From Bryobacteraceae bacterium (lineage in GTDB: Bacteria > Acidobacteriota > Terriglobia > Bryobacterales > Bryobacteraceae): a DNA stretch of 64,000 bases. Under the pieces are notes generated by a model. That model made no database searches and was not told the DNA's origin. It saw only the letters and a list, made by a program, of their open reading frames with translations. Positions 1-64,000 of this stretch are shown piece after piece (within the stretch, counting starts at the first letter, position 1; each line of letters opens with the position of its first letter). A program made the translations under genes and the position numbers. The stretch is taken from positions 930,001 through 994,000 of the forward strand of contig BPGD01000001.1 in the NCBI GenBank assembly GCA_026002855.1, read 5' to 3'.

Positions 1-75
1 GGTTCGGTCGGAGCGAGCGGACAGCCGGATCCAAAGCTTTTCTTCGACGGAGCCACACTGTACCTGCCCGGGTAA
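1..75 (+). CDS. C-terminal end of an unidentified protein (partial)
   Basis: The first 24 codons of the window stay open on the plus strand and end in TAA at 73-75. The predicted tail ends in PKLFFDGATLYLPG. The codons are GC-rich at the third position like the real genes nearby. The family cannot be told from so short a tail, and the start lies outside the window. An alternative is that this is non-coding sequence with a chance stop. Confidence 0.35.
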   Translation, partial: GSVGASGQPDPKLFFDGATLYLPG

Positions 76-111
76 GGCCTGACAAAGCGTTGGCCGGGCG
101 CGGGGCCCAGC

Positions 112-1356
112 TCACGCGCTCATCAGGTCGCGCAGGCTGAGAATGACCAGCGCCACGGTGAGGCCGATCAGGATCACCACGCTTGTCCAGCCGACGAAGT
201 TGTAGAAGCGCGTGTTCTTCCACTTCTTCATCAGCCGGTCCTTGTTGACCAGCAGGATCATGTAGATCAGCACCAGCGGCAGCAGCGCGCCGTTGATCAC
301 CTGGCTGAGCAGGATCATCTTCACCAGCGGAAAGCCGGGGATCAGGATGACGCCTCCGCCAACCACGATGAGCAGCGTGAACAGCCAGTAGAAGACGGGC
401 GCCTCGCGGAAGCCCTTGTTGACGCCCGACTCAAACCCGAGCCCCTCGCACACCGAATACGCCGTGGACAGCGGCAGGATGCAGGCGGCGAATAACGAGG
501 CATTGAACAGCCCGATGGCGAACAGCAGGAACGCATACTGGCCAAAGGGCTTCAGGCCGAGCGCGGCGTCGGTGGCGTCCTGGATGTCGCGCGGAGCCAC
601 GTCGTGAATGGCGCCGGCGCAGGCGACGATGATGAAGAACGCGATCACCGTCATCGCCACGCAGCCGACAATCACTTCCAGCCGGCTCTCCTTGTATTCG
701 CGTGCGGTGATGCCCTTCTCGACCACGGCCGCCTGGAGATAGAACTGCATCCACGGCGCCACCGACGTGCCAACCATTCCGACGAGCATCGTCAGGTAGC
801 CCGGCTCGAGCATCAGCACAGGACGCACGCTGTAAATGGCTGCCTGCGTCCAGTCCGGCTTCACCAGGAAGCCGGAGATCACATAACAGATGTAGACGGA
901 GGAAGCGGCCAGAAAGACCTTCTCCACCCGTTCATACGTCCCCTTGACGACCAGCAGCCACACGCCGACGGCCGCCGCCGGCACGGTGATGTAGCGCGTG
1001 ATGCCGAACAGTTCGAGCGAACTGGCCACGCCGGCAAAGTTGGCCATCACGTTGGTCAGGTTGGTAAGCACGAGCAGCAGCATCACGACGAACGTGGTGC
1101 GCAGCCCGAACTCCTCGCGAATCAGGTCCGAGAGCCCCTTGCCGGTCACCGCGCCCATGCGTGCGCACATCTCCTGCGTGACCACCAGCAGCAGCGTGAT
1201 CGGCGCCAGCGTCCACAGCGGCAGGTAGCCGTATTTGGCGCCGGCCTGTGAATAGGTGAAGATGCCGCCGGCGTCATTGTCCACCATGGCGGTGATGAAG
1301 CCGGGGCCGATGACGGCGAAGAACACGGCGATGTGCCGCCGCAGGCGCTTCAGCAT
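112..1356 (-). CDS. SLC11/NRAMP-family divalent metal transporter, NRMT-like (likely Mg2+/Mn2+)
   Basis: A 414-aa inner-membrane protein with about 11 hydrophobic segments and the NRAMP start GPGF near residue 18. The first-helix metal motif DPGN of Mn/Fe transporters reads DAGG here (residues 28-31): the Asp is kept and the Asn is Gly. In helix 6 the usual MPH reads APW (200-202), so the soft-metal-binding Met is Ala. From memory, these two changes mark the NRMT branch of SLC11, described as Mg2+ transporters that also accept Mn2+; that specificity is inferred. The ATG directly follows the TAA of the upstream MgtE-like gene with no spacer, so the two are almost certainly co-translated. Confidence 0.85.
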   Translation of the reverse strand: MLKRLRRHIAVFFAVIGPGFITAMVDNDAGGIFTYSQAGAKYGYLPLWTLAPITLLLVVTQEMCARMGAVTGKGLSDLIREEFGLRTTFVVMLLLVLTNLTNVMANFAGVASSLELFGITRYITVPAAAVGVWLLVVKGTYERVEKVFLAASSVYICYVISGFLVKPDWTQAAIYSVRPVLMLEPGYLTMLVGMVGTSVAPWMQFYLQAAVVEKGITAREYKESRLEVIVGCVAMTVIAFFIIVACAGAIHDVAPRDIQDATDAALGLKPFGQYAFLLFAIGLFNASLFAACILPLSTAYSVCEGLGFESGVNKGFREAPVFYWLFTLLIVVGGGVILIPGFPLVKMILLSQVINGALLPLVLIYMILLVNKDRLMKKWKNTRFYNFVGWTSVVILIGLTVALVILSLRDLMSA

Positions 1357-2610
1357 TTACCGGCCCCTCAGCACGGAAATGATGTCATCGGCGGTGATCA
1401 CGCCGGCCAGCCGCTCCTCCTCGTCGACGACGGGCAGCGTGAGCAGGTTGTATTTGTCGAACAGTTCGAGCACGCGGGAAGCCGGGGCGCCGGTGTTCGT
1501 CCGGATCACCTCATCATCCTCGCGAACCAGCTCGGTGACCTTCGCCGAAGGCTTTGCCAGGAACAGACGCCCGACGGGCAGAGCGGCGCGGAGGCGGTCG
1601 TCGGAATCGATGATGAACACCGTATTGATCGAATCCACCAGGTCCTGGCGCTGGCGAAGCGCTTCGACGGCGTCGGCGACGGTGGCGTCCTCGTGCACGG
1701 CGATGAATTCGGTGTTCATCAGGCCTCCCGCGGTGTTCTCGTCATATTCGAGCAGCTCTTCGACTTCCGCCTTCGGCGCGCTCTCCATCTCTTCGAGGAT
1801 CTCTTCGCTGGTCTCCTCTTCCAGTTCGCCCAGCACATCGGCGGCCTCGTCCGGCGCCATCTCTTCCAGAATGTCGGCAGCCTTGCCCGCATCGAGCGAC
1901 TCGATGATCTGGGCCTGTGTCTCCGGATCCATCTCCGAGAGCGCCTCGGCGGCCACCTCGGTGTCGATGGCTTCGATGATGGCTTCGCGGTCCTCGGGGC
2001 TGAGCTCCTCGACGATGTCGGCCAGGTCGGCCGGGTGCATCTGTTCGAGCGGCTCCATCGAGATGTTGAGCCGCAGGCGGCGTTGCGGATCGGGCTCGAC
2101 GATGTTGCACAGCTCCCAGCGGATCGAGTTGGGCGGCACGCGCCGCTGAAGCTTCCGGATCCAGCGCCTCGGCACCCAGCCCTGGAGCAGCCGCCGCAGC
2201 ACCGCCCGCATGCCGATGTCCACTTCGAGCACGTGGAGCACGTCGTGGCCCGCTTCCTGGCGGATCTCAAACGTAATGTCAGTGACGCGGACCACCTTGC
2301 GCCCGCGCGCGTCGATGATCTGCTGGTCGAGCACATCGCGCACCAGCCGCAGCGCGTATTCGTCGGCATGGTAGGGAACCAGCAGTTCGTCGGAGAGATA
2401 GATCCCGTCCAGCGTGATGCGCGCCACCTGGTCGTGGCGCACGTACAGCCAGACATAGCCGCCGCCACCGGCCACCAGATAGCGGTCCACGCGGACCGGA
2501 TGCAGGCGGGGAACCAGGACGGCGTCCCGGACGCGGCCCAGGGGTCGGCGTCTCAGGTCATAGACCTTCAGCCCAAGCAGCTCGGTGAGATACAGGATTT
2601 CCTCGGCCAT
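1357..2610 (-). CDS. Cytosolic PRC-barrel / MgtE N-domain / CBS-pair protein
   Basis: A 417-aa soluble protein. Residues 5-50 and about 70-125 look like PRC-barrel units; 185-290 is the acidic helical-repeat MgtE intracellular N domain (MHPADLADIVEEL and related repeats); 291-417 is a CBS pair opening with TAGGLMNTEF, very close to the MgtE signature. The membrane domain of MgtE is absent. In MgtE these cytosolic domains bind Mg2+ and close the pore, so here they probably sense Mg2+ for the abutting NRAMP-like transporter (inference). The start MAEEILYL at 2610 is preferred over an upstream in-frame start at 2697, because the PRC domain begins there. It diverges from the radical SAM gene across 127 bp. 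Confidence 0.8.
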   Translation of the reverse strand: MAEEILYLTELLGLKVYDLRRRPLGRVRDAVLVPRLHPVRVDRYLVAGGGGYVWLYVRHDQVARITLDGIYLSDELLVPYHADEYALRLVRDVLDQQIIDARGRKVVRVTDITFEIRQEAGHDVLHVLEVDIGMRAVLRRLLQGWVPRRWIRKLQRRVPPNSIRWELCNIVEPDPQRRLRLNISMEPLEQMHPADLADIVEELSPEDREAIIEAIDTEVAAEALSEMDPETQAQIIESLDAGKAADILEEMAPDEAADVLGELEEETSEEILEEMESAPKAEVEELLEYDENTAGGLMNTEFIAVHEDATVADAVEALRQRQDLVDSINTVFIIDSDDRLRAALPVGRLFLAKPSAKVTELVREDDEVIRTNTGAPASRVLELFDKYNLLTLPVVDEEERLAGVITADDIISVLRGR

Positions 2611-2737
2611 CGTCCATGGCTGCCTCAGGGCGTCATTCACAGGATGTCTCAGCAGGGCCGGGACTGGCAAGCTTTGCCTCCTCCCCCCTCTGGACACCGG
2701 GTCTGAAATTCCTCAATGTAGAAGCAGGAGGCTGGCC

Positions 2738-3709
2738 ATGGATCCAACCCGCCGCGAGTTCGCCGCGAGCATGGGCGCGGCGCTGGCCGCCCCGGCGCCG
2801 GCTTTCGAGCCTGCTTACCTGCGCCTGGCGCGCACCGGCGAGCTGGACGCGCGCGTCCAGGCGTTGCGCGAGATCTACCGCGCGTGCCGGCTCTGTCCGC
2901 GCCAGTGCGGCGTGAACCGGCTGAAAGGCGAGCTCGGCGTCTGCGCCCTGCCGGCGCGCGCCAAGGTCTATTCGGCGCACGCGCATTTCGGGGAGGAGCC
3001 GCCGCTGGTGGGCAGCCGCGGCTCCGGCACCGTGTTCTTTTCGCGCTGCAACCTGCTGTGCGTCTTCTGCCAGAACTGGGAGATCAATCACCGCGGCGAC
3101 GGCTCGTTCTGCTCTGATGAGGAGCTGGGGCGGATTTTTCTTTCAGTGCAGAACATGGGCTGCCACAACCTGAACCTGGTCACGCCCACGCATCTGCTGC
3201 CAAACATTGTCGCCGCGCTGCGGCACGCCGTGAGCCGCGGGTTCCGCCTGCCCATCGTGTACAACTGCGGCGGCTATGAGTCGCTCGAAGCCGTGCGGCT
3301 GCTGGATGGCATCGTCGACATTTACCTGCCGGACTTCAAGTACACGGACGGGCAGGTAGCGGCGCGGCTCAGCTCGGGCGCAGCCGACTATCCAGAACGC
3401 GCCGCCGAGGCCATCGCCGAGATGCACCGTCAGGTGGGCGTCCTGCAACTGGACGAACGCGGCATCGCACGGCGCGGTCTGCTCATCCGCCACCTGGTGC
3501 TGCCGGAGAATCTGGCGGGCACGGACCGCTTTGTGAGATGGGTGGCGGAGAAGCTCTCGCCGGATACGTGGGTCAACATCATGGCGCAGTACCGGCCCGA
3601 GTACAAGGCGCGCCACTACCCGCCGCTGGACCGCCGCATCACCTGGGCCGAACACCGGCGCGCGCTGGCCTGGGCGCGCGAGGCCGGCCTGAAGAACGTG
3701 CTTTCGTGA
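2738..3709 (+). CDS. PflA/PflX-like radical SAM iron-sulfur protein
   Basis: A 323-aa protein with the radical SAM motif CxxxCxxC (Cys104, 108, 111, in CNLLCVFCQNW) and an N-terminal Cys cluster (Cys50, 53, 57, 69), the layout of the COG1313-type relatives of pyruvate formate-lyase activase. It should bind one [4Fe-4S] cluster and S-adenosylmethionine; the substrate is unknown and no glycyl radical enzyme lies nearby. The ATG follows a strong Shine-Dalgarno AGGAGG (2727-2732). The N terminus TRREFAASMGAALAAP resembles a twin-arginine signal, which is odd for this enzyme. It converges on efp with no gap between the two stop codons. Confidence 0.8.
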   Translation: MDPTRREFAASMGAALAAPAPAFEPAYLRLARTGELDARVQALREIYRACRLCPRQCGVNRLKGELGVCALPARAKVYSAHAHFGEEPPLVGSRGSGTVFFSRCNLLCVFCQNWEINHRGDGSFCSDEELGRIFLSVQNMGCHNLNLVTPTHLLPNIVAALRHAVSRGFRLPIVYNCGGYESLEAVRLLDGIVDIYLPDFKYTDGQVAARLSSGAADYPERAAEAIAEMHRQVGVLQLDERGIARRGLLIRHLVLPENLAGTDRFVRWVAEKLSPDTWVNIMAQYRPEYKARHYPPLDRRITWAEHRRALAWAREAGLKNVLS

Positions 3710-4279
3710 TCACTTCGCCGCGCGGGCGCGGTCCATGTATTTCATCGTGTTCAGGTCGAGCCGGATACGGTCGCCCGTCTTGATGAACTGCGGCACCATG
3801 ATTTCGACGCCGTTTTCGAGCCGCGCCGGCTTCCACGTGCTGTCGTTCTGCGCATGGACGGGCGGAGCGGTGTCGGTGACGGTCACTTCCACAAAGTCGG
3901 GCATCTCGACGCCCACAGCCCTGTCGCCGAGGAACTCCACCGCCACGCGCATCTCCGGCAGCAGGAAGCGCGCCGCCTCGCCAATGACTTTTTCCGGCAC
4001 TTCGGCCTGCTCGCAGGTGTCGGGATCCATGAAGGTGCACACGCCGGAGTCGCTGTAGAGGAAGTCCATCGCCTTTTTCTCGATGGGCAGATCCTCCACC
4101 TTGAGGTCGCCGCGCAGGCTCGTCTCCCAGATGGTGCCGGTGTCGAGGTTCTTCAGCCGCACGTGCGCCACGCCGCCCATCTTGCCCTGGCCGGGGTGAT
4201 AGTCGGCGATCAGGACCTTGTAGATCTGGCCCTCATAGCGGATCGCCATTCCATTGCGCAGTTGGGAAGCCGGGATCAT
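3710..4279 (-). CDS. efp: Translation elongation factor P
   Basis: A 189-aa protein of normal EF-P length with a KOW-like N domain, an OB domain and a C-terminal OB domain ending KTGDRIRLDLNTMKYMDRA. It enters stalled ribosomes and helps polyproline synthesis. The tip loop of domain I reads HPGQGKMGG (28-36): it appears two residues longer than the PGKG loop of E. coli or Bacillus EF-P and carries Lys33 near the place of the modified residue. Loop length matches that of the EfpL/YeiP paralogue, while the remainder reads as EF-P. The start MIPASQLRNGM at 4279 is chosen over an upstream ATG at 4315 because a GGGAGG site precedes it. Confidence 0.9.
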   Translation of the reverse strand: MIPASQLRNGMAIRYEGQIYKVLIADYHPGQGKMGGVAHVRLKNLDTGTIWETSLRGDLKVEDLPIEKKAMDFLYSDSGVCTFMDPDTCEQAEVPEKVIGEAARFLLPEMRVAVEFLGDRAVGVEMPDFVEVTVTDTAPPVHAQNDSTWKPARLENGVEIMVPQFIKTGDRIRLDLNTMKYMDRARAAK

Positions 4280-4316
4280 CGTGTCGCAGTTCCTCCCTGC
4301 CTGGAGATTTACCACA

Positions 4317-4347
4317 TTGCCATGCCGGGAACCATCGTCATTAAGAT
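4317..4347 (+). promoter_or_regulatory. Candidate sigma70 promoter of the aminotransferase gene
   Basis: TTGCCA (4317-4322) and TAAGAT (4342-4347) lie 19 bp apart. The expected transcription start, seven bases past the -10 box, is the A of the ATG at 4354, and no Shine-Dalgarno sequence is present, so the mRNA would be leaderless. Confidence 0.4.
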
Positions 4348-4353
4348 GGAAAC

Positions 4354-5724
4354 ATGCCTGCCGCCACCCATCTGGCTCCTCATCCCGTACCGCGCGTGGA
4401 GACGCGCTTCCGCCGGATCGTCACGGACTTTCCGGTACCGGAGTCGATTCCCATTCTCGAAGCGCTCCAGCGCTACGAGATCCGCGCCATGCAGGGGCAG
4501 CCTCCGGTGGTCTGGGACCGCGCCGAGGGCTTCCAGGTCTACGACCGCTGGGGCAACATGTGGCTGGACTGGTCCTCCGGCGTACTGATCACGAATGCCG
4601 GGCACGGGCGCCGGGAGATCATCGAGGCGATCACCCGGCAGGCGCAGCACGGACTGCTCACGAATTACTGCTTTCCATCGGAGATCCGCGCGCGCCTGGC
4701 CGAGCGGCTGGTTTCCCTGCTGCCGCCGCCGCTCAACAAGGTCTTCATCCTGACCACCGGCAGCGAGACCGTGGAGTTCGCCATCAAGATCGCGCGGATG
4801 CACGGGCTCAAGACCGGCGGCCGCAGCAAGAACGTCATCGTGTCCTTCGAAAAGGCCTTCCACGGCCGCACGCTCGGCGCACAACAGGCCGGCGGCATTC
4901 CCGCGCTGAAGGAATGGATCGGCAACCTGGATCCGGGCTTCGTGCAGGTGCCGTTCCCGGACGGTTACTGGACGCCGGACACGAGCTTCGAGCTGTTCGA
5001 GAGGTCGCTGGCCGAACAGGGCGTCGCGCCTGGCCAGGTCTGTGCGGTGATGCTGGAGACCTACCAGGGAGGCACGGCCGCTTTCGCACCGGCGGACTAC
5101 ATCCGGACGCTGCGCCAGTGGTGCACCGGACATCAGGCGCTGCTCATCTTCGATGAGGTCCAGGCGGGCTTCGGCCGCACGGGCCGGCTTTGGGGCTTCG
5201 AACACTACGGCGTCGTGCCGGACCTCACCACCTGGGGCAAAGGGATTTCGAGTTCGCTCCCCATCGCTGCCGTTGCCGGGCGGGCAGACCTGATGGACAT
5301 GCCGGACCCGGGCTCGGCGTCTTCCACGCACACGGGCAACCCGGTCTGCTGCGCCGCGGCGCTGGCCAACATCGACATCATCCTCAGCGAGGACCTGGCC
5401 GGCAACGCCGCGCGCCTGGAGCCGGTGCTGCAAGAGGGGCTGCGGGCCATTCAGCGCGAGTTCCCGCAGGCGGGCTTCGTCGCCGGCAAGGGCCTGGTGG
5501 CCGGGCTGGCCTGCGTGGATCCCCAGCACCGCACGCCGGACGGCAGACTGGCCCACGACATCGTCTGGCGATGCGCGGAAAAGGGACTGTTGATGTTCAA
5601 CCCGGTGGGACCACAGGGCTGTACCATCAAAATCTGCCCCCCGCTGGTCATCACCGAAGAGGCGATTCGCGAAGGCTGCCAGGTGCTGCGCGAGGCCTTC
5701 GCGGAAGTGCTGGCGGGGAGATAA
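4354..5724 (+). CDS. Class-III PLP-dependent aminotransferase (4-aminobutyrate aminotransferase-like)
   Basis: A 456-aa cytosolic fold-type-I aminotransferase. The PLP-binding Lys is in TTWGKGISS (Lys296), the cofactor Asp is in LIFDEVQAGFGRTG (Asp267), and the phosphate-cup motif is TTGSETVEFAIK (134-145). It moves an omega-amino group from a substrate such as GABA, ornithine or a similar diamine or amino acid to a keto acid; substrate choice cannot be read from the sequence. The next gene, an NAD(P)-dependent oxidoreductase, starts six bases after its stop, so the pair is likely an operon and may act on related carbonyl compounds. It lacks a Shine-Dalgarno site. Confidence 0.85.
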   Translation: MPAATHLAPHPVPRVETRFRRIVTDFPVPESIPILEALQRYEIRAMQGQPPVVWDRAEGFQVYDRWGNMWLDWSSGVLITNAGHGRREIIEAITRQAQHGLLTNYCFPSEIRARLAERLVSLLPPPLNKVFILTTGSETVEFAIKIARMHGLKTGGRSKNVIVSFEKAFHGRTLGAQQAGGIPALKEWIGNLDPGFVQVPFPDGYWTPDTSFELFERSLAEQGVAPGQVCAVMLETYQGGTAAFAPADYIRTLRQWCTGHQALLIFDEVQAGFGRTGRLWGFEHYGVVPDLTTWGKGISSSLPIAAVAGRADLMDMPDPGSASSTHTGNPVCCAAALANIDIILSEDLAGNAARLEPVLQEGLRAIQREFPQAGFVAGKGLVAGLACVDPQHRTPDGRLAHDIVWRCAEKGLLMFNPVGPQGCTIKICPPLVITEEAIREGCQVLREAFAEVLAGR

Positions 5725-5730
5725 CAGGCG

Positions 5731-6906
5731 ATGGCGATGCGAGTGGCCATGATCGGCGGCGGCATGATCGCCCACGACCAGCTTCTTCCGTCGCTGTACC
5801 ACCTGCAGCGGCTGGGACGCATCGGCGCCATCGACGTCTGCGCGCGGCGGCGCGAAACGCTCGAGTCGCTGGCCGAAGCGCCCCTGCTGCGGCGCGCCTT
5901 TCCCGGACAGACCTTCCAGCCGCGGCTTGAGCCGTACGAGGAGGTCATCGCCTCGTTGCCCCGGCATTCGCTGGTGGTGATCGCGCTGCCTGACCAGCTC
6001 CACTACGATGCGGTTCTGTGCGCGCTGCGCCATGACCAGCACGTGCTCGCGGTGAAGCCGCTGGTGCTGAAGCTCGATCACGCGCGCCACATCGAGGAAG
6101 AAGCGCGCGGGCGCGGCCTGCTGGTGGGCGTCGAGTATCACAAGCGATTCGACGACCGCTCGCTGCTGGCGCGGCGCCGCTACCGGGAGGGGCTCTTCGG
6201 CGAGTTCCGCCTCGGCACGGCGTGTCTGCTCGAGAAGTGGTACTACCGCCACTCAAACTTCCAGAACTGGTTCAGCTGCGACGCCACCGATGCCTTCACC
6301 TACATCGGCTGCCACTACGTGGACCTGGTGGCCTTCATAACCGGGCTCGAGCCAGTGGAGGTGTCGCTGTACGGCCTCCGGGACCGTTTCCCGAACGGCG
6401 TCGAGGGCTGGCTGTGGACGGACGCGCGCGTCATCTGGTCCAACGGCGCCTGCCTGAACGTGCAGAACGCGATCGGCTTCCCGGACGCCGCGCCCGGCAC
6501 CAATACGCAGGGCTTGACCCTGTATTGCTCGACCTCCGAGCGCGGAGCCTGGATCCGCCACGACGATCAGTATCGCGGCATTCAGTACTGTTACACGCGC
6601 AACCCCGGAGGGCCGGGCGCGACCATGTATGCGGAGCCCTCGACGGACTATTTCCAGTACGTGGACTTGGGCGGGCCCGGCCTCGTCCCGGTCGGATACG
6701 GCTACCGGTCGGTGGCGCACATCGTGGAGCGCGCCCTGGAACTTCAGGGACTGGGCCTCGAAGAGCGCCGGGCGAAACTGGCTGAATGGGACCGGGCCGG
6801 CATCATGGCCACGCCCGCCAATTCCGCTTATAACGAGGCCGTGATCGAGGCCGCCCGGCAGTCGCTGGCCGAAGGCGGGCGGCCGATGGCCGTCCGCTCT
6901 GCCTGA
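5731..6906 (+). CDS. Gfo/Idh/MocA-family NAD(P)-dependent oxidoreductase
   Basis: A 391-aa protein with an N-terminal Rossmann fold (VAMIGGGMIAHDQ, residues 5-17) and the family motif near the nicotinamide, here AVKPLVLKLDHA in place of the common EKP. The downstream alpha/beta domain begins around VEYHKRFDDR. Members oxidise or reduce sugars, inositols or related cyclitols. It follows the aminotransferase with a six-base gap and a GGGGAG site inside that gene. Starts at 5731 and 5737 are both possible. The gene pairing could serve amino-sugar metabolism, but that is inference. Confidence 0.8.
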   Translation: MAMRVAMIGGGMIAHDQLLPSLYHLQRLGRIGAIDVCARRRETLESLAEAPLLRRAFPGQTFQPRLEPYEEVIASLPRHSLVVIALPDQLHYDAVLCALRHDQHVLAVKPLVLKLDHARHIEEEARGRGLLVGVEYHKRFDDRSLLARRRYREGLFGEFRLGTACLLEKWYYRHSNFQNWFSCDATDAFTYIGCHYVDLVAFITGLEPVEVSLYGLRDRFPNGVEGWLWTDARVIWSNGACLNVQNAIGFPDAAPGTNTQGLTLYCSTSERGAWIRHDDQYRGIQYCYTRNPGGPGATMYAEPSTDYFQYVDLGGPGLVPVGYGYRSVAHIVERALELQGLGLEERRAKLAEWDRAGIMATPANSAYNEAVIEAARQSLAEGGRPMAVRSA

Positions 6907-6963
6907 TTCTGGCAACCGCAGGCGGGCGCCGGACATCGAACAGAAGTACCCAGCCCGTCCATC

Positions 6964-7920
6964 ATGCGATACCCGCTCTGTCTTTCCGCTCTCTTCGTCT
7001 GCGCTGCGTCGGCACAGCCGCTCCCAATGGCCGGAGTGATCGTGGATCAGGTGAGTCGCACCATCCGGCCGGTGATGGCAGACGGGGAAAGCGCCAGCGC
7101 GGGCCGCGCGCGGGTGCGCGAGTTTGACGCCGCCTGGCCGGCGCCCGACGGCCGCACGGTGCTGGTGGCACGCGCCGGCAGTCTGCACCTGGTGCGGAGG
7201 CTGGACGGAGCGATCCCCGTCTGGCGCGAGTTCAGGGAGGACGGACCCGCTGTGGGCCGCGCCGCCTGGAGCGAAGACTCCACCGTACTGGCCCTTTATC
7301 TGCCGGACGAGAAGAAGGTGGAAGTCTGGAACCACTGCCCCGCCGACCCCCGGCACGCTTTCGCGGCGGACCTCTCCACGGTCGGCGAACGCGTGGTGTC
7401 CCTCACCGTGTCGCCGGATGCGAAGGTGGCGTTTCTGGCCACGCAGGGGCAGGAGTCCGGGACGCTTTGGATTCTGGAAAAAGACCGCCAGCCGCGCATG
7501 CTGATGCCGCTCGGCAAGGCGGGCGAGATCCGCTACGCCGGCGGCGCCCTCTACATCGCCGACCGGGCCCGCAACGAAGTGCTGCGCTACAGCGGCTGGC
7601 AGGCAATGCCGCAGGTGGAAACGCTGGTCGCCGCCGGCCATGGACTGGCTGATCCGGTGGGCTTCGCGCTGCTCGCCGAGCAGAAAAAGCTGCTGGTGGC
7701 AAGCGCGGGAACGAGCCAGCTTCTGGTGCTGGACCTGCGGTCCAACCGGATGGAAGAGCCGGTGGAGCTTGCCGATCCCCCGGCGCGGCTTGAAAGACTC
7801 GGCCCGGCTCCCCTGTTCGAACTCGACGACGCCCGGCGCCGCGCGCCGGCGCGGCTCTTTGACGCCGCCTCGCAGCGGCTGCTGGCGCTCGCCGGCGCGG
7901 CGCCCGGGGCCGGCGAGTAA
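6964..7920 (+). CDS. Secreted beta-propeller-like protein of unknown function
   Basis: A 318-aa protein with a clear signal peptide (MRYPLCLSALFVCAASAQ) and several short repeats of the kind that build a WD/YVTN-like propeller, such as DAAWPAPDGRTVLVA, AAWSEDSTVLALY, LTVSPDAKVAFLAT and LLAEQKKLLVASAGTSQLLVLDL. It should be exported. No catalytic motif was seen. Many Solibacter-type genomes carry such proteins next to unrelated genes, and the neighbours give no clue. No convincing ribosome-binding site precedes the ATG at 6964. Confidence 0.6.
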   Translation: MRYPLCLSALFVCAASAQPLPMAGVIVDQVSRTIRPVMADGESASAGRARVREFDAAWPAPDGRTVLVARAGSLHLVRRLDGAIPVWREFREDGPAVGRAAWSEDSTVLALYLPDEKKVEVWNHCPADPRHAFAADLSTVGERVVSLTVSPDAKVAFLATQGQESGTLWILEKDRQPRMLMPLGKAGEIRYAGGALYIADRARNEVLRYSGWQAMPQVETLVAAGHGLADPVGFALLAEQKKLLVASAGTSQLLVLDLRSNRMEEPVELADPPARLERLGPAPLFELDDARRRAPARLFDAASQRLLALAGAAPGAGE

Positions 7921-7928
7921 CAAACATT

Positions 7929-7958
7929 TTGACAAGCTTCTGTTTCGGGCGCGACAAT
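7929..7958 (+). promoter_or_regulatory. Strong sigma70-like promoter giving a leaderless mRNA
   Basis: A perfect -35 box TTGACA (7929-7934) is followed after 18 bp by GACAAT (7953-7958, four of six consensus bases). Seven bases past the -10 box is exactly the A of the ATG at 7965, and there is no room for a Shine-Dalgarno sequence. Confidence 0.6.
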
Positions 7959-7964
7959 CGGGGC

Positions 7965-8276
7965 ATGGCCCTCTTCCGCATCCACAAGATGAAGGAACAC
8001 GTGCGGCAGAACTTCCGCTGGGCGCCCCATTCCAGCGGACTGGCGCTGATCAGGCCGCGCGACTTCGAGCCCGGCGGCGAGGTGGAAGCGTCCGGCTTCT
8101 ACGACGCCTGGATGCGCCTGCGGGGCACGGCCAGCGCGCTCGACATCGGCGACGTGCTCGAGTCGCCCGCCGGCGAGCTGCGCATCTGCAAGTACGTCGG
8201 CTTTGAAGAGGCCCGCTGGCGCGAGCCTGAGCCGGAGCAGCCACCGCTGGCCGCCGCTCCGGCTGGCGCCGGCTAG
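7965..8276 (+). CDS. Conserved-looking 103-aa hypothetical protein
   Basis: A 103-aa soluble protein starting MALFRIHKMKEHVRQNFRW. The centre is compact, with motifs HSSGLALIRPRDFEPGGEVEASGFYDAW and LDIGDVLESPAGELRICKYVGFEEARW, followed by a Pro/Glu/Ala tail. I do not recognise the family. The start at 7965 is chosen because a good promoter (TTGACA, GACAAT) would place the transcript start on that ATG; an upstream TTG at 7929 overlaps the -35 box and is unlikely. The sequence gives no evidence of membrane or secretion signals. It lies alone between a propeller protein and a GH16 enzyme. Confidence 0.6.
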   Translation: MALFRIHKMKEHVRQNFRWAPHSSGLALIRPRDFEPGGEVEASGFYDAWMRLRGTASALDIGDVLESPAGELRICKYVGFEEARWREPEPEQPPLAAAPAGAG

Positions 8277-8330
8277 CCGCGGATTTTCTCACACCGCCTC
8301 ACGCTATGATCGGGAGAAGGAGGCCCGATC

Positions 8331-9164
8331 ATGCGATCTTTTTTGCTGTCTTTCGCACTTGCGGCGGCGGCCCTCGCCCAGCCGCCCGGCTACCGGCTCG
8401 TCTGGGCGGACGAATTTGACAAACCGGGCCTGCCGGATCCGGTGCGCTGGAACTACGAATACGGCATGATCCGCAACAACGAGGCGCAGTTTTACACCTT
8501 TGCGCGCCCCGAGAACGCGCGGGTCGAAAACGGCGTGCTGGTGATTGAAGCCCGGCGCGAAGACTGGAGCGAGGCGGGCAGGACCGCCCGCTACACCTCG
8601 GCCAGCGTCACGACCGAAGGGCGCCAGTACTGGCGCTACGGACGATTCGAGATCCGCGCCAAGCTGCCGACGGGCCGCGGCACCTGGCCTGCCATCTGGA
8701 TGCTGGGGCAGAACATCGGTCTCAAGGTGGGCCGCGTGGACTGGCCGAAGTGCGGCGAGATCGACATCATGGAGAACGTCGGCTTCGACCCGGAGACCAT
8801 CCACGCCAACATCCACACCGAGGCGTACAACCATGTGAAGGGAACCAACAAGGGCAATCGGATCACGGTGAAGGAGCCCTGGAAGGACTATCACGTGTAT
8901 GCGCTCGACTGGTCGCCGGACAAGATCGTGATCTCCGTGGACGACATCCCGTACTTTACCTACAACAACGAGGGAACCGGCGAGGCAGTCTGGCCTTTTG
9001 ACCAGCCTTTCTACCTGATCCTCAACCTCGCCATCGGCGGCAGTTGGGGCGGCCAGCAGGGCATCGACGATTCGATCTTCCCGCAGCGGTTCGAGATCGA
9101 CTACGTGCGGGTCTATCAGAAGGAGACGCCAACGCCGACCGCGCGTCCCCCAAGGCCGCGCTAG
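8331..9164 (+). CDS. Secreted GH16-family endo-beta-glucanase (laminarinase-like)
   Basis: A 277-aa protein with a signal peptide (residues 1-16) and a single GH16 jelly-roll domain. The catalytic signature GEIDIMEN gives nucleophile Glu143, Asp145 and acid/base Glu148. Other family blocks are YGRFEIRAKLP, GTWPAIWMLG and FDQPFYLILNLAIGGSWGG, the last typical of laminarinases. It should hydrolyse beta-1,3- or mixed beta-1,3/1,4-glucans outside the cytoplasm. A GGAGAAGGAGG ribosome-binding site and a TATGAT -10 box (8305-8310) precede the ATG. The short Pro-rich tail after the domain carries no module. Confidence 0.9.
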   Translation: MRSFLLSFALAAAALAQPPGYRLVWADEFDKPGLPDPVRWNYEYGMIRNNEAQFYTFARPENARVENGVLVIEARREDWSEAGRTARYTSASVTTEGRQYWRYGRFEIRAKLPTGRGTWPAIWMLGQNIGLKVGRVDWPKCGEIDIMENVGFDPETIHANIHTEAYNHVKGTNKGNRITVKEPWKDYHVYALDWSPDKIVISVDDIPYFTYNNEGTGEAVWPFDQPFYLILNLAIGGSWGGQQGIDDSIFPQRFEIDYVRVYQKETPTPTARPPRPR

Positions 9165-9286
9165 TCACAACCAAAGCACTCGCGGCCGGCAGGCCCGGAT
9201 CGAAAGAACCCGGAGCGGCTCACGCGCATCTGTACGGGTGGGAAGTGGCCAGGCAGCCCCGCCTCCGGGCCGGCTGAACGGCGAAG

Positions 9287-9292
9287 TACAAT
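9287..9292 (+). promoter_or_regulatory. -10 box for the 2H phosphoesterase gene
   Basis: TACAAT ends eight bases before the ATG at 9301, so the transcript would begin about two bases before the start codon. A matching -35 box is not evident. Confidence 0.35.
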
Positions 9293-9300
9293 TGACACGA

Positions 9301-9882
9301 ATGGAGTCTATATCTGGCGGCCACCGCGGCAACCGGTCTTTCATCGGTTTCTACGCCGTGGTGGCCTATATCCCAGACCCGCTGGGGAGCTACCTGAGCG
9401 CCCTGCGCGCCGAGCTGGTTCCCGGCTGCACGCTGCGCTCTCATCTGACGATTCTGCCCCCGCGGCGGCTCACTGCTCCGCAGGAAGCGCTGGCAGCCGA
9501 GCTCGACCGGCTGGCCGGGCAGCAGTCCGCCTTCGAGGTGACGCTCGGCGACATTGAAACCTTCGACTCTACCGGCGTGATCTACCTGGCGCTGGCCTCC
9601 GGCCAGGATCGGGTGGAACAGCTTCATGCGGCGCTGAATCACGGGGTTCTCTTTGCCGAGGATCAGTTTCCCTTTCACCCGCATGTGACCGTGGCGCAGG
9701 ACCTGGGCATGCTCCCATTCGAGGAAGTTCTTGATCGCGCCCGACGCCGCTGGCAGGAATGTCCGCTGCCTCGCAAGTTCACACTGAACGAGCTGACGCT
9801 GGTGCGCAACATGGACGCCGCCTGCTGGGAAGACCTGAGCACGCACGCCCTGGCGCCGCTTACTCTTCTCCGAACAGCCTGA
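9301..9882 (+). CDS. 2H phosphoesterase, 2'-5' RNA ligase / cyclic phosphodiesterase family
   Basis: A 193-aa cytosolic protein with the two HxT motifs that define the 2H superfamily: SHLTIL (His48, Thr50) and HPHVTVAQ about 75 residues later. Members open or form 2',3'-cyclic phosphates in RNA or small nucleotides; the exact substrate is not predictable. The ATG at 9301 is preferred: it follows a TACAAT box and precedes the whole domain, whereas an upstream in-frame start adds only unrelated residues. The last 23 bp overlap the convergent gene on the other strand. Confidence 0.75.
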   Translation: MESISGGHRGNRSFIGFYAVVAYIPDPLGSYLSALRAELVPGCTLRSHLTILPPRRLTAPQEALAAELDRLAGQQSAFEVTLGDIETFDSTGVIYLALASGQDRVEQLHAALNHGVLFAEDQFPFHPHVTVAQDLGMLPFEEVLDRARRRWQECPLPRKFTLNELTLVRNMDAACWEDLSTHALAPLTLLRTA

Positions 9883-10348
9883 TCTGCCGGGCCGACTCCG
9901 GCCGGGCCTGCGCGCGCCGCCGCGTGGCCCCGACCACGCCGAGCACGGCCGCTCCAGCCAGGCTCTCCCGCGGAGCAAAGACGCGCTGCGTGTTGCCGGC
10001 TGGGTCCGGCGGCGTCAGCGTCACGCCCTGGCCCTCCATCAGCAACAGGTCATTGGGCGCGACGCCTTCCAGGCGGCTCCCGTCCCGGAAGCGAAGTTCG
10101 ATCCACAGTCCCGGCGTCTTCGGGCGCGAAAGAAATTCGCGGCGCTCGGTCCACACGGACGGGCCATTGAGGTCGCGTACGAACGACACGGTCTTTACCT
10201 GGCTCACAGGGACGCGCAACACCGCCCCTTCCGTGCTCAGCAGTTCAATCTCGCCGCCCTGGACAAGGGTCTGCGTTTGCACAAAGCCCTTCACCTGCGT
10301 CCGGTCGTACCGGTCGACGAGCACCTTTTTTGCGGTGGATCCGCTCAA
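9860..10348 (-). CDS. Hypothetical beta-rich protein (DUF6982-like, uncertain)
   Basis: A 162-aa protein with two small beta-rich segments, VLVDRYDRTQVKGFVQTQTL and PGLWIELRFRDGSRLEGVAP, followed by a basic tail. The pattern 'change in exposure of a loop, then VKTVSFVRDLNG' recalls acidobacterial DUF6982/PilZ-like proteins, but that match is from memory and weak. The start appears to be TTG at 10348 with AGGGAG eleven bases upstream; GTG at 10324 is the other choice. It is divergent from xerD across 91 bp and overlaps the 3' end of the phosphoesterase gene. Confidence 0.55.
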   Translation of the reverse strand: MSGSTAKKVLVDRYDRTQVKGFVQTQTLVQGGEIELLSTEGAVLRVPVSQVKTVSFVRDLNGPSVWTERREFLSRPKTPGLWIELRFRDGSRLEGVAPNDLLLMEGQGVTLTPPDPAGNTQRVFAPRESLAGAAVLGVVGATRRRAQARPESARQIRLFGEE

Positions 10349-10403
10349 GCTGAAATGCGCTCCCTGCCACGCGCGGCGTCAGTGGTTTGCGTGAGCCTTT
10401 ACT

Positions 10404-10432
10404 TTCAAAGAATTACGCTGGTATTGTATCAT
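10404..10432 (+). promoter_or_regulatory. Candidate promoter of xerD
   Basis: TTCAAA (10404-10409) and TATCAT (10427-10432, five of six) are 17 bp apart. The predicted transcript start at 10439 is one base before the ATG at 10440, so xerD would be leaderless. Confidence 0.5.
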
Positions 10433-10439
10433 TACACAA

Positions 10440-11342
10440 ATGAGTGCCGAGCCAGGCCTGGCGGCCGCCATCGAAGCGTTTCTCGCCTGCGCCCGGGTGG
10501 AAAAGGGGCTTGCGGCCCACACTCTGTCTTCCTATTCCCTTGATTTGAAAGACTTTTCCGAGTTTTGCCGGCGCCGGAACTTCGGCTGGCCTCCGTCGGC
10601 CGAGCACCTGCGCGCCTACCTGGATTCGCTGCACGCCGCAGGGCTGTCGCCGCGAACCGTGGCGCGGCGGCTGTCGGCGCTGCGCCAGTTTTTCCGTTTT
10701 CTTCTGCTGGAAGGAAGGATCAGCGAAGATCCGACGGCGCTGCTGACGACGCCGCGGCTGTGGCGAAGCTTGCCGAGGTATCTCACCACGGCCCAGGTGG
10801 ACGCGCTGCTGGCGGCGCCGCCCACGGACACGGCCCGCGGCCTGCGCGACCGGGCCATGCTCGAAACGCTATATGCCACCGGGCTGCGCGTGTCCGAGCT
10901 GGTTTCGTTGCGATTGGCGGATGTCAACCTGGAGCTTGGCTTTGTCCGCGTGACCGGCAAGGGCGGCAAGCAGCGGCTGGTTCCGCTCGGCTCCAAGGCG
11001 CAGGAGGCGCTGCGGGACTATCTTGCAACGGGGCGGCCGGCCCTTCTGAAGGGACGCCCAAGCCCGCACATCTTCGTGACCTCCCGGGGCGGCGCAATGA
11101 CGCGCCAGGCGTTCTGGGTCCTCCTGAGAAACCATGGCCGCCAGGCTGGCATCGTTCAGAAACTTTCTCCGCATGTGCTCCGCCACAGCTTCGCCACGCA
11201 CCTGCTGGAAGGCGGCGCTGGGCTGCGAAGCGTCCAGGCCATGCTGGGCCATGCCGACATATCGACGACCGAGATCTACACCCATGTCATGCGCACCCGC
11301 CTCCGGAGTGTGATCGATGAGCACCACCCGCGAAGCGGATAA
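10440..11342 (+). CDS. xerD: Site-specific tyrosine recombinase XerD/XerC type
   Basis: A 300-aa tyrosine recombinase, the normal length for XerC/D. The N-terminal SAM-like core-binding domain covers about 1-95. Catalytic residues are Arg150 (ATGLRVSEL), a Lys in GKGGKQR (about 164), His235 and Arg238 (HVLRHSFATHLL), His261 (LGHADIS) and nucleophile Tyr270. It resolves chromosome dimers at dif with its partner during division. Nothing nearby suggests an integrated element, so it is read as housekeeping. The next gene, a CCA-type nucleotidyltransferase, starts 30 bp downstream. Confidence 0.88.
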   Translation: MSAEPGLAAAIEAFLACARVEKGLAAHTLSSYSLDLKDFSEFCRRRNFGWPPSAEHLRAYLDSLHAAGLSPRTVARRLSALRQFFRFLLLEGRISEDPTALLTTPRLWRSLPRYLTTAQVDALLAAPPTDTARGLRDRAMLETLYATGLRVSELVSLRLADVNLELGFVRVTGKGGKQRLVPLGSKAQEALRDYLATGRPALLKGRPSPHIFVTSRGGAMTRQAFWVLLRNHGRQAGIVQKLSPHVLRHSFATHLLEGGAGLRSVQAMLGHADISTTEIYTHVMRTRLRSVIDEHHPRSG

Positions 11343-11372
11343 CCACGTGCGCCGCGAAGAAAGGCCGGCAAC

Positions 11373-12698
11373 ATGAGCGATTACATGTTCATCCTGGAGA
11401 ACCACCTCAGCGTGGAGCAGCGCGCGGTTCTCGACCTGGTGCAACAGGCCGCCGCCGAAGCCAACCTGAGCCTGTTTCTGACCGGAGGCGCGCTGCGGGA
11501 CATGCTGGGCGGCTTCCCGATCCGCGACCTCGATTTCACCGTGGAGGGCCCGGCGGTGAAGTTCGCCCGCGACCTCGCCAAGAAACACGGAGCGGAAATT
11601 CTCTCCGTGGACGAGCTGCGCAAGTCCGTGGAACTGCGGTTTCCGTCTGGAGCGCGCTGCGCCATCACCATGGCGCACACCGAGAAATACACGAAACCCG
11701 GCGCCCGCCCGCAGGTGCAGCCGGCGTCGATTCACGACGACCTCCGCTGCCGCGACTTCACCATCAACGCCATCGCCCTGTCGCTCAACCGCGCCTCGCG
11801 CGGACTGCTGATTGACCCGACCAACGGCGCCGGCGACATCGAACAGAAAGAACTGCGGGCGGTGAGCCCGTATTCCCTTTATGACGATCCCGTCCGTCTT
11901 CTGCGCCTGATCCGTTTCCGCACGCGGTTCGGCTACAAGGTGGAAGAGAAAACCTGGCAGCAGTTTCTGAACGCGCGCGAGGCGGGCGTCCACAGGCTCA
12001 TTCCTCCGCGGCAACTCTTCGCGGAGCTGGATCAGATCACGCAGGAGCCCAATCCCGGCGACGTGATCGCCGCGCTGGACCAGGAGGGGCTGCTGACGCT
12101 GTTTTCGCCGGCGCTGACGGGCGCGAAGATCAACCTCCCCGCATTCCAGAAGCTGGCGAAGCTGAAGGCGATGATCCCGTTCGGCGCGCCCATCACCATC
12201 GACTGGTACGCGCTGGTGCTGTATTGCCTCACCGAAAAACTCACGCCGAAGGAGCGAAGCGCCCTGATCTCGGCGACGGCGATGACGAAGGAAGAGGCCG
12301 CCCCGTGGCAGAAGCTGCCGGCGGCGGCGAAGAAACTCGAGACCGCAATCAAGTCGCCGAAGCTGAACCGCGCCTCGCAGACATGGGCCATCCTCTCCAA
12401 AGCCCCTGGAGAGCAGGTTCTCTACCTCGGACTGACGAGCGAGCAACGCCTGGTGCAGGATCGGGTGAAGAATTTCCTCAGCCGTTGCCTCGCGGTCGCC
12501 ATGGAGGTGACCGACGCGGAAGTCAAAGAGGTCTCCGGGCTGGAGCCGGGGCATCCGAAGTTCCAGAAAGCGAAGGAAGAGCGGATTGCGGCCCATCTCG
12601 ACGGCCGCGTGCGCAAGCCGGCGCCGCCGCCGGAGCCCGAGCCGCCGCCGCAACAGCCGCTGCGCTCGCCCATCGTCCGCGGGGCCAGGTTCCGGTGA
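11373..12698 (+). CDS. cca: CCA tRNA nucleotidyltransferase / poly(A) polymerase family
   Basis: A 441-aa class-II nucleotidyltransferase. The head domain has the LFLTGGALRDMLGG signature, the catalytic DLDFTV pair, and RCRDFTINAIAL (about 126-137); the neck motif DPVRLLRLIRFRTRFGY follows. It probably adds or repairs the CCA end of tRNA. The C-terminal half is diverged, lacks an HD phosphohydrolase domain, and ends in a low-complexity Pro/Glu-rich then basic tail (PAPPPEPEPPPQQP). Poly(A) polymerase activity cannot be excluded. It lies between xerD and a NYN nuclease. Confidence 0.8.
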   Translation: MSDYMFILENHLSVEQRAVLDLVQQAAAEANLSLFLTGGALRDMLGGFPIRDLDFTVEGPAVKFARDLAKKHGAEILSVDELRKSVELRFPSGARCAITMAHTEKYTKPGARPQVQPASIHDDLRCRDFTINAIALSLNRASRGLLIDPTNGAGDIEQKELRAVSPYSLYDDPVRLLRLIRFRTRFGYKVEEKTWQQFLNAREAGVHRLIPPRQLFAELDQITQEPNPGDVIAALDQEGLLTLFSPALTGAKINLPAFQKLAKLKAMIPFGAPITIDWYALVLYCLTEKLTPKERSALISATAMTKEEAAPWQKLPAAAKKLETAIKSPKLNRASQTWAILSKAPGEQVLYLGLTSEQRLVQDRVKNFLSRCLAVAMEVTDAEVKEVSGLEPGHPKFQKAKEERIAAHLDGRVRKPAPPPEPEPPPQQPLRSPIVRGARFR

Positions 12699-12751
12699 GA
12701 CAATTCCATTTTTCCCTGCTCGTCACAGGATGAATTTTCCAGGATTTGCCC

Positions 12752-13405
12752 ATGTTTAAAGCAGCCGTTCTTGTCGATGGCGGTTATCTGCGCGCCGTGG
12801 CCACCAAGGCGCAGTATCTCTATACGCCGGATTTCATCGAGAAACTCTCCCTCTCCTGCTACGATCCGCGCCAGGAAATCCTGTACCGCATTTTTTATTA
12901 CGACTGTCCGCCATTTCACGGCGAGCTGACCCTGCCGGTTTCGCAGCAGCGCCTCCCGCTCCGTGGCAGCGCCCAGTGGCTGGCGGATCTGTCCCGCCGG
13001 GAGTATTTCGCCGTGCGGCTGGGCATCGTCAAGTTCCGCGGATTCGCGCTGAAGCGGCTCCCGCCGCCTTCGGACCGCCCGCTGGACGACAATGACTTCC
13101 GCCCGGTGTTCGAGCAGAAGGGCGTCGACATGCGAATGGGCATTGACATCGCCTCGCTGTGCGAAAAACGGCTGGTGGACCGCCTGGTCGTGCTCAGTGG
13201 CGACACTGACATCGTTCCCGCGATGAAGCATGCGCGCAAGTCCGGGCTCCAGGTTGTGCTGGCCCTCCTGCCTGACGAGCGCCTCACCGGCGATCTGTTT
13301 TCGCACGCCGATCTGCGGCGCCAGATCGCCTGGCCGGAAGGCGCGCAACGGCTGGCGGGCTACGTGCCCGAGGACCTTCCCGTGGACGAGACGGCCGGAG
13401 AATGA
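12752..13405 (+). CDS. NYN (PIN-like) domain protein, putative ribonuclease
   Basis: A 217-aa protein with the NYN fold: first acidic strand VLVDGGYLRA (Asp10), the central KGVDMRMGIDIASL and the third block VVLSGDTDIVPAMKHARKSG. These Asp residues form the Mg-dependent RNase centre of LabA/NYN proteins. The ATG at 12752 has an AGGA site seven bases upstream and is preferred to the TTG at 12746. Its TGA overlaps the ATG of the PAP2 gene (ATGA), so the two are translationally coupled. The RNA target is unknown. Confidence 0.75.
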   Translation: MFKAAVLVDGGYLRAVATKAQYLYTPDFIEKLSLSCYDPRQEILYRIFYYDCPPFHGELTLPVSQQRLPLRGSAQWLADLSRREYFAVRLGIVKFRGFALKRLPPPSDRPLDDNDFRPVFEQKGVDMRMGIDIASLCEKRLVDRLVVLSGDTDIVPAMKHARKSGLQVVLALLPDERLTGDLFSHADLRRQIAWPEGAQRLAGYVPEDLPVDETAGE

Positions 13406-14163
13406 AACCAGCACTCTTTCGCGGAGAAACTCCTGACAATTCCCGATGGATCACGAGAAAAGGAATCCTGTTTTTCCTGGTCCTGGCTCCCCTTTTTCCG
13501 GCTGCCAACGGGCAGTCTTCCTCCCCGGCCGGTGATTTTCTGCGGGATTTTGCGGAGGATCAGAAGCGGATCTGGACGGCCCCCTTTCACATGACGCGGC
13601 GGCAGGCGTTCGCCATTGCCCTGCCGCTGGCGGCCGGAACCGTAGCGCTCAGGTCTTCTGACCGGGCGATCGTCGACGGCCTGCCGGACACGCCCGCGCA
13701 GCGGGACTGGAGCCGCCGCGTTTCACTCATCGGATCCATGGCCGGGCTCGCGATGGCCACGGGCGGGACCATCGCCTATGGGCACTTCGCAGGCCGGCCT
13801 TCGTGGACCCATATTGGACGTGATGCGGGCCTGGCGCTCTCTTCGGCCCTCACGGTCACCTATGCCCTGAAAGCCGTCACCTGGCGGGAGCGGCCCGACG
13901 TGCCCGGTTCGCGCGGGTCGTTCTATTCGGGCGGGGACTCTTTTCCCTCCGGCCACGCGATGACGTCGTTTGCAGTGGCCACGGCCGTGGCGGCGCACCC
14001 GGGCGTCCCGAAATGGCTGAAGGTGACGCTGTTCGCCACGGCCACCGCCATCAGCGTTTCGCGTGTGACCGGGCGCCGCCACTGGCCGTCCGACGTCTAT
14101 TTCGGCGCGTTCTCCGGGATTCTGATTGGCCGCTCGGTGGCCCGCGCCCCGCATCTCCGCTGA
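13402..14163 (+). CDS. PAP2-family membrane phosphatase
   Basis: A 253-aa protein with an N-terminal hydrophobic segment or signal (residues 20-36) and the three acid-phosphatase motifs in order: KAVTWRERPD, FPSGHAM and SRVTGRRHWPSD. These supply the phosphate-binding Lys/Arg, the catalytic His and the nucleophilic His of the PAP2/vanadium haloperoxidase fold. Likely substrates are lipid phosphates such as phosphatidate or undecaprenyl pyrophosphate in the periplasm. It overlaps the NYN gene by four bases. Confidence 0.85.
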   Translation: MKPALFRGETPDNSRWITRKGILFFLVLAPLFPAANGQSSSPAGDFLRDFAEDQKRIWTAPFHMTRRQAFAIALPLAAGTVALRSSDRAIVDGLPDTPAQRDWSRRVSLIGSMAGLAMATGGTIAYGHFAGRPSWTHIGRDAGLALSSALTVTYALKAVTWRERPDVPGSRGSFYSGGDSFPSGHAMTSFAVATAVAAHPGVPKWLKVTLFATATAISVSRVTGRRHWPSDVYFGAFSGILIGRSVARAPHLR

Positions 14164-14238
14164 CACCGGCTGCCTTGTCACCGCGTCACCGTGCGGTGTA
14201 TCCTGCATCTGCCTGAATTCATCGAGGAGTGGCCCGCG

Positions 14239-15534
14239 ATGTTCGACGAACTGAAACCCGAAGTTCTTGTGGTTGGCGCCGGCCCGGTGGGGCTTTTCAC
14301 CGCGCTCTCTCTGGCGCGCCGCAATGTCAATGTGCGGATTATCGACACCGGCGTCTGGGCGTGCACGCACAGTTACGCGCTGGCCGTCCATCCGCAGGCG
14401 CTGGACCTGTTCGCGGCGCTGGGACTGCGCGAGAAGATTCTCGACTCCTCCTATCTGGTCCGCCGCATCGCTTTCTGCGACCGGGGCGGCACGCGGGTCG
14501 CCATCGACTCGGGCGACGCCGACCATCCGCTGGCAGTGGTGCGGCAGGACACGCTTGAAAATCTCCTGGAAGAAGAACTCGAAAAGCTCGGCGTCAGGGT
14601 CGGATGGCGGCAGGAGGCCGCCGCCATCACGCCGCGCGAGGACGCCGCGCGGGTGCTGGTCCAGAAATTCGAGAAGGAATCCCGGGGCTATATCGTCGCC
14701 CACACCGAGTGGGTTGTCTCAAAAACGTGGGAGCTCGAGCCGAAATTCGTTGTCGGCGCCGACGGATACAATTCGCGCGTGCGGCGCACGCTGGACCCGG
14801 AATTCCCGGAAATTGCCCCGGCGCAATATTTCGCCGTTTTCGAATTCCGGACTGACGCAGACCTGAAAAATACCGTCCGGATCGCCTTTGACAACGGCGC
14901 CACCAACGTGCTCTGGCCCCTGCCCGGCGGCATGGCCCGCTGGAGCTTCGAGCTGCCCGGCTATAACCCGCAGGCACCCGATCCCGTCGAGGCGCTGCGC
15001 CGGGCGGGCTTCGGCGACTTCCCCGCGGAGAGGCAGAAAGACCGCGTGCCGCTGTCTCACGGGCTGGATCTGCCGGTGCTCGATGAGGAACACCTGCGGC
15101 AGTTGCTGAGCCAGCGCGTCCCCTGGTTCACCGGGTCCATCGAAAAACTCACCTGGCGCATTGTTGTGCGCTTCGAGCGGCGGCTGGCGAAGCGCTTCGG
15201 CGCAGGGCGGCTCTGGCTGGCCGGCGACGCCGCGCATCTGACCGGCCCGGCCGGCGTGCATTCGATGAACCTGGGCTTCTGGGAAGGAAGCGACCTGGCC
15301 CAGCGGATCGAGTCCGTGCTGCGCGGCGGCGCCGATCCGTCTTCGCTTGAAGAATACAATGCCCGCTGGCTCGGCGTCTGGCGGCAGTTGCACGGGCTGG
15401 AGCGCGCGCCCTCGCCCGGGCCGCAGACCGACGCCTGGGTGGCGAGCCACGCCGCGCCGATCCTTGGGAGCCTGCCCGCCTGGGGCCCCGCGTACGAGGA
15501 CATGGCGGCGCGGCTCGGGCTCACGGTTTCATAG
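14239..15534 (+). CDS. FAD-dependent monooxygenase (UbiH/PheA-like flavoprotein hydroxylase)
   Basis: A 431-aa class-A flavin monooxygenase-like protein. The N-terminal dinucleotide site is VLVVGAGPVGLFTALSLARR (about 11-30); the second FAD motif is LWLAGDAAHLTGPAGVHSMN, with a GD motif as in phenol and ubiquinone hydroxylases; VVGADGYNSRVRR is the conserved DG block. It probably hydroxylates an aromatic or polyketide substrate with NAD(P)H. The start MFDELKPEV at 14239 is chosen for its GAGGAG site nine bases upstream. It overlaps the small convergent membrane gene by six bases. Confidence 0.78.
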   Translation: MFDELKPEVLVVGAGPVGLFTALSLARRNVNVRIIDTGVWACTHSYALAVHPQALDLFAALGLREKILDSSYLVRRIAFCDRGGTRVAIDSGDADHPLAVVRQDTLENLLEEELEKLGVRVGWRQEAAAITPREDAARVLVQKFEKESRGYIVAHTEWVVSKTWELEPKFVVGADGYNSRVRRTLDPEFPEIAPAQYFAVFEFRTDADLKNTVRIAFDNGATNVLWPLPGGMARWSFELPGYNPQAPDPVEALRRAGFGDFPAERQKDRVPLSHGLDLPVLDEEHLRQLLSQRVPWFTGSIEKLTWRIVVRFERRLAKRFGAGRLWLAGDAAHLTGPAGVHSMNLGFWEGSDLAQRIESVLRGGADPSSLEEYNARWLGVWRQLHGLERAPSPGPQTDAWVASHAAPILGSLPAWGPAYEDMAARLGLTVS

Positions 15535-15771
15535 CCCGGCGGAAGGCCGCCCGCGGCCGTGCCAGAGGCTGAAAAGCGCAATCGCAGCCACGGCAACATT
15601 GGCGGCCACCACCGGCGCGGCCTTCATCAGCACGCCGTACAGGATCCACATGACCGCGGCCGCCGCCTGCACCAGCCGCAGGCGGCGCGGATCCCGGGCG
15701 AGATAAGAGGCGGCAAAGACGGCCGTCGCCGCCCATCCGATCCAGTCCGCCGCCGGCGTGTTGCCGCTCAT
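15529..15771 (-). CDS. Small three-helix membrane protein (YgjV/CBU_0592-like)
   Basis: An 80-aa protein with three hydrophobic segments: [34 protein letters not shown] and [19 protein letters not shown]. The size, spacing and Asn in the third helix recall YgjV/CBU_0592-type half-transporters related to SemiSWEETs, but this is pattern matching from memory. Its ATG overlaps the TGA of the HAD gene upstream (ATGA), so it is coupled to it. The longer in-frame reading at 15840 lies inside the HAD gene and is rejected. Confidence 0.55.
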
Positions 15772-16589
15772 TGCTCCACCGGCGCGGCCAGGGGCTGGCC
15801 GGAGGCGAAACTGAGCCGGTCCGTACGCGCCTTGCTCCATTCGCGAAGCGTGACGCCGTGCGCTTCAAAATAGGCCCGGATTCGCGCCGAATCCCAGCCA
15901 AGGATCTCCTCCATGACCGGCACGGCCACGCTGAGCGCGTCGTCGCTCAGCACCGTGCGGCGCGCGATCTGGGTAATGAAACGGTTTTCGCTGACGGCGA
16001 TGGTCAGGCCGTCGTTGCGGTTCAGGTGCAGCATGACGTGCACGTCCGAGCTGCCGTCGCCCACGTAGACGACGCGGTTGTAGCTGATCGCCATGGCCTG
16101 CCGGATCTCCTCAAGCACGGCCACCTTGCCGTAACCGGCGCTCACGTGCAGGATGCGCTGGATCTCGCCGGACTCCGGATGGTAAAAAAACCGGGTTCCG
16201 TGAATGTTTTCAGGCGGAACAATTCCTTCGAGCGCTGAGTGAATCACCTCTTCCGGCGCAGCCGAAATCACATGAAACCGAAACTCGGCGCCGTCCAGGT
16301 TCTGAAGCATTTCGAGCAGCAGCGGGATGTTTTTCTTCAGCCGGATCCGCTTGCCGGCTTCCCACAGGTGCTCGCGGCGCACGCAGCGGTATTCGGGATC
16401 ATGCAGCAGCAGATAGGACAGCTCCCCGCCCTGCTGCACGAGGTGAAGCTGTTCGAGACCGCGCACCTTTTCTTCAAAACCATGCGTGCCGAGCAGTTCG
16501 CTGAGAACGATGCCCGAGTCGTTGAAGCTGAGCGTGTGGTCGAAATCGCTCGCGAGCAGAAACGTTTTTCTCCCTTTGATCGCAGCCAT
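15768..16589 (-). CDS. HAD-superfamily phosphatase (phosphoserine phosphatase-like)
   Basis: A 273-aa cytosolic protein with motif [10 protein letters not shown] (nucleophile Asp15, Asp17), a helical cap rich in aromatic and charged residues, motif II around FHVISAA, and motif [15 protein letters not shown] with the acidic pair. The arrangement fits a Mg-dependent phosphatase of the SerB/MtnX type. The substrate is not evident. A CAGGAGGA site lies ten bases before the ATG. It forms a coupled pair with the small membrane protein and diverges from the EamA exporter over 242 bp. Confidence 0.78.
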
Positions 16590-16831
16590 GAGACGACAAT
16601 CCTCCTGTTCTCCGTCCCGTTTTCAGGTTTGCAGCCCGCAGTGACGGCCGCGTTTCAGCATGGTGACAATCGCCTGACGTGGCGAAAGACGGCGGGGAAA
16701 GCCGGAATTCGACGGGGGATTCAGGTGCGGGAAGAGGCCACAGGGCCTGTGTTTCCAAGGATACCATGCGCGGCAGTGCGGCGCGTCCCGCGATTGCCGC
16801 GCGCGACCCGTCCAGAGGTAGCCTGAGAACG

Positions 16832-17731
16832 ATGTGGAGCCGCTGGCTGGTCCTTTCGGCCGCGCTGCTGTTTTCCACCGGCGGCGTGGCGATCAAGTCC
16901 ACCGCATTCGGCGCCTGGCAGACGGCAGGCTTCCGCAGCGCCGTGGCCGCTTTTGTGCTCTATGCTCTATTGCCACAGGCGCGCCGGCTGCGGGACGCGC
17001 GGGCGTGGCTGGTGGGCATCGCCTATGCGCTGACGCTCGTCTTTTTCGTCCAGGCCAACAAGCTGACCACCGCCGCCAACACGATCTTCCTGCAATCCAC
17101 CGCCCCGGCGTATCTTTTGATCCTCGGCCCGCTGCTGCTTCATGAAAAACCGCGGCGGCGCGACCTGCTGGTGGCGGCGGCCCTGGCGGCCGGCATGGCG
17201 CTGTTCCTCACCGGCGCCGAGCAGAGCGCCTCCACCGCGCCGAACCCGCGCGCCGGCAACCTGTGGGCCGCAGCCTCAGGCCTCACCTATGCGTTCGCGC
17301 TCGCCGGCCTGCGCTGGCAGGCACGTTACTCCGGCCACAGCGCCGCCGCCCTCTCCACCATCACCGCCGGCAACCTTCTCGCCGCGCTCTTCTGTCTGCC
17401 GTTCGCCGTGCCTGTCGGCAGCGCGCGCCCGTTCGACTGGGCGGTGATTCTCTATCTGGGCGTCTTCCAGATCGGCCTGGCCTACTGGTGCCTGACGCGC
17501 GGCATGCGCGAGGTGCCGGCCTTTGAGGCCTCCATCCTGCTGCTGGCCGAGCCGGTGCTGAATCCGTTATGGACGTGGCTGCTGCTGGATGAGAAGCCGG
17601 GCCCACAGGCGCTGGCCGGCGGCGCAGTGATTCTGGCGGCGACGCTGTGGAAGGCGCTGAGCGAGAGGCAAACGACGGCGGCCGATGTTGCGGAGCTTAC
17701 ACGCCACAGCTCCGGCGACAGCCAGGCTTGA
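16832..17731 (+). CDS. EamA/DMT-family transporter
   Basis: A 299-aa inner-membrane protein with ten predicted helices in two EamA repeats. Family motifs include FRSAVAAFVLYALLP, LQSTAPAYLLILGPLLLHEKPRRRDL and EASILLLAEPVLNPLWTWLLLDEKP, the paired P-x-hydrophobic...EKP ends of each repeat. DMT proteins export amino acids, amines or nucleosides; substrate is unknown. The start at 16832 (MWSRWLV) sits directly before the first helix; upstream in-frame sequence is unlike protein. It converges with the low-GC cassette with a 10-bp gap. Confidence 0.82.
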   Translation: MWSRWLVLSAALLFSTGGVAIKSTAFGAWQTAGFRSAVAAFVLYALLPQARRLRDARAWLVGIAYALTLVFFVQANKLTTAANTIFLQSTAPAYLLILGPLLLHEKPRRRDLLVAAALAAGMALFLTGAEQSASTAPNPRAGNLWAAASGLTYAFALAGLRWQARYSGHSAAALSTITAGNLLAALFCLPFAVPVGSARPFDWAVILYLGVFQIGLAYWCLTRGMREVPAFEASILLLAEPVLNPLWTWLLLDEKPGPQALAGGAVILAATLWKALSERQTTAADVAELTRHSSGDSQA

Positions 17732-17741
17732 GCGGGCCGGT

Positions 17742-19031
17742 TTACTCCATCGGATCCACAGCCGCAAAGCGGAACAGTTCCTGGAGCGCCAGCTTGCTGA
17801 TCACCGCGAATTGCTGGCCCACCCACTCAATGATTCCCTCCCAGCCAAGGTAATTCGGGACAAACATCACATAAGAGGGTATGGGATAGGAGGGCGGAAG
17901 GCACCAGGCGCCTAACCGCGGTGCAATCAACAAACGGTGGCGCCAGGCGCGGTTCAGGTGGGTAACAAATCTCCGCCGCGGCTCCAGTGAGTTTGATATG
18001 GAACAGGGCAGGCGTAGAATGGCCACCATCCCGTTGCCAAGGACCGGGTGAGCGATGTGAGGCCAGCACTGAAAGAGGGAGGTTTGCAACGGCGAGTGAT
18101 CGGCCACACCGAGGAGTTCTTCAAACAGAGACTGCATGGCACTCTTGCTTCCGTAGAAAGGGAGTTCCGCCGTCAGACCTGCCTCACCGGCGTTGGCCAA
18201 AAGGCCTTGCGAGCGGAACATCATCGCCGCCCGCTCGAGCCATTTCTGACCGAAGCGGGAAGGCAGAAGGCCGAAGGGCAGGTAGCATTTTTTGATGAAT
18301 TCCAGGCAGGGATGCGGCTCCGGACGCGGACCGCGTGAAGGATGGTGAGTGCAATCCGGTGCGGCTCCAATCATTTCCGCAATCGACGTGGCCAGTTTGC
18401 CCGCCATCTCGGCCTGGATGGCCATTGCGGCCGAAAGAACCACGGAGACCCATCCGGCATTGCCCTCATGCACCACTCCGACGCTCAGCAGCTTGATCCG
18501 CTTCCGCGTCCGGTCCCACACGTAAGAGTGCATCACCGTAGTGTGGTTGAGCTTATCCAGGACCTCGAGCGTTTGCGGCGTGTCCGGAACGTCTCGCAGA
18601 AAATCGGAGCAGATGAGGATGCGTGTCAGCAGAAACCGTTCCTGTCGCACCGGGGGAAGGGCACGGATGACCTGCCGGAGCCGGTCGGGCCACCAGCAGA
18701 AACCGCGCTGTTCCTGCACGCTCCACTCCTCCTCAATGGCGAGGAAGTCGTACAGGAATTTCAGGACCTCCGGCCCCATGTCCCGCCGGCAGTAGCCGTC
18801 CCACTCTGGTGGAGGGTTCGGGATAGGCCGAACCCGCCAGCTTCGGGCGACGGCCGGGTGCACGGCCGCGAGCTCCTCATCGGTCGGCATGGGTGGATGC
18901 GAAAGCCAGTAAAAAATCTCGTCCGGGGACAGCTCCCCATCGATGCCTGTATCGGCACGGGTATTTCCGGCGCCGTCGTCAAATGGCAGCCCGGTTTCCC
19001 GTTCCTTGTCCTGCGGCGGCAATGAAGACAT
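17742..19031 (-). CDS. Unrecognised 429-aa protein, partner of nuclease-like gene
   Basis: A 429-aa soluble protein that I cannot place in a family. It starts MSSLPPQDKERETG, has a Trp/Pro-rich section (SWRVRPIPNPPPEWDGYCRR, about 66-85), several Cys and His residues but no regular zinc motif, and a C-terminal block NYLGWEGIIEWVGQQF. Four 60-base samples from the gene average about 59% GC, against about 73% in two samples from neighbouring genes, hinting at transfer. The ATG lies 53 bp inside the end of the nuclease-like gene and is preceded by a strong GGAGGA site, so the two are translated together. No signal peptide or membrane helix is obvious. Confidence 0.6.
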   Translation of the reverse strand: MSSLPPQDKERETGLPFDDGAGNTRADTGIDGELSPDEIFYWLSHPPMPTDEELAAVHPAVARSWRVRPIPNPPPEWDGYCRRDMGPEVLKFLYDFLAIEEEWSVQEQRGFCWWPDRLRQVIRALPPVRQERFLLTRILICSDFLRDVPDTPQTLEVLDKLNHTTVMHSYVWDRTRKRIKLLSVGVVHEGNAGWVSVVLSAAMAIQAEMAGKLATSIAEMIGAAPDCTHHPSRGPRPEPHPCLEFIKKCYLPFGLLPSRFGQKWLERAAMMFRSQGLLANAGEAGLTAELPFYGSKSAMQSLFEELLGVADHSPLQTSLFQCWPHIAHPVLGNGMVAILRLPCSISNSLEPRRRFVTHLNRAWRHRLLIAPRLGAWCLPPSYPIPSYVMFVPNYLGWEGIIEWVGQQFAVISKLALQELFRFAAVDPME

Positions 19032-19899
19032 TGTGGAATTCCTCCGGACGGCAGACCGTCATCTGGATCAGCCGGGAGAGCTCCTCGCAGACGCCCGGAG
19101 CCACGCCGGCCAGAACGAGGAAGCTTTGACGTGCGCCCAGGCCAAACATGCGGGCCATCTGCGAGTACTTCCGCACGTACTGCTGGTAGGCGCCCGTCTT
19201 CGCTTCGATCCAGCAGATGGACCCCTGGAATTCCACCAGCAGGTCGAGCTCGAAGTCGTCGTTGTTCGGCAGCACGACCTGGGCGTTGGCCAGCACGGCC
19301 ACGCCGTTCGACCCGGCGCCGGCCGCTTCCACCTGCTGACGGACAAAGCGCTCCAGCCACTGGCCGGAGAAAAAGTTCTGCGCCTCCGGCGCCGGCGAAG
19401 TGCGGGCTTCAATCAGGCAGCGCGGGGCGCGGTGGTAGCGGTATTCGGTGAGAAAGGCGAGCTGATGCAGGCGGTGACAGAACTGGCAGCAGGCGCCAAT
19501 GACCTCCTGTGGCCGCCCGGCCAGCTTCAGGTGCCAGTTGCCGCCGGTCTGCATGGTTCTCCGGATCCAGCCGAGCACGTCCTTCAGCGCCTCATATCGC
19601 TGGCCGAGGTACAGCGCGAGCTGGTCGAGAACCGGATCCGCAGGGTGCGGGGGCGGCACGCGCCGCACGCGGATGCCGCGGCTGTCCAGAAAGCGCCGGA
19701 GAGACTCCGGCACCAGCGTCACCGGCTCGGCGGCCGCGACGGCCGGGACGGCTTCCGACTCCGGTGCCGTCGCCAGCTCAGGATCTGAACCGGCGCCGTC
19801 GGAAGTCCCGGCCGTCTCAGTGGCCGGGACCATGCGTTCGAGTGCATTGGCGATGCGCTCCATCAGGGACAAAAGCCGTTCAAGTTGCCCGTCGGTCAT
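18979..19899 (-). CDS. PD-(D/E)XK nuclease-like protein with N-terminal coiled-coil segment
   Basis: A 306-aa protein. Residues 3-25 (DGQLERLLSLMERIANALERM) form a short amphipathic helix; an Ala/Pro/Glu-rich linker follows. The C-terminal third fits the restriction-like fold: Glu in FFSGQWLERFV, then NNDDFELDLLVEF and SICWIEAKTGAY, giving the E...D...ExK set, followed by YVRKYSQM and the strand SFLVLAGV. The order resembles the nuclease domain of Card1/Can2 (DUF1887), but no CARF domain is present. The start MTDGQLERL at 19899 is preferred over the long in-frame extension to 20031. Function as a defence or DNA-processing nuclease is inference. Confidence 0.65.
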   Translation of the reverse strand: MTDGQLERLLSLMERIANALERMVPATETAGTSDGAGSDPELATAPESEAVPAVAAAEPVTLVPESLRRFLDSRGIRVRRVPPPHPADPVLDQLALYLGQRYEALKDVLGWIRRTMQTGGNWHLKLAGRPQEVIGACCQFCHRLHQLAFLTEYRYHRAPRCLIEARTSPAPEAQNFFSGQWLERFVRQQVEAAGAGSNGVAVLANAQVVLPNNDDFELDLLVEFQGSICWIEAKTGAYQQYVRKYSQMARMFGLGARQSFLVLAGVAPGVCEELSRLIQMTVCRPEEFHNVFIAAAGQGTGNRAAI

Positions 19900-20082
19900 G
19901 AGATACTCATCGTCCTTTCCGGGGCTGTGCCTGAGATCATTCAGCCATGACGGGTGGCTCAGGGGATGAGCCGCCAGACAAGCCGGTCGGCGGGCCCGGG
20001 CCACCAGCCGGTGACACGGCCCCGTGTCCACGCGGCAGGCTAACGAGGGATCTGCGAAGCAATCAATCGCAGGCCGGGCCGT

Positions 20083-21441
20083 TCACTCGAGGCCCATCTG
20101 GGACAGCCGGTAACGCAGCGCGTTGCGCGTCAGGCCAAGCAGGCGCGCCGCCTGGCTCTTGTTGCCGCCTGCCCGCCGCAGCGCCTCGCGGATCAGGTGC
20201 TGCTCGTATTCGTCGAGCGTCATGCCTTCGGGCAGGAACCCGTCTACCGCGCCGGCCATGCCATTGACGGCGCGGCGCGGCGCGTAGTCCAGGCGGATGT
20301 GTTCGGGCAGCAGCACCCTGCCGTCGGCGTACAGCAGGCTCCGCTCGATCACGTTTTCCAGCTCGCGCACGTTTCCGGGCCAATGGTATTCGACCAGCTT
20401 CCGCATCGCCTCCGGCGAGATCTCTTCGACGCGCGAGCCCGTCTCGGCGGCGAACTTGCGCAGGAAGCGCTCGGCCAGCAGCGGAATGTCCTCGCGGCGT
20501 TCGCGCAGCGGGGGAATGGTGATCGGAAAGACATTCAGGCGGTAGTACAGATCCTCGCGGAAGTTGCCTTCCTCGAGCGCACGGCGCAGGTCGGCGTTGG
20601 TGGCGGCGATGACGCGCACGTCGATCTGCCGCGTGCGGTTGCTCCCGAGCCGCTCGAACTCGCGGTCCTGAAGCACGCGCAGCAGCTTCACCTGCACGGC
20701 CGGGGGCACGTCGCCGATCTCGTCGAGAAACACCGTCCCCCTGTCGGCCAGCTCGAACTTGCCCGGCTTGGAGGCGGAGGCGCCGGTGAAGGCGCCCTTC
20801 TCATAGCCGAACAGCTCGCTCTCCATCAGATTCTCGGGGATCGTCGTGCAGTTGATCTTGACGAACGGCTGCGCGGCGCGCGGCGAATGATGGTGGATGA
20901 CGCGCGCGATCAGATCCTTGCCCACGCCGCTTTCGCCGCACAGCAGCACCGTTGTCCGCGTTGGCGCCACGCGCATCACCGCCGCCAGCACCTCCTGCAT
21001 CTTCGGTCCGGTGCCGATGACGTTTTCGATCCGGTAGCGGCGGCCCAGCTCCTCGCGAAGCTGCGCGTTCTCCTCGCGGAGCTGCTGCACTTCGAGCGCC
21101 TTGCGCACCACCGTGGCCAGATGGTCCAGCGAGAACGGCTTGGGCAGGAAATCCGCCGCGCCCTTCTTCATCGCCTCCACAGCCGTTTCCACCGACGAAT
21201 AGGCCGTCATCACGATGACCGGGAGCCGCGCGTTCTGCCGCTGCAACGCTTCCAGCAGATCCAGGCCATTCATGCCGGGCAGGCGCAGGTCGGTGAGCAC
21301 CAGGTTCGCCTGCCCCGCCAGCCGGAGCGCCTCCTCGGCGCTGGCCGTGGTCATCACCTCGTGGCCGAGGCCCTCCAGGTGCAGAGCCAGCACGCGGCGC
21401 AACTTTTCCTCGTCCTCGACGATGAGGATGCGCGTCTTCAT
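20083..21441 (-). CDS. Sigma54-dependent response regulator, NtrC family
   Basis: A 452-aa three-domain regulator. Receiver domain 1-120 with phospho-acceptor Asp in LVLTDLRLPG; AAA+ domain about 130-370 with Walker A GESGVGKD, the sigma54 contact loop ESELFGYEKGAFTGA, Walker B GTVFLDEIGD and R-finger region; Fis-type helix-turn-helix at the end (GGNKSQAARLLGLTRNALRYRL). It should activate sigma54 promoters after phosphorylation. The start MKTRILIVEDEE at 21441 fits the receiver fold. The upstream sensor kinase on the same strand is the likely partner. Confidence 0.92.
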   Translation of the reverse strand: MKTRILIVEDEEKLRRVLALHLEGLGHEVMTTASAEEALRLAGQANLVLTDLRLPGMNGLDLLEALQRQNARLPVIVMTAYSSVETAVEAMKKGAADFLPKPFSLDHLATVVRKALEVQQLREENAQLREELGRRYRIENVIGTGPKMQEVLAAVMRVAPTRTTVLLCGESGVGKDLIARVIHHHSPRAAQPFVKINCTTIPENLMESELFGYEKGAFTGASASKPGKFELADRGTVFLDEIGDVPPAVQVKLLRVLQDREFERLGSNRTRQIDVRVIAATNADLRRALEEGNFREDLYYRLNVFPITIPPLRERREDIPLLAERFLRKFAAETGSRVEEISPEAMRKLVEYHWPGNVRELENVIERSLLYADGRVLLPEHIRLDYAPRRAVNGMAGAVDGFLPEGMTLDEYEQHLIREALRRAGGNKSQAARLLGLTRNALRYRLSQMGLE

Positions 21442-21525
21442 GCCCGCCTTCTGATTATTGCCTTCGCCGCGCGCCATTGCAGGGGCCTGCCATCCGTTGG
21501 GACGCGGGCGGCCGGGCGGGCGGTT

Positions 21526-21846
21526 TCAGGCCCTGACGGCGCTTTCGGGCAGCCAGCAATAACCCATGCGAACAATCGTCTTCAAGGCGTCGGCGTGCGG
21601 CCCCAGCTTGCGGCGCAGCCGCTGCACGTGCACGTCCACGGTGCGCGTGCGCGCATCTTCAGCGTAATTCCAGACCGTCCGGAGCAGCGCCTGGCGGCTG
21701 ATGCAGCGGCCTGGATTGTTCATGAGGATTTCCAGAAGCGCCCTCTCCTTGCGCGTCAGCCGCAGCCCCTCCGGAAATCGGCCGGCGCCAGGCAAGGCAA
21801 GGCGCGCATCGGACAGACGGGAATCCATCGCTCGGGCTGGACTCAT
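21526..21846 (-). CDS. Stand-alone OmpR/PhoB-type winged-helix DNA-binding protein
   Basis: A 106-aa protein consisting almost only of the OmpR-type winged helix: LTRKERALLEILMNNPGRCI, then VDVHVQRLRRKLGP and TIVRMGYCWL. The receiver domain normally found before it is missing, and only about 30 residues precede the DNA-binding part. A GGAGGT site lies eleven bases before the ATG at 21846, which suggests a real short gene rather than a leftover fragment. It sits between the sensor kinase and the NtrC regulator, all on the minus strand. It may bind the promoter of this cluster or serve as output of another input; both are inference. Confidence 0.7.
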   Translation of the reverse strand: MSPARAMDSRLSDARLALPGAGRFPEGLRLTRKERALLEILMNNPGRCISRQALLRTVWNYAEDARTRTVDVHVQRLRRKLGPHADALKTIVRMGYCWLPESAVRA

Positions 21847-22021
21847 CGCAAGCCAGTACCTCCGCTGGTGAATTGACACACGGGCCTGCGCGCCGCACGC
21901 CCTTCTCACCCTCGGGTGCGCGGCTCGCCGCTCCTCTGTCAGTTAGAGACGCTCCACGACCTGTTCTGTTCGCAGAAATTTCCGCGTCCGGCGCCGCCCA
22001 GGCGCCGGCGTGCCCGTTTTG

Positions 22022-23269
22022 TTACACAGATGAAGGCCCCGGCCGGCCTGCGGGCAGCATCACCAGAAACGTGGCGCCCTGGCCGGGCTCGCTGTCCACG
22101 GTGATGGTGCCGCCGTGGTCGTCGACGATTTTGGCCGAGACTGCCAGGCCAAGCCCGACGCCGCCAGGCTTGGTGGTGAAAAACGGGTTAAAGATCTGCT
22201 CGCGGTTCTCCGGCGCGATGCCCGGCCCGCGGTCGATGACGGCGATCTCGACACCCGCGCCCGCGCGGCGCGTCTTCACCGTGACCACGGATTCCGTAGG
22301 CGAAGCCTCCAGCGCATTGCGCAGCAGGTTGAAGAAGACGCGTTCCAGCAGCTCGGCATCGGCCTCGATTACGGGCACCGCCGGGTCGAAATTGCGGTGA
22401 ATGCGTGCCGCCGCGCCGGGGGTCTGGCGCTCGAGATGATCGATGGCGCTGTCGATGACGGCGTGGACGTCCGCAGGCGCGCGGCGCAGCTCGGTCGGGC
22501 GGGCGAATTCGAGGAAGCGCGTGATGAGCGAGTTCGTGCGGTCCACCTCGCTCGAAATGTATTCGGCCAGCTCTTTCACGATGGGACTGTCGCCGCCGGT
22601 TCGCTCCACGAGCATCTCGGCCGAGGCCTTCATCGTTCCCAGCGGGTTGCGCAGCTCGTGCGCCAGCCCGGCGGTGAGCTGGCCAAGCGCGGCCAGCCGC
22701 TCGCTGCGTCGCGCGCTGGCCTCCGCCTCCAGCAGCCGGCGGTTGGCCTCGGCCAGCTCCCGTGCTGCCGCCTCCGCGCGCCGGGCGGCGCGGCGGTTGG
22801 CCTCGGCCAGAGTGTAGGTCAGCCAGGCCACCACGGGCAGGAACAGCACCCGCAGCGTCAGGTCCCGCAGATAGAGCCCTTCGAGGATGTAGCCGAGATT
22901 GTAGGCCACCGGGATGAACGCCAGATAGGCCAGGCAGGCCAGCGCCGTAAAGACGGCCGTGCCGACGGCGCCGAGCGTGGTGGCCGCGGTCAGCACCGGG
23001 AGCAGAAGGATCAGATAATAGCTGGACGCGATGCCGCCGGTGACGCCGATCAGGAGAAACCCGAGCAGCAGTTGGAGCGAGATCAGCGTCACCGTGCCGC
23101 GCGGCGACGAGAAAGCGCGGATGCGCGGCGCAGCGTACTGAAGCACGGCCAGTGCGCTCAGCACCTCGAGTTCGGCGGCGCTGCGCGTCGGGCTCACCCA
23201 GGCCAGCGCGGAAAACAGCAGCAGCCACACCACGTCCGGCATGCCGGGCAGCAGGCGCTTCCATGCCAT
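22022..23269 (-). CDS. Membrane sensor histidine kinase, NtrB-like
   Basis: A 415-aa protein with five to six hydrophobic helices in the first 160 residues and little periplasmic sequence, a short coiled coil rich in Ala/Glu/Arg, then HisKA with GLAHELRNPLGTMKASAE (His204) and HATPase_c with N box NLLRNALEAS, G1 DRGPGIAPE, F box FNPFFTTKPG and G2 GVGLGLAVS. It lacks a PAS domain. The GLAHEIRNPL-type H box is usual in partners of NtrC regulators, consistent with the gene at 20083-21441. Start at 23269 or 23287 both possible. It diverges from the S1 gene over about 100 bp. Confidence 0.88.
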   Translation of the reverse strand: MAWKRLLPGMPDVVWLLLFSALAWVSPTRSAAELEVLSALAVLQYAAPRIRAFSSPRGTVTLISLQLLLGFLLIGVTGGIASSYYLILLLPVLTAATTLGAVGTAVFTALACLAYLAFIPVAYNLGYILEGLYLRDLTLRVLFLPVVAWLTYTLAEANRRAARRAEAAARELAEANRRLLEAEASARRSERLAALGQLTAGLAHELRNPLGTMKASAEMLVERTGGDSPIVKELAEYISSEVDRTNSLITRFLEFARPTELRRAPADVHAVIDSAIDHLERQTPGAAARIHRNFDPAVPVIEADAELLERVFFNLLRNALEASPTESVVTVKTRRAGAGVEIAVIDRGPGIAPENREQIFNPFFTTKPGGVGLGLAVSAKIVDDHGGTITVDSEPGQGATFLVMLPAGRPGPSSV

Positions 23270-23371
23270 GTTGTGGTCGGGCTGCAAGCCGCCATCTTAA
23301 CAGGCCGCCTGCGGCGCCGCCGCGGCGGGGGCGGGTTGTGTCAGAATATGAGAGGTCTCGCGAGTTTGTCC

Positions 23372-25084
23372 ATGAATCCCGCCGACACCCCGAATCTGAC
23401 TGAAGTCCCGCCTGCCGAAGAGGCCGCCGCGCCGCAGGACGCCTCCTTCGGCGACCTGCTGGCCGCCTACGAGGCAGCGCAGGGCAATGGCGATGAAGGC
23501 GCCGCGCTGGAAGGCACGGTGGTCTCCATCAACGATGAAACGATCGTGGTTGATGTGGGCCGCAAGATGGAGGGCATTCTCCGGCGCGATACGCCCGGCC
23601 TGCCGGCGGACCTGGCGCCCGGCGCCACTCTGATGGTCAACATCACCGGACGCACCGACGACGGCTATTACCTGCTTTCCACGATCCGCGTCGAACAGCC
23701 TCGCGATTTCAGCGGGCTTCAGTCGGCCTTCGAAGGCAAGCATGTAATCCTTGGGGTGGTGACCGAACCGGTGAAAGGCGGACTGCGCGTGCAGGTGGCC
23801 GACGGCGTTTACGCGTTCCTGCCCGCCTCGCGCAGCGGCATCCGGGAGATCGCCGAGCTGCCCACGCTGGTCGGCCAGCAGATCGAGTGCCGCATTACCA
23901 AGCTCGACATTGAGAACCCGGACCGGCCGGACATCGTTGTGGACCGCCGCTGCGTGCTCGAAGAGCAGGCGGCCGCAGCGCGGCAGGCGGCATTCGAGCG
24001 GCTCCAGGAAGGCATGGTGATCGAGGGGCGCGTACGGACGGTCACGGATTTCGGCGCCTTCGTCGAGATCGCGCCCGGCATCGACGGGCTGCTTCATGTC
24101 ACCGACATGAGCTGGCAGCGCGTCGACAAGCCTTCCTCCGTGGTGAGCCCGGGCCAGACCATCGAAGCGAAGATCCTCAAGATCAACCGCCAGAGCCGCA
24201 AGATCTCTCTCGGCCTGAAGCAGCTTCAGCCGGATCCCTGGACCCAGGCCACGTCCACGTTGAAGCCGGGCGACCGCGTGCGTGGCAAAGTCGTGCGGCT
24301 GGCCGAGTTCGGCGCGTTTGTCGAGATCGCGCCAGGAGTGGACGGGCTGATCCACCTCTCGGAGATGTCCTGGACGAAGCGGGTGCGCCGGCCCGAGGAC
24401 GTGGTGCAGGTGGGCGACATCGTCGAAACGGTCGTTCTGGACGTGAAGCCCGCCGAACGGCGCATCTCGCTGGGTCTGAAGCAGGCCCTGGGCAATCCGT
24501 GGGACACCGCCGCCACACGCTTCGCCCCTGGCACGGTGGTTGAGGGGCCCATCACGACCGTGGCGGAGTTCGGCGCCTTCGTCGACCTGGGCGATGGGAT
24601 CGAGGGCATGGTCCACGTCAGCGACATCACGCGCGAGAAGCGCGTGCAGCATCCGAAAGAGGTGCTCTCGCCCGGGCAGGTGGTGAAGGCCCAGGTGGTG
24701 GAAGTGGACCCCGAAAAGCGCCGCATCCGGCTCTCGATGAAGGCGCTGGAGCCGACCTCGGCCGACATCTTCATCAGCGAGCACCAGGTGGGCGATGTCG
24801 TCACCGGGCGGGTGGTGGAGACCCACTCGACCCACGCCAAGATCGAGATCAGCGAAGGCGTCCACGCCCGCTGCCGGCTGAAGGAGGAGGCCAAAGCCGA
24901 CGGCAAGGCGCGCGCTGCCGCTGCCGATGTCGACGACCTGGCCGCCATGCTGGCCGCCCGCTGGAAGGGCGGCGCTTCGCTTGAAAGCGACCGCAAGACG
25001 CTGCGCACCGGCCAGTTGCGCCGGTTCCGCATTACCGCGTTGGACCCCGCCCACCGGCGCATCGAAGTCGAACCGGCCGACTGA
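23372..25084 (+). CDS. rpsA: 30S ribosomal protein S1 (six S1 domains)
   Basis: A 570-aa protein with six S1 RNA-binding repeats at about 45-105, 120-190, 212-285, 295-370, 385-460 and 470-560. Repeats three to five are near canonical (VTDFGAFVEIAPGIDGLLHV, LAEFGAFVEIAPGVDGLIHL, VAEFGAFVDLGDGIEGMVHV); the first two and the last are divergent, as in other rpsA genes. It holds mRNA on the small ribosomal subunit during initiation. ATG 23372 is taken as the start; 23348 is in frame and also possible. A weak hairpin (25098-25122) follows the stop. Confidence 0.85.
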   Translation: MNPADTPNLTEVPPAEEAAAPQDASFGDLLAAYEAAQGNGDEGAALEGTVVSINDETIVVDVGRKMEGILRRDTPGLPADLAPGATLMVNITGRTDDGYYLLSTIRVEQPRDFSGLQSAFEGKHVILGVVTEPVKGGLRVQVADGVYAFLPASRSGIREIAELPTLVGQQIECRITKLDIENPDRPDIVVDRRCVLEEQAAAARQAAFERLQEGMVIEGRVRTVTDFGAFVEIAPGIDGLLHVTDMSWQRVDKPSSVVSPGQTIEAKILKINRQSRKISLGLKQLQPDPWTQATSTLKPGDRVRGKVVRLAEFGAFVEIAPGVDGLIHLSEMSWTKRVRRPEDVVQVGDIVETVVLDVKPAERRISLGLKQALGNPWDTAATRFAPGTVVEGPITTVAEFGAFVDLGDGIEGMVHVSDITREKRVQHPKEVLSPGQVVKAQVVEVDPEKRRIRLSMKALEPTSADIFISEHQVGDVVTGRVVETHSTHAKIEISEGVHARCRLKEEAKADGKARAAAADVDDLAAMLAARWKGGASLESDRKTLRTGQLRRFRITALDPAHRRIEVEPAD

Positions 25085-25160
25085 GATTTTTTCGGCGAGA
25101 CGGTTTTCTTCCGGCTCCGTCTGTGTTTGATGAGGGCGTGCTTTGCGCCCGCGAGGAGCC

Positions 25161-25799
25161 ATGACGGAAGAGGGAGCGACTCTGGCGATCGAAGGCGCTG
25201 CCTGCCGCGGCGCCAGAATCGATGCTTCAATGGATGAGGCCGCCACCATCCGCGCGGCGCAGTCGGGCGACGCGGAAGCCTTCGAGCGCCTGGTGCGCTC
25301 CTACGACCAGCAGGTCCTCCGCCTCGCCATGAACCTGCTGCGGAATCCCGACGACGCCCGCGACGTCTACCAGGAGACGTTTCTCCGCGTCTACCGCAAC
25401 CTGCCGAGCTTCCGCTTTGACTGCCAGTTCTCCACCTGGCTGTACCGAATCGCCGCCAACCTGTGTCTGGATCAGTTGCGGAAGCGCCGGGTGCGGCGCA
25501 CCGAATCGTCAACGGTGGAAACGGACGAGGGCACAGTGGACCGCCTCGAGGCAGTCCCGGAGTCACGACCGCAGGGAGACCCGCAACGCGCGGCGCTGAA
25601 CGTCGAGCTGCGCGCTTCCATTGAAAGCGCGCTGGAATCACTGACGCCGCGCGAGCGGCTCGTCTTTGAGCTGCGCCACTTCCATGGCATGCGGCTGCGC
25701 GAGATTGGCGAGGCGCTTGGCTCGAGCGAAGAAGCGGCCAAGAACTGCCTGTTCCGCGCGACGCAGAAGATGCGGCAGGCGCTGGGAGAGTTCCTATGA
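25161..25799 (+). CDS. ECF-family RNA polymerase sigma factor
   Basis: A 212-aa sigma factor with region 2 from about 37 to 105 (SYDQQVLRLAMNLL, DVYQETFLRVYRNLPSF, FSTWLYRIAANLCLDQLRKRR) and region 4 from about 155 to 205 (LTPRERLVFELRHFHGMRLREIGEAL). Regions 1.1 and 3 are absent, as expected for group 4. A GAGGAG site lies four to eight bases before ATG 25161. Its last four bases overlap the anti-sigma gene (ATGA), the usual arrangement for a co-regulated pair in which the partner holds the sigma factor until a signal arrives. Confidence 0.92.
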   Translation: MTEEGATLAIEGAACRGARIDASMDEAATIRAAQSGDAEAFERLVRSYDQQVLRLAMNLLRNPDDARDVYQETFLRVYRNLPSFRFDCQFSTWLYRIAANLCLDQLRKRRVRRTESSTVETDEGTVDRLEAVPESRPQGDPQRAALNVELRASIESALESLTPRERLVFELRHFHGMRLREIGEALGSSEEAAKNCLFRATQKMRQALGEFL

Positions 25800-26707
25800 A
25801 CTGCAAGGAGGTTCGCGAACTGATTCCACTTTACGTGTACGGCGAGCTCACCTTCGACCAGGAAGAGACCGTGGAACGGCACCTCGCACAATGCCCGGCC
25901 TGCGCCGCCGAGCGCGCGCGGTGCGAGAAGCTCTCGTCGCTGCTGACGCAGGGCGAAGCGGATGTCTCGGCGGAGCTGCTTTCGCGCTGCCGGCGCGATC
26001 TGGCCGCGGCGCTTGAAAAGGAACGGAAGCAGCGCGGCCTGGCGTTGCTGCGCACATTCTGGCGGAAATGGATCCTGGCCCCGCCCGCGTGGTTCCGTCC
26101 CCTCGAGGCAGCGGCCCTGCTGGCGCTGGGCTTTTTTGCCGCCCGGCTGGTGCCGGAAGACGCGGTCCTGTTCGGCAGGCCCGCGCAGCCGCAGCCGGTG
26201 GTAGGGCGCGTGCGCCTCATCGATGCCGCGCCCAATGGAATGGTGCGCGTGCAGTACGAGGAAGTCCGGCCGCGCGAGCTGCGCGGGTCGTTCCAGGATG
26301 ATCGCATCCAGCGCCTGCTGCTGGCGGCGGCCATGGATCCGGCCGATCCCGGAGTGCGTGCCGAATCCATCGATCTGCTCAAGGACCGCACGGCGGACTC
26401 GACAGTCCGCCGGGCGCTGATCAACGCACTGCTGACCGATGAAAACCCGGGCGTGCGGCTGAAGGCGCTGGAGGCGCTGAGGCCTTACGCCAGCGAACCC
26501 GAGACGCGGCAGGCCCTGGCGCGCGTGCTGCTGTCTGACAAGGACTCCAGCGTGCGCATTGCGGCCGTCGACCTGCTGGCCCCGGTGAAAGAACCGGACG
26601 TCGCCGGCGCTTTGCAGCAGTTGCTGCACAGCGAACAGGACCACTATATCCGGCAGCGCTCCATTCAGGCGCTGGCGGCGATGAAGGCGTCTTACGGCAC
26701 GTTCTGA
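25796..26707 (+). CDS. Zinc-finger anti-sigma factor with HEAT-repeat C-terminal part
   Basis: A 303-aa protein. The N-terminal ZAS domain has Cys3 and the His29-x3-Cys33-x2-Cys36 motif (HLAQCPAC). One membrane helix (PLEAAALLALGFFAARLV, about 101-118) separates it from a C-terminal region with at least three HEAT-type repeats, for example VRAESIDLLKDRTADSTVRR, VRLKALEALRPYA and VRIAAVDLLAPVKEPDVAGA. HEAT repeats outside the membrane would offer a protein-binding surface for signal sensing (inference). It is translationally coupled to the sigma gene, and its end overlaps the convergent membrane gene by 16 bp. Confidence 0.8.
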   Translation: MNCKEVRELIPLYVYGELTFDQEETVERHLAQCPACAAERARCEKLSSLLTQGEADVSAELLSRCRRDLAAALEKERKQRGLALLRTFWRKWILAPPAWFRPLEAAALLALGFFAARLVPEDAVLFGRPAQPQPVVGRVRLIDAAPNGMVRVQYEEVRPRELRGSFQDDRIQRLLLAAAMDPADPGVRAESIDLLKDRTADSTVRRALINALLTDENPGVRLKALEALRPYASEPETRQALARVLLSDKDSSVRIAAVDLLAPVKEPDVAGALQQLLHSEQDHYIRQRSIQALAAMKASYGTF

Positions 26708-27204
26708 GGGCCTGACGGCCTCAGGCCCGCCTCCGGCGACGGGCTCGCCTCAGGGGTCTCCTGGAAGCCGCGCGCCACGAAACAAAGCATGGCGGCCCAG
26801 GCTCCGCCGGCCGGCCGCAATTTCACTCCGGCCATGGCCAGATACGAGAGCACGGCGCCCATCACCGCGCCCGGCGGCGCAAACACGATGGACTGACTGA
26901 ACTTGCCCAACAGTACTGGCGTGGCCGCAGCGGCCGCGGCGCCAATCCATGCGCAGCGGACAAGCCCGGCTCCTGCGCCGCCCGTCTTCGGGAGAAACCT
27001 CACACCGAGACTCCACAGGACTCCCGACGCAAGCCCCAGCAGCGCAAAGACGCGGGCAAACGCCGCCGGTTCGCCCGGATCCAGGCTCTCCGGATCCACG
27101 ACGACAAGCATCGCGAAAAAGGACAACCAGAAGCCGGCCCAAAGCACCAGCCACGAAACCAGGAGCCGCCACAGGGCGGCCGCCGTGCGCCCGGCAGACA
27201 ACAT
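26692..27204 (-). CDS. Hypothetical membrane protein
   Basis: A 170-aa protein with four likely membrane helices: LWRLLVSWLVLWAGFWLSFF, FARVFALLGLASGVLWSLG, AWIGAAAAAATPVLLG and GAVMGAVLSYLAMAGV, then a Pro/Glu-rich tail. No family is recognised. It overlaps the 3' end of the anti-sigma gene by 16 bp on the opposite strand and diverges from the PDZ gene at 27419. Codon use is like that of its neighbours, which supports a real gene. Confidence 0.55.
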   Translation of the reverse strand: MLSAGRTAAALWRLLVSWLVLWAGFWLSFFAMLVVVDPESLDPGEPAAFARVFALLGLASGVLWSLGVRFLPKTGGAGAGLVRCAWIGAAAAAATPVLLGKFSQSIVFAPPGAVMGAVLSYLAMAGVKLRPAGGAWAAMLCFVARGFQETPEASPSPEAGLRPSGPQNVP

Positions 27205-27418
27205 CCCATGAGTCTACTCCGCCAGAGGCGCCTCCGTGGGGCATGAGCTTTTTCTCTCGCCTGCCGCAGCAGGATGCCTGCGCCAGGCCTTGCAATTCGG
27301 CGCGCCGGCGCGAGACCTTCCGCTGCGCGGGCCGTCTGAAATCAGGGAAGACAACCAGCGCCGCAGAACGGCCACTCGAGGACGAATCCGCGGCCTAAAG
27401 AAACGAGGTATCGCTGCC

Positions 27419-28351
27419 ATGATGACTCCCGCAAGCAGGATCTGGCTCGGCGCGCTGCTTTGCGCCGCGCTCTGGCTTCACCCGGCCCCCGCGGCGGCGC
27501 AGCCCGCCCAACCCGGCAACGAGTCTGACCCGGAAATGGCCATGCAGCCCCCGCCGCCGCCTGAACCGCCCGACCTGATGGTGTTTTTCCAGCCCGGCGG
27601 TGCGTGGCTCGGCGTGGGCGTGAAGGAGATCACCGCAGACCGCGCCCGGGCGCTCAACCTGAAAGACGAACACGGCGTGGAAATCACCACGGTCGAACCG
27701 GACAGCCCCGCCGACAGGGCGGGCCTGAAGCCCGGCGATGTGGTGCTCGAATACAACGGTCAGCGCGTGGAAGGCACGGCGCAGTTCATCCGCTTCGTTC
27801 GAGAAACGCCCCCGGGCCGCACGGTGCGCCTTACGGTGTTCCGCAACGGGTCGACGGAGACGGTCAGCGCCACGCTGGCCGAACGCAGGGGCCGCGCGTT
27901 CAATTTCCGCGCGCCCAACGTCGACAAGGACATCCGGATCCGCATCCCCCGCATCGAGGCCCTGCCGGACGTGCCGCGCGTGACCATGAGCTGGCGCACG
28001 GCGATGCTCGGCATTGAAGGCGAGCCGCTAAAAGATTCGCAGCTCGGCGATTTCTTCGGCGTGAAAGACGGCGTGCTGGTCCGCTCCGTCCTGAAGGACA
28101 CGCCGGCCGAGAAGGCAGGCCTGCGGGCGGGCGACGTCATCGTGAAGGTGGACGACCGCAGAGTGAGCGAGCCGCGCGACATCACCAGCGCGCTGCGCGC
28201 GGCGCGCGATGCGTCCAAAAAGACGCTGCCCGTGCTGGTCGTCCGTGAAAAGAAAGAAGTGACTCTTCAGGTGACCCTCGACGAGCAGCCCGCCCGGCGG
28301 CCTGCCGCGCCCCGCACCCGGCGGGTGACTGCACCGCAGGACAGGCTCTGA
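27419..28351 (+). CDS. Secreted double-PDZ-domain protein
   Basis: A 310-aa protein with a signal peptide (to about residue 28), a Pro-rich linker, and two PDZ domains: the first at about 60-140 (WLGVGVKEIT, VEPDSPADRAGLKPGDVVLEYNG) and the second at about 210-295 (VRSVLKDTPAEKAGLRAGDVIVKVDDR). No protease domain is present, so it is not a DegP/CtpA enzyme but likely a periplasmic adaptor that binds C-terminal peptides. GAGGTA lies nine bases before the ATG. A strong intrinsic terminator follows 27 bp after the stop. Confidence 0.82.
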   Translation: MMTPASRIWLGALLCAALWLHPAPAAAQPAQPGNESDPEMAMQPPPPPEPPDLMVFFQPGGAWLGVGVKEITADRARALNLKDEHGVEITTVEPDSPADRAGLKPGDVVLEYNGQRVEGTAQFIRFVRETPPGRTVRLTVFRNGSTETVSATLAERRGRAFNFRAPNVDKDIRIRIPRIEALPDVPRVTMSWRTAMLGIEGEPLKDSQLGDFFGVKDGVLVRSVLKDTPAEKAGLRAGDVIVKVDDRRVSEPRDITSALRAARDASKKTLPVLVVREKKEVTLQVTLDEQPARRPAAPRTRRVTAPQDRL

Positions 28352-28378
28352 TCCTCCTGCACATCTCCTGTGCCGTTG

Positions 28379-28413
28379 GCGGCCCGCGCTCCTCCCTCGC
28401 GGGCCGCTTTTTT
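28379..28413 (+). terminator. Rho-independent terminator after the PDZ gene
   Basis: A perfect 10-bp stem (GCGGCCCGCG, 28379-28388, with CGCGGGCCGC, 28398-28407) and a nine-base loop are followed directly by six T residues (28408-28413). It also separates this gene from the convergent copA operon. Confidence 0.85.
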
Positions 28414-28429
28414 GATCAACAAACGCCGC

Positions 28430-30553
28430 TCAGCGCAGCCGGAGCCGCGCCAGCCGCAGGCTGTTGGTCACCACCGACACCGAGCTGAGGCTCATCGCCG
28501 CGGCGGCCAGCACCGGATTCAGGCGCCCCGCCGCGGCCACCGGGATCATCACCACGTTGTAGACGAAAGCCCAGAACAGGTTCTGCCGCATCACGCGCAG
28601 CGCCGCCCGCGCCAGCTTCAGCGCGCGCGGAGCCAGCATCAGTTCGGGCCGGACCAGCGCGGCGTCGGCGGCCGCGGCGGCTGCGTCCGTGCCGGACGCC
28701 ATCGCGATGCCCGCATCGGCGGCGGCCAGCGCCGGCGCATCGTTGATCCCGTCGCCGACCATGGCCACGCGCGCTCCAGTGGAACGCAGCCGCTCGATGA
28801 AGCGCAGCTTCCCTTCCGGCAGCACGCCCGCTTCCACCTCATCGATGCCCGCCTCGCGGGCGATGGCGCGCGCGGCAGATTCGGAATCGCCGGTGAGCAT
28901 CCAGACGCGCAGGCCCATCCGGCGCAGCTCGGCCACGGCCTCACGCGCATCGGCCCGCAGCCTGTCGCGAATCACGAAGACGCCGGCGAAGCGCCCGTCG
29001 ATGGCCACGTCGACCTCCGTCTCTCCCGGCGCGCCCGGCTCTGGCGAGGGCAGTTCCACGCCGCGTTCCGCGAGCATCTCCCGTTTGCCCGCCAGTACCC
29101 GCCGGCCTTCCACCACGCCCTCGGCGCCACGGCCCGGCCAGGCGCGGAACTCCGTTACTGCGGGCAACGGCCCGGAAGCGAAACGGACAATGGCCCGGGC
29201 CAACGGGTGCTCGCTTGCCTGTTCCACAGCCGCCGCCAGGCGCACCGTCTCGGCCGGGTCCGATCCCTCCGCGGCGAGGAAGGCACGCACCTCCGGGCGG
29301 CCTTCGGTGAGCGTTCCCGTCTTGTCCAGGACCACCGTATCCACACGCGCCAGCCGTTCCAGCGCCTCGCCGTGGCGGAACAGGATGCCGAACTGCGCCG
29401 CGCGTCCCGTGGCCGCCATCACCGCCGCCGGCACGGCCAGTCCCATCGCGCACGGGCAGGCGACGATGAGCACCGCAATGGCCGCCGGGAAGGAACCGCT
29501 GATCAGCCAGGTCAGTGCGGCGATCGACACGACCACCGGCACGAAAACGGCGGCCACGCGGTCCGCCAGCCGCTGGATGGGGGCCTTCGAGGCCTGCGCG
29601 TCCCGCAGCAGCCGCAGGATGCGTTCGAGTTCGGTCTCACCGCCAACGGCAGTGGCGCGGAAGACCAACCGGCCATCGACGTTCAGCGTTCCGCCGGAAA
29701 CGCGTGCGCCAGGCCGCTTCTCCACGGGAAGCGGCTCGCCTGTCAGCATGGATTCGTCGACGCTTGATTCGCCTTCCACCACGACGCCATCGGCGGGGAG
29801 CCGCTCGCCCGGCCGGACGACAACAAGGTCGCCGGGGTGGAGCTGCGACACCGGCACCTCGGCTTCTTCTCCGCCGCGCAGCAGGCGCGCCGTCTCCGGT
29901 TCCAGCCGGGCCAGCGCGGAGAGCGCCTCGGACGTTCTGCGCCGGGCGCGTGCCTCCAGCGCATTGCCGGCGAGCACGAAGGCGATGATGAAGATGACGC
30001 TTTCGAAATAGGCCTCATGCGGATGGGCCAGCGAGTAGAGAAACGCCGCGCCCGTGCCGAGCGCCACCAGCGTGTTCATGTCCGCCGTGCCATGGCGCAG
30101 CGCCGCCCAGGCCTTCGTGTAGAAACGCCGCCCCGCCCACGCCATCACCACCAGGCTCAGCACGGCCAGAGCCGCCCACGCCGGCCGCGTGTGATGCCAG
30201 GGCATGGTGGCCATCGCCGCCGCTCCGCAGGCCAGCGCCACCACGGCGCGCCTCCGCAGGCGGCGGTATTCGGCTTCCTCTTCTTCGTCGTGGCGCCGCT
30301 GCTGTTCGGCGATGGAGCGTGCCGGCGGCGGCAGCTCGGCCTCGTAGCCGCTGTCGTTGACCGCTTCCACCAGCTCGGCCGGCGAGACGGCGCAGGCGTC
30401 GTAGACCACCGTGGCGTTGTGCAGCATCAGATTGACGCTGGCCGCTGAGACGCCCGGCACCCGCTCGAGCGCCTTCTGCACGTGCGCCTGGCAGGCAGCG
30501 CACGTCATGCCGCGCACCGGGAACGTGATCCGCGCCTGGGTTTCCGCCTTCAC
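28430..30553 (-). CDS. copA: Cu(I)-exporting P1B-type ATPase
   Basis: A 707-aa heavy-metal P-type ATPase. One N-terminal HMA domain with GMTCAAC (Cys18, Cys21); actuator TGEPLPVEK; membrane metal site CPC (366-368, in [12 protein letters not shown]); phosphorylated Asp410 in [11 protein letters not shown] motif in ASEHPLARA; hinge [10 protein letters not shown]; and the YN of helix 7 in VYNVVMIP with MSLSSVSVV in helix 8, which together point to Cu+ or Ag+. It pumps copper out of the cytoplasm. Its ATG overlaps the stop of the small HMA gene by four bases, making one operon. Confidence 0.92.
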
Positions 30554-30765
30554 TCCGCTGTTCCCACTACAGAGAAGCCGATCTTCTCCACCGCCGCGGC
30601 GATGTCTTCCTTTGACACCCGCTGCTCGTCGTAGGCGACTTCAGCCGCGCCCACTTCGGCCGCGCGCACCTCCACTCCGTCGATCTTTTTCAGCGTATTG
30701 GTGAGCCGCGTCACGCAGCCGCCGCAGTGCATGCCTTCAATGCTGAGCCTCAGAACTCTGTTCAT
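30550..30765 (-). CDS. CopZ-like heavy-metal-binding protein (single HMA domain)
   Basis: A 71-aa protein made of one ferredoxin-like HMA domain with the metal site [11 protein letters not shown] (Cys14, Cys17 from this start). It probably carries Cu(I) to the CopA ATPase encoded just downstream, whose start codon overlaps its stop. Start [11 protein letters not shown] at 30765 gives the usual CopZ length, with GGAGGT 13 bases upstream; in-frame ATGs at 30795 and 30846 would add unstructured residues. Confidence 0.8.
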
Positions 30766-31306
30766 GCCCGGAAACTGGACCTCCACTTCCACCATATTGG
30801 ATGTTCCCGCCGCCGCACGCGTGACTGCGGCCGCGAATCGCTGCAACGTTTTCTGGACCGGCAGGATCTATACTGGTAGAGGCGGGCCGGTTCCTTCCCA
30901 TTCTGGAAAGAAGCTGACCTGCCCGGCCGCCCCCCGATGCGCGGGTTCTTGCGACACCCGCAACGCCTGCCCGTCGAGAGGCGCTGACTGCAAGACAGCC
31001 CCTGCGGCCTGCGCCGGCCGCGCCCCGTGCCGCCGGCCATGCGAGGCGTTTCCGCGAAACCGCCTCGCCATGGCGGCCGCGCCGTGCGCCCCTGAAACCG
31101 GAGCAGAACTCCGCAGGGCGGATTCGCCCGCGCCGCGAAAATGGCGCGGCAGGCGGCGCGCCGCACGGCGGCGGCGCCGCATGAGGAGGAACGGGTTCGG
31201 GGGATGCTCCACTGGATCACGCCCGCGCCGGGTCCCGCAGGGCGCTGCCCTTCCGGCCACACGGCGTTCGCCACCGCCATGCCGGCAGCCCCCGGCCAGA
31301 ACATTT
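30766..31306. other. Gene-free stretch between copper operon and NYN-LOTUS gene
   Basis: About 540 bp with divergent genes on either side. I see no convincing gene; the open frames have Arg/Ala-rich translations and no ribosome-binding sites. The one notable element is an imperfect hairpin at 31041-31068 (GCGAGGCGTTTC with GAAACCGCCTCGC, three-base loop, one bulge), extended outward by GGCCAT/ATGGC-type pairing. It has no T run, so it is not an intrinsic terminator. Copper-responsive control sites of the HMA/copA operon would be expected near 30770-30860 but none was identified. Confidence 0.4.
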
Positions 31307-31315
31307 TGTTAGGAT
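31307..31315 (+). promoter_or_regulatory. Extended -10 box before the NYN-LOTUS gene
   Basis: TGTTAGGAT combines an extended-10 TG with TAGGAT (31310-31315). Transcription from about 31322 would give a seven-base leader before ATG 31329; no Shine-Dalgarno sequence is present. Confidence 0.4.
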
Positions 31316-31328
31316 TTTGTACAACCCC

Positions 31329-32666
31329 ATGCAGGACAAACTGAACATCGCCGTTTTCATCGACTACGACAACACGGAAATCGGCGTGAAAAGCACGCTT
31401 CGGCGCGAATTTGACGTCGCGCTGGTGCTCAACGCGCTCAAGGAGCGCGGCGACATCGTCGCCAAATTCGCCTACGCCAACTGGGGCCGCCACGAGGCGG
31501 CCACCCGCCAGATGGCTGAAAACGCCGTCCAGATGGTGCAGCGGATTCCTTCCCCGCGAGGCGACAAGAACGGCGCCGACATCAACCTGGCGCTGGACGC
31601 GCTGGAGATGGCCTTCACCCACGATCATGTGAACGCCTTCGCCATCGTCAGCGGCGATTCGGACTTCATTCCGCTGGTCAACAAGCTGAAGGAATACGGC
31701 AAGACGGTCTTCGTCGTCGGCGGCCGCGCCTTCACCTCCACCATCCTTCAGCAGAACTGCCACGAGTTCATCAGCTTTGAATCGCTGCTGAACGTGGCCC
31801 CCGAAGAGGTGCAGCCGCCCGCCGAACAGCAGCCGCGCGAAAGCTGGCGTGAACGGCGCGAAAAGCGCATGAAGGAACGCGAGGAGCGCCGCAAGGAGCG
31901 CGAGGCACAGCGGCAGCAGGAGCAGCAGAACCGGCCGCAGCCGCTCGACCTCGCTCTGGCCATGCCGCTGGTGGAGCGCGCCCTCCAGGTGCTGGAGCGC
32001 CGCAACGTGCAGCCGCAGCTCGGCCTGCTGAAGTCCACCATGCTCCAGCTCGACTCCACCTTCAGCGAGAGCGCCTACGGCGCGCGGAGCTTCTCGGAGT
32101 TCGTTGAAAAGCTCAAGAAGGCGGACCTGGTCCGCGTGAAGGGCTCCGGCGGGCGCTACTTCATCGAGCGCAAGCACCGCACTCCGGACAAGGCGCTGCC
32201 GCGGCCCGATGAGGCGCTCACGCTGCTGCGCGACGTGCTGGAGATCCACCGGCTCGAATTCGAAGAGAGCAGCCAGAAGGCCGAAGATCTGCTGGCGTGG
32301 ATGACGGAGGAATACCCCGACTTCGACCCCGCCAACTACGGCTTCCAGAGCTTCTCCGAGTTCCTCAACTTCGCCCAGGACAAGACCGTCGTGCGGCTTG
32401 AGCCGCGCGAGGAAGGCGGCCTGATGGTGAACCTCGGCGCCGAATTCTATCCACCGGCCCCGCCCGAGTCGGAGACAAAGGAGGAAGAAGAGCTCAGCGA
32501 GCTCGACTTCTCCCAGCCGATCGTGCCCGGCCAGCCCACTGCCACTGGCGAAATTCCGCTGCCGGAAGAGCCGCCCAAGCCCCGCAAACGGGCCACGCGC
32601 AAGAAGGCCGCCGAATCCTCGAGCGGAGAAAAAACGCGGCGCACAAGGAGAAAAAAAACCTCGTAG
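31329..32666 (+). CDS. NYN-domain protein with two OST-HTH/LOTUS domains
   Basis: A 445-aa protein. Residues 1-155 form the NYN/PIN-like RNase domain (IAVFIDYDNTE with Asp12 and Asp14, NGADINLALDALEMAF, AIVSGDSDFIPLVNKL). A highly charged Arg/Glu helix (about 170-205) follows, then two winged-helix LOTUS units at about 210-285 (ending GARSFSEFVEKL...VRVKGSGGRYFIE) and 297-380 (NYGFQSFSEFLNFAQ), and a Lys/Arg-rich tail. LOTUS domains bind RNA, including G-quadruplexes, in other systems. The protein probably processes or binds RNA in the cytoplasm. ATG 31329 is chosen over a TTG at 31317. Confidence 0.85.
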   Translation: MQDKLNIAVFIDYDNTEIGVKSTLRREFDVALVLNALKERGDIVAKFAYANWGRHEAATRQMAENAVQMVQRIPSPRGDKNGADINLALDALEMAFTHDHVNAFAIVSGDSDFIPLVNKLKEYGKTVFVVGGRAFTSTILQQNCHEFISFESLLNVAPEEVQPPAEQQPRESWRERREKRMKEREERRKEREAQRQQEQQNRPQPLDLALAMPLVERALQVLERRNVQPQLGLLKSTMLQLDSTFSESAYGARSFSEFVEKLKKADLVRVKGSGGRYFIERKHRTPDKALPRPDEALTLLRDVLEIHRLEFEESSQKAEDLLAWMTEEYPDFDPANYGFQSFSEFLNFAQDKTVVRLEPREEGGLMVNLGAEFYPPAPPESETKEEEELSELDFSQPIVPGQPTATGEIPLPEEPPKPRKRATRKKAAESSSGEKTRRTRRKKTS

Positions 32667-32669
32667 GAT
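32664..32669 (+). promoter_or_regulatory. -10 box for the ridA gene
   Basis: TAGGAT overlaps the TAG stop of the previous gene and ends six bases before the ATG at 32676, so a transcript would start on the A of that codon. No -35 box was seen; readthrough from the upstream gene is the alternative. Confidence 0.3.
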
Positions 32670-32675
32670 GTCTGC

Positions 32676-33065
32676 ATGGCATCCATCGAGCGCATTTTCC
32701 CGCCCGCTTCGCCGGCGCCCCGCGGGCCGTATTCGCCCGCGGTGGTGGCCGGCGATTTCATTTTCGTCTCCGGCCAGGGACCCGTGGATCCGGAGACAAA
32801 CCGCATGTCCTATGGCGACATCCAGCACGAGACGCGCGTCACGCTCAGCAACGTGATGCGCATTCTCGCCGCCGCCGGCGCCTCGGCCGCCGACGTCGTC
32901 AAGTGCAACGTGTACCTGCGCGACGGCAATGATTTCGCCGCCATGAACGAGGTCTACCGCGAATTCTTCGGCGACCAGCGCCCGGCGCGAACCACCGTGG
33001 CCGTCGCCTTCGCCGACCCGCTGATGAAGGTCGAGATCGACTGCATCGCCTGGCGCCCCCGCTGA
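32676..33065 (+). CDS. ridA: RidA-family enamine/imine deaminase
   Basis: A 129-aa protein of the YjgF/RidA fold and of normal length. It has the N-terminal GPYSPAVVAGDFIFVSGQG block, the signature RPARTTVAVAFADPLMKVEIDCIA with the substrate-clamping Arg and the catalytic Glu. It hydrolyses reactive 2-aminoacrylate-type enamines from PLP enzymes, protecting the cell. It follows the NYN-LOTUS gene by nine bases, so it may be cotranscribed even though a -10-like TAGGAT lies between them. Confidence 0.88.
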   Translation: MASIERIFPPASPAPRGPYSPAVVAGDFIFVSGQGPVDPETNRMSYGDIQHETRVTLSNVMRILAAAGASAADVVKCNVYLRDGNDFAAMNEVYREFFGDQRPARTTVAVAFADPLMKVEIDCIAWRPR

Positions 33066-33218
33066 AGCGGGGCCGCCACATTCTCATACCAGCCGCGACG
33101 GCGCAACGGCGTTGGTTCAGGCCGCGGCCACATTCGGGAGTCCCGCCACTGGCTCCGCCTGTCGCAACGCCCGCAGGCCTTCATGGACGCTGCGAAGCGC
33201 CGCACGGGACTGAGCCCG

Positions 33219-36200
33219 TCAGGACAGCCCGGGCAGCGGCCAGAACTCGGCCACTTCAATCCGCACCGGCCCGATCAGGCCCGCCTCAGTGAGCGGCGAG
33301 TTCGCGTCCCAGTGCTTCCAGGTGGTGAAGGTGACGCGGCCGCCCGGCGGCTTGGGCTGCCCTTTCACGAACCAGTCCGGCAGCTTCTGGATCGCGTTGC
33401 CGAAACCGGCCCGGGCCATTCCTCCGGCCCCGTATTCGGCCTCCGGCGGCAACTGCTCATCGCCGATCAGGCGGTTCACCCAAAGATTGGTCACCTGCAC
33501 CTCCAGCCGGTTCGCTCCGCGCCGCAGGAGGCTGGTGACATCAGCGCGGAACGGAGGCTTCCAGAACTGCCCTGCGGGCTGACCGTTGAGCGACACCTGG
33601 GCGATGACGGCCACGCGGCCCAGATCAAGACAGGCGCGCTGGGAAGGCTTGAGCTCGTGATTCCAGGCAAAGTCCGCCTCATAGCGGGCGGTCCCGGAAA
33701 AGTGGCGGACTCCAGGGTCGGAATGCCGCTGGAGCGGGATGAGCCTGTCCAGGCGAATCGAGGCCGGCGCCCCGAGTCCGGGCGGGAAAGACACCGTCCA
33801 GGGACCGGCCACCTCCACGGCCGGAGGCGGCGCGGCCTGGATCTCCGCCGCCTGCACGCCCTGAACGCGCCAGCGGCCCGGCTCCCACACGAGCAGCCCG
33901 GGCCCGGGCAGCAGGGCGATCTCCACCGCGCGGTGCGGCGTGAAGCGGGGCGGGCCCTGTTGGACCATCGCGGCAATTTCGGCCTCGCTGAGGGCCTTCG
34001 GTACAACCTCGGGTGCGCACTGGTCGCCTTCGAAGTAGCCGGCGCCATCGCTCTGGAAGGATTCGCCGACGCCCGGATGCACGGTGAAGCGGCTGCGCTG
34101 CCCGCGTGAGACCAGCCTGCCGTCGATATAAACCGAAGGCGTGTTGTCCTGGTAGACGAGCGCGATGTGCGTCCAGCCGGACAGGCCGGCCTCGACGACC
34201 AGCACCGCTTCCAGCGCGGCGCAGGCCCGCTCGATCACGCTGACGCCGTTGCGGCCGGCCACCAGGCCGCAGGCGGCGTGGCCCTGGCCGTAGAGCGTTT
34301 CGCCTGCGGGCGGATAAAACAGGAAACTGTGCAGGTCGCCCGCCGGGCTCCAGCCCGAGGTGCGCGGCGGCGTGAGCGTGGCGAACGAATCCGGCTTGCA
34401 CCAGACGGAGACGGTGAACGTCCCCGACGTCTTCGCCTGACGGCCCGGCGCCGGCTGCGGGAACGGGGCCGCGGCGAGCACGGGCACCGCCGCCCCGTCG
34501 CGCGTCACTGCGGTCACGGCCCGGTGGGGCGGCTGGTTGCGGAAGACGACAAACGCGCTGCCGGCGGGATCAAGCTGGAGCGGCAGGAGGGTTCTTCCAT
34601 TGCGCACCTCGAACACCGGCGCGGGCGCCATCGCTGCCGAATCCGCCAGCCAGATCTCCGGCCGCTTGCCCGCGACGCGGAAGCTCGCCACGATGTCCTC
34701 CGGCTGCCGCCGGCGGCAGGCGACGAAATAAACATCGTCATCCCCCACGCGGCGGTGGATGAAGTTCACCGGCGCATCGCCCGAGCGTGACGTGCATTCA
34801 AAGTCCGGCGGCACGCCCATCCGGGAGAGGATCTCCGCAAGCGGCAAGCCCCAGAACACACGTCCGTGGCCCAGAGTATTTTCGCGAACCGTGCTCCCAT
34901 TGGCCCGGCCCCACAGCTCATCAGCCAGTTTCTTCCATTCGGCCTCGGAGGCCGAATCGGCGAGGCTCGGGGAGCGCAGCGGCCTGGGACCGGACAGCCA
35001 CATGCCGGCGCGCACCAGCTCATGGAGCTTCCGCAGCACGCGCAGCGTCATCGTGCGGCGCTCGGGCAACACGAGCAGCCGGTATTCGGCGCCGCCCTCG
35101 ACGCGGATCCGTCCCTGCGAGAAACCCACGCGGCGCAGCAGCGTCTCCGCGTTCAGGAAATCAAAGTCGTAGCCGGACGGAAGCGGGGGGTTCAACGCTT
35201 CGGGCGCCGGTGTATCGACGGGGGCGTCCTCGCCGGTGAAGTACAGCAGGTCGGCCGCGGGCTGGCCCTGCTGAAGCAGGTACTGGCAGCGGCTGAGGTA
35301 GTCGATCCACGGCCCGGCCTTCTCAAACCACGTGTTTGTCCGGTCAAAGTGAAAGCCCCACGGGCCCATCGTCATGCCCGGCAGCACGGAGGGATGCGGC
35401 TGATGAGCGTAGCGGTGGAAGATGCAGAGCGTGAGCCCGTGCGTGTACATCCAGTCGCCCTGCGCCTTCAGCGCGTAGGGGTGCTCCTGCCAGCGGGAAA
35501 ACATGGGCGCGCCGGTGAACGACTCGGCGCCCACAACGGAATGGCCCTTCAGATGAGCCACGGAAGAGGCGAGCTTCATGCTGCGGTCCAGTTCGCCGCG
35601 GCGGGCGAACCAGAACTCGCCCATCGGAATGTCCACGCGCATCCCGATCTGCACCTCGTCGAACGGCCCGCCGTCGTAAGGCTCCGTATACGACTTGATG
35701 CCGTGACGGTGGCAGAGCTCGCTGAAGCGGCCGTAGTAGTTGTCGGCCATCAGATCGGCCTGCACGCGGCGGACGTCCCACAGAAACCTCTCTGTCGTCT
35801 CGACGCTGCCGACGATGCGGCCGGTGAAGGCTGGCAGATATCTCAACAGGTCGTAGCCGGCCCGGCTGCGGAATTCCTCGGCGAAGCGGTCGGTCCAGTT
35901 CTGCATGCCGACCTCGTAGCTGTCGATGAGTCCGCCAGCCAGCCCGCGCCGGCCCAGCCGCTCGAGGTCTTTCAGAATCGGGCCGAAGAAGCCCTGGAAG
36001 TGATGATCCATGGCCGCGGCACTGTACTTGTCGCACTCCAGCCCGGCGCCGCCGTCCGGCGCTGGATGATTGGTGCGCGCGGTGGTCGTGTAACCGATGC
36101 GCAGAACCGTCCACATACCGGCGGGCGCGTCCCATTCGAGGGTTCCATCCGGACGCATGCGGGAAGTGAGATCGACGATCCGTCCAGGGTCGATGGCGGA

Positions 36201-37292
36201 AGCGGCCGGTGCGTCTGGCGTGGGTGCGTCCAGCTCGGAGGCGCGGCCCCGTGAATGGTGCAGGTAGTTTGCCTTCACTGCCCAGTTCTGCAAACGCGGC
36301 GCGCCGGACAGCCGCAACACGGACACGCGGCGGGCCTGCGGCAGCGTGATGCGGAAGAAGCGGCCGCGCACGGCCGCAAACGATGCACTCACCGGGGCCA
36401 GAGGCCAGCCATCGAGCACGTTGCCCGTGTTGAGATTCAGATCACAGGCCTTCTCCCATCGCGCGCCGTCGGCCGAATGCTCGAGCGACGCGGCGCCGCC
36501 GGGCGCGCCAAAGCCGCCTCCGCCCGGGCCGGCGGGCACGGCGTAAAAGGAGACAGAGCGCACCTCCACGGGTTCAGTGAATTCCACCGTCAGCGTGCCG
36601 GGCGCATTCTGTCCGCCCGGAACCACCGTGACCCCGCTGCGGGGATCATCGCCGAACAGCGCATCGATCTCAGCCGCGCCGAGCTCCACCGGCGCGGCGC
36701 CCTGCTGCGTGGCCGCGCGGGCGGCCCGCACGAGCGGCCGCTGCGGCCGCTCACCTGCGGGTGCCGGGAAAGCGACGACGGCAATGTCGCGGTAGAAATT
36801 GAGCCGCGCCGGAGGCTGCGGCAGCGGAAGCTGGACGCGGCGCCCTCCTTCCACGGTGCGCTCAGTCCAGGTGACGACCTTCATCGAGTGTTCGGGACCG
36901 TTCCACGGGCCGCCGCTCGACGACCAGCCCGGGCAGTTGTGGAAGTCGCACTCGATGCCCAGCCGTTCGGCTTCGTTCAGCGCGTGCACGAGCAGCTTCA
37001 GGTGCTCCTGGCTGCCGTAGTCCACGGGACCTTTCGGGATGCCCGTGCCCGCCTGAAAGATCTGGACGCCGCGCACGCCGATGCGCGCCATCGCTTCCAG
37101 GTCGCGCGTGATGCCGTCGGCGGTGATGTTGCCGTTCATCCAGTGCCACCAGGTGCGCGGGCGGGCCGAGGCGGGAGGATCGGCGAAGGACTTCGCCACA
37201 ACCAGAAGTCCGCCGGGCTGCGTCTGCGCCGAAAGCAGGGGCGGGGCGGCGGCGCCGGCCGGAATCAGATGAAGAAAAGTGCGGCGCTTCAT
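33219..37292 (-). CDS. GH106-family alpha-L-rhamnosidase with LamG-like insert
   Basis: A 1357-aa exported enzyme. It opens with a Tat-like signal (MKRRTFLHLIPAGAAAPPLL) and the GH106 blocks RTWWHWMNGNITADGITRDLEAM, GVRGVQIFQAGTG and ECDFHNCPGWSSSGGPW; the barrel continues through QRNWTDRFAEEFRSRAGYD-like and SYTEPYDGGPFDE segments. Around 980-1110 a laminin-G-like domain appears (FTVSVWCKPDSF, VYIDGRLVSRG), and a galactose-binding-like domain ends the protein (ANRLEVQVTNLWVNRLIG). It removes terminal rhamnose from pectin or other glycans. ATG 37292 has GAGGAC correctly spaced; 37298 is too close. It is downstream of the TonB receptor. Confidence 0.8.
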   Translation of the reverse strand: MKRRTFLHLIPAGAAAPPLLSAQTQPGGLLVVAKSFADPPASARPRTWWHWMNGNITADGITRDLEAMARIGVRGVQIFQAGTGIPKGPVDYGSQEHLKLLVHALNEAERLGIECDFHNCPGWSSSGGPWNGPEHSMKVVTWTERTVEGGRRVQLPLPQPPARLNFYRDIAVVAFPAPAGERPQRPLVRAARAATQQGAAPVELGAAEIDALFGDDPRSGVTVVPGGQNAPGTLTVEFTEPVEVRSVSFYAVPAGPGGGGFGAPGGAASLEHSADGARWEKACDLNLNTGNVLDGWPLAPVSASFAAVRGRFFRITLPQARRVSVLRLSGAPRLQNWAVKANYLHHSRGRASELDAPTPDAPAASAIDPGRIVDLTSRMRPDGTLEWDAPAGMWTVLRIGYTTTARTNHPAPDGGAGLECDKYSAAAMDHHFQGFFGPILKDLERLGRRGLAGGLIDSYEVGMQNWTDRFAEEFRSRAGYDLLRYLPAFTGRIVGSVETTERFLWDVRRVQADLMADNYYGRFSELCHRHGIKSYTEPYDGGPFDEVQIGMRVDIPMGEFWFARRGELDRSMKLASSVAHLKGHSVVGAESFTGAPMFSRWQEHPYALKAQGDWMYTHGLTLCIFHRYAHQPHPSVLPGMTMGPWGFHFDRTNTWFEKAGPWIDYLSRCQYLLQQGQPAADLLYFTGEDAPVDTPAPEALNPPLPSGYDFDFLNAETLLRRVGFSQGRIRVEGGAEYRLLVLPERRTMTLRVLRKLHELVRAGMWLSGPRPLRSPSLADSASEAEWKKLADELWGRANGSTVRENTLGHGRVFWGLPLAEILSRMGVPPDFECTSRSGDAPVNFIHRRVGDDDVYFVACRRRQPEDIVASFRVAGKRPEIWLADSAAMAPAPVFEVRNGRTLLPLQLDPAGSAFVVFRNQPPHRAVTAVTRDGAAVPVLAAAPFPQPAPGRQAKTSGTFTVSVWCKPDSFATLTPPRTSGWSPAGDLHSFLFYPPAGETLYGQGHAACGLVAGRNGVSVIERACAALEAVLVVEAGLSGWTHIALVYQDNTPSVYIDGRLVSRGQRSRFTVHPGVGESFQSDGAGYFEGDQCAPEVVPKALSEAEIAAMVQQGPPRFTPHRAVEIALLPGPGLLVWEPGRWRVQGVQAAEIQAAPPPAVEVAGPWTVSFPPGLGAPASIRLDRLIPLQRHSDPGVRHFSGTARYEADFAWNHELKPSQRACLDLGRVAVIAQVSLNGQPAGQFWKPPFRADVTSLLRRGANRLEVQVTNLWVNRLIGDEQLPPEAEYGAGGMARAGFGNAIQKLPDWFVKGQPKPPGGRVTFTTWKHWDANSPLTEAGLIGPVRIEVAEFWPLPGLS

Positions 37293-37352
37293 GAGCATGT
37301 CCTCAGCATGGAAATCAAATCACATTCAGGGCCGGCCTGCGTGCACGCCGGC

Positions 37353-37386
37353 ACGGGGGCGGAGCGCTGACGCGCTCCGCCCCCGT
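37353..37386. repeat. Perfect 15-bp inverted repeat between TonB receptor and rhamnosidase genes
   Basis: ACGGGGGCGGAGCGC (37353-37367) and its exact complement (37372-37386) flank a four-base loop; outer GCCGGC arms (37347-37352 and 37389-37394) could extend the hairpin. No T run follows on either strand, so it is more likely an mRNA processing or stability hairpin between two cotranscribed genes than an intrinsic terminator. Confidence 0.7.
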
Positions 37387-37409
37387 TTGCCGGCCTGCAA
37401 CCGGCAGGC

Positions 37410-40400
37410 TCAGAATTGCAGTCGCAGCGAAAGCTGCACGTTGCGCGGGTCATTGGCCTGGGAAGGCGAGACGACGCCGAAGTTGGCCGATCCCAGCGTC
37501 GTGTTGGGCGCGCCGAACCACGGCGTATTGGTCAGGTTGAAGGCTTCGGCGCGGAACTGCATGCGCACGCGCTCGGTGATCGGAAACATCTTGAACACGC
37601 TGAAATCGACCAGCGGCGCGCGCAGCGTGCGGATGTTCGGGAAACGCACGCTGAGCGTGCGCAGCGCATAGGGATCCTGCACGAGCCACGCCACCGGCTC
37701 ATCGGCGCTCGCGCAGCTCTGGCGCACTCCGGCCAGGGTGAGCGTGCAGGTGTTGAACCAGCGGGCGCTCGTCGGGTTGTTGATCCGGGGATTTACGCCG
37801 GTGCTGACGGCCCCGCCCGGCGCGTTAATGGGCAGGCCGGTCTGGAACGTCGCGATCCAGTTCAACTGCCAGCCGCCGATCACCTGCTTCACCACTCCGC
37901 GGGACGTCTTGCCGAACGGCAGCTCGTAGCCGCCGCTGAGGGTGGCCCGCTGTGGCGTGTCGAACGAGGTGAGCACCTTGGCCAGAGCTCCGAACGGATC
38001 CTGCGCGTTCAGGTAGCCGACCGCCTCCAGCGTCTTCGAGATGGTGTAGCTGAACAGCGCGTGGAAGCCGTGCGAGAGCCGTTTTTCGACGCGGAGCTGG
38101 AAGCTGTCGTACCAGCTCTTGCCGATGGTGCGGTTGGCCTCGGTGATGTCGTTGTATTGGGGGAAGGGCCGCAGGAGCTGCTGCTGCGGCACGGTGGCTC
38201 CATTGAAGGCCGTGCCGGGGAGCAGGCCTGCGAACGGGTTCGGCACTTTCGTCAGAAGCGCGTCGCGCAGTGCCAGCTTGTCCGCCGGAACGGCGTTGAT
38301 GCCTTTCGAGGTCTGAAGCGACAGCGTACGCGAGCCCACATAGGAAACGTCGATCAGGACGCGCCAGGGCAGCTCGTGCTGAATCCCGAAGGAATACTGG
38401 TGGACGTAGGGAATCACCCGCTGCGGCCAGGAATAGGTGAAGCTCAGGCCGAGCATCGTCGCCTGGCGGCCGAGCGGCTGAATGATGCCGCTCGGATAGG
38501 GGTTGTTCCACTGGCCGGCAGGCGTGAGACCGCCGTCGACGGATTCGACGTAAGGCGTATCGATGCTGAAGCCGTTGAACTGGCCGACGTCAAAGGTGGG
38601 CAGGTAACTGATGCCCCAGCCGCCGCGCAGCACGGTCTTCGAGGTGAGCTGGTAGGCCGCCCCGATGCGCGGCTGGAAGTTGTTCAGGTCGCGGTCAAAG
38701 GGCAGGCGGTGGCTCGAGTCGGTGAACAGGAGCCGCCCCTTGAGGTCCAGGCCCGGAACCTAGAGCGGGCTGGACGCGGTCCAGTCGAAGCCGCGGTTCT
38801 GCCGGTCGAACCGCTCCGTGATCGGCGACTCATAGTCCCAGCGCAGGCCGAGATTCAGCGTCAGCCTGTTGGTGATGCGCCAGTCGTCCTGGAGGAACAA
38901 CGCGGAGTAGCGCGAGCCGAGCGCAAGATCGGGCCGGATGGGAACATAGCCGCTGGCCGGATATCCGAGCAGAAGCGACGCGAACGCGTTGCCCGCCGCC
39001 GCCTCCGAGCGCAGCGGATCGCGCTGCGTGAAGCCTTTGGTGAACGAGAAGACGCCGAACCACGAAGCCGGGTTCTGCTGGTTGTCCAGCTTGAGGCGGC
39101 CTTCGAAGCCGAACTTCAGCGAGTGGCGGCTGATCACCTTGTTCAGGGTCTCCTGAAGCGACCACTGGTCAGAGAAGCTGAACACGCTGCCCGAGCCCCA
39201 GTTGGGCCCGAAAGTGGTGTAGTCGGTGTAGGTGATGCGAGGGAACGACTTCCGCGGCAGTTGCGCGCTCAGCGAGGCCGGAAAGCCGAGCTGCGCCGGG
39301 TCGAACCCGTCGGCGTGGTGGGCCACGGCGAATTCGTGGCGGATGTAGCCGATGCGGAAGCTGGACACAAGCGACGGGCTGAGCGTCGAGGTCAGGTCGA
39401 TGCCGCCGCCTTGATTGATCCGCCAGTGGTTGTACCACGCCGAAGCCTCCCGCGGGAATCCTGCCGTCGAGTTCGTTTCGTGGCGGTTGCTGTGCAGGAA
39501 CCGGCCGAAGAGGCGGTGTCTGGAACCGATCACCTGGTCGATGCGGAGCACGTGCTGATCGTAAAGGTCCGTTCTCGGGTTCGGGGCGATGACCAGATTG
39601 AAGAAGCCGCGGGCATCGCCGGCGGTGTTGGGCCTGGGGATGTAGTTCAGCAGATTCTTTGACACCGGGTCCCAGCGGATCTGCGGAATCAGGTTGCCGG
39701 GGAACGGATCGCGCACCCAGCCGCTGCCGGAGGCGCGGATCGTGGCCGGGTCATAGACGAGAATCGGCTGGCCGTTGGCCTGGACGGTCTTCGAAAAGTC
39801 GCCGGCGCGCTGTTCGAGCGTGGGGACGGTCATCGTCTGAGGGAACGGGATGCTGCTCTTGATGCGCTCCCAGGAGTACATGAAGAACGTCCGGTTGCGG
39901 CCGTCATATACCTTGGGAATCCACACGGGCCCGTCGAAGCGCAGGCCGGGCTGGTTCCAGCGGAAGCTCTGCTTGGGCGAACCCGCACGGTTGGCCTCGA
40001 AAGTGTTGGCGTTGAGCTTGTCGTGCCGGAAGTAGTGGTACAGAGCGCCGTGGAAATCGTTGGTGCCGCTACGGAGGCTCACGTTGATGACGCCGCCGCC
40101 GGTGCGTCCGTACTGCGCGTCATAAACATTGGTCTGCACCTTGAACTCTTCGGTGGCGTCCGGGCTGGGCACGAAGCTCAGGTTGCCCGGCTGGTTGGTT
40201 TCCGTGCCGGTGTTGGGGACGCCGTCGATGAGGAATTCATTGGTGAACTGGCGGCCGCCATTGATCGAGAACGAGTCCATGCCGCCGTTGTCAAAGGGGC
40301 GGTTTGACCGGCTGGCCAGGCTCGGCGTGTACTGCACGGCCGGGGCCAGCACGGCCAGCATGAACGGGTTGCGGCCGAGCAACGGCATCTCCGCCACTTT

Positions 40401-40817
40401 CTGTGAGTCGATCACCTGGCCGCGCGCCGCCGTGCTGGTCTCCAGCAGTTCGGCCGAAGCCGAGACGACGACGCGCTCGGTGACGCCGCCCAGTTCCAGT
40501 TGAAAGTCGATACGCAGCCGGTCACCGACGCGGACCTCGACGTCCTCCCGCACCGCGCGCTTGAACCCTTCGCGTGACGCCGATACCGTATAGCGGCCCG
40601 GCGGGATGAACGGCGCCACATAAATGCCTGACTCGTTGGTCTGCGTGGTGATCAGCGCATTGGTCGCCAGGTTGCGGATTTCGACAGTGACCCCCGGCAC
40701 GACGGCGCCGGTGGGATCCGTCACGGTTCCGTTGATGGTTGCCCGGAACTCCTGGCCGGACAGCCACGGGGCCGCCACGGCCAGCAGCGCAACGAACAGG
40801 GGTGCTCGCAGTCTCAT
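37410..40817 (-). pseudogene. TonB-dependent receptor (CarboxypepD_reg type) interrupted by an in-frame TAG
   Basis: Together the two open segments form one 1136-codon frame: signal peptide (MRLRAPLFVALLAVAAPWLSG), carboxypeptidase-regulatory-like domain (GTVTDPTGAVVPGVTVEIRN), plug (NGGRQFTNEFLIDGVPN) and a long barrel ending SLRLQF. The frame is broken only by TAG at 38760-38762 (codon 686), between ...TASSPL and VPGLDLKGRLLF; the reading frame is unchanged on both sides and a CAG to TAG change would explain it. No restart with a ribosome-binding site follows. It should be an outer-membrane oligosaccharide importer. Options are a recent pseudogene, a sequence error or suppression. ATG 40817 has GAGGTG eight bases upstream. 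Confidence 0.85.
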
Positions 40818-40991
40818 CGTTCGCACACCTCGCAGGTGAGATGACTTCGGCGGCACGCCCGCGCGAAACGGGCAGAGGCAATGCCGCGCACCCTGGCCCT
40901 GCGGCCCGGCCACGACTGGCAGATGCCTCTCATCCCTCCCCTGGCGCCGACCTGCCACCTCCGCCTGAAGCCGAACAGGCTCTGTCAACGG

Positions 40992-41021
40992 ATGCTATTG
41001 CGGCTGTTTTCGGACCGTCAA
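40992..41021 (-). promoter_or_regulatory. Candidate promoter of the TonB receptor operon
   Basis: On the minus strand TTGACG (41021-41016) and TAGCAT (40997-40992) are 18 bp apart. This would give a leader of about 170 bases before ATG 40817. Confidence 0.35.
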
Positions 41022-41351
41022 CAGAAAAATCGAAACGGTGGCCGGCCGGCGCGATGACAACCGCGGGCAGCGCCGCCGGAAGGCCAATGATGGGAACCGC
41101 CAGACCGCGTTTGCGGGCGCCGTTCCGACTCTGTGGCCATTGGCCGTTGCCGGGGCGGATCGAAAGCCGCCATGCGGCTGGACCCGGCCCGTGGTGGCGC
41201 GACAGGTGATTGAGGAGACAGCATTTAGCTGCCAGAACCAAAGTGAAGCCTTTTTCACCAAGGCACAATCCGGGAGCATTTTCGACGTAAAACCAATCCG
41301 CCGGGGCAGCCTTCACCTGCCCGAAGCGGTCCTCTCATAACAGACCCGCTG

Positions 41352-41366
41352 ATCCTGAAACAGGAT
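41352..41366. promoter_or_regulatory. Palindromic operator candidate
   Basis: ATCCTG, three A residues and CAGGAT form a perfect 6-bp inverted repeat; a further half site ATCCTG begins at 41401. The dyad is of a size a dimeric regulator could bind and lies upstream of the regulator gene at 41588, so autoregulation is plausible. Confidence 0.35.
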
Positions 41367-41587
41367 TACCGCCGGGTACGGTCCGGCAGTTCGTCCGGAG
41401 ATCCTGTGTTTGATAGCGTCAAACCAGACGGCGCCCACAAGGATCGACTTCCATGGGTGGAGCCGGGGCCTGTTCCAGGGGACCGTTCGGGACAGCCGCA
41501 GGCGGACGAAACGGGTCTGCGGCACGGCGTGGATCATGGGGCTTGCATCGAGGAAGAGAGTCGGCATACTGTGAGGGCGAAGAGACG

Positions 41588-42715
41588 ATGACGACGGCGG
41601 AAGACCGGGATCCGTATTTCATTCAGTCCGTGGCCCACGCGGTGGACGTGCTCCGCGCGTTTGGTACACCCAAAGAAATCCTGCGGCTCAAGGACGTGGT
41701 GGAGCGGACCGGCCACAGCAAGAATACTGTCTTCCGGGTCCTGCACACGCTCGAACGGACCGGCCTGGTCGAGAAAGTGGGCCCGCGGGAATACCGGTGT
41801 ACTGTTTACCAGTACAGGATGCGAAAATACAAGATCGGCTATGCCGCCCAGGGATCGGATTATCTCTTCTCCCAGCAGGTGACGTACGGGCTGAAGCAGG
41901 AGGCCGAGCGCCTGGGAAACATCGAACTGCTCGCGCTCGACAACCGTTATAACCCAAAAATTGCGCTAAAAAATGCCGAGGTTTTCATCCGCGAGCGGTG
42001 CGATCTGGTCATCGAATTTCAGACGAATGAAAACATTGCTCCGATCCTTTCGGCCATGTATCAGGAGGCTCGAATTCCGGTAATTGCCGTCGAAATTCCG
42101 CATCCTGGGGCCGTCTTTTTCGGCGCCAACAACTACCAGGCGGGCCTGATGGGGGGCCGCGCTCTCGGGCGGTGGGTAAACGAGCACTGGGACGGCCAGG
42201 CCGATGAAATCATTCTGATGGAGCTGCCGCGCGCCGGTCCGGTACCCAGGGCCCGCCTCACCGGCATCCATGCGGGCATCGTCGAAGAGGTGCCGCAACT
42301 GGCCTCCTGCCCGGTGACCTATCTCGACGGAGACGGCTGCTTCGAGCCGAGTTTCCGGGCCGTGAAAAGACACCTGCGAAACTCGCGGGCGAAGCGGCGC
42401 ATTGTCAGCGGCATCAACGACGCCAGCGTCCTGGGCGCGTTGCGCGCGTTCGAGGAATGCGGCATGCAGGAGGTCTGCGTGGCCGCCGGGCAGAACGCCG
42501 CGCCCGAGGGCCGGGACGAGCTGCGGCGCGGGTCCCGCTTCATCGCCTCCGTGGCCTATTTCCCCGAGCGTTACGGCGTCTGGCTGCTGAAGCTGGCCGA
42601 CGACATTCTGACATTCAGGCCGACGCCTCCGGCCGTCTTCGTCCGGCATCAACTGCTGACGGCAAAGAACGTGGACCAGTATTACCCGGCCGACCAGCTC
42701 GTGCTCGGCGGATGA
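41588..42715 (+). CDS. Transcriptional regulator: IclR-type HTH fused to a periplasmic-binding-protein-like sensor
   Basis: A 375-aa protein. Residues 8-72 read as an IclR winged helix (FIQSVAHAVDVLRAFGTPKE, RLKDVVERTGHSKNTVFRVLHTLERTGLVEKVG). The rest is not the usual IclR ligand domain but a type-I periplasmic-binding-protein fold (ERCDLVIEFQTNENIAPIL, RIPVIAVEIPHPGAVFFGANN, RRIVSGINDASVLGALRAF), as found in LacI-type and sugar-binding proteins. There is no signal peptide. It is divergent from the TonB receptor/rhamnosidase genes and likely controls them in response to a sugar (inference). The start at 41588 places the HTH at the N terminus. Confidence 0.75.
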   Translation: MTTAEDRDPYFIQSVAHAVDVLRAFGTPKEILRLKDVVERTGHSKNTVFRVLHTLERTGLVEKVGPREYRCTVYQYRMRKYKIGYAAQGSDYLFSQQVTYGLKQEAERLGNIELLALDNRYNPKIALKNAEVFIRERCDLVIEFQTNENIAPILSAMYQEARIPVIAVEIPHPGAVFFGANNYQAGLMGGRALGRWVNEHWDGQADEIILMELPRAGPVPRARLTGIHAGIVEEVPQLASCPVTYLDGDGCFEPSFRAVKRHLRNSRAKRRIVSGINDASVLGALRAFEECGMQEVCVAAGQNAAPEGRDELRRGSRFIASVAYFPERYGVWLLKLADDILTFRPTPPAVFVRHQLLTAKNVDQYYPADQLVLGG

Positions 42716-42741
42716 GGTGCGGACTCCTCCCTCGCACACCA

Positions 42742-42760
42742 GCCGCCGCCGGGCGGCGGC
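42742..42760 (+). terminator. Weak terminator-like hairpin after the regulator
   Basis: GCCGCCGC (42742-42749) pairs with GCGGCGGC (42753-42760) over a three-base loop, 26 bp after the stop. The following sequence has no T run, so termination would be inefficient or factor-dependent. Confidence 0.35.
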
Positions 42761-42972
42761 CTCTCCCATCTGGACCTGATAACCGCTGTCCGTTGGGCGG
42801 CTTGGCGCGTCGCCAGGCCGCTCCCGGCGTCGGAGATGGCTGGTTACTGAAACACCCTGAATTGAAATCTGCGAGCCGTTCATTCTGCGTAAGCGGGAAA
42901 TCGGTGTCTGCTGTCTTTCAGCATCCTGTCAGGGGCTGAGCGCCTGCCCGGCGTCATGACGGTTTCCCCACG

Positions 42973-43509
42973 TCATGAGGCCGCGCCGGAACTCCCATTC
43001 GACGTTGCCCGCCGGCGGTAGAGCAGCCACAGGGCTGCCAGAGCCAGGGCCGCGGCCGGCGGCCACCACGTCCGGCGTGCCGTTTCGACCTCGACCGAAC
43101 GCAGCAGCATCGCGGATTCCCGGGCCGCCAGGGACGCATTCTCTTCCTCGCTGAGAATCTCCACCTGGAACAGTTCGCCGCCGACCGGCAGGACTACCGT
43201 ACGCAGCACGCTGCGGCGCCCGTCGGGCTCTACGATTCTCTCCTCCCACTCCGATCGCCGCCGCGCAGTGCCGGCCGGAGCCGCGCTGAAGATGGCGAAC
43301 CAGCGCAGATCGTCCGGGCCCACAACGGCCAGTTCGCGGCCCTCGATGCGATTCCCGGTGGCCGCGAGAAAGCGCCGCATTTCCACGCCTTGAATGGCCG
43401 CCATGCCCGCCGGCACACCCAGTGTCACGTCCGCAGCCAGCCGCAGACGCAGCGGGCCGCGCTGCCAGGAGATCTTCGGGAAATCTTCCGGCCGGTAAGT
43501 GCCCTGCAT
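42973..43509 (-). CDS. Membrane-anchored protein, DUF2167-like N-terminal part (uncertain)
   Basis: A 178-aa protein. The part LRLAADVTLGVPAGMAAIQGVEMRRFLAATGN followed by DLRWFAIFSAAP resembles the opening of DUF2167 membrane proteins, but it is much shorter than that family and the match is from memory. A helical segment and one membrane helix (WWPPAAALALAALWLLYRRR) lie at the C terminus. The ATG at 43509 follows GGAGGGAG by about nine bases. A longer in-frame reading on this strand runs through the opposite genes and is rejected. It is divergent from the DUF3467 gene. Confidence 0.55.
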   Translation of the reverse strand: MQGTYRPEDFPKISWQRGPLRLRLAADVTLGVPAGMAAIQGVEMRRFLAATGNRIEGRELAVVGPDDLRWFAIFSAAPAGTARRRSEWEERIVEPDGRRSVLRTVVLPVGGELFQVEILSEEENASLAARESAMLLRSVEVETARRTWWPPAAALALAALWLLYRRRATSNGSSGAAS

Positions 43510-43563
43510 TTGGCGCTCTCCCTCCGATTTTCGCGCTGCACCCCCGACGGTGGCGGCCGCCTC

Positions 43564-43572
43564 TGCTACCAT
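43564..43572 (+). promoter_or_regulatory. Extended -10 box before the DUF3467 gene
   Basis: TGCTACCAT holds an extended-10 TG and TACCAT. The transcript would begin about three bases before ATG 43582, and no Shine-Dalgarno site is present. Confidence 0.4.
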
Positions 43573-43581
43573 AACGGAACG

Positions 43582-43875
43582 ATGCATCCAGCACAGCCGC
43601 AACCTGTCGTTCAGATCGAAAACGGACCCGATTACCGGGAGAACTATTCCAACAGCGTCCAGCTCCGCATGAGCCTGTGGGATTTCCTGCTGACGTTCGG
43701 CCTGATGCGGCAGCAGGCGCCCGACAAAGTAGTCATCGAGAACTTTCAGGGGATTTATCTCAGTCCGCAGCAGGCCAAGGCGCTGCTGAACGTGCTGCTG
43801 ACCCACGTACAGCAGTACGAGGCGGCGTTTGGCGAGATCCGGCTCGAACCACAGGCCGGCGGCCCGGTGCAGTAG
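43582..43875 (+). CDS. DUF3467 family small protein
   Basis: A 97-aa cytosolic protein. The segment VQIENGPDYRENYSNSVQLRMSLWDFLLTFG and the later ENFQGIYLSPQQAKALLNVLLTHVQQYEAAFG fit DUF3467, whose members are short proteins with a beta strand entering a helical half and no known function. The ATG at 43582 gives the normal length. It is followed by a strong hairpin shared with the convergent TonB receptor gene. Confidence 0.75.
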   Translation: MHPAQPQPVVQIENGPDYRENYSNSVQLRMSLWDFLLTFGLMRQQAPDKVVIENFQGIYLSPQQAKALLNVLLTHVQQYEAAFGEIRLEPQAGGPVQ

Positions 43876-43960
43876 CCCGCGAACCGGAGGCGCCGACACA
43901 CGGTCCCACACTCCGGCAACATTTCGGAAGCCGCCACCCGCCAAACCCGCCAAACAAGGA

Positions 43961-43993
43961 AAAGGGGCGCGCCCCGCTGGGGCGCGCCCCTTT
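43961..43993. terminator. Bidirectional hairpin terminator
   Basis: A perfect 15-bp inverted repeat (AAAGGGGCGCGCCCC and its complement, 43961-43975 and 43979-43993) with a three-base loop lies between two convergent genes. The A/T ends give short U tracts in both directions (three to four U), so it can serve both transcripts. Confidence 0.75.
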
Positions 43994-44018
43994 CGAATCA
44001 GCCGGCAGGCCCCGCCCG

Positions 44019-47000
44019 TCAGAACGACAGGCGCAGCCCAAAGCGGAACTGCCGCGAGGAGTCCGCGCTGGTGATGGACATGAAGTTCTGCAACGGGTTC
44101 GGCTTCGAAGTATCCAGCGAGCCGTCCGGCCGCAGCTGCATGACGGCTGAGTTGCCGGACGGGTTGCCCCAACGGGCGTTGTGAGCCACGTTGTAGGACT
44201 CGGCCCGGAACTCCAGGTTCAGCCTCTCCGTCAGGCGGAAGATCTTGAACAGGCCGGGATCCAGCCGCCAGAAGCCCGGACCGTACAGGGCGTTGATGCC
44301 CATCGAGCCCGGGATGTACTGCGGGTTGTTCCTGTCGAAATAGAACAGCGGGTCGCGGAAGCTGGACGGGTCGTAATAGGGCTGGCCGGGGCCCTTGCCG
44401 CCGAGCTTCTTCACCGGGCCGATCTGATGGGCGGTCTGCGTGCAGCCGATGCACTGGAGCGACTGTGCGCTGCCGGTGACCGTGAACGGCGTGCCCGAGT
44501 AGGCGCTGAACATGCCGCTCAGCCGCCAGCCGCCGGCGACCGCCTCGGCCCACCTGTTGGCGATGTTGAACCTCCGGCCCTTGCCGAAGGGCATCTCGTA
44601 GACCCAGCCCATGGTGAACATGTGACGGCGGTCGTAGCTGGCCGGAGAGTAGTTCCGCCTGAGCATGCCCTCCCAGTTGAAGGCCTTTGGACCGGTCCAG
44701 CCGGTGTCATCGGCCATGTTCAGGGCCTTGCCGAAGGTGTAGGAGACGGTGAGGAAGAGGCCCTGGCTGTAGGACTTCTTCACGTTCACCTGAAGCGAGT
44801 CATACGCGCCATAGCCCCAGCCATCCCACATGTTGGCAGCGACGGTCTTGCCGTAGAGCTTGGCCAGCGGCAGGTTGGCGGTGCTGACGCCCAGACCCGG
44901 CCCCACCGTGTTGATGTTGCGGTCCATCAGCTGGTGGATGGTGCGCGTGGCCACGTAGCCGGCGCTGGCGACGATGTTGTAGGGGAGCTGACGCTCAAGG
45001 GTGAAGTTCCAGCTCTGGATGTAGCCGCGGTGCAGCATGCCGCCCCACGGGCTGCGCGGGCCCATGTCGAAGCTGAGCGGGAGCTGGAGGATGCCGGTGC
45101 TGATGTCCGGCGTCGGAACGTCCGGAATGCCCTGGTCGATTGTATTGAACCAGCCGAAGGTGGACACGGTGGGCACCCACGAAGCAGACAGCGTGGCCGG
45201 GTAGAGGCCGCGCAGCGGACGGCCGAACGGGATCGGATCATACGTGATGCCGTAGCCGGCGCGTACGACGTTCTTGTCCCCGATGCGGTAGGCGAAGCCG
45301 ACGCGCGGCGCGAACAGCTTCTTGCTGACCTCGATGCCCGCATTGCGCGGCACATTGCCGAGCCCGCCCAGGTAGACGGTGTTGGTGTAGGGATCCCACC
45401 TCTCGATGCCGCGGTCGCCGCGATTGATCAGCGGATAGTATTCGTAACGCAGGCCAAGGTTCAGCGTCAGCCGCCGATTCACCTGCCAGCGGTCACGGAA
45501 ATACCAGGCGAGCTGCCATTCACGGGTCTTCATCAGCAGGTACTGAATCGACTTGTTGTACGAGCTGACCAGACCCAGGAGCGCTGCCGCATAGGCATTC
45601 GGTTCCCGTGCCGGCTGGCCCGGTACAATCGTGACTCCGCCAGAGAAGCTGATCGCACCGCGAGGATTGGCGGTCTCCGGCTGCCAGTGGTTCAGCTCCA
45701 GGCGACGCGGCTCGAAGCCCCAGCGGAATTCGTGTGCGCCGACGATCTTCGAGAAGTTCGTCTGGTAGGTGTAGCTACGCTCCTTGCGGAACAGCGGGGC
45801 CCAGGTGGCGCCGACGCCGATGTAGCTGAAGCCGAAGCCAGTGATTTGCGGCAGGCCGCCGTAGCGCGGGTCGTTCGCATATTGCCGGCCGCCATTGGTG
45901 CCCGGAATCTTCCATTCATCGAGGCCCACGTTCTTGCCCATGCCCGGGATGCCTACTTCCTGGTCCATCCGGGTGTAGCCGAACACGCCGTCCATGTAGA
46001 AGGTCGGCGAGAACGTGTAGTTGTACCCGCTGGTCACCAGTTGCGTAGTCGTGTCGCCGAAGCCCTCGGTGCCGAGCGCCGAGCCGCCCAGGTCGCCGAA
46101 CGGATACACGCCGCTGACCGGCGCGTCCATGCGGCTGTACTTGCCCCAGACCATCAGCTTCGACGTCGCCGCCCAGTTCGACTTGAAGTCATACTGGCGC
46201 CGGCGAAGGCTGAGCACGCCCGAGGCGAAGTAGTTGCCCTGAAGGTTGTTGGGGTCGGTTGGAGAGACCTGGTTCGGCCCGGGCATCTTGGCGTAGATGT
46301 CCGGAAAAATCGGGTTCCATCGGGACTTGGGAACGACGTTGCCGGGGAACGGCTGGCGGTTGGCCGCCTGGTTGGGCGGGGCGGTCGCCGGATCGTACAC
46401 GATGGAGTAGCCCGCCCACTTGCTGAAGTCGCCGTTGCGGAAGTCCTGCGGGGCCACCGAGTAGTTGCCCGAATAGCCGGTGCCTTCGTAGGTCCCCTCG
46501 AACGAGAAGAAGTAGAACAGCTTGTCCTTGATCACCGGCCCGCCCAGCGTGCCGCCGAAGATGTTCTGTGTCGTCTTGGGCATCTTGAACGTCGCCGAAC
46601 GGAAGTACGGGGCCGTGTTCAGGCGGTTGTTGTTGTGATACTCGAAGGCCACGCCGTGCAGCTCGTTGGTGCCGGATTTGGTGGTCACGGTGATGGCCGC
46701 GCCGCCGGCCATGCCCTGCTCGGCATCAAACGAGTTCGTGCTGATGTTGACCGTCTCGATCGACTCGACCGGCTGCACGTAGGCCACATGGTGCGGCAGC
46801 CAGATGTTGATGTTGACCGCGCCGTCAGTGAGCGTGTTGTTGTTGTTGCGCGGCGTGCCGTTGATGTTGGTGGTCAGCGCGCGGCCCGGAGTGTCCACTA
46901 CCGCGTTCTGGAAGCTGGCCGGGGTGGCGCCGGGGACTAGGTTGATCAGCGTCTGGTAATTGCGGTAGCCCGGCAGCGGCATGTTGGTGACCACCGAGGA

Positions 47001-47423
47001 CGAGATCTCGGCCCGGACGTCGCTCTTGTCTGTCTGGAGCACGGTGGCCGCCGCCGACACGGTGACCTGCTCGGTCATCTGGCCGACCTCGAGCCTTGCA
47101 TCCACGCGCGTGACAGTGTTGATGGAGACCTCCACGCCCGTGCGGGTCAGCGTCCGGAACCCTGGCGCGGAAAACTTCAGTTCATAAGTGCCCGCCGGGA
47201 GGTTGGGCACGGTGTAACGGCCCGCTTCATCGGCCTCGAGCTCACGGGTGATGCCGGTGGCGGGGTTGGTAATGGTGATCCTGGCCTTGGGAACGACCGC
47301 CCCGGTGGGGTCCTCTACAACGCCAACGATGGAGCCGTACAGGACCTGCGAAAGGGCAGGCGCCGCCATCGCGACAAGCAGAACGGCGAGGGCGGCTAGA
47401 GTGATGGCAATGTGTCTTCGCAT
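44019..47423 (-). CDS. TonB-dependent receptor with carboxypeptidase-regulatory-like domain
   Basis: A 1134-aa outer-membrane protein: signal peptide (MRRHIAITLAALAVLLVAMA), regulatory-like domain (GSIVGVVEDPTGAVVPKARI, residues about 28-110), plug (NINGTPRNNNNTLTDGAVNI, then GMAGGAAITVTTKSGTN) and a large barrel ending FRFGLRLSF with a terminal Phe. No separate TonB box was seen. Such receptors import oligosaccharides or other large solutes, or bind extracellular polymers. Unlike its relative at 37410-40817 it is intact. A good sigma70 promoter and GGAGGAGG precede the gene. Confidence 0.88.
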   Translation of the reverse strand: MRRHIAITLAALAVLLVAMAAPALSQVLYGSIVGVVEDPTGAVVPKARITITNPATGITRELEADEAGRYTVPNLPAGTYELKFSAPGFRTLTRTGVEVSINTVTRVDARLEVGQMTEQVTVSAAATVLQTDKSDVRAEISSSVVTNMPLPGYRNYQTLINLVPGATPASFQNAVVDTPGRALTTNINGTPRNNNNTLTDGAVNINIWLPHHVAYVQPVESIETVNISTNSFDAEQGMAGGAAITVTTKSGTNELHGVAFEYHNNNRLNTAPYFRSATFKMPKTTQNIFGGTLGGPVIKDKLFYFFSFEGTYEGTGYSGNYSVAPQDFRNGDFSKWAGYSIVYDPATAPPNQAANRQPFPGNVVPKSRWNPIFPDIYAKMPGPNQVSPTDPNNLQGNYFASGVLSLRRRQYDFKSNWAATSKLMVWGKYSRMDAPVSGVYPFGDLGGSALGTEGFGDTTTQLVTSGYNYTFSPTFYMDGVFGYTRMDQEVGIPGMGKNVGLDEWKIPGTNGGRQYANDPRYGGLPQITGFGFSYIGVGATWAPLFRKERSYTYQTNFSKIVGAHEFRWGFEPRRLELNHWQPETANPRGAISFSGGVTIVPGQPAREPNAYAAALLGLVSSYNKSIQYLLMKTREWQLAWYFRDRWQVNRRLTLNLGLRYEYYPLINRGDRGIERWDPYTNTVYLGGLGNVPRNAGIEVSKKLFAPRVGFAYRIGDKNVVRAGYGITYDPIPFGRPLRGLYPATLSASWVPTVSTFGWFNTIDQGIPDVPTPDISTGILQLPLSFDMGPRSPWGGMLHRGYIQSWNFTLERQLPYNIVASAGYVATRTIHQLMDRNINTVGPGLGVSTANLPLAKLYGKTVAANMWDGWGYGAYDSLQVNVKKSYSQGLFLTVSYTFGKALNMADDTGWTGPKAFNWEGMLRRNYSPASYDRRHMFTMGWVYEMPFGKGRRFNIANRWAEAVAGGWRLSGMFSAYSGTPFTVTGSAQSLQCIGCTQTAHQIGPVKKLGGKGPGQPYYDPSSFRDPLFYFDRNNPQYIPGSMGINALYGPGFWRLDPGLFKIFRLTERLNLEFRAESYNVAHNARWGNPSGNSAVMQLRPDGSLDTSKPNPLQNFMSITSADSSRQFRFGLRLSF

Positions 47424-47450
47424 GGGTGACGAGACAACCTCCTCCGAGAT

Positions 47451-47479
47451 ATTAGAATGCATTACGCGATCTTGGTCAA
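47451..47479 (-). promoter_or_regulatory. Sigma70 promoter of the intact TonB receptor gene
   Basis: On the minus strand TTGACC (47479-47474) and TCTAAT (47456-47451), each five of six consensus bases, are 17 bp apart. The transcript would start near 47444, right at the GGAGGAGG ribosome-binding site, about 20 bases before ATG 47423. Confidence 0.65.
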
Positions 47480-47558
47480 GCCTGCAATTTTTGCAACGGT
47501 GCTTCGAAAAATCAGAAAGCGCTTGCATATGCCCCACGTGCGAGAGATGGGGCCTGAC

Positions 47559-48716
47559 TTACTTTCTGGAATCACGAATCTCGCGCAGCGCCGGCGCCAG
47601 ATCCTTCGGCAGGTAGATGGAGAAGACCTTCCCGCCGAGGCCGCGCGCCAGGCTGGTGAGCGCGTCCGTCTCCTCCGGCACGTGCGGCAGGCTGAAGGCG
47701 AGATGAAAAACCCGCGGCGCGCTTTCCCGCAACGCCGGGTCGATCTGCCGGATCCTCGGGCCGCCCCGCCATCGCGCGCCAATAAAAATGAGCGCGTCCG
47801 GCGCCGGATTCGAATGCAGACGGCGGCGCACCAGATCTTCGAGGAAATCGCCTGGCAGCGGCCCTGACAGGAGCTTCTCGTAAGGGATGGTGCCGAGATC
47901 GACACGCGCCAGTTGACGCGCCAGCCGCCTCACGTCCTCCGGGCCAAGCTGTGTCTGCTCGAAGAGGACTTCACGCCGGGAGAGATCGAAGACGACCAGA
48001 GAGGCCGAGCGGAAACCGCCGTCCCGGAGCACCACGCTGAGCGTACTCAGCAGCACCTGCCGGTCCCAAGGCGACAGCCGCGTGACCACCCGGCGCGGGC
48101 GCACCGGCGAGGCATGGAGAAAGATGGCTGCATGACCGCGGCCGTCTCCGTTGAACCCGTGCCAGAGGCCCGCATCGAGAGCGGCCACCGTTCCGGCGGG
48201 CTGCGCGGCGCTGTCTTCCCGCACCTTCACCGTCCACTCGCGCCGGCACTCGGCACCGCCGCTGGCGATGAGCATCGCTTCCACCCGATACCTGCCACGG
48301 CCCACCAGCCACCCGCCACCCAGGTTCATCTCCACGCGCCGGAGGTCCGCTTCCGCCGGGGGCTCCGGCACGGTCAGCCGCTGCACCAGATGAACCGGCC
48401 GCCCGCGCGGCTCGAGCGGTGTGACGCGGATCACCGTGATCACCTCCCGCGGCGGCTCGCCTTCCAGCAGCATGGCTGCCGGGGCCGAGACACTGTAGCC
48501 CGCCCAGACGCGCAGGCCGTAGTCGAGAAACGGGCGGAAGGGCTCGAACCGGCAGGCCATGAGGCGTGCCGGCTTCCTACCCCACTGCGAGGCGAACGCG
48601 GCCGCGAGCTGTCGGCCCGCGTCCGTCTCCGGATCCACCGGCCACTGGGCGGCGGCGGGCAGGGCAAGCGCCAGAAACGCGGCCAGGGCAGCTTTCACAT
48701 CGGCTCCTGCTTTCAT
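47559..48716 (-). CDS. Secreted VWA-like protein of unknown function
   Basis: A 385-aa exported protein with a signal peptide (about 1-23, KAALAAFLALALPAAAQ). The C-terminal half has the alternating strands of a von Willebrand-A fold: SASLVVFDLSRREVLFEQ, ALIFIGARWRGGPR, FHLAFSLPHV and GKVFSIYLPKDL. The usual MIDAS DxSxS motif is modified to DLSRR, so metal-dependent adhesion is doubtful. It has many relatives in style among acidobacterial exported proteins. It is divergent from the HU gene over 261 bp. Confidence 0.55.
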   Translation of the reverse strand: MKAGADVKAALAAFLALALPAAAQWPVDPETDAGRQLAAAFASQWGRKPARLMACRFEPFRPFLDYGLRVWAGYSVSAPAAMLLEGEPPREVITVIRVTPLEPRGRPVHLVQRLTVPEPPAEADLRRVEMNLGGGWLVGRGRYRVEAMLIASGGAECRREWTVKVREDSAAQPAGTVAALDAGLWHGFNGDGRGHAAIFLHASPVRPRRVVTRLSPWDRQVLLSTLSVVLRDGGFRSASLVVFDLSRREVLFEQTQLGPEDVRRLARQLARVDLGTIPYEKLLSGPLPGDFLEDLVRRRLHSNPAPDALIFIGARWRGGPRIRQIDPALRESAPRVFHLAFSLPHVPEETDALTSLARGLGGKVFSIYLPKDLAPALREIRDSRK

Positions 48717-48872
48717 GATGCCCGGCAGGGCGGCCCAGGCGCACGTGGCCGCGCCGCAGGCGCCGGAATGCCGTCCAGAAGCGGGTTTGGAGCCTCCGGG
48801 ATACGAAAAAGCCCGAAAAAACGCCGGTTTCGTGCGTTTCCCCCTTTACACCGCCGGGCTTCTTCCCTTATG

Positions 48873-48902
48873 ATTGTTCTGCGAACGGAACCATCGAACA
48901 AT
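48873..48902. repeat. Inverted repeat upstream of the HU gene
   Basis: ATTGTTC (48873-48879) and GAACAAT (48896-48902) are exact complements 16 bp apart, about 75 bp before the HU start codon. The spacing suits a dimeric regulator, but no known consensus is recognised. Confidence 0.35.
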
Positions 48903-48977
48903 TTCGGTTGGTTTTGTTTTATTCAATCCGGCGCCGCCGCCACGGCGCGCCGGCGAAGGGAGAGACGCTGAAAGCAT

Positions 48978-49286
48978 ATGGCCGAAGTCAAGAAGATGAC
49001 CCAGACGCAGCTGGTGAACGAAATCGCCACTGCCACCGGTATCACCAAGAAGCAGGCGAAGGCCGCCCTTGAGAAGCTGGTCGAGATCGCCATCGCCCAG
49101 ACGAAGAAAGCGGGCGTTTTCGTCATCCCGGGAATCGGCAGGCTGAAGAAGGTGGAGCGCAAGGCGCGCATGGGCCGCAACCCGGCCACCGGCGAGCCGA
49201 TCAAGATTCCCGCCCGGAAGACGGTGAAGCTTACGCTTTCGAAGTCGATCAAGGACGCCATCGTCCCGCCGAAGCCGAAGAAGTAA
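48978..49286 (+). CDS. hup: HU-family DNA-binding protein
   Basis: A 102-aa nucleoid protein: MTQTQLVNEIATATGITKKQAKAAL helix pair, then the DNA-binding arm GRNPATGEPIKIPA with the intercalating Pro and the Arg-rich flanks, and a Lys/Pro-rich tail (PPKPKK) that extends beyond bacterial HU. It bends and packs DNA. A AGGGAG site precedes the ATG. A terminator follows 22 bp after the stop. Confidence 0.9.
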   Translation: MAEVKKMTQTQLVNEIATATGITKKQAKAALEKLVEIAIAQTKKAGVFVIPGIGRLKKVERKARMGRNPATGEPIKIPARKTVKLTLSKSIKDAIVPPKPKK

Positions 49287-49307
49287 CCACGGACCGCCAC
49301 CGATCAC

Positions 49308-49342
49308 GGCCCGCGCTGCCTGTGCGTAGTGCGGGCCTTTTT
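49308..49342 (+). terminator. Rho-independent terminator after hup
   Basis: GGCCCGC (49308-49314) pairs with GCGGGCC (49331-49337), extendable by three more pairs, followed by five T residues (49338-49342). Confidence 0.8.
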
Positions 49343-49479
49343 GTGCGCAGTGTTCCGGCGGGCGATGAAATGGAACGCCCCGCGCGCCTGCCTGGGCAAC
49401 GCGGGGCAATGTCGCTCGAGAACCTGGAATCACCGCCTGGACTTGCCGGCGGCCGACCGGCCAGACACAGGATGGAGGC

Positions 49480-49656
49480 TCAAGCCTGCTTCTTCTCTTC
49501 CGGCTTGGCGGGTGTCTGCTCTTCCTTCAACGCGTTCTTGAAGTTTCTGATTCCTTCCCCGAGGCCTTTTGCCAGTTCCGGGATCTTCTTCCCGCCAAAC
49601 AGCAGGACGGCGACCCCTAGAATAATCAGCAGTTCGGGTAAACCAATGGACCGCAC
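49480..49656 (-). CDS. tatA: Sec-independent protein translocase component TatA/TatE
   Basis: A 58-aa protein with the TatA plan: short N-terminal membrane helix ([23 protein letters not shown]) with the FGxxKIPEL hinge, an amphipathic helix ([15 protein letters not shown]) and a charged tail. It forms the pore of the twin-arginine export path, which fits the Tat-like signals on the rhamnosidase and other proteins here. The start is GTG at 49656 with GGAGG four bases upstream; longer in-frame readings would add a non-TatA N terminus. Confidence 0.85.
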
Positions 49657-49729
49657 AGGGCCTCCTTTGTCACCTTCATTGTAGGGACCGCAGGAAACAG
49701 GCGTCAAGCAAGCCCTCGCGGAGGCGACG

Positions 49730-49897
49730 ATGAAGAAGCGAAAGAAACCGGAGCGGGCGGAAGCCGGCGCGAAAGCGCGCCGACAGGCACGGCTGTTCGT
49801 CGGCACGCCGCCACCGGCGCGAATCATCGAACCGAAGCCGCGCAAGCCGCCCCGCCACCGGAAAAAGCAGGAACCCGAAGATTTCGACCCGGTCTGA
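49730..49897 (+). CDS. Small basic 55-aa protein
   Basis: A 55-codon frame from ATG 49730 to TGA 49897 encodes a very basic protein rich in Lys, Arg and Pro, beginning [20 protein letters not shown] and ending [14 protein letters not shown] sequence lies five bases before the ATG. It is divergent from tatA across 73 bp. Nothing is recognised; the composition suggests RNA or DNA binding or a ribosome-associated protein (inference). It is short enough for chance, though its GC-rich third positions and ribosome-binding site favour a real gene. Confidence 0.5.
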
Positions 49898-49953
49898 AGT
49901 GCATGGCCGTCCCGGCTGAGAGGATTGCGGGCGCAGGCGGACATTATCTTTGA

Positions 49954-52413
49954 TTGCGCAGTCCGCTTGCCCTTCCGGCCCTGTGCGTCGCCGGCGGGAT
50001 CGCCGTGTGCCGCCTGGCAGGCCTCACTCCCGTCGAGGCGGCCGTGTGCCTGGCGGCTGGCGCGATGGGCTGGCTGGCGGCATGGCGAACCCAGGGGCAA
50101 GCGGCCAAACGGTTCAGCGTGTCGACGTTCTGGTGCGCCGCGGGCGCGCTCACGGCAGCGCTGCAACCGCCGCCGTCACCTCCGCCGGATCCTGCCCCCG
50201 GACGAGTGGAAGGCTGCGTGGTGGAGTCTTCCGTGGTTCGCAATGACCGGTTCCAATTCACCCTGGAGGTGGCGCCAGCGGCACGCGTGCGTGTCTCGAT
50301 GCCGCCGGACCGGCAGGGCGCTTTCCCTGCTCCGCTGCTGTATGGGCAGCGTGTGGCGGCCGAGCTCCGGCTGCGGCGCCTGCGCGGCTATCGCAATCCC
50401 GGCGCCTGGGACGCGGCCGCGTGGATGGCGCGCCGCGGCATCTTCTGGAACGCCGTTCCCGCGGGCAACCGCACGTTGGAGCGGCTGCCTGGCTCATGCG
50501 GCTCACCGTGGCGGCGCGCGCTCGGGCGGTGGCGGGCGGCGCTGCTCAACAGGATCGATCATGTCTATGGCGGCGATCCCTACCGGGCGGCGATGATGCG
50601 GGGCCTGTTGCTCGGCGACAAGAGCGGCATCCGCAAGGCCTGGATCGAAGACTTCCGTCGCACCGGCACGTATCATGCGCTGGTCATCTCCGGCAGCCAT
50701 GTCACGCTGGTCTGCGGACTCTTTCTGCTGTGGCGGCGCATCTCCGGCTTCGGCTGGAGAACCGTTCCGCTGGCGGCCGCCGCCATCGCGTGGCTCTATG
50801 CGTTTCTGGCGGGCAGCGATGCTCCCGTGCTGCGCGCAGCGGCCGGATTCACGCTGTTCGCCGCGGCCTCGCTGGTCTACCGGCGGCTGCCGCTGCTGAA
50901 CACGGTGGCGGCCGTGGCCGTCGCCTTTCTGGCGCTGGATCCGGACCAGCTCTTTGACGCCAGTTTCCAACTCTCGTTTCTTGCCGTGGCGGCGCTGGCG
51001 GCGCTGGCCGACGGCCGGCCCGCCGCGCCCCGGCCGGATCCAGCGCGGATGTCGGCGCAGCTTGAGATGCGGCTGATGGCGGAGACGCTCCACGAACTGT
51101 TCCGCCTGCCGATGCGCACAGCGATGCACGCCGTCGAGGCCGTCCGAAGCGCGTTCCGCTTCGTCTGGACGCTGTTTCTCGCCTCTGCCGCCGTGCAGCT
51201 CAGCCTGGCGCTGCCGATGGCGCTGCTGTTCCACCGGCTGTCGCTGTCCGGGCTTTCGGCCAACGTCGTGGCGGTGCCCTTCATCTCGCTGGCGATTCCC
51301 GCGGGCTTCGCCGCCGTGTTGACCGGATGGCGGCCCGCCGCCGAGGCCGCCGGACGGATGCTGGACGCGGCCAGGGCGGCCGCCGCCTGGCATGTGCGGT
51401 TTGAGCCGGACTGGCGCATTCCGGATCCGCCCCTATGGCTGGCGGCCGCGCTGGTAGCGGCACTGCTGGCCTGGACGGCGTCGCGCGGGCGCCGCCTGCG
51501 GTGGATGGCCGCAGGCGCGTATCTTGCCCTGCTGGCGCTGCTCGTCTGGCATCCGTTTGCGCCACAGGCGCGGCCCGGAATGCTGGAACTCGCCATGATC
51601 GACGTTGGCCAGGGCGAGAGTCTCCTGCTCGGCCTGCCCGATGGAGGGTTCGCGCTGGTCGACGGCGGTGGGCTGCCCCGGCAGGGCCGCCGGCGCGCGG
51701 ATCCATTCGACGTCGGCGAGGAGGTCGTCTCGCCGTACCTCTGGCATCGCGGCATAAGGCGTGTGGAGGTGATTGTCGTCACCCATCTCCACGAGGATCA
51801 TGCGGCGGGCGTGCCGGCGCTGATCGACAATTTCCGCCCGCGCGAAGTCTGGTCGGCCTTCGCCGAAGACACGCCGCTGTGGCGTTCAATCCATTCCGCG
51901 GCGCGGCGCGCCGGCGCGCGCATCCGCGTCCTGAAGCAGGGCGACGAGTGCAGCTTCGGCGGCCTCCCGTGCCGCGCGCTTGCTCCGGCGCGCGGGCAGC
52001 CTTGGTCGGGCAGGCCGCAAAACAACGACTCGCTGGTGCTCGAGCTGCGCCACGGCCGGCACACGTTTCTGCTCACCGGAGACATCGAAGCGCCGGTCGA
52101 GGCGCGCCTCGCTGAAGAGGGGCTGCTCGCCCCGGTGCAGGTCCTCAAGGTGCCACACCACGGAAGCCGCCGCAGCGCCACCGAATGGCTGCTCGAGCGC
52201 ACTCGTCCGGCAGTGGCGCTGATCAGCGCCGGCGAAGGCAACAGTTACGGGCTGCCGCATCCGGAGACCGTCGGACGCCTTCGCGCAGCGCGCGCGCTGA
52301 TGCTGCGCACGGATGAGGAGGGGCTGGTGACGGTCCGTAGCGACGGGCGTTATCTGGAGGTGGATCGCGGAGGCGGATCAGCCCTGCTGCGGAGGTTCTT
52401 CGACTGGCAATGA
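49954..52413 (+). CDS. comEC: ComEC/Rec2-family DNA uptake channel protein
   Basis: An 819-aa inner-membrane protein: N-terminal DUF4131/OB-like part, the competence domain about 230-510 ([20 protein letters not shown], then [32 protein letters not shown]), and a C-terminal metallo-beta-lactamase-like domain ([32 protein letters not shown] with the HxHxDH set, [23 protein letters not shown]). It carries single-stranded DNA across the inner membrane in transformation. No other competence gene is in the window. The start is probably TTG at 49954; codon context is weak and a later start is possible. Confidence 0.88.
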
Positions 52414-52707
52414 CGGGTCCGCCGGCGGCTCTTCGCCGGCGGCCTCGGCCTCGGCCGCGCCCTCGGGCCCGGCCTGCAAGGCTTCGCGCAGGATGGCGAC
52501 GGCCCGCTCGAGCTCGTCTTCCGGTACCAGCAGTTCGTAGGGGAGATTGGGCAGCGGCGTGGCGCCCTGGACCACCACGTCGATGCCGGCGGCCTCGAGC
52601 AACGGCTTGACGGTGGCGAGTTCGATCTCCGACAGTTCGAGCTCCAGCCCGTCGAGCACGAGCGGAACAAAGCGGCGGTCGTCGGCCGGCTGGGATGGTG
52701 TGGTCAT
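52378..52707 (-). CDS. DUF2007-type small protein
   Basis: A 109-aa protein. The centre, LATVKPLLEAAGIDVVVQGATPLPNLPYELLVPEDELERAVAILREAL, has the pattern of DUF2007 (predicted signal-transducing) proteins; the remainder is an Ala/Glu/Pro-rich tail. A GGAGG site precedes the ATG. It overlaps the end of comEC by 36 bp on the opposite strand. Its partner and role are unknown. Confidence 0.65.
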   Translation of the reverse strand: MTTPSQPADDRRFVPLVLDGLELELSEIELATVKPLLEAAGIDVVVQGATPLPNLPYELLVPEDELERAVAILREALQAGPEGAAEAEAAGEEPPADPSLPVEEPPQQG

Positions 52708-52722
52708 TGAGCCTCCGCCTTT

Positions 52723-52766
52723 ATTTTATCGGGAAAGGGTGGAAATTCGACCCCGAAGGGTAGAAT
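52723..52766. promoter_or_regulatory. Divergent -10 boxes between the DUF2007 gene and ytxH
   Basis: TAAAAT on the minus strand (52728-52723) and TAGAAT on the plus strand (52761-52766), each five of six consensus bases, lie back to back. Matching -35 boxes are not evident. Each gene then has its own ribosome-binding site, GGAGG and GGAGGAGG. Confidence 0.4.
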
Positions 52767-52789
52767 AAAAGGGAGGAGGCTCTCTCAAT

Positions 52790-53062
52790 ATGGCATTCGA
52801 TACCGAGGAATATACGAGCAACGCGTTGTGGTTTTTGGCTGGCGCGGCCGTCGGGGCCACGCTGGCGCTGCTTTTTGCTCCCGCGCCCGGCCGCGTGACG
52901 CGGCGCAAGATCCGCCACGTGGGCAAACGGGGAATGCTCGCCGCCGAGCGCGCCGGCGAGGAGCTGATGGAGAAAGGCCGCGAAGTGTATGAGAAGGGCA
53001 AGCAGTTGGCCGATGAAGCGGCCGAGCTGATCGAGCGCGGCAAGAAACTCGTGGAGGGCTAG
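52790..53062 (+). CDS. YtxH-family membrane-associated protein
   Basis: A 90-aa protein: one N-terminal membrane helix with the YtxH pattern NALWFLAGAAVGATLALLFAPAPGR, then a long amphipathic helix of Glu/Lys/Arg (EELMEKGREVYEKGKQLADEAAEL). YtxH proteins are stress-associated in firmicutes and common in Acidobacteria; role here unknown. The next gene, pruA, starts six bases after its stop and has its own GGAGGG site, so an operon is likely. Confidence 0.78.
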   Translation: MAFDTEEYTSNALWFLAGAAVGATLALLFAPAPGRVTRRKIRHVGKRGMLAAERAGEELMEKGREVYEKGKQLADEAAELIERGKKLVEG

Positions 53063-53067
53063 CCCGT

Positions 53068-54621
53068 ATGCGCCTGTGCGATTTCCGCAACGAGCCCTAC
53101 ACCGACTTCTCCCTGTCCGAGAACGCCGAAAAGATGCGGGCGGCCCTGTCCGCTGTCCGCGCCGAATTCGGAAAAGAGTACGACATCCGGATCGGCCGGG
53201 CCCGTCATCGCACCGGTGCTCTCCTCAAATCCATCAATCCCTCCCGTCCTTCGGAAATCGTCGGCCTGCACCACAAGGCCACGCCAGAGCTGGCCCGGGA
53301 GGCCATCGCCGCCGCCGATGCCTACTTTCCGAAATGGGCGGCCACGCCCGTGGACGAGCGCGTCGCCATGCTGCGGCGCGCCGCCGCCATCCTGCGCCGC
53401 CGCAAGATGGAGTTCGACGCCTGGATGGTGTACGAGGCCGGCAAGACCTGGCCCGAGGCGGAAGCCGACACCAGCGAAGCAATCGACTTCTGTGAGTATT
53501 ACGCCCTGCTCGCCGAGCGGATGGCCCATCCCGAGCCCCTGGTGCAGCTGCCCGGCGAACGCGACGAGCTGCGCTACATCCCGCTTGGCGCGGGCGTCAT
53601 CATTCCGCCGTGGAATTTCCCGCTGGCCATCCTGACGGGCATGACCACGGCGGCGCTTGTCAGCGGCAACACGGTGGTCATCAAGCCAAGTTCCGATACG
53701 CCGACCATCGCCGCGAAATTCGCCGAGGTGCTCGAAGAGGCGGGCTTTCCGCTGGAGGCGTTCACGCTGCTGGTCGGCAGCGGCGCAGAGGTCGGCGACG
53801 TGCTTGTCGAGCATCCGCGCACGCGTTTCATCTCGTTCACGGGCTCACGCGAGGTGGGGCTCCGCATCAACGAGCTCGCCTCCAGAGTGGTCCCGGGCCA
53901 GATCTGGATCAAGCGCGTCATCGCCGAAATGGGCGGCAAGGACGCCATCATCGTCGACGAGGAGGCCGACCTCGAGGCCGCCGTGCAGGGCGTTCTGGTG
54001 AGCGCATACGGCTACCAGGGCCAGAAGTGCTCGGCCTGTTCGCGCGCCATCGTCAGCGAGAAGGTCTACGCGGAGTTCCTCGACCGGCTGGTGGCGAAGG
54101 TGAAGGAGATCCGCGTCGGCCCGGCCGACGATCCGGCCAATTTCATGGGCCCGGTCATCAACGAGCGCTCGATGAATTCGATCCTTGGCTACATTGAGAT
54201 CGGCCGCGGGGAGGGGCGGCTCGTCGCCGGCGGCGAGCGGCTGCCGGGCGAGGGCTACTTCCTGGCGCCCACGATCTTTGAAGGCGTGGACCGCAAGGCG
54301 CGCATCTTCCAGGAAGAGATCTTCGGCCCGGTGCTGGCGGTGACGCCGGCGCGCGATTTCGACCACGCGCTTGAGCTGGCCAACGACAGCGAATACGGCC
54401 TTACCGGCTCGGTCTACACGCGCAACCGTGAGAAGATCGAAAGGGCCAAGGACGTCTTCCACGTCGGCAACCTGTACATCAACCGCAAGTGCACCGGCGC
54501 CATGGTGGGCGCACACCCATTCGGCGGATTCAACATGTCGGGCACGGACTCCAAGGCCGGCGGCCCCGACTATCTGTTCTGGTTCACCCAGGGCAAGTCG
54601 ATCGGCGAAAAGATCGCCTGA
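53068..54621 (+). CDS. pruA: 1-pyrroline-5-carboxylate (glutamate semialdehyde) dehydrogenase
   Basis: A 517-aa aldehyde dehydrogenase of the RocA/PruA type. NAD-binding block PWNFPLAILTGMTTAALVSGNTVVIKPSSDTP, catalytic Glu in AEMGGKDAIIVDEEAD and catalytic Cys in YQGQKCSACSRAIV; the C-terminal GGFNMSGTDSKAGGPDYL motif is typical of PruA/RocA and separates it from other aldehyde dehydrogenases. It oxidises glutamate gamma-semialdehyde to glutamate in proline and arginine breakdown, which gives nearby aminotransferase chemistry a possible link. It follows ytxH closely and ends before a candidate structured RNA and terminator. Confidence 0.9.
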   Translation: MRLCDFRNEPYTDFSLSENAEKMRAALSAVRAEFGKEYDIRIGRARHRTGALLKSINPSRPSEIVGLHHKATPELAREAIAAADAYFPKWAATPVDERVAMLRRAAAILRRRKMEFDAWMVYEAGKTWPEAEADTSEAIDFCEYYALLAERMAHPEPLVQLPGERDELRYIPLGAGVIIPPWNFPLAILTGMTTAALVSGNTVVIKPSSDTPTIAAKFAEVLEEAGFPLEAFTLLVGSGAEVGDVLVEHPRTRFISFTGSREVGLRINELASRVVPGQIWIKRVIAEMGGKDAIIVDEEADLEAAVQGVLVSAYGYQGQKCSACSRAIVSEKVYAEFLDRLVAKVKEIRVGPADDPANFMGPVINERSMNSILGYIEIGRGEGRLVAGGERLPGEGYFLAPTIFEGVDRKARIFQEEIFGPVLAVTPARDFDHALELANDSEYGLTGSVYTRNREKIERAKDVFHVGNLYINRKCTGAMVGAHPFGGFNMSGTDSKAGGPDYLFWFTQGKSIGEKIA

Positions 54622-54633
54622 TCCGCCGGAACC

Positions 54634-54722
54634 GGACGGGGCGTTGTAGAATCAATTTGTAGCCCCGTCCAAAAGGGGACCATCAAGTCACAGAAACAGG
54701 GTCAACTCTGATCCGCGTGGCG
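54634..54722 (+). ncRNA. Candidate structured 3' RNA or small RNA after pruA
   Basis: Between pruA and the terminator lie several compact inverted repeats: GGACGGGGC/GCCCCGTCC (54634-54642 with 54662-54670, 9 bp, 19-base loop), GTCC/GGAC (54667-54670 with 54677-54680), which shares bases with the first and would be an alternative fold, and a short CAGA/TCTG pair. TAGAAT at 54646-54651 could start a separate RNA of about 100 bases that ends at the terminator. Whether it is a 3' UTR or an independent RNA is unclear. Confidence 0.35.
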
Positions 54723-54759
54723 AACGGCGAGGCCTCCCAGCCTCGCCGTTCTCCTTTTT
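54723..54759 (+). terminator. Rho-independent terminator
   Basis: An 11-bp perfect stem, AACGGCGAGGC (54723-54733) with GCCTCGCCGTT (54740-54750), six-base loop, followed by a C/T stretch and five T residues (54755-54759). Confidence 0.85.
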
Positions 54760-54774
54760 GGGGGCCATTTGCGA

Positions 54775-54780
54775 TAGGAT
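54775..54780 (+). promoter_or_regulatory. -10 box for the enolase-superfamily gene
   Basis: TAGGAT ends nine bases before ATG 54790; the transcript would start about three bases before the codon and there is no Shine-Dalgarno sequence. No clear -35 box. Confidence 0.3.
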
Positions 54781-54789
54781 CTTGTCACC

Positions 54790-56028
54790 ATGACCGGGGA
54801 CCGCCGCAGTTTCCTCGTTTCCGCCTTTGCTCTGCCCGCCCTCGCCCGCGCCCTGGAGCTGCAGGCGCCGGCGTCGCGGCGTCCGAAGCTGAAAATCACC
54901 GATGTGCGCACCGCGCAGGTGATGGCCCACGGGCTTCAGCTGCACGTGCGCATCTACACCGACCAGGGCCTCTACGGCCATGGCGAAGGCACGGACGCCG
55001 TGCAGGGTGGCGCGGGCATCGTCCGCATGTTCCGCCGCTTTCTGGTCGGGCAGGATCCCCTCAACGTCGAAGCGCTGTGGGAGCGGATGCGCACCGCCGG
55101 CATCTTCGCAGGAGCGCAGGGAGGCCAGTACCTGGCCGCCCTCAGCGCCGTCGAAATCGCCCTGTGGGACCTGGCCGGCAAGGCGCTCGGCTTGCCCGTC
55201 TACCAGCTCCTTGGCGGCAAGGTGCGCGACCGCGTGCGGCTCTATTGCGATTCGGCCAACCATCATCCCGACGACCCGCAGGCGCGCCCGAAGCTGAAAG
55301 AGATCGAGGCGATGGGCTTCACCGCCGTCAAGATCGACATCGACGAGGCCAATGACCCCAACCGCTGGGACCGCGTCAACTGGACGGCCTCCAACGCCGA
55401 GATCGACCGTATGGTGAAAGAGGTCGCCTTCGTGCGGGAGACACTGAGCCCGCGTGTCGACCTCGCCGTCGACATGCACGGCCGCTACGACGCGCCCACC
55501 GCCAAACGCGTGGCGCGCGAGCTGGAACGCTTCCGCCTGTTGTGGCTTGAAGAGCCGGTGCCGCCGGAAAACATCGACGTGATGCGCGACGTCCGCGAGT
55601 CCACCGCCACGCCGATCTGCGCCGGCGAGAACCTGTACCTCCGCCACGGCTTCCGCGAGCTGCTCGAAAAGCGCGCCGTCGACATCATCATGCCAGACCT
55701 TCAGAAGTGCGGCGGCCTGCTCGAGGGCCGCAAGATCGCCGACATGGCCCACGTCTACTACACGCCGTTCGCGCCGCACTGCGTGGTGTCGCCGATCGGC
55801 ACGATGGCCTCCTGCCACGTCTGCGCCGCCGTGCCGAACTTCCTCGTGCTGGAATGGCACTGGATCTCGCGGCTGGAGCTGTGGCGCAATTTTGTGCGCG
55901 AAGGCGACATCATCGACCGCGGCTTCGTCACCGTGCCCGACCGTCCGGGCCTCGGCGTGGAAATGAATGAAGAAGCGGCGCGGAAGGCCCAGGCGCCGGG
56001 CACGCCGTGGTTCGAGCCGGAAAAATAG
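54790..56028 (+). CDS. Enolase-superfamily acid-sugar dehydratase (galactonate dehydratase-like)
   Basis: A 412-aa protein with a Tat-like N terminus (GDRRSFLVSAFALPALARAL). The mandelate racemase-type barrel follows: metal and catalytic sets DMHGRYDAPT (Asp and His, as in galactonate and mannonate dehydratases), LWLEEPVPPEN and CAGENLYLRHGF, with the His in PFAPHCVVSPIG as the likely base. This Asp-x-His arrangement argues for an acid-sugar dehydratase rather than mandelate racemase. Substrate (for example galactonate, gluconate or rhamnonate) is not predictable. Periplasmic placement of such an enzyme is unusual if the Tat signal is real. Confidence 0.78.
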   Translation: MTGDRRSFLVSAFALPALARALELQAPASRRPKLKITDVRTAQVMAHGLQLHVRIYTDQGLYGHGEGTDAVQGGAGIVRMFRRFLVGQDPLNVEALWERMRTAGIFAGAQGGQYLAALSAVEIALWDLAGKALGLPVYQLLGGKVRDRVRLYCDSANHHPDDPQARPKLKEIEAMGFTAVKIDIDEANDPNRWDRVNWTASNAEIDRMVKEVAFVRETLSPRVDLAVDMHGRYDAPTAKRVARELERFRLLWLEEPVPPENIDVMRDVRESTATPICAGENLYLRHGFRELLEKRAVDIIMPDLQKCGGLLEGRKIADMAHVYYTPFAPHCVVSPIGTMASCHVCAAVPNFLVLEWHWISRLELWRNFVREGDIIDRGFVTVPDRPGLGVEMNEEAARKAQAPGTPWFEPEK

Positions 56029-56034
56029 CGCCGC

Positions 56035-58248
56035 CTATCGCAGCACTGTCCTGCGCACGGCCGCGTTGTCGCGCTCATCGGCGGCGCGCACGGCGATGGT
56101 GAACTCGCTGCCCGTCGACGGCCTGGGCAGCCGCACGACGTATTCATGTTCGGGCGAGTCCGTGATTCGCGTGGTGGGCTCGGCGTCTGTCCACTCGCCA
56201 CCGTTCAACGAGACTTCCGCGTACTGGAGCGCGGAGAGCGCGTCCCGGGCGCGGAAGCGGACGACGATCTGGCCGCCTTCGATCTGCGCCCGGAGGTCGA
56301 GGATCTCCGGCGGGGTGTTGTCGATGAGAAACGCCTCGCTCTCCATCTGCGCAGTGAGTTCCTCGCCGGGATAATTGTCAGGCCGGTCGCTCAGCGTGAG
56401 GCGCACGCGGTAGCGCCCGTCGGCGAAGCCCGCGCTGTCCCAACTGTAGCGGCTCTCCCGCAGCCCGTCTTTCAGCGGTTTCCACTCCCGCTCTCCTTCG
56501 CCGCGGATTTCGAGCCGCGCCTCGAGCGTGTCGTTGTTCGGATCGAGCGCGCGCCAGCGGACGCCGATCCAGCCCTTGTCATAATTCATCGTCACCGATG
56601 AATTCTCCGTGGGCGTTGGCTGCGCGGGGCCCGAAGATCGGCGCTGCGAGGCGCCCAGCGCCGGCAGCGTCAGATTCTTCGAGGCGGTGAGCGCGGCGGC
56701 CGAAGACGGGAACCGGTAATTGAAGGGCGTGATTTCGATCTTTTCGATCACCGGCGCGAGGTTTTTCGCCTGATACGCGGCTTCCACGAGCCGCAGCCTC
56801 GGGCTCGCCCCGGACGGCGCGCCCTCCATCACCACCCGATATTGCAGGAAGCGCGCCGGCGGCGAGGCAATGCGTTCGCCGCGCGCCGCGTCCACCTCCG
56901 TCCAGGGGCTCCAGTTCTTGCCGGGATCTTCGACGTTTCCACTGCGCGTTTCAATGCGGATGCGGCCGCCATTGAGCTCGGCCTCATGGCGGAGCCGGCC
57001 CCAGTAAGTGAACGCGCCGGCATCGAGCACGTCGCTTTCGTAGGTCCCGGACCTCGCCAGCTCCGGCCCCAGCGTGTACACCATGCCAGGATTCGCCGTG
57101 GCCGCCAGCACGGCGCCGCCGGGCGCCGGCGCGAGCGCGGTGATCTGCTGGGGATCGGCCTCCACGAGCGTCGTGAACGTCTGCGGCGAGTCGATGCGGT
57201 AGATGACGCCTTCGCTGCCCGTTCCGGCCAGCAGCGCGCCGTGCCCGTCCAGCGCCAGCGCGTAGACGGTGGCGGAGCCGTTTGACCAGATCAGACGCGG
57301 CTCGCCATCGGCGCCGATCCGCCAGATCTCGCTTCCCGCCGCCTGCGCCGCCACGCCAATGGCCGGCGGCGGAGCGGCCGCCGGCCGCTGCTGCTGCGGT
57401 TGTGCCTGGAGCTGCGCCTGCGGCTGGGCGGCAGGCTGCGGCGCCTGCACGGGCGCCGTCTGAACCGTCACCGGGGAAGGGGCAGGCTGGCCGGAAGGCG
57501 GCCGCCGTGAGCCCACGGCTGCGGCGTACACGGTCCCGTCAGGCGCTGCGGCGACCGCGGTCACTTCGCGGCGGCCCGTCTGCACCAGAACAAATCCCTG
57601 GCCTTTTGGATCGATGCGGAGAACGACGCCCCCCGGCTCTGTGCCCGCGATCAGGTTGCCCCTGGCGTCGCGGACGAGCGAGCGCACATGGGATTCGGCC
57701 GCGTCAAAGAACACGCTTGCCTTGCCGTCGGCGGTGATGCGGACGACCTGGCCGGGATCGCCCGTGGCCGCCAGCACGGCGCCGCCCTCCTCCGCCACCA
57801 GCGCCCAGATGTAGCGCGGCTCGAGCTGCGCCAACAGCGCCGCCTTGCCGTCCGGGCTGATGCGGAACACCTTGCCCTCCGGGCTGAGCCCGGCATAGAG
57901 AGCGCCCTGCGGCCCGGCGGCAAGCGCATAGACGGCCCCGCTGCCCAGCTCGGCCAGCACCGTGCGGCGGCCCTGGGCGTCCACACGATACACGCGGCCA
58001 TCGCCGGCCCCGGCGTAGGCGCCGCTGCCCGGCGCCGGCAGCAGGCTCCAGAGGAGCGGCGTTTCCATGTCAGCCAGCCGCTTCCAGGCGGGCGCCAGAA
58101 ACAGCGCACCGTCGCTTGACAGGGCCAGCGCCTCGCGCTTGCCCTTTTCGAAATCAGCGGCCTCGTTCTGTTTCCAGACCTTCGTTTCGACGGCCCAGGC
58201 CGTGCACGCGGCTGCCGCCGCGAGGATCCAGACGGAATGGGATTTCAT
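56035..58248 (-). CDS. Secreted beta-propeller protein with C-terminal Ig-like domains
   Basis: A 737-aa exported protein with a signal peptide (MKSHSVWILAAAAACTAWA). The first 400 residues repeat the pattern 'GDGRVYRVDAQGRRTVLAELGSG' in six or seven blades, interrupted by a Gln/Pro/Ala-rich stretch around 265-300 (QPQAQLQAQPQQQRPAA). The C-terminal third has Ig/FN3-like strands (NLAPVIEKIEITPFNYRF, FLIDNTPPEILDLRA). No enzyme motif was seen. It lies 15 bp downstream of the S55-like gene on the same strand, so they are probably cotranscribed. Confidence 0.65.
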   Translation of the reverse strand: MKSHSVWILAAAAACTAWAVETKVWKQNEAADFEKGKREALALSSDGALFLAPAWKRLADMETPLLWSLLPAPGSGAYAGAGDGRVYRVDAQGRRTVLAELGSGAVYALAAGPQGALYAGLSPEGKVFRISPDGKAALLAQLEPRYIWALVAEEGGAVLAATGDPGQVVRITADGKASVFFDAAESHVRSLVRDARGNLIAGTEPGGVVLRIDPKGQGFVLVQTGRREVTAVAAAPDGTVYAAAVGSRRPPSGQPAPSPVTVQTAPVQAPQPAAQPQAQLQAQPQQQRPAAAPPPAIGVAAQAAGSEIWRIGADGEPRLIWSNGSATVYALALDGHGALLAGTGSEGVIYRIDSPQTFTTLVEADPQQITALAPAPGGAVLAATANPGMVYTLGPELARSGTYESDVLDAGAFTYWGRLRHEAELNGGRIRIETRSGNVEDPGKNWSPWTEVDAARGERIASPPARFLQYRVVMEGAPSGASPRLRLVEAAYQAKNLAPVIEKIEITPFNYRFPSSAAALTASKNLTLPALGASQRRSSGPAQPTPTENSSVTMNYDKGWIGVRWRALDPNNDTLEARLEIRGEGEREWKPLKDGLRESRYSWDSAGFADGRYRVRLTLSDRPDNYPGEELTAQMESEAFLIDNTPPEILDLRAQIEGGQIVVRFRARDALSALQYAEVSLNGGEWTDAEPTTRITDSPEHEYVVRLPRPSTGSEFTIAVRAADERDNAAVRRTVLR

Positions 58249-58263
58249 GGGGCGGATGGTTTC

Positions 58264-60147
58264 CTATTCGACTTTCAGGTGGAGCACCGCGCTGCCGCTG
58301 ACCAGGCTGCCAAGCGGAATCTCCCCGAGCGGGAGCACCGATTCCGGCACCGCCAGCGCCCGCTGAGGAGCGCGCGGGTTCTGCATGACGGCCAGCACGG
58401 ACGGAGGCACGTCTCGCATGGGCTGGTCTTCGACGTAGACGGTCGGCTTGCTGGTGACCAGCGAGAAGTACAGCCGGTCATTCGCTTTCTCCTGCGCCAG
58501 CAGCGACGCCGTCTGCGCCAGACCGAGCTGCCGGTTCATCATGGCCGCCATCGCCTGCGGGCGGTTCAGTAGTTCGGCGTTGCTGACGAGAATGCGGTGT
58601 TCGCCCGGCGGCAGGCTGGCCGGCACGCGGAATCGGAACTCGCGCGTGATGCGCTCGCCGCGCCACGGCCGCAGCGCCACGCGGGCGGTGATCTCCTCGC
58701 CGGGCGCGGCCTCAGACCGGTCCAGCCACGCGCTTTGAATCACCGCCTCCAGCTTCTGCGGCTCCATCTCCAGCACGACGTCCACTCGTTTTACCTTCGG
58801 CTCTCCGTCCTGGCTCTGATACAGGCGCTGGAAGCGGTCGGCCCACCAGGCGGCCAGTTGCATGGGCGCGGGCATCGGCCCGGCGCCGGAAGCGATCATC
58901 GTGGACAGCCGCAACGGCGCCAGCCCTTCGCATTCCACCGTGCCCTGCAGCCGGTAGGTGGCTTCATCGGCGGCGCTCGAGTTGATGTCCTGAAGAGTGT
59001 TGTAGGTGGTCAGCATCATCAGGAAGGGCGTCCAGCGGGGGTGCACGAAGACGCTGTAGCGGTACGACTTCTCTTCCACCGGCCCGCCCGCCTGCGGCCG
59101 CGTGCGCACCTTGAGCGAAACGGGAATCGTCCGCGCCTGGGCGCCCAGCTCGCCCATGATGCCGGAATGGCGGTCCTGCCGCAGCGCGCCGACGATCTCG
59201 GTCATGTTGGCGAATTTGTTGGGTTGGAACTGCGAGCTCAGCACCATCAGCACCTCGCCCCGCGCCATCGGCATGTCCACGGGACCCAGATTGAAAAAGC
59301 TGTGGCCAAAGCCAAGCACGCGTTTGCCGTCGTTGTAAGTGACCGTGCCCAGGCCGGTGACGGTCATGTCTCCGCTGACCAGCACGCCGGCAATCGCTTC
59401 GCCCGGCTGGAGAGCGTTCTGCCATCCCGGGGCGGGCTTTGTATCATAGACGGCCCCGGCGGCGCCTCCGTGAACGGCCGTCACGCCCATCTGCTCGAAG
59501 AAGGGCTGGAAATCGCGCAGCGTGGACTCGTGGAATCCCGCCATCGCCAGCGGCGTCTCGATCGGCACCAGCCGCACGCCGCCACCCAGCAGCGAAGCCG
59601 GAGGGGTAAGCTCGGCCCGTTCGGCGAGCGTCTGCGGCGTTTTCTGATTCAGCGGCCGGGATTCGTCGATCGCGCTGATCTCGAGCATCTGTTCGATCGG
59701 CGTGATGCCGCAGATGGCGTCCGGGGAAAAGACGCTGATGCGCAACGCAATGGCGCCCACCAGCTTGCCATCGACATATACGGGACTGCCGCTCATGCCG
59801 CCGGCCACGTTGGTCTGGGCCGCTTTGCCGCCCAGCTTGGCCAGAATCACGTCCTGGCGCGGGCCCCAGGCGTTCTTCCACAGTCCAATGATCTCCACCG
59901 GCACCGGCTCGGGCTGCGAACCCTGAAAGACGGTCCAGGCGACGCCCCGCATGCCGGGGCGGATCTCGGCCGCCTTGAGAATGTCCACGGGTCCGGCCGT
60001 CGGGCGCGCCGGCGGCTCGCCATGCCAGGCCGGCGCCTCTCCGTAAGGGCTGTGGCGGACGCCCGCGATGTCTGCGCTTTTAGCGCCCTGTGCCGCCGCA
60101 CAGGCCGCGGCGGCAAATCCGCACAGTGCCGCCCTGAAAATGTTCAT
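58264..60147 (-). CDS. Exported SpoIVB peptidase S55-like protein
   Basis: A 627-aa protein with a signal peptide (to about residue 20). Residues 60-200 carry the SpoIVB-type trypsin-like core: MRGVAWTVFQGSQPEPVPVEIIG, DVILAKLGGKAA and the active-site block GGMSGSPVYVDGKLVGAI with its Ser (119-121). In SpoIVB this domain cleaves itself and sigma-K control proteins, but most S55-like proteins in other phyla have unknown roles. The remaining 400 residues are beta-rich and not recognised. It leads an operon with the propeller gene. Confidence 0.7.
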   Translation of the reverse strand: MNIFRAALCGFAAAACAAAQGAKSADIAGVRHSPYGEAPAWHGEPPARPTAGPVDILKAAEIRPGMRGVAWTVFQGSQPEPVPVEIIGLWKNAWGPRQDVILAKLGGKAAQTNVAGGMSGSPVYVDGKLVGAIALRISVFSPDAICGITPIEQMLEISAIDESRPLNQKTPQTLAERAELTPPASLLGGGVRLVPIETPLAMAGFHESTLRDFQPFFEQMGVTAVHGGAAGAVYDTKPAPGWQNALQPGEAIAGVLVSGDMTVTGLGTVTYNDGKRVLGFGHSFFNLGPVDMPMARGEVLMVLSSQFQPNKFANMTEIVGALRQDRHSGIMGELGAQARTIPVSLKVRTRPQAGGPVEEKSYRYSVFVHPRWTPFLMMLTTYNTLQDINSSAADEATYRLQGTVECEGLAPLRLSTMIASGAGPMPAPMQLAAWWADRFQRLYQSQDGEPKVKRVDVVLEMEPQKLEAVIQSAWLDRSEAAPGEEITARVALRPWRGERITREFRFRVPASLPPGEHRILVSNAELLNRPQAMAAMMNRQLGLAQTASLLAQEKANDRLYFSLVTSKPTVYVEDQPMRDVPPSVLAVMQNPRAPQRALAVPESVLPLGEIPLGSLVSGSAVLHLKVE

Positions 60148-60197
60148 GCCAGCTCTCTTTCCGTGCTGCGGTATTCCAGCTCTATCTCAATTATCGG

Positions 60198-60797
60198 TTA
60201 CTTCTGTGGATGCCGCAGAACGGCCTGTTGTTCCGCCTTTTCACTCTCAGGGCCGGCGGCTGGCATGTTCGTCGCCGGCAGCGGCGCCGGGAACCGGCAG
60301 CCCGGATACGGGCGCGGGGCCTGCGCACCGGTTCGCGAAAGGTCCAGCCCAGGCAGCGGCGCATCCATCAGGTGCACGGCATCGGCCTGGGCGATCTCCG
60401 GCAGCAGCGCATAGGCCTGCTCGAGGACGCGCAGTTTGGCCCGTTGCGCGTCGTTGAGGAGACGGCGCGCACGCTCCCGGATCTGCGCATCCGTGGCACG
60501 CGCCTCGCGGCAGATCGCCTCCAGCTCCAGATAGCGCACGCCGAGCGCGGAAGGATCCACCGTGGGCGCAAGCGTCACCTCGCGAATCTCGCGCTCCACC
60601 TGGGCGACGCGGCGCACCTTGGAAGAGATGTAGCGCTGCCACTCCAGCTCGAGCCGGCCCAGGTCCAGGATCTGGTCGCGCGTCAGGTCCAGATACTGGA
60701 TGAGCCTCACCGGCAACTGGATGGGCACGTCCCCGATCTGCGCCCGCGCGGGCGCCGTCACTGCCAGAACCACGCAGAACCACGCCATTCGTGTCAT
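60198..60797 (-). CDS. Periplasmic Spy/CpxP-like helical protein
   Basis: A 199-aa exported protein with signal MTRMAWFCVVLAVTAPARAQ. It is mostly helical and carries LTxxQ-type motifs: LDLTRDQILDLGRLELEWQR and LLNDAQRAKLRVLEQAYALL, as in the Spy/CpxP periplasmic chaperones. It ends in a Pro/Ala-rich tail. It may buffer misfolded outer-envelope proteins (inference). GGAGGGG lies four bases before ATG 60797; a longer in-frame reading on this strand is antisense to nadE and is rejected. It is upstream of the S55 gene on the same strand. Confidence 0.65.
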   Translation of the reverse strand: MTRMAWFCVVLAVTAPARAQIGDVPIQLPVRLIQYLDLTRDQILDLGRLELEWQRYISSKVRRVAQVEREIREVTLAPTVDPSALGVRYLELEAICREARATDAQIRERARRLLNDAQRAKLRVLEQAYALLPEIAQADAVHLMDAPLPGLDLSRTGAQAPRPYPGCRFPAPLPATNMPAAGPESEKAEQQAVLRHPQK

Positions 60798-60843
60798 CGT
60801 TCCCCTCCAGCGGCCCGGCGCGGGGCCGCGGGCCCCGCACGGG

Positions 60844-60849
60844 TACAAT
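60844..60849 (+). promoter_or_regulatory. -10 box for nadE
   Basis: TACAAT gives a predicted start near 60856 and a leader of about 14 bases with no purine-rich ribosome-binding site (the leader is C/T-rich). Confidence 0.35.
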
Positions 60850-60869
60850 AAAAGATCTCCCCCTCTACT

Positions 60870-62519
60870 ATGCGCATTGGTCTTTGCCAGATCAACCCGA
60901 CGGTCGGCGACATGGAGGGCAACGCGGAGCTGATCCTCGATGCCGCCCGCCGCGCCGCCGGCCGGGGCGCGGATCTGGCCGTCTTCCCCGAACTGGCGCT
61001 GACCGGATATCCGCCACGCGACCTGCTCGAAAAAGCGTCGTTCCGCGAACGCTCCGTGGCCGCCCTGGACAGGCTCACCAAGGCGAGCGCCGACCTGCCA
61101 TGCGGACTCGTGGTGGGCTACGTCGGACTCGCGCCCGAGGGCTCGCGCCGGCCGGCCACGAACTCGGCGGCACTCATCGAAGGCGGGCGGCTCCTGTTTA
61201 CGCAGGCCAAGATGCTGCTGCCCACCTATGACGTTTTCGACGAAGGCCGCTACTTCCAGCCCGCGGCGTCGCAGACGGTGTGCGAATTCCGCGGCCTGCG
61301 GCTGGGCATCACCATCTGCGAAGACGCCTGGAACGACAAACAGTTCTGGGAGCGGCCGCAGTATGACCGCGACCCGGTGGAGTCGCTGGTCTGGCAGGGC
61401 GCCGACGTGATCCTCTCCATCAACGGCTCGCCTTACGACATGACCAAGCGGGCGCTGCGGCGGCAGATGTTCACCGCCATGGCGCAACGCCACCGCCGGC
61501 CGCACGTCTACGTGAACATGGTGGGGGGCAACGACCAGCTCGTCTTCGACGGTTCGAGCTTTGTCGCCGCCGCCGACGGCCGCATCTCCGCCGCCGCGCC
61601 GTCCTTCGCCGAAGACATCGTGATCTACGACGCCCGCACGGGCGAGGGCGAGCACCGCCCTTCCCACGCCGACGAGCTCGAGGCCGCTTACGGCGCGCTC
61701 GTGCTCGGCACGCGGGACTACATCCGCAAGTGCGGCTTCCGCGATGTGCTGGTCGGGCTCAGCGGCGGCATCGACTCCTCGCTCGTGGCCGCCATCGCCA
61801 CAGAGGCCGTAGGCGCGGGGCATGTCACCGGCGTCTCCATGCCCGGCCCCTATTCGTCGGATCACAGCCTCACCGATGCGCGCGCGCTGGCCGAAAGCCT
61901 TGGCATCCACTACGAGGTCGTCCCGATCACGCCCGCCTGGCACACCATGATCGAGACGCTCGCGCCGGTCTTCCGCGGCGCGCCGCCGGATGTCACGGAA
62001 GAAAACATCCAGTCTCGGCTGCGCGGCCTGGTGCTGATGGCGCTGTCGAACAAATGGGGCGCGCTCGTGCTCACTACCGGCAACAAGAGCGAGCTCGCCA
62101 TGGGCTACTGCACGCTGTACGGCGACATGGCGGGCGGGCTCGCCGTCATCAGCGACGTGCCGAAAACGATGGTCTACGAGCTGGCCCGCCTCGTGAACCG
62201 GCGTCGCCCCGGCACGATCCCCGAGAATGTCTTCATCAAGCCTCCGTCAGCCGAGCTGCGCCCGAACCAGAAAGACTCCGACTCGCTGCCCGAATACGAC
62301 ATCCTGGATCCGATCCTGAAGGCCTACATCGAGGAGATGAAGTCGCCCGCCGAGATCGCGGCCGGTCTCGGCCTCCCGATCGAGCTGGTTCGCCGCATCA
62401 TCAATACGGTGGACCGCAATGAGTACAAGCGGCAACAGGCGGCGCCGGGACTCAAGGTGACCACCAAGGCGTTCGGCATGGGACGCCGCTACCCGATCGC
62501 ACAAAGGTTCTCCGAATGA
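60870..62519 (+). CDS. nadE: Glutamine-dependent NAD synthetase
   Basis: A 549-aa two-domain enzyme. N-terminal nitrilase-like glutaminase with the Glu-Lys-Cys set: FPELALTGYPP, KMLLPTYDVFDEGRYF and LGITICEDAWN. C-terminal ATP-pyrophosphatase synthetase with the P loop SGGIDSSLVAA and TTGNKSELAMGYCTLYGDM. It makes NAD from deamido-NAD using glutamine as ammonia donor, the last step of NAD synthesis. The final TGA overlaps the ATG of the next gene (ATGA). Length and domain order match the NadE type with a fused glutaminase. Confidence 0.92.
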   Translation: MRIGLCQINPTVGDMEGNAELILDAARRAAGRGADLAVFPELALTGYPPRDLLEKASFRERSVAALDRLTKASADLPCGLVVGYVGLAPEGSRRPATNSAALIEGGRLLFTQAKMLLPTYDVFDEGRYFQPAASQTVCEFRGLRLGITICEDAWNDKQFWERPQYDRDPVESLVWQGADVILSINGSPYDMTKRALRRQMFTAMAQRHRRPHVYVNMVGGNDQLVFDGSSFVAAADGRISAAAPSFAEDIVIYDARTGEGEHRPSHADELEAAYGALVLGTRDYIRKCGFRDVLVGLSGGIDSSLVAAIATEAVGAGHVTGVSMPGPYSSDHSLTDARALAESLGIHYEVVPITPAWHTMIETLAPVFRGAPPDVTEENIQSRLRGLVLMALSNKWGALVLTTGNKSELAMGYCTLYGDMAGGLAVISDVPKTMVYELARLVNRRRPGTIPENVFIKPPSAELRPNQKDSDSLPEYDILDPILKAYIEEMKSPAEIAAGLGLPIELVRRIINTVDRNEYKRQQAAPGLKVTTKAFGMGRRYPIAQRFSE

Positions 62520-64000
62520 CACTCTCCAGACGAGTCGCAGCCCTGGCCCTGCTGCTCGCCCCGGCCGGACTGCTCGTATCCTGGCAGGGCGAGCCCGAAC
62601 GCGTGGGACCCCTCCCCGGTGGCGGATTCCTGCTCAATTCCGGCTGGCTCCTGCGTCCGGCAGGGCAGCAGATTCCCCTGAGCACGATGCCCATGGCGAG
62701 CGCGCTCTCGCCGGACGGGCGCTGGCTGGCCATCCTCCAGGGCGGTTATCTTCCGCCAAAGGTCAGCATCCACGATCCGGCAACGCTCGCCAAGGTTTCC
62801 GAGGTCGCCCTGCCGGACGCATGGCTCGGCCTCGCTTTCGCGCCGCAGGGCGGGCTGCTGTATGTGAGCGGCGGCTCGCGCGCTGCCATTTACGAGCTGG
62901 CGCTTTCGCCGGAGGGCCGGCTCGAGCGTCGGCGGGAGTTCCCCGTCGTGGACGAAAAAGAGCGCAAGCACACGGATTTCCTCGGCGACATCGCTCTTTC
63001 GCCCGGCGGGCGCCTGCTGTATGCGGCGGCGCTGCACCGCGACCAGATTCTCGTCATCAATCCGCAGACGGGCCGGGTGATCGAGCAGTGGAAGACGGCG
63101 CACCGCCCCTATCGCATCCTGTTCCATCCCGACGGAAAGAGCTTCTTCGTCACCGGCTGGGGCGACGGGTCCCTGCGGCAGCATTATTCGGACACGGGCG
63201 AAGAGATCGCCCGCTACTCGACCGGGCCGCAGCCGATGGACATGGTATGGAGAACAAAACCGGTGCCGGTGGAGCCCGGCGAGGAGCCCCTGCCTTACAC
63301 GGCGCGCCTGTTCGTGGCCGTCTCCGGGTCCAACCTGGTGCAGGTCTTCGGGCTGACGGCCGGAGGACTCCTGCGGCGCGTGGAATCGATCAGCGTCGCG
63401 CTCTACGGCGATTTCCCGGAAATCGCCGGGATGACGCCGAGCGCGCTGGCGCTCTCGCCGGACGAAGAGCGGCTCTATGTGGTCTGCTCGGACGCGAACG
63501 CGGTGGCGCGCGTTGACCTGAGCGGACGGCGCAGCGTGGTGGAGGGCTTCATTCCCGTGGGCTGGTATCCGCTGGCGGCGCGCGTGCTTCCCGCAAACCG
63601 GCTGCTGGTGCTCAACGGCCGCGGCTCGCGGTCTTTCCCCAACCCGCAGGGCCCGAACCCTCTTGTCCGGCGCGCCATCGTCCACGAGGGCAACGTGGCC
63701 GTTCAGTACGTGGCCGCCATTCAGCGGGGCAGCGCCTCACTGCTCGATGAGCCCGCCCCGGAGCGCATGGCGGAGTTCACCGAACAGGTGCTCGCCAACA
63801 GCCCCTGGCAGCGGACCCGCGCGGCGCAGTCTCCGCCCGAAGGCCATCCGCTCGAACGCGGCGGCGAAGACTGTCCCATCCGCCATGTCATCTACGTCGT
63901 CAAGGAGAACCGCACCTATGATCAGATCCTGGGCGACCTGGGCATCGGCAATGGAGACGCGTCGCTGACGCTGTTCGGCGAAGAGGTCACGCCGAACCAT
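62516..64000 (+). CDS. YncE-propeller / alkaline phosphatase-family phosphoesterase (partial, runs off the window)
   Basis: The frame opens with MTLSRRVAALALLLAPAGLLVS (signal peptide) and stays open to the window end (495 codons). Residues about 40-400 are YncE/WD-like propeller repeats (ALSPDGRWLAILQGG, IALSPGGRLLYAAALHRDQILVINPQTGRV, ALALSPDEERLYVVCSDANAVARVDL). From about 460 the phosphoesterase (PF04185-like) opening appears: HVIYVVKENRTYDQILGDLGIGNGD, then TPNH at the edge. The combination is known as a bifunctional YncE/alkaline phosphatase-family protein, periplasmic. Its ATG overlaps the nadE stop, so it is translationally coupled; why NAD synthesis and this protein are joined is unclear. 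Confidence 0.8.
   Translation, partial: MTLSRRVAALALLLAPAGLLVSWQGEPERVGPLPGGGFLLNSGWLLRPAGQQIPLSTMPMASALSPDGRWLAILQGGYLPPKVSIHDPATLAKVSEVALPDAWLGLAFAPQGGLLYVSGGSRAAIYELALSPEGRLERRREFPVVDEKERKHTDFLGDIALSPGGRLLYAAALHRDQILVINPQTGRVIEQWKTAHRPYRILFHPDGKSFFVTGWGDGSLRQHYSDTGEEIARYSTGPQPMDMVWRTKPVPVEPGEEPLPYTARLFVAVSGSNLVQVFGLTAGGLLRRVESISVALYGDFPEIAGMTPSALALSPDEERLYVVCSDANAVARVDLSGRRSVVEGFIPVGWYPLAARVLPANRLLVLNGRGSRSFPNPQGPNPLVRRAIVHEGNVAVQYVAAIQRGSASLLDEPAPERMAEFTEQVLANSPWQRTRAAQSPPEGHPLERGGEDCPIRHVIYVVKENRTYDQILGDLGIGNGDASLTLFGEEVTPNH

Follow-up and report, generated by a model that had tools for sequence, protein, structure and literature searches.

The TonB-dependent transporters (TBDTs) YddB (6ofr), FusA (4zgv), FepA (1fep) and Cir (2hdi) have in common a plugged β-barrel fold, and the receptor described here is predicted to share it. 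An AlphaFold model of the receptor, made with its one internal stop codon read through (mean pLDDT 81.6), matches all four with a Foldseek probability of 1.00 and TM-scores of 0.63–0.72 on the target, and the 50 Foldseek matches listed for the model are all TBDTs by title. Unlike these four, to which it is only 9–13% identical, the receptor carries an additional N-terminal CarboxypepD_reg domain, and no PDB chain was found to match it by sequence at E ≤ 0.001. Its closer relatives are acidobacterial receptors built from CarboxypepD_reg and OMP_b-brl_4 (PF25183) domains, which it resembles in domain order, length and C-terminal strand. These homologues are 60–91% identical to it and come from Bryobacterales-type records; the copy studied here differs in its in-frame amber codon. 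In having a single lesion, a frame that is otherwise intact and many paralogues, the locus is also like recent nonsense pseudogenes of surface receptors in general. Titles and the opening lines of abstracts yielded nothing on the locus itself.

On the minus strand, the gene occupies 37410–40817 of the window, by which we mean the whole stretch of 64,000 nucleotides that was analysed. Its frame runs from 40817 to 37410 through 1136 codons, the final stop counted, and is broken once, by an in-frame TAG at residue 686 (38760–38762, minus strand), so that it translates as MRLRAPLF...DWTASSPL*VPGLDLKGRLLF...QLSLRLQF*. The plus-strand frame 1 of the same interval has five stops and is a separate reading, unrelated to the receptor. 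Reading through the TAG gives a protein of 1135 residues in which PF25183 spans residues 248–1128 and covers positions 2–838 of its 838-position profile (648.6 bits against a cut-off of 30, E 2.3e-194). The same protein matches PF13620 at residues 27–108 (80.4 bits, cut-off 32.3), PF07715 at residues 158–242 (24.8 bits, cut-off 23.9) and PF00593 (38.9 bits, cut-off 27), so that both barrel and plug domains exceed the curated cut-offs for membership in the PF25183 group of TBDTs. The preliminary description, which left the minus strand unsaid, thus placed the gene and its one stop correctly, and the PF25183, PF13620 and PF07715 matches bear out its identification of a TonB-dependent receptor. 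The part before the stop (38763–40817, minus strand) encodes 685 residues with a signal peptide recognized by eye, the CarboxypepD_reg domain, the plug and roughly the initial half of the barrel strands. The 449 residues after it (37410–38759, minus strand) supply the remaining barrel strands and a C-terminal strand with the final Phe. In the model, residue 686 falls between strands 674–682 and 693–698, about half-way through the barrel. The full-profile PF25183 match and a stop-free, end-to-end alignment to the 91% identical orthologue of a related genome, G001 (locus L052), together indicate that the frame did not arise by chance. As judged from sequence, the receptor is a PF25183-group TBDT by descent whose coding frame is continuous except at residue 686.

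The position of the stop was compared across 56 fetched loci, 17 of which are distinct loci at 60% identity or more when apparent same-genome pairs are counted once. None of these 17 homologues has a stop or a gene boundary at residue 686; real boundaries there, which would have told against the preliminary description, were thus looked for and not found among them. Thirteen of the 17 are open throughout the match, which begins at residue 22 at the latest and reaches at least residue 1133. By hand count the column holds Gln in 11 of the 17, Arg in three, Lys in two and Ala in one. The conserved Gln of the preliminary description is thus overstated. The codon is CAG in G001, in a second relative, G002, and in loci L039 and L041, AAG in L040 and L043, and AGG in L042. 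The stop is thus missing from the orthologues, as befits a pseudogene, and the earlier proposal that a single C-to-T change turned CAG into TAG agrees with the CAG of G001, G002 and L039. Four homologues are incomplete in other ways: those of L043 and L055 are cut by contig ends, that of L058 has a frameshift near residue 735 (about position 8196 of the locus), and that of G002 (L059) begins at residue 607, with residues 1–606 missing from the piece of contig that was fetched. If the G002 and L058 assemblies are right, the receptor would have been lost more than once. In G002 the truncated receptor adjoins a different open reading frame within the contig (L059 5950–6010, at about 77786 of G002 contig C40), as either a deletion or an assembly join would produce. 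Two record names look wrong: DYJN01000006.1 (L059), titled Arcobacter sp., holds an 87% homologue of the receptor, and VFZE01000038.1 (L046), titled Acidimicrobiia, a 66% homologue.

Constraint is apparent before as well as after the stop. Against G001, dN/dS is 0.085 over the 685 codons before the stop and 0.101 over the 449 codons after it. With L039 as outgroup, the lineage of the host genome (G000) and that of G001 have 23 and 23 amino-acid changes before the stop and 12 and 13 after it, and 61 and 66 synonymous codon changes before it against 35 and 35 after it. Relaxed selection downstream of the stop was thus not detected in either the dN/dS values or the lineage counts, and the symmetry of the substitutions rules out an old pseudogene. 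Constraint on both sides and no excess of amino-acid change in the G000 lineage mean that the stop is either very young or an error in the base, the two readings that the preliminary description had put forward as recent loss and as sequencing or assembly error. A young lesion leaves no signature of decay, and selection statistics therefore cannot separate mutation from error.

We consider it likely that the TAG has very recently made a null allele of an ordinary, dispensable TBDT. A single base difference places a terminator at residue 686 in place of the Gln codon of close relatives, and we envision that release factor RF1 would end translation there. A barrel protein that is missing its later strands and its C-terminal strand should not fold into the membrane. 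The 685-residue product, lacking about half of the barrel together with that last strand, would accordingly be unable to close the barrel and would presumably be degraded. By polarity, the 1.35 kb left untranslated may in addition reduce expression of the rhamnosidase gene downstream. Loss could be tolerated since several dozen paralogues make up the receptor repertoire of G000, which appears to be eroding.

That downstream gene encodes a GH106 α-L-rhamnosidase of 1359 residues (33219–37298, minus strand; PF17132, 715.5 bits, E 1.2e-214), is open, and is the next gene on the same strand, 111 bases beyond the receptor. On the other side, a divergent regulator with an IclR-type helix-turn-helix and a Peripla_BP_4 domain lies at 41453–42715 (plus strand), and an 80% homologue of it stands upstream of the receptor in L052. 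Among the 56 loci, a GH106 gene follows closely behind the receptor in L052 (G001), L059 (G002), L039 and L042, and in L057 at 39% identity; in L041 a weak match (30%) lies on the opposite side of the receptor, and the other 50 loci have none near the receptor within the fetched DNA. Close counterparts are missing from G003 and G004 both for the receptor (39–40% at best among the matches listed) and for the GH106 enzyme (34% and 28%). In the three genus members that possess the pair, the receptor is open in G001, stopped in G000 and beheaded in G002, and the GH106 gene has no internal stop in any of them, its end being cut by the contig in G001; the enzyme has thus not been lost together with the receptor. 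The receptor may import rhamnosides. The preliminary description had the neighbouring rhamnosidase right, as the GH106 match and its adjacency to the receptor in L052, L059, L039 and L042 make clear. The linkage is real, but the further suggestion that the enzyme would be left without its likely importer is overstated: related matches fall into about 47 clusters across the genome, and in G002 the GH106 gene is open beside a beheaded receptor. A second full-length PF25183 receptor, also open, lies at 44019–47537 of the window, 3.2 kb upstream of the broken one.

Breakage extends to other receptors of the same genome, a matter that the preliminary description did not cover. In genome coordinates, the receptor at 661665–665099 (L099) has TGA where G003 and G004, whose orthologues are open, have TGG; it has a second stop, of ambiguous ancestry, in the signal peptide, and its 133 G000-specific amino-acid changes carry no information, as G003 and G004 seem to be sister genomes. 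The receptor at 1884514–1888179 (L100) has TGA where G001, G003 and G004 have TGG; G002 differs there, and the orthologues in G001 to G004 are open. At about 1036007–1039512 a one-base insertion shifts the frame at 1036367 relative to an open copy in G001. Two receptors have TGA in the signal peptide, in place of TGG at 2053559 (L255, 2053000–2057000) and of an ambiguous ancestral codon in 3435824–3437905 (L259, 3434300–3438400), and a receptor remnant with a TAA lies at 4290718–4291677. Measured against a relative, dN/dS is 0.093 for the receptor at 3435824, 0.175 for that at 1884514, 0.123 for that at 661665 (against G004) and 0.375 for that at 2053559; this last value suggests that the lesion at 2053559 may be older or the gene under relaxed selection. 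At E ≤ 1e-20, stops occur in 6 of the 41 TBDT match rows of G000 and in 0 of the 109 rows of G001 and G004 combined (Fisher p 0.0003), a post hoc comparison of rows, hand-counted in G000, rather than of loci, and with two of the four congeners. Two of the six stopped rows are N-terminal cases and one is the remnant; the three internal cases alone give p 0.019. Among the matches listed, the third congener, G003, has at least one receptor row with a TAG, and of the more distant genomes G009, G012 and G016 have at least one stopped row each and G025 at least two, so that stopped receptors are not unique to G000.

The main rival to a young null allele is an error of base calling or assembly, in which case the organism has CAG and an intact gene. 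We regard this as the less likely of the two and, taken by itself, as rather unlikely. The surroundings of the stop do look like those of a functional gene, and the number of single-base lesions in receptors of this genome is unusual; both speak for an error. Random errors should, however, strike other genes as well. A broken-gene survey against G001 covered about 219 kb of aligned columns in both directions by a mechanical and noisy procedure that flagged 9 of 48, 10 of 54, 16 of 102 and 15 of 107 open reading frames (14 of 46 and 8 of 49 in an earlier version on the first stretch). Most of the flags were judged by eye to be wrong starts, shadow frames or small frames; those inspected singly comprised three regions aligned as DNA and three read in six frames. 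In our judgement, with part of the flags inspected, only two long genes in the survey have clear internal breaks, each of them a TBDT of G000, which in our view favors a real, receptor-biased loss over random base errors. Against error stand also the frameshift at 1036367, which lies outside any long homopolymer, and the estimated completeness of 100% for the genome, a single contig of 4,437,915 bases.

An improbable variant is that the stop is a strain-level polymorphism and that the consensus happens to show a null allele that is recent or in the minority and may have been retained as a defense against a phage or a colicin-like protein. The lack of decay would fit an allele of population age, and solved TBDT structures include, by title, complexes with colicin Ia, microcin V and pyocin S2; such a polymorphism would nonetheless refine the reading of a recent null allele and is not a separate mechanism.

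Readthrough or recoding of the TAG, which would yield a full-length receptor, seems to us very improbable. It would account for a downstream constraint about equal to that upstream, but a search of the whole genome with RF00005 found 46 tRNA matches, and no CTA anticodon is present either among the 44 that ARAGORN typed or in the other two, a set that lacks at least two expected tRNAs and so is not exhaustive. Matches to PylS are cross-matches, the best of 23.7 bits, far below the cut-off of 178.15, and we reject both amber suppression and pyrrolysine decoding on these grounds. RF1 is present (534.5 bits), and TAG is the terminator of 18 of 102 and of 26 of 125 long, high-GC3 open reading frames in two stretches of the genome, by a mechanical list that may include the broken receptor frame and some shadow frames. 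The TAG at residue 686 is, moreover, shared by no fetched relative. The preliminary description's alternative of readthrough by a suppressor tRNA accordingly found no support in the tRNA set or in the presence of RF1.

The tRNA search gave two further observations. The expected tRNA-Ile(GAT) and tRNA-Ala(TGC) are not among the 46 matches, through a search miss, masking or absence. The two matches left untyped by ARAGORN are D-armless and tRNA-Lys-like, with anticodons CUU and UUU as read from the covariance alignments, and lie on contig C1 of G000 at 430489–430554 (L198/L253) and 3874416–3874473 (L199/L254). Each adjoins a near-identical open reading frame of 394 residues, by eye a tyrosine integrase; probably a single integrative element is present twice, in tRNA-Lys genes, and the two matches resemble attachment-site relics.

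It is more improbable still that the receptor stops, TAG for CAG and TGA for TGG, act as leaky switches that near-cognate decoding turns back into the original residue; if true, receptors that are costly and exposed to phage would be kept at a very low level, as a form of bet-hedging, and the alleles would not be dead. That the locus encodes two proteins, a 685-residue receptor half and a 407-residue half re-initiated at a GTG at 38633, is scarcely credible: the downstream frame has this possible start, but residue 686 marks no split in any of the 17 homologues, and the C-terminal part has by eye no signal peptide and so could not reach the outer membrane.

For the base change itself, a methylation hotspot was considered. 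The codon is preceded by CTC and followed by G, so that CAG at residue 686 would form CCAGG, the context of the well-known amber hotspot in lacI of E. coli. Of the nearest three relatives only G002 has this motif, the context being CCAGG in G002, TCAGG in G001 and GCAGA in L039. No match to the C5 methyltransferase family PF00145 was found in the genome by a search that was positive in 10 of 14 control genomes. There is likewise no excess of C-to-T differences at C[C]WGG sites, where G001 has C and G000 has T in 4 of 666 cases and the reverse holds in 11 of 730. Deamination at a Dcm-type CCWGG site is rejected on both counts, and an ordinary transition remains as the cause.

Taken alone, a very recent null allele at this locus carries little weight, as a further case of a receptor allele that has newly acquired a stop. 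For annotation it is a caution, since the broken receptor could be called as two partial genes. The pattern of which it is part, with several TBDTs of one genome bearing one or two lesions each and none found in G001 and G004, would modestly illustrate how fast an expanded receptor repertoire can turn over.
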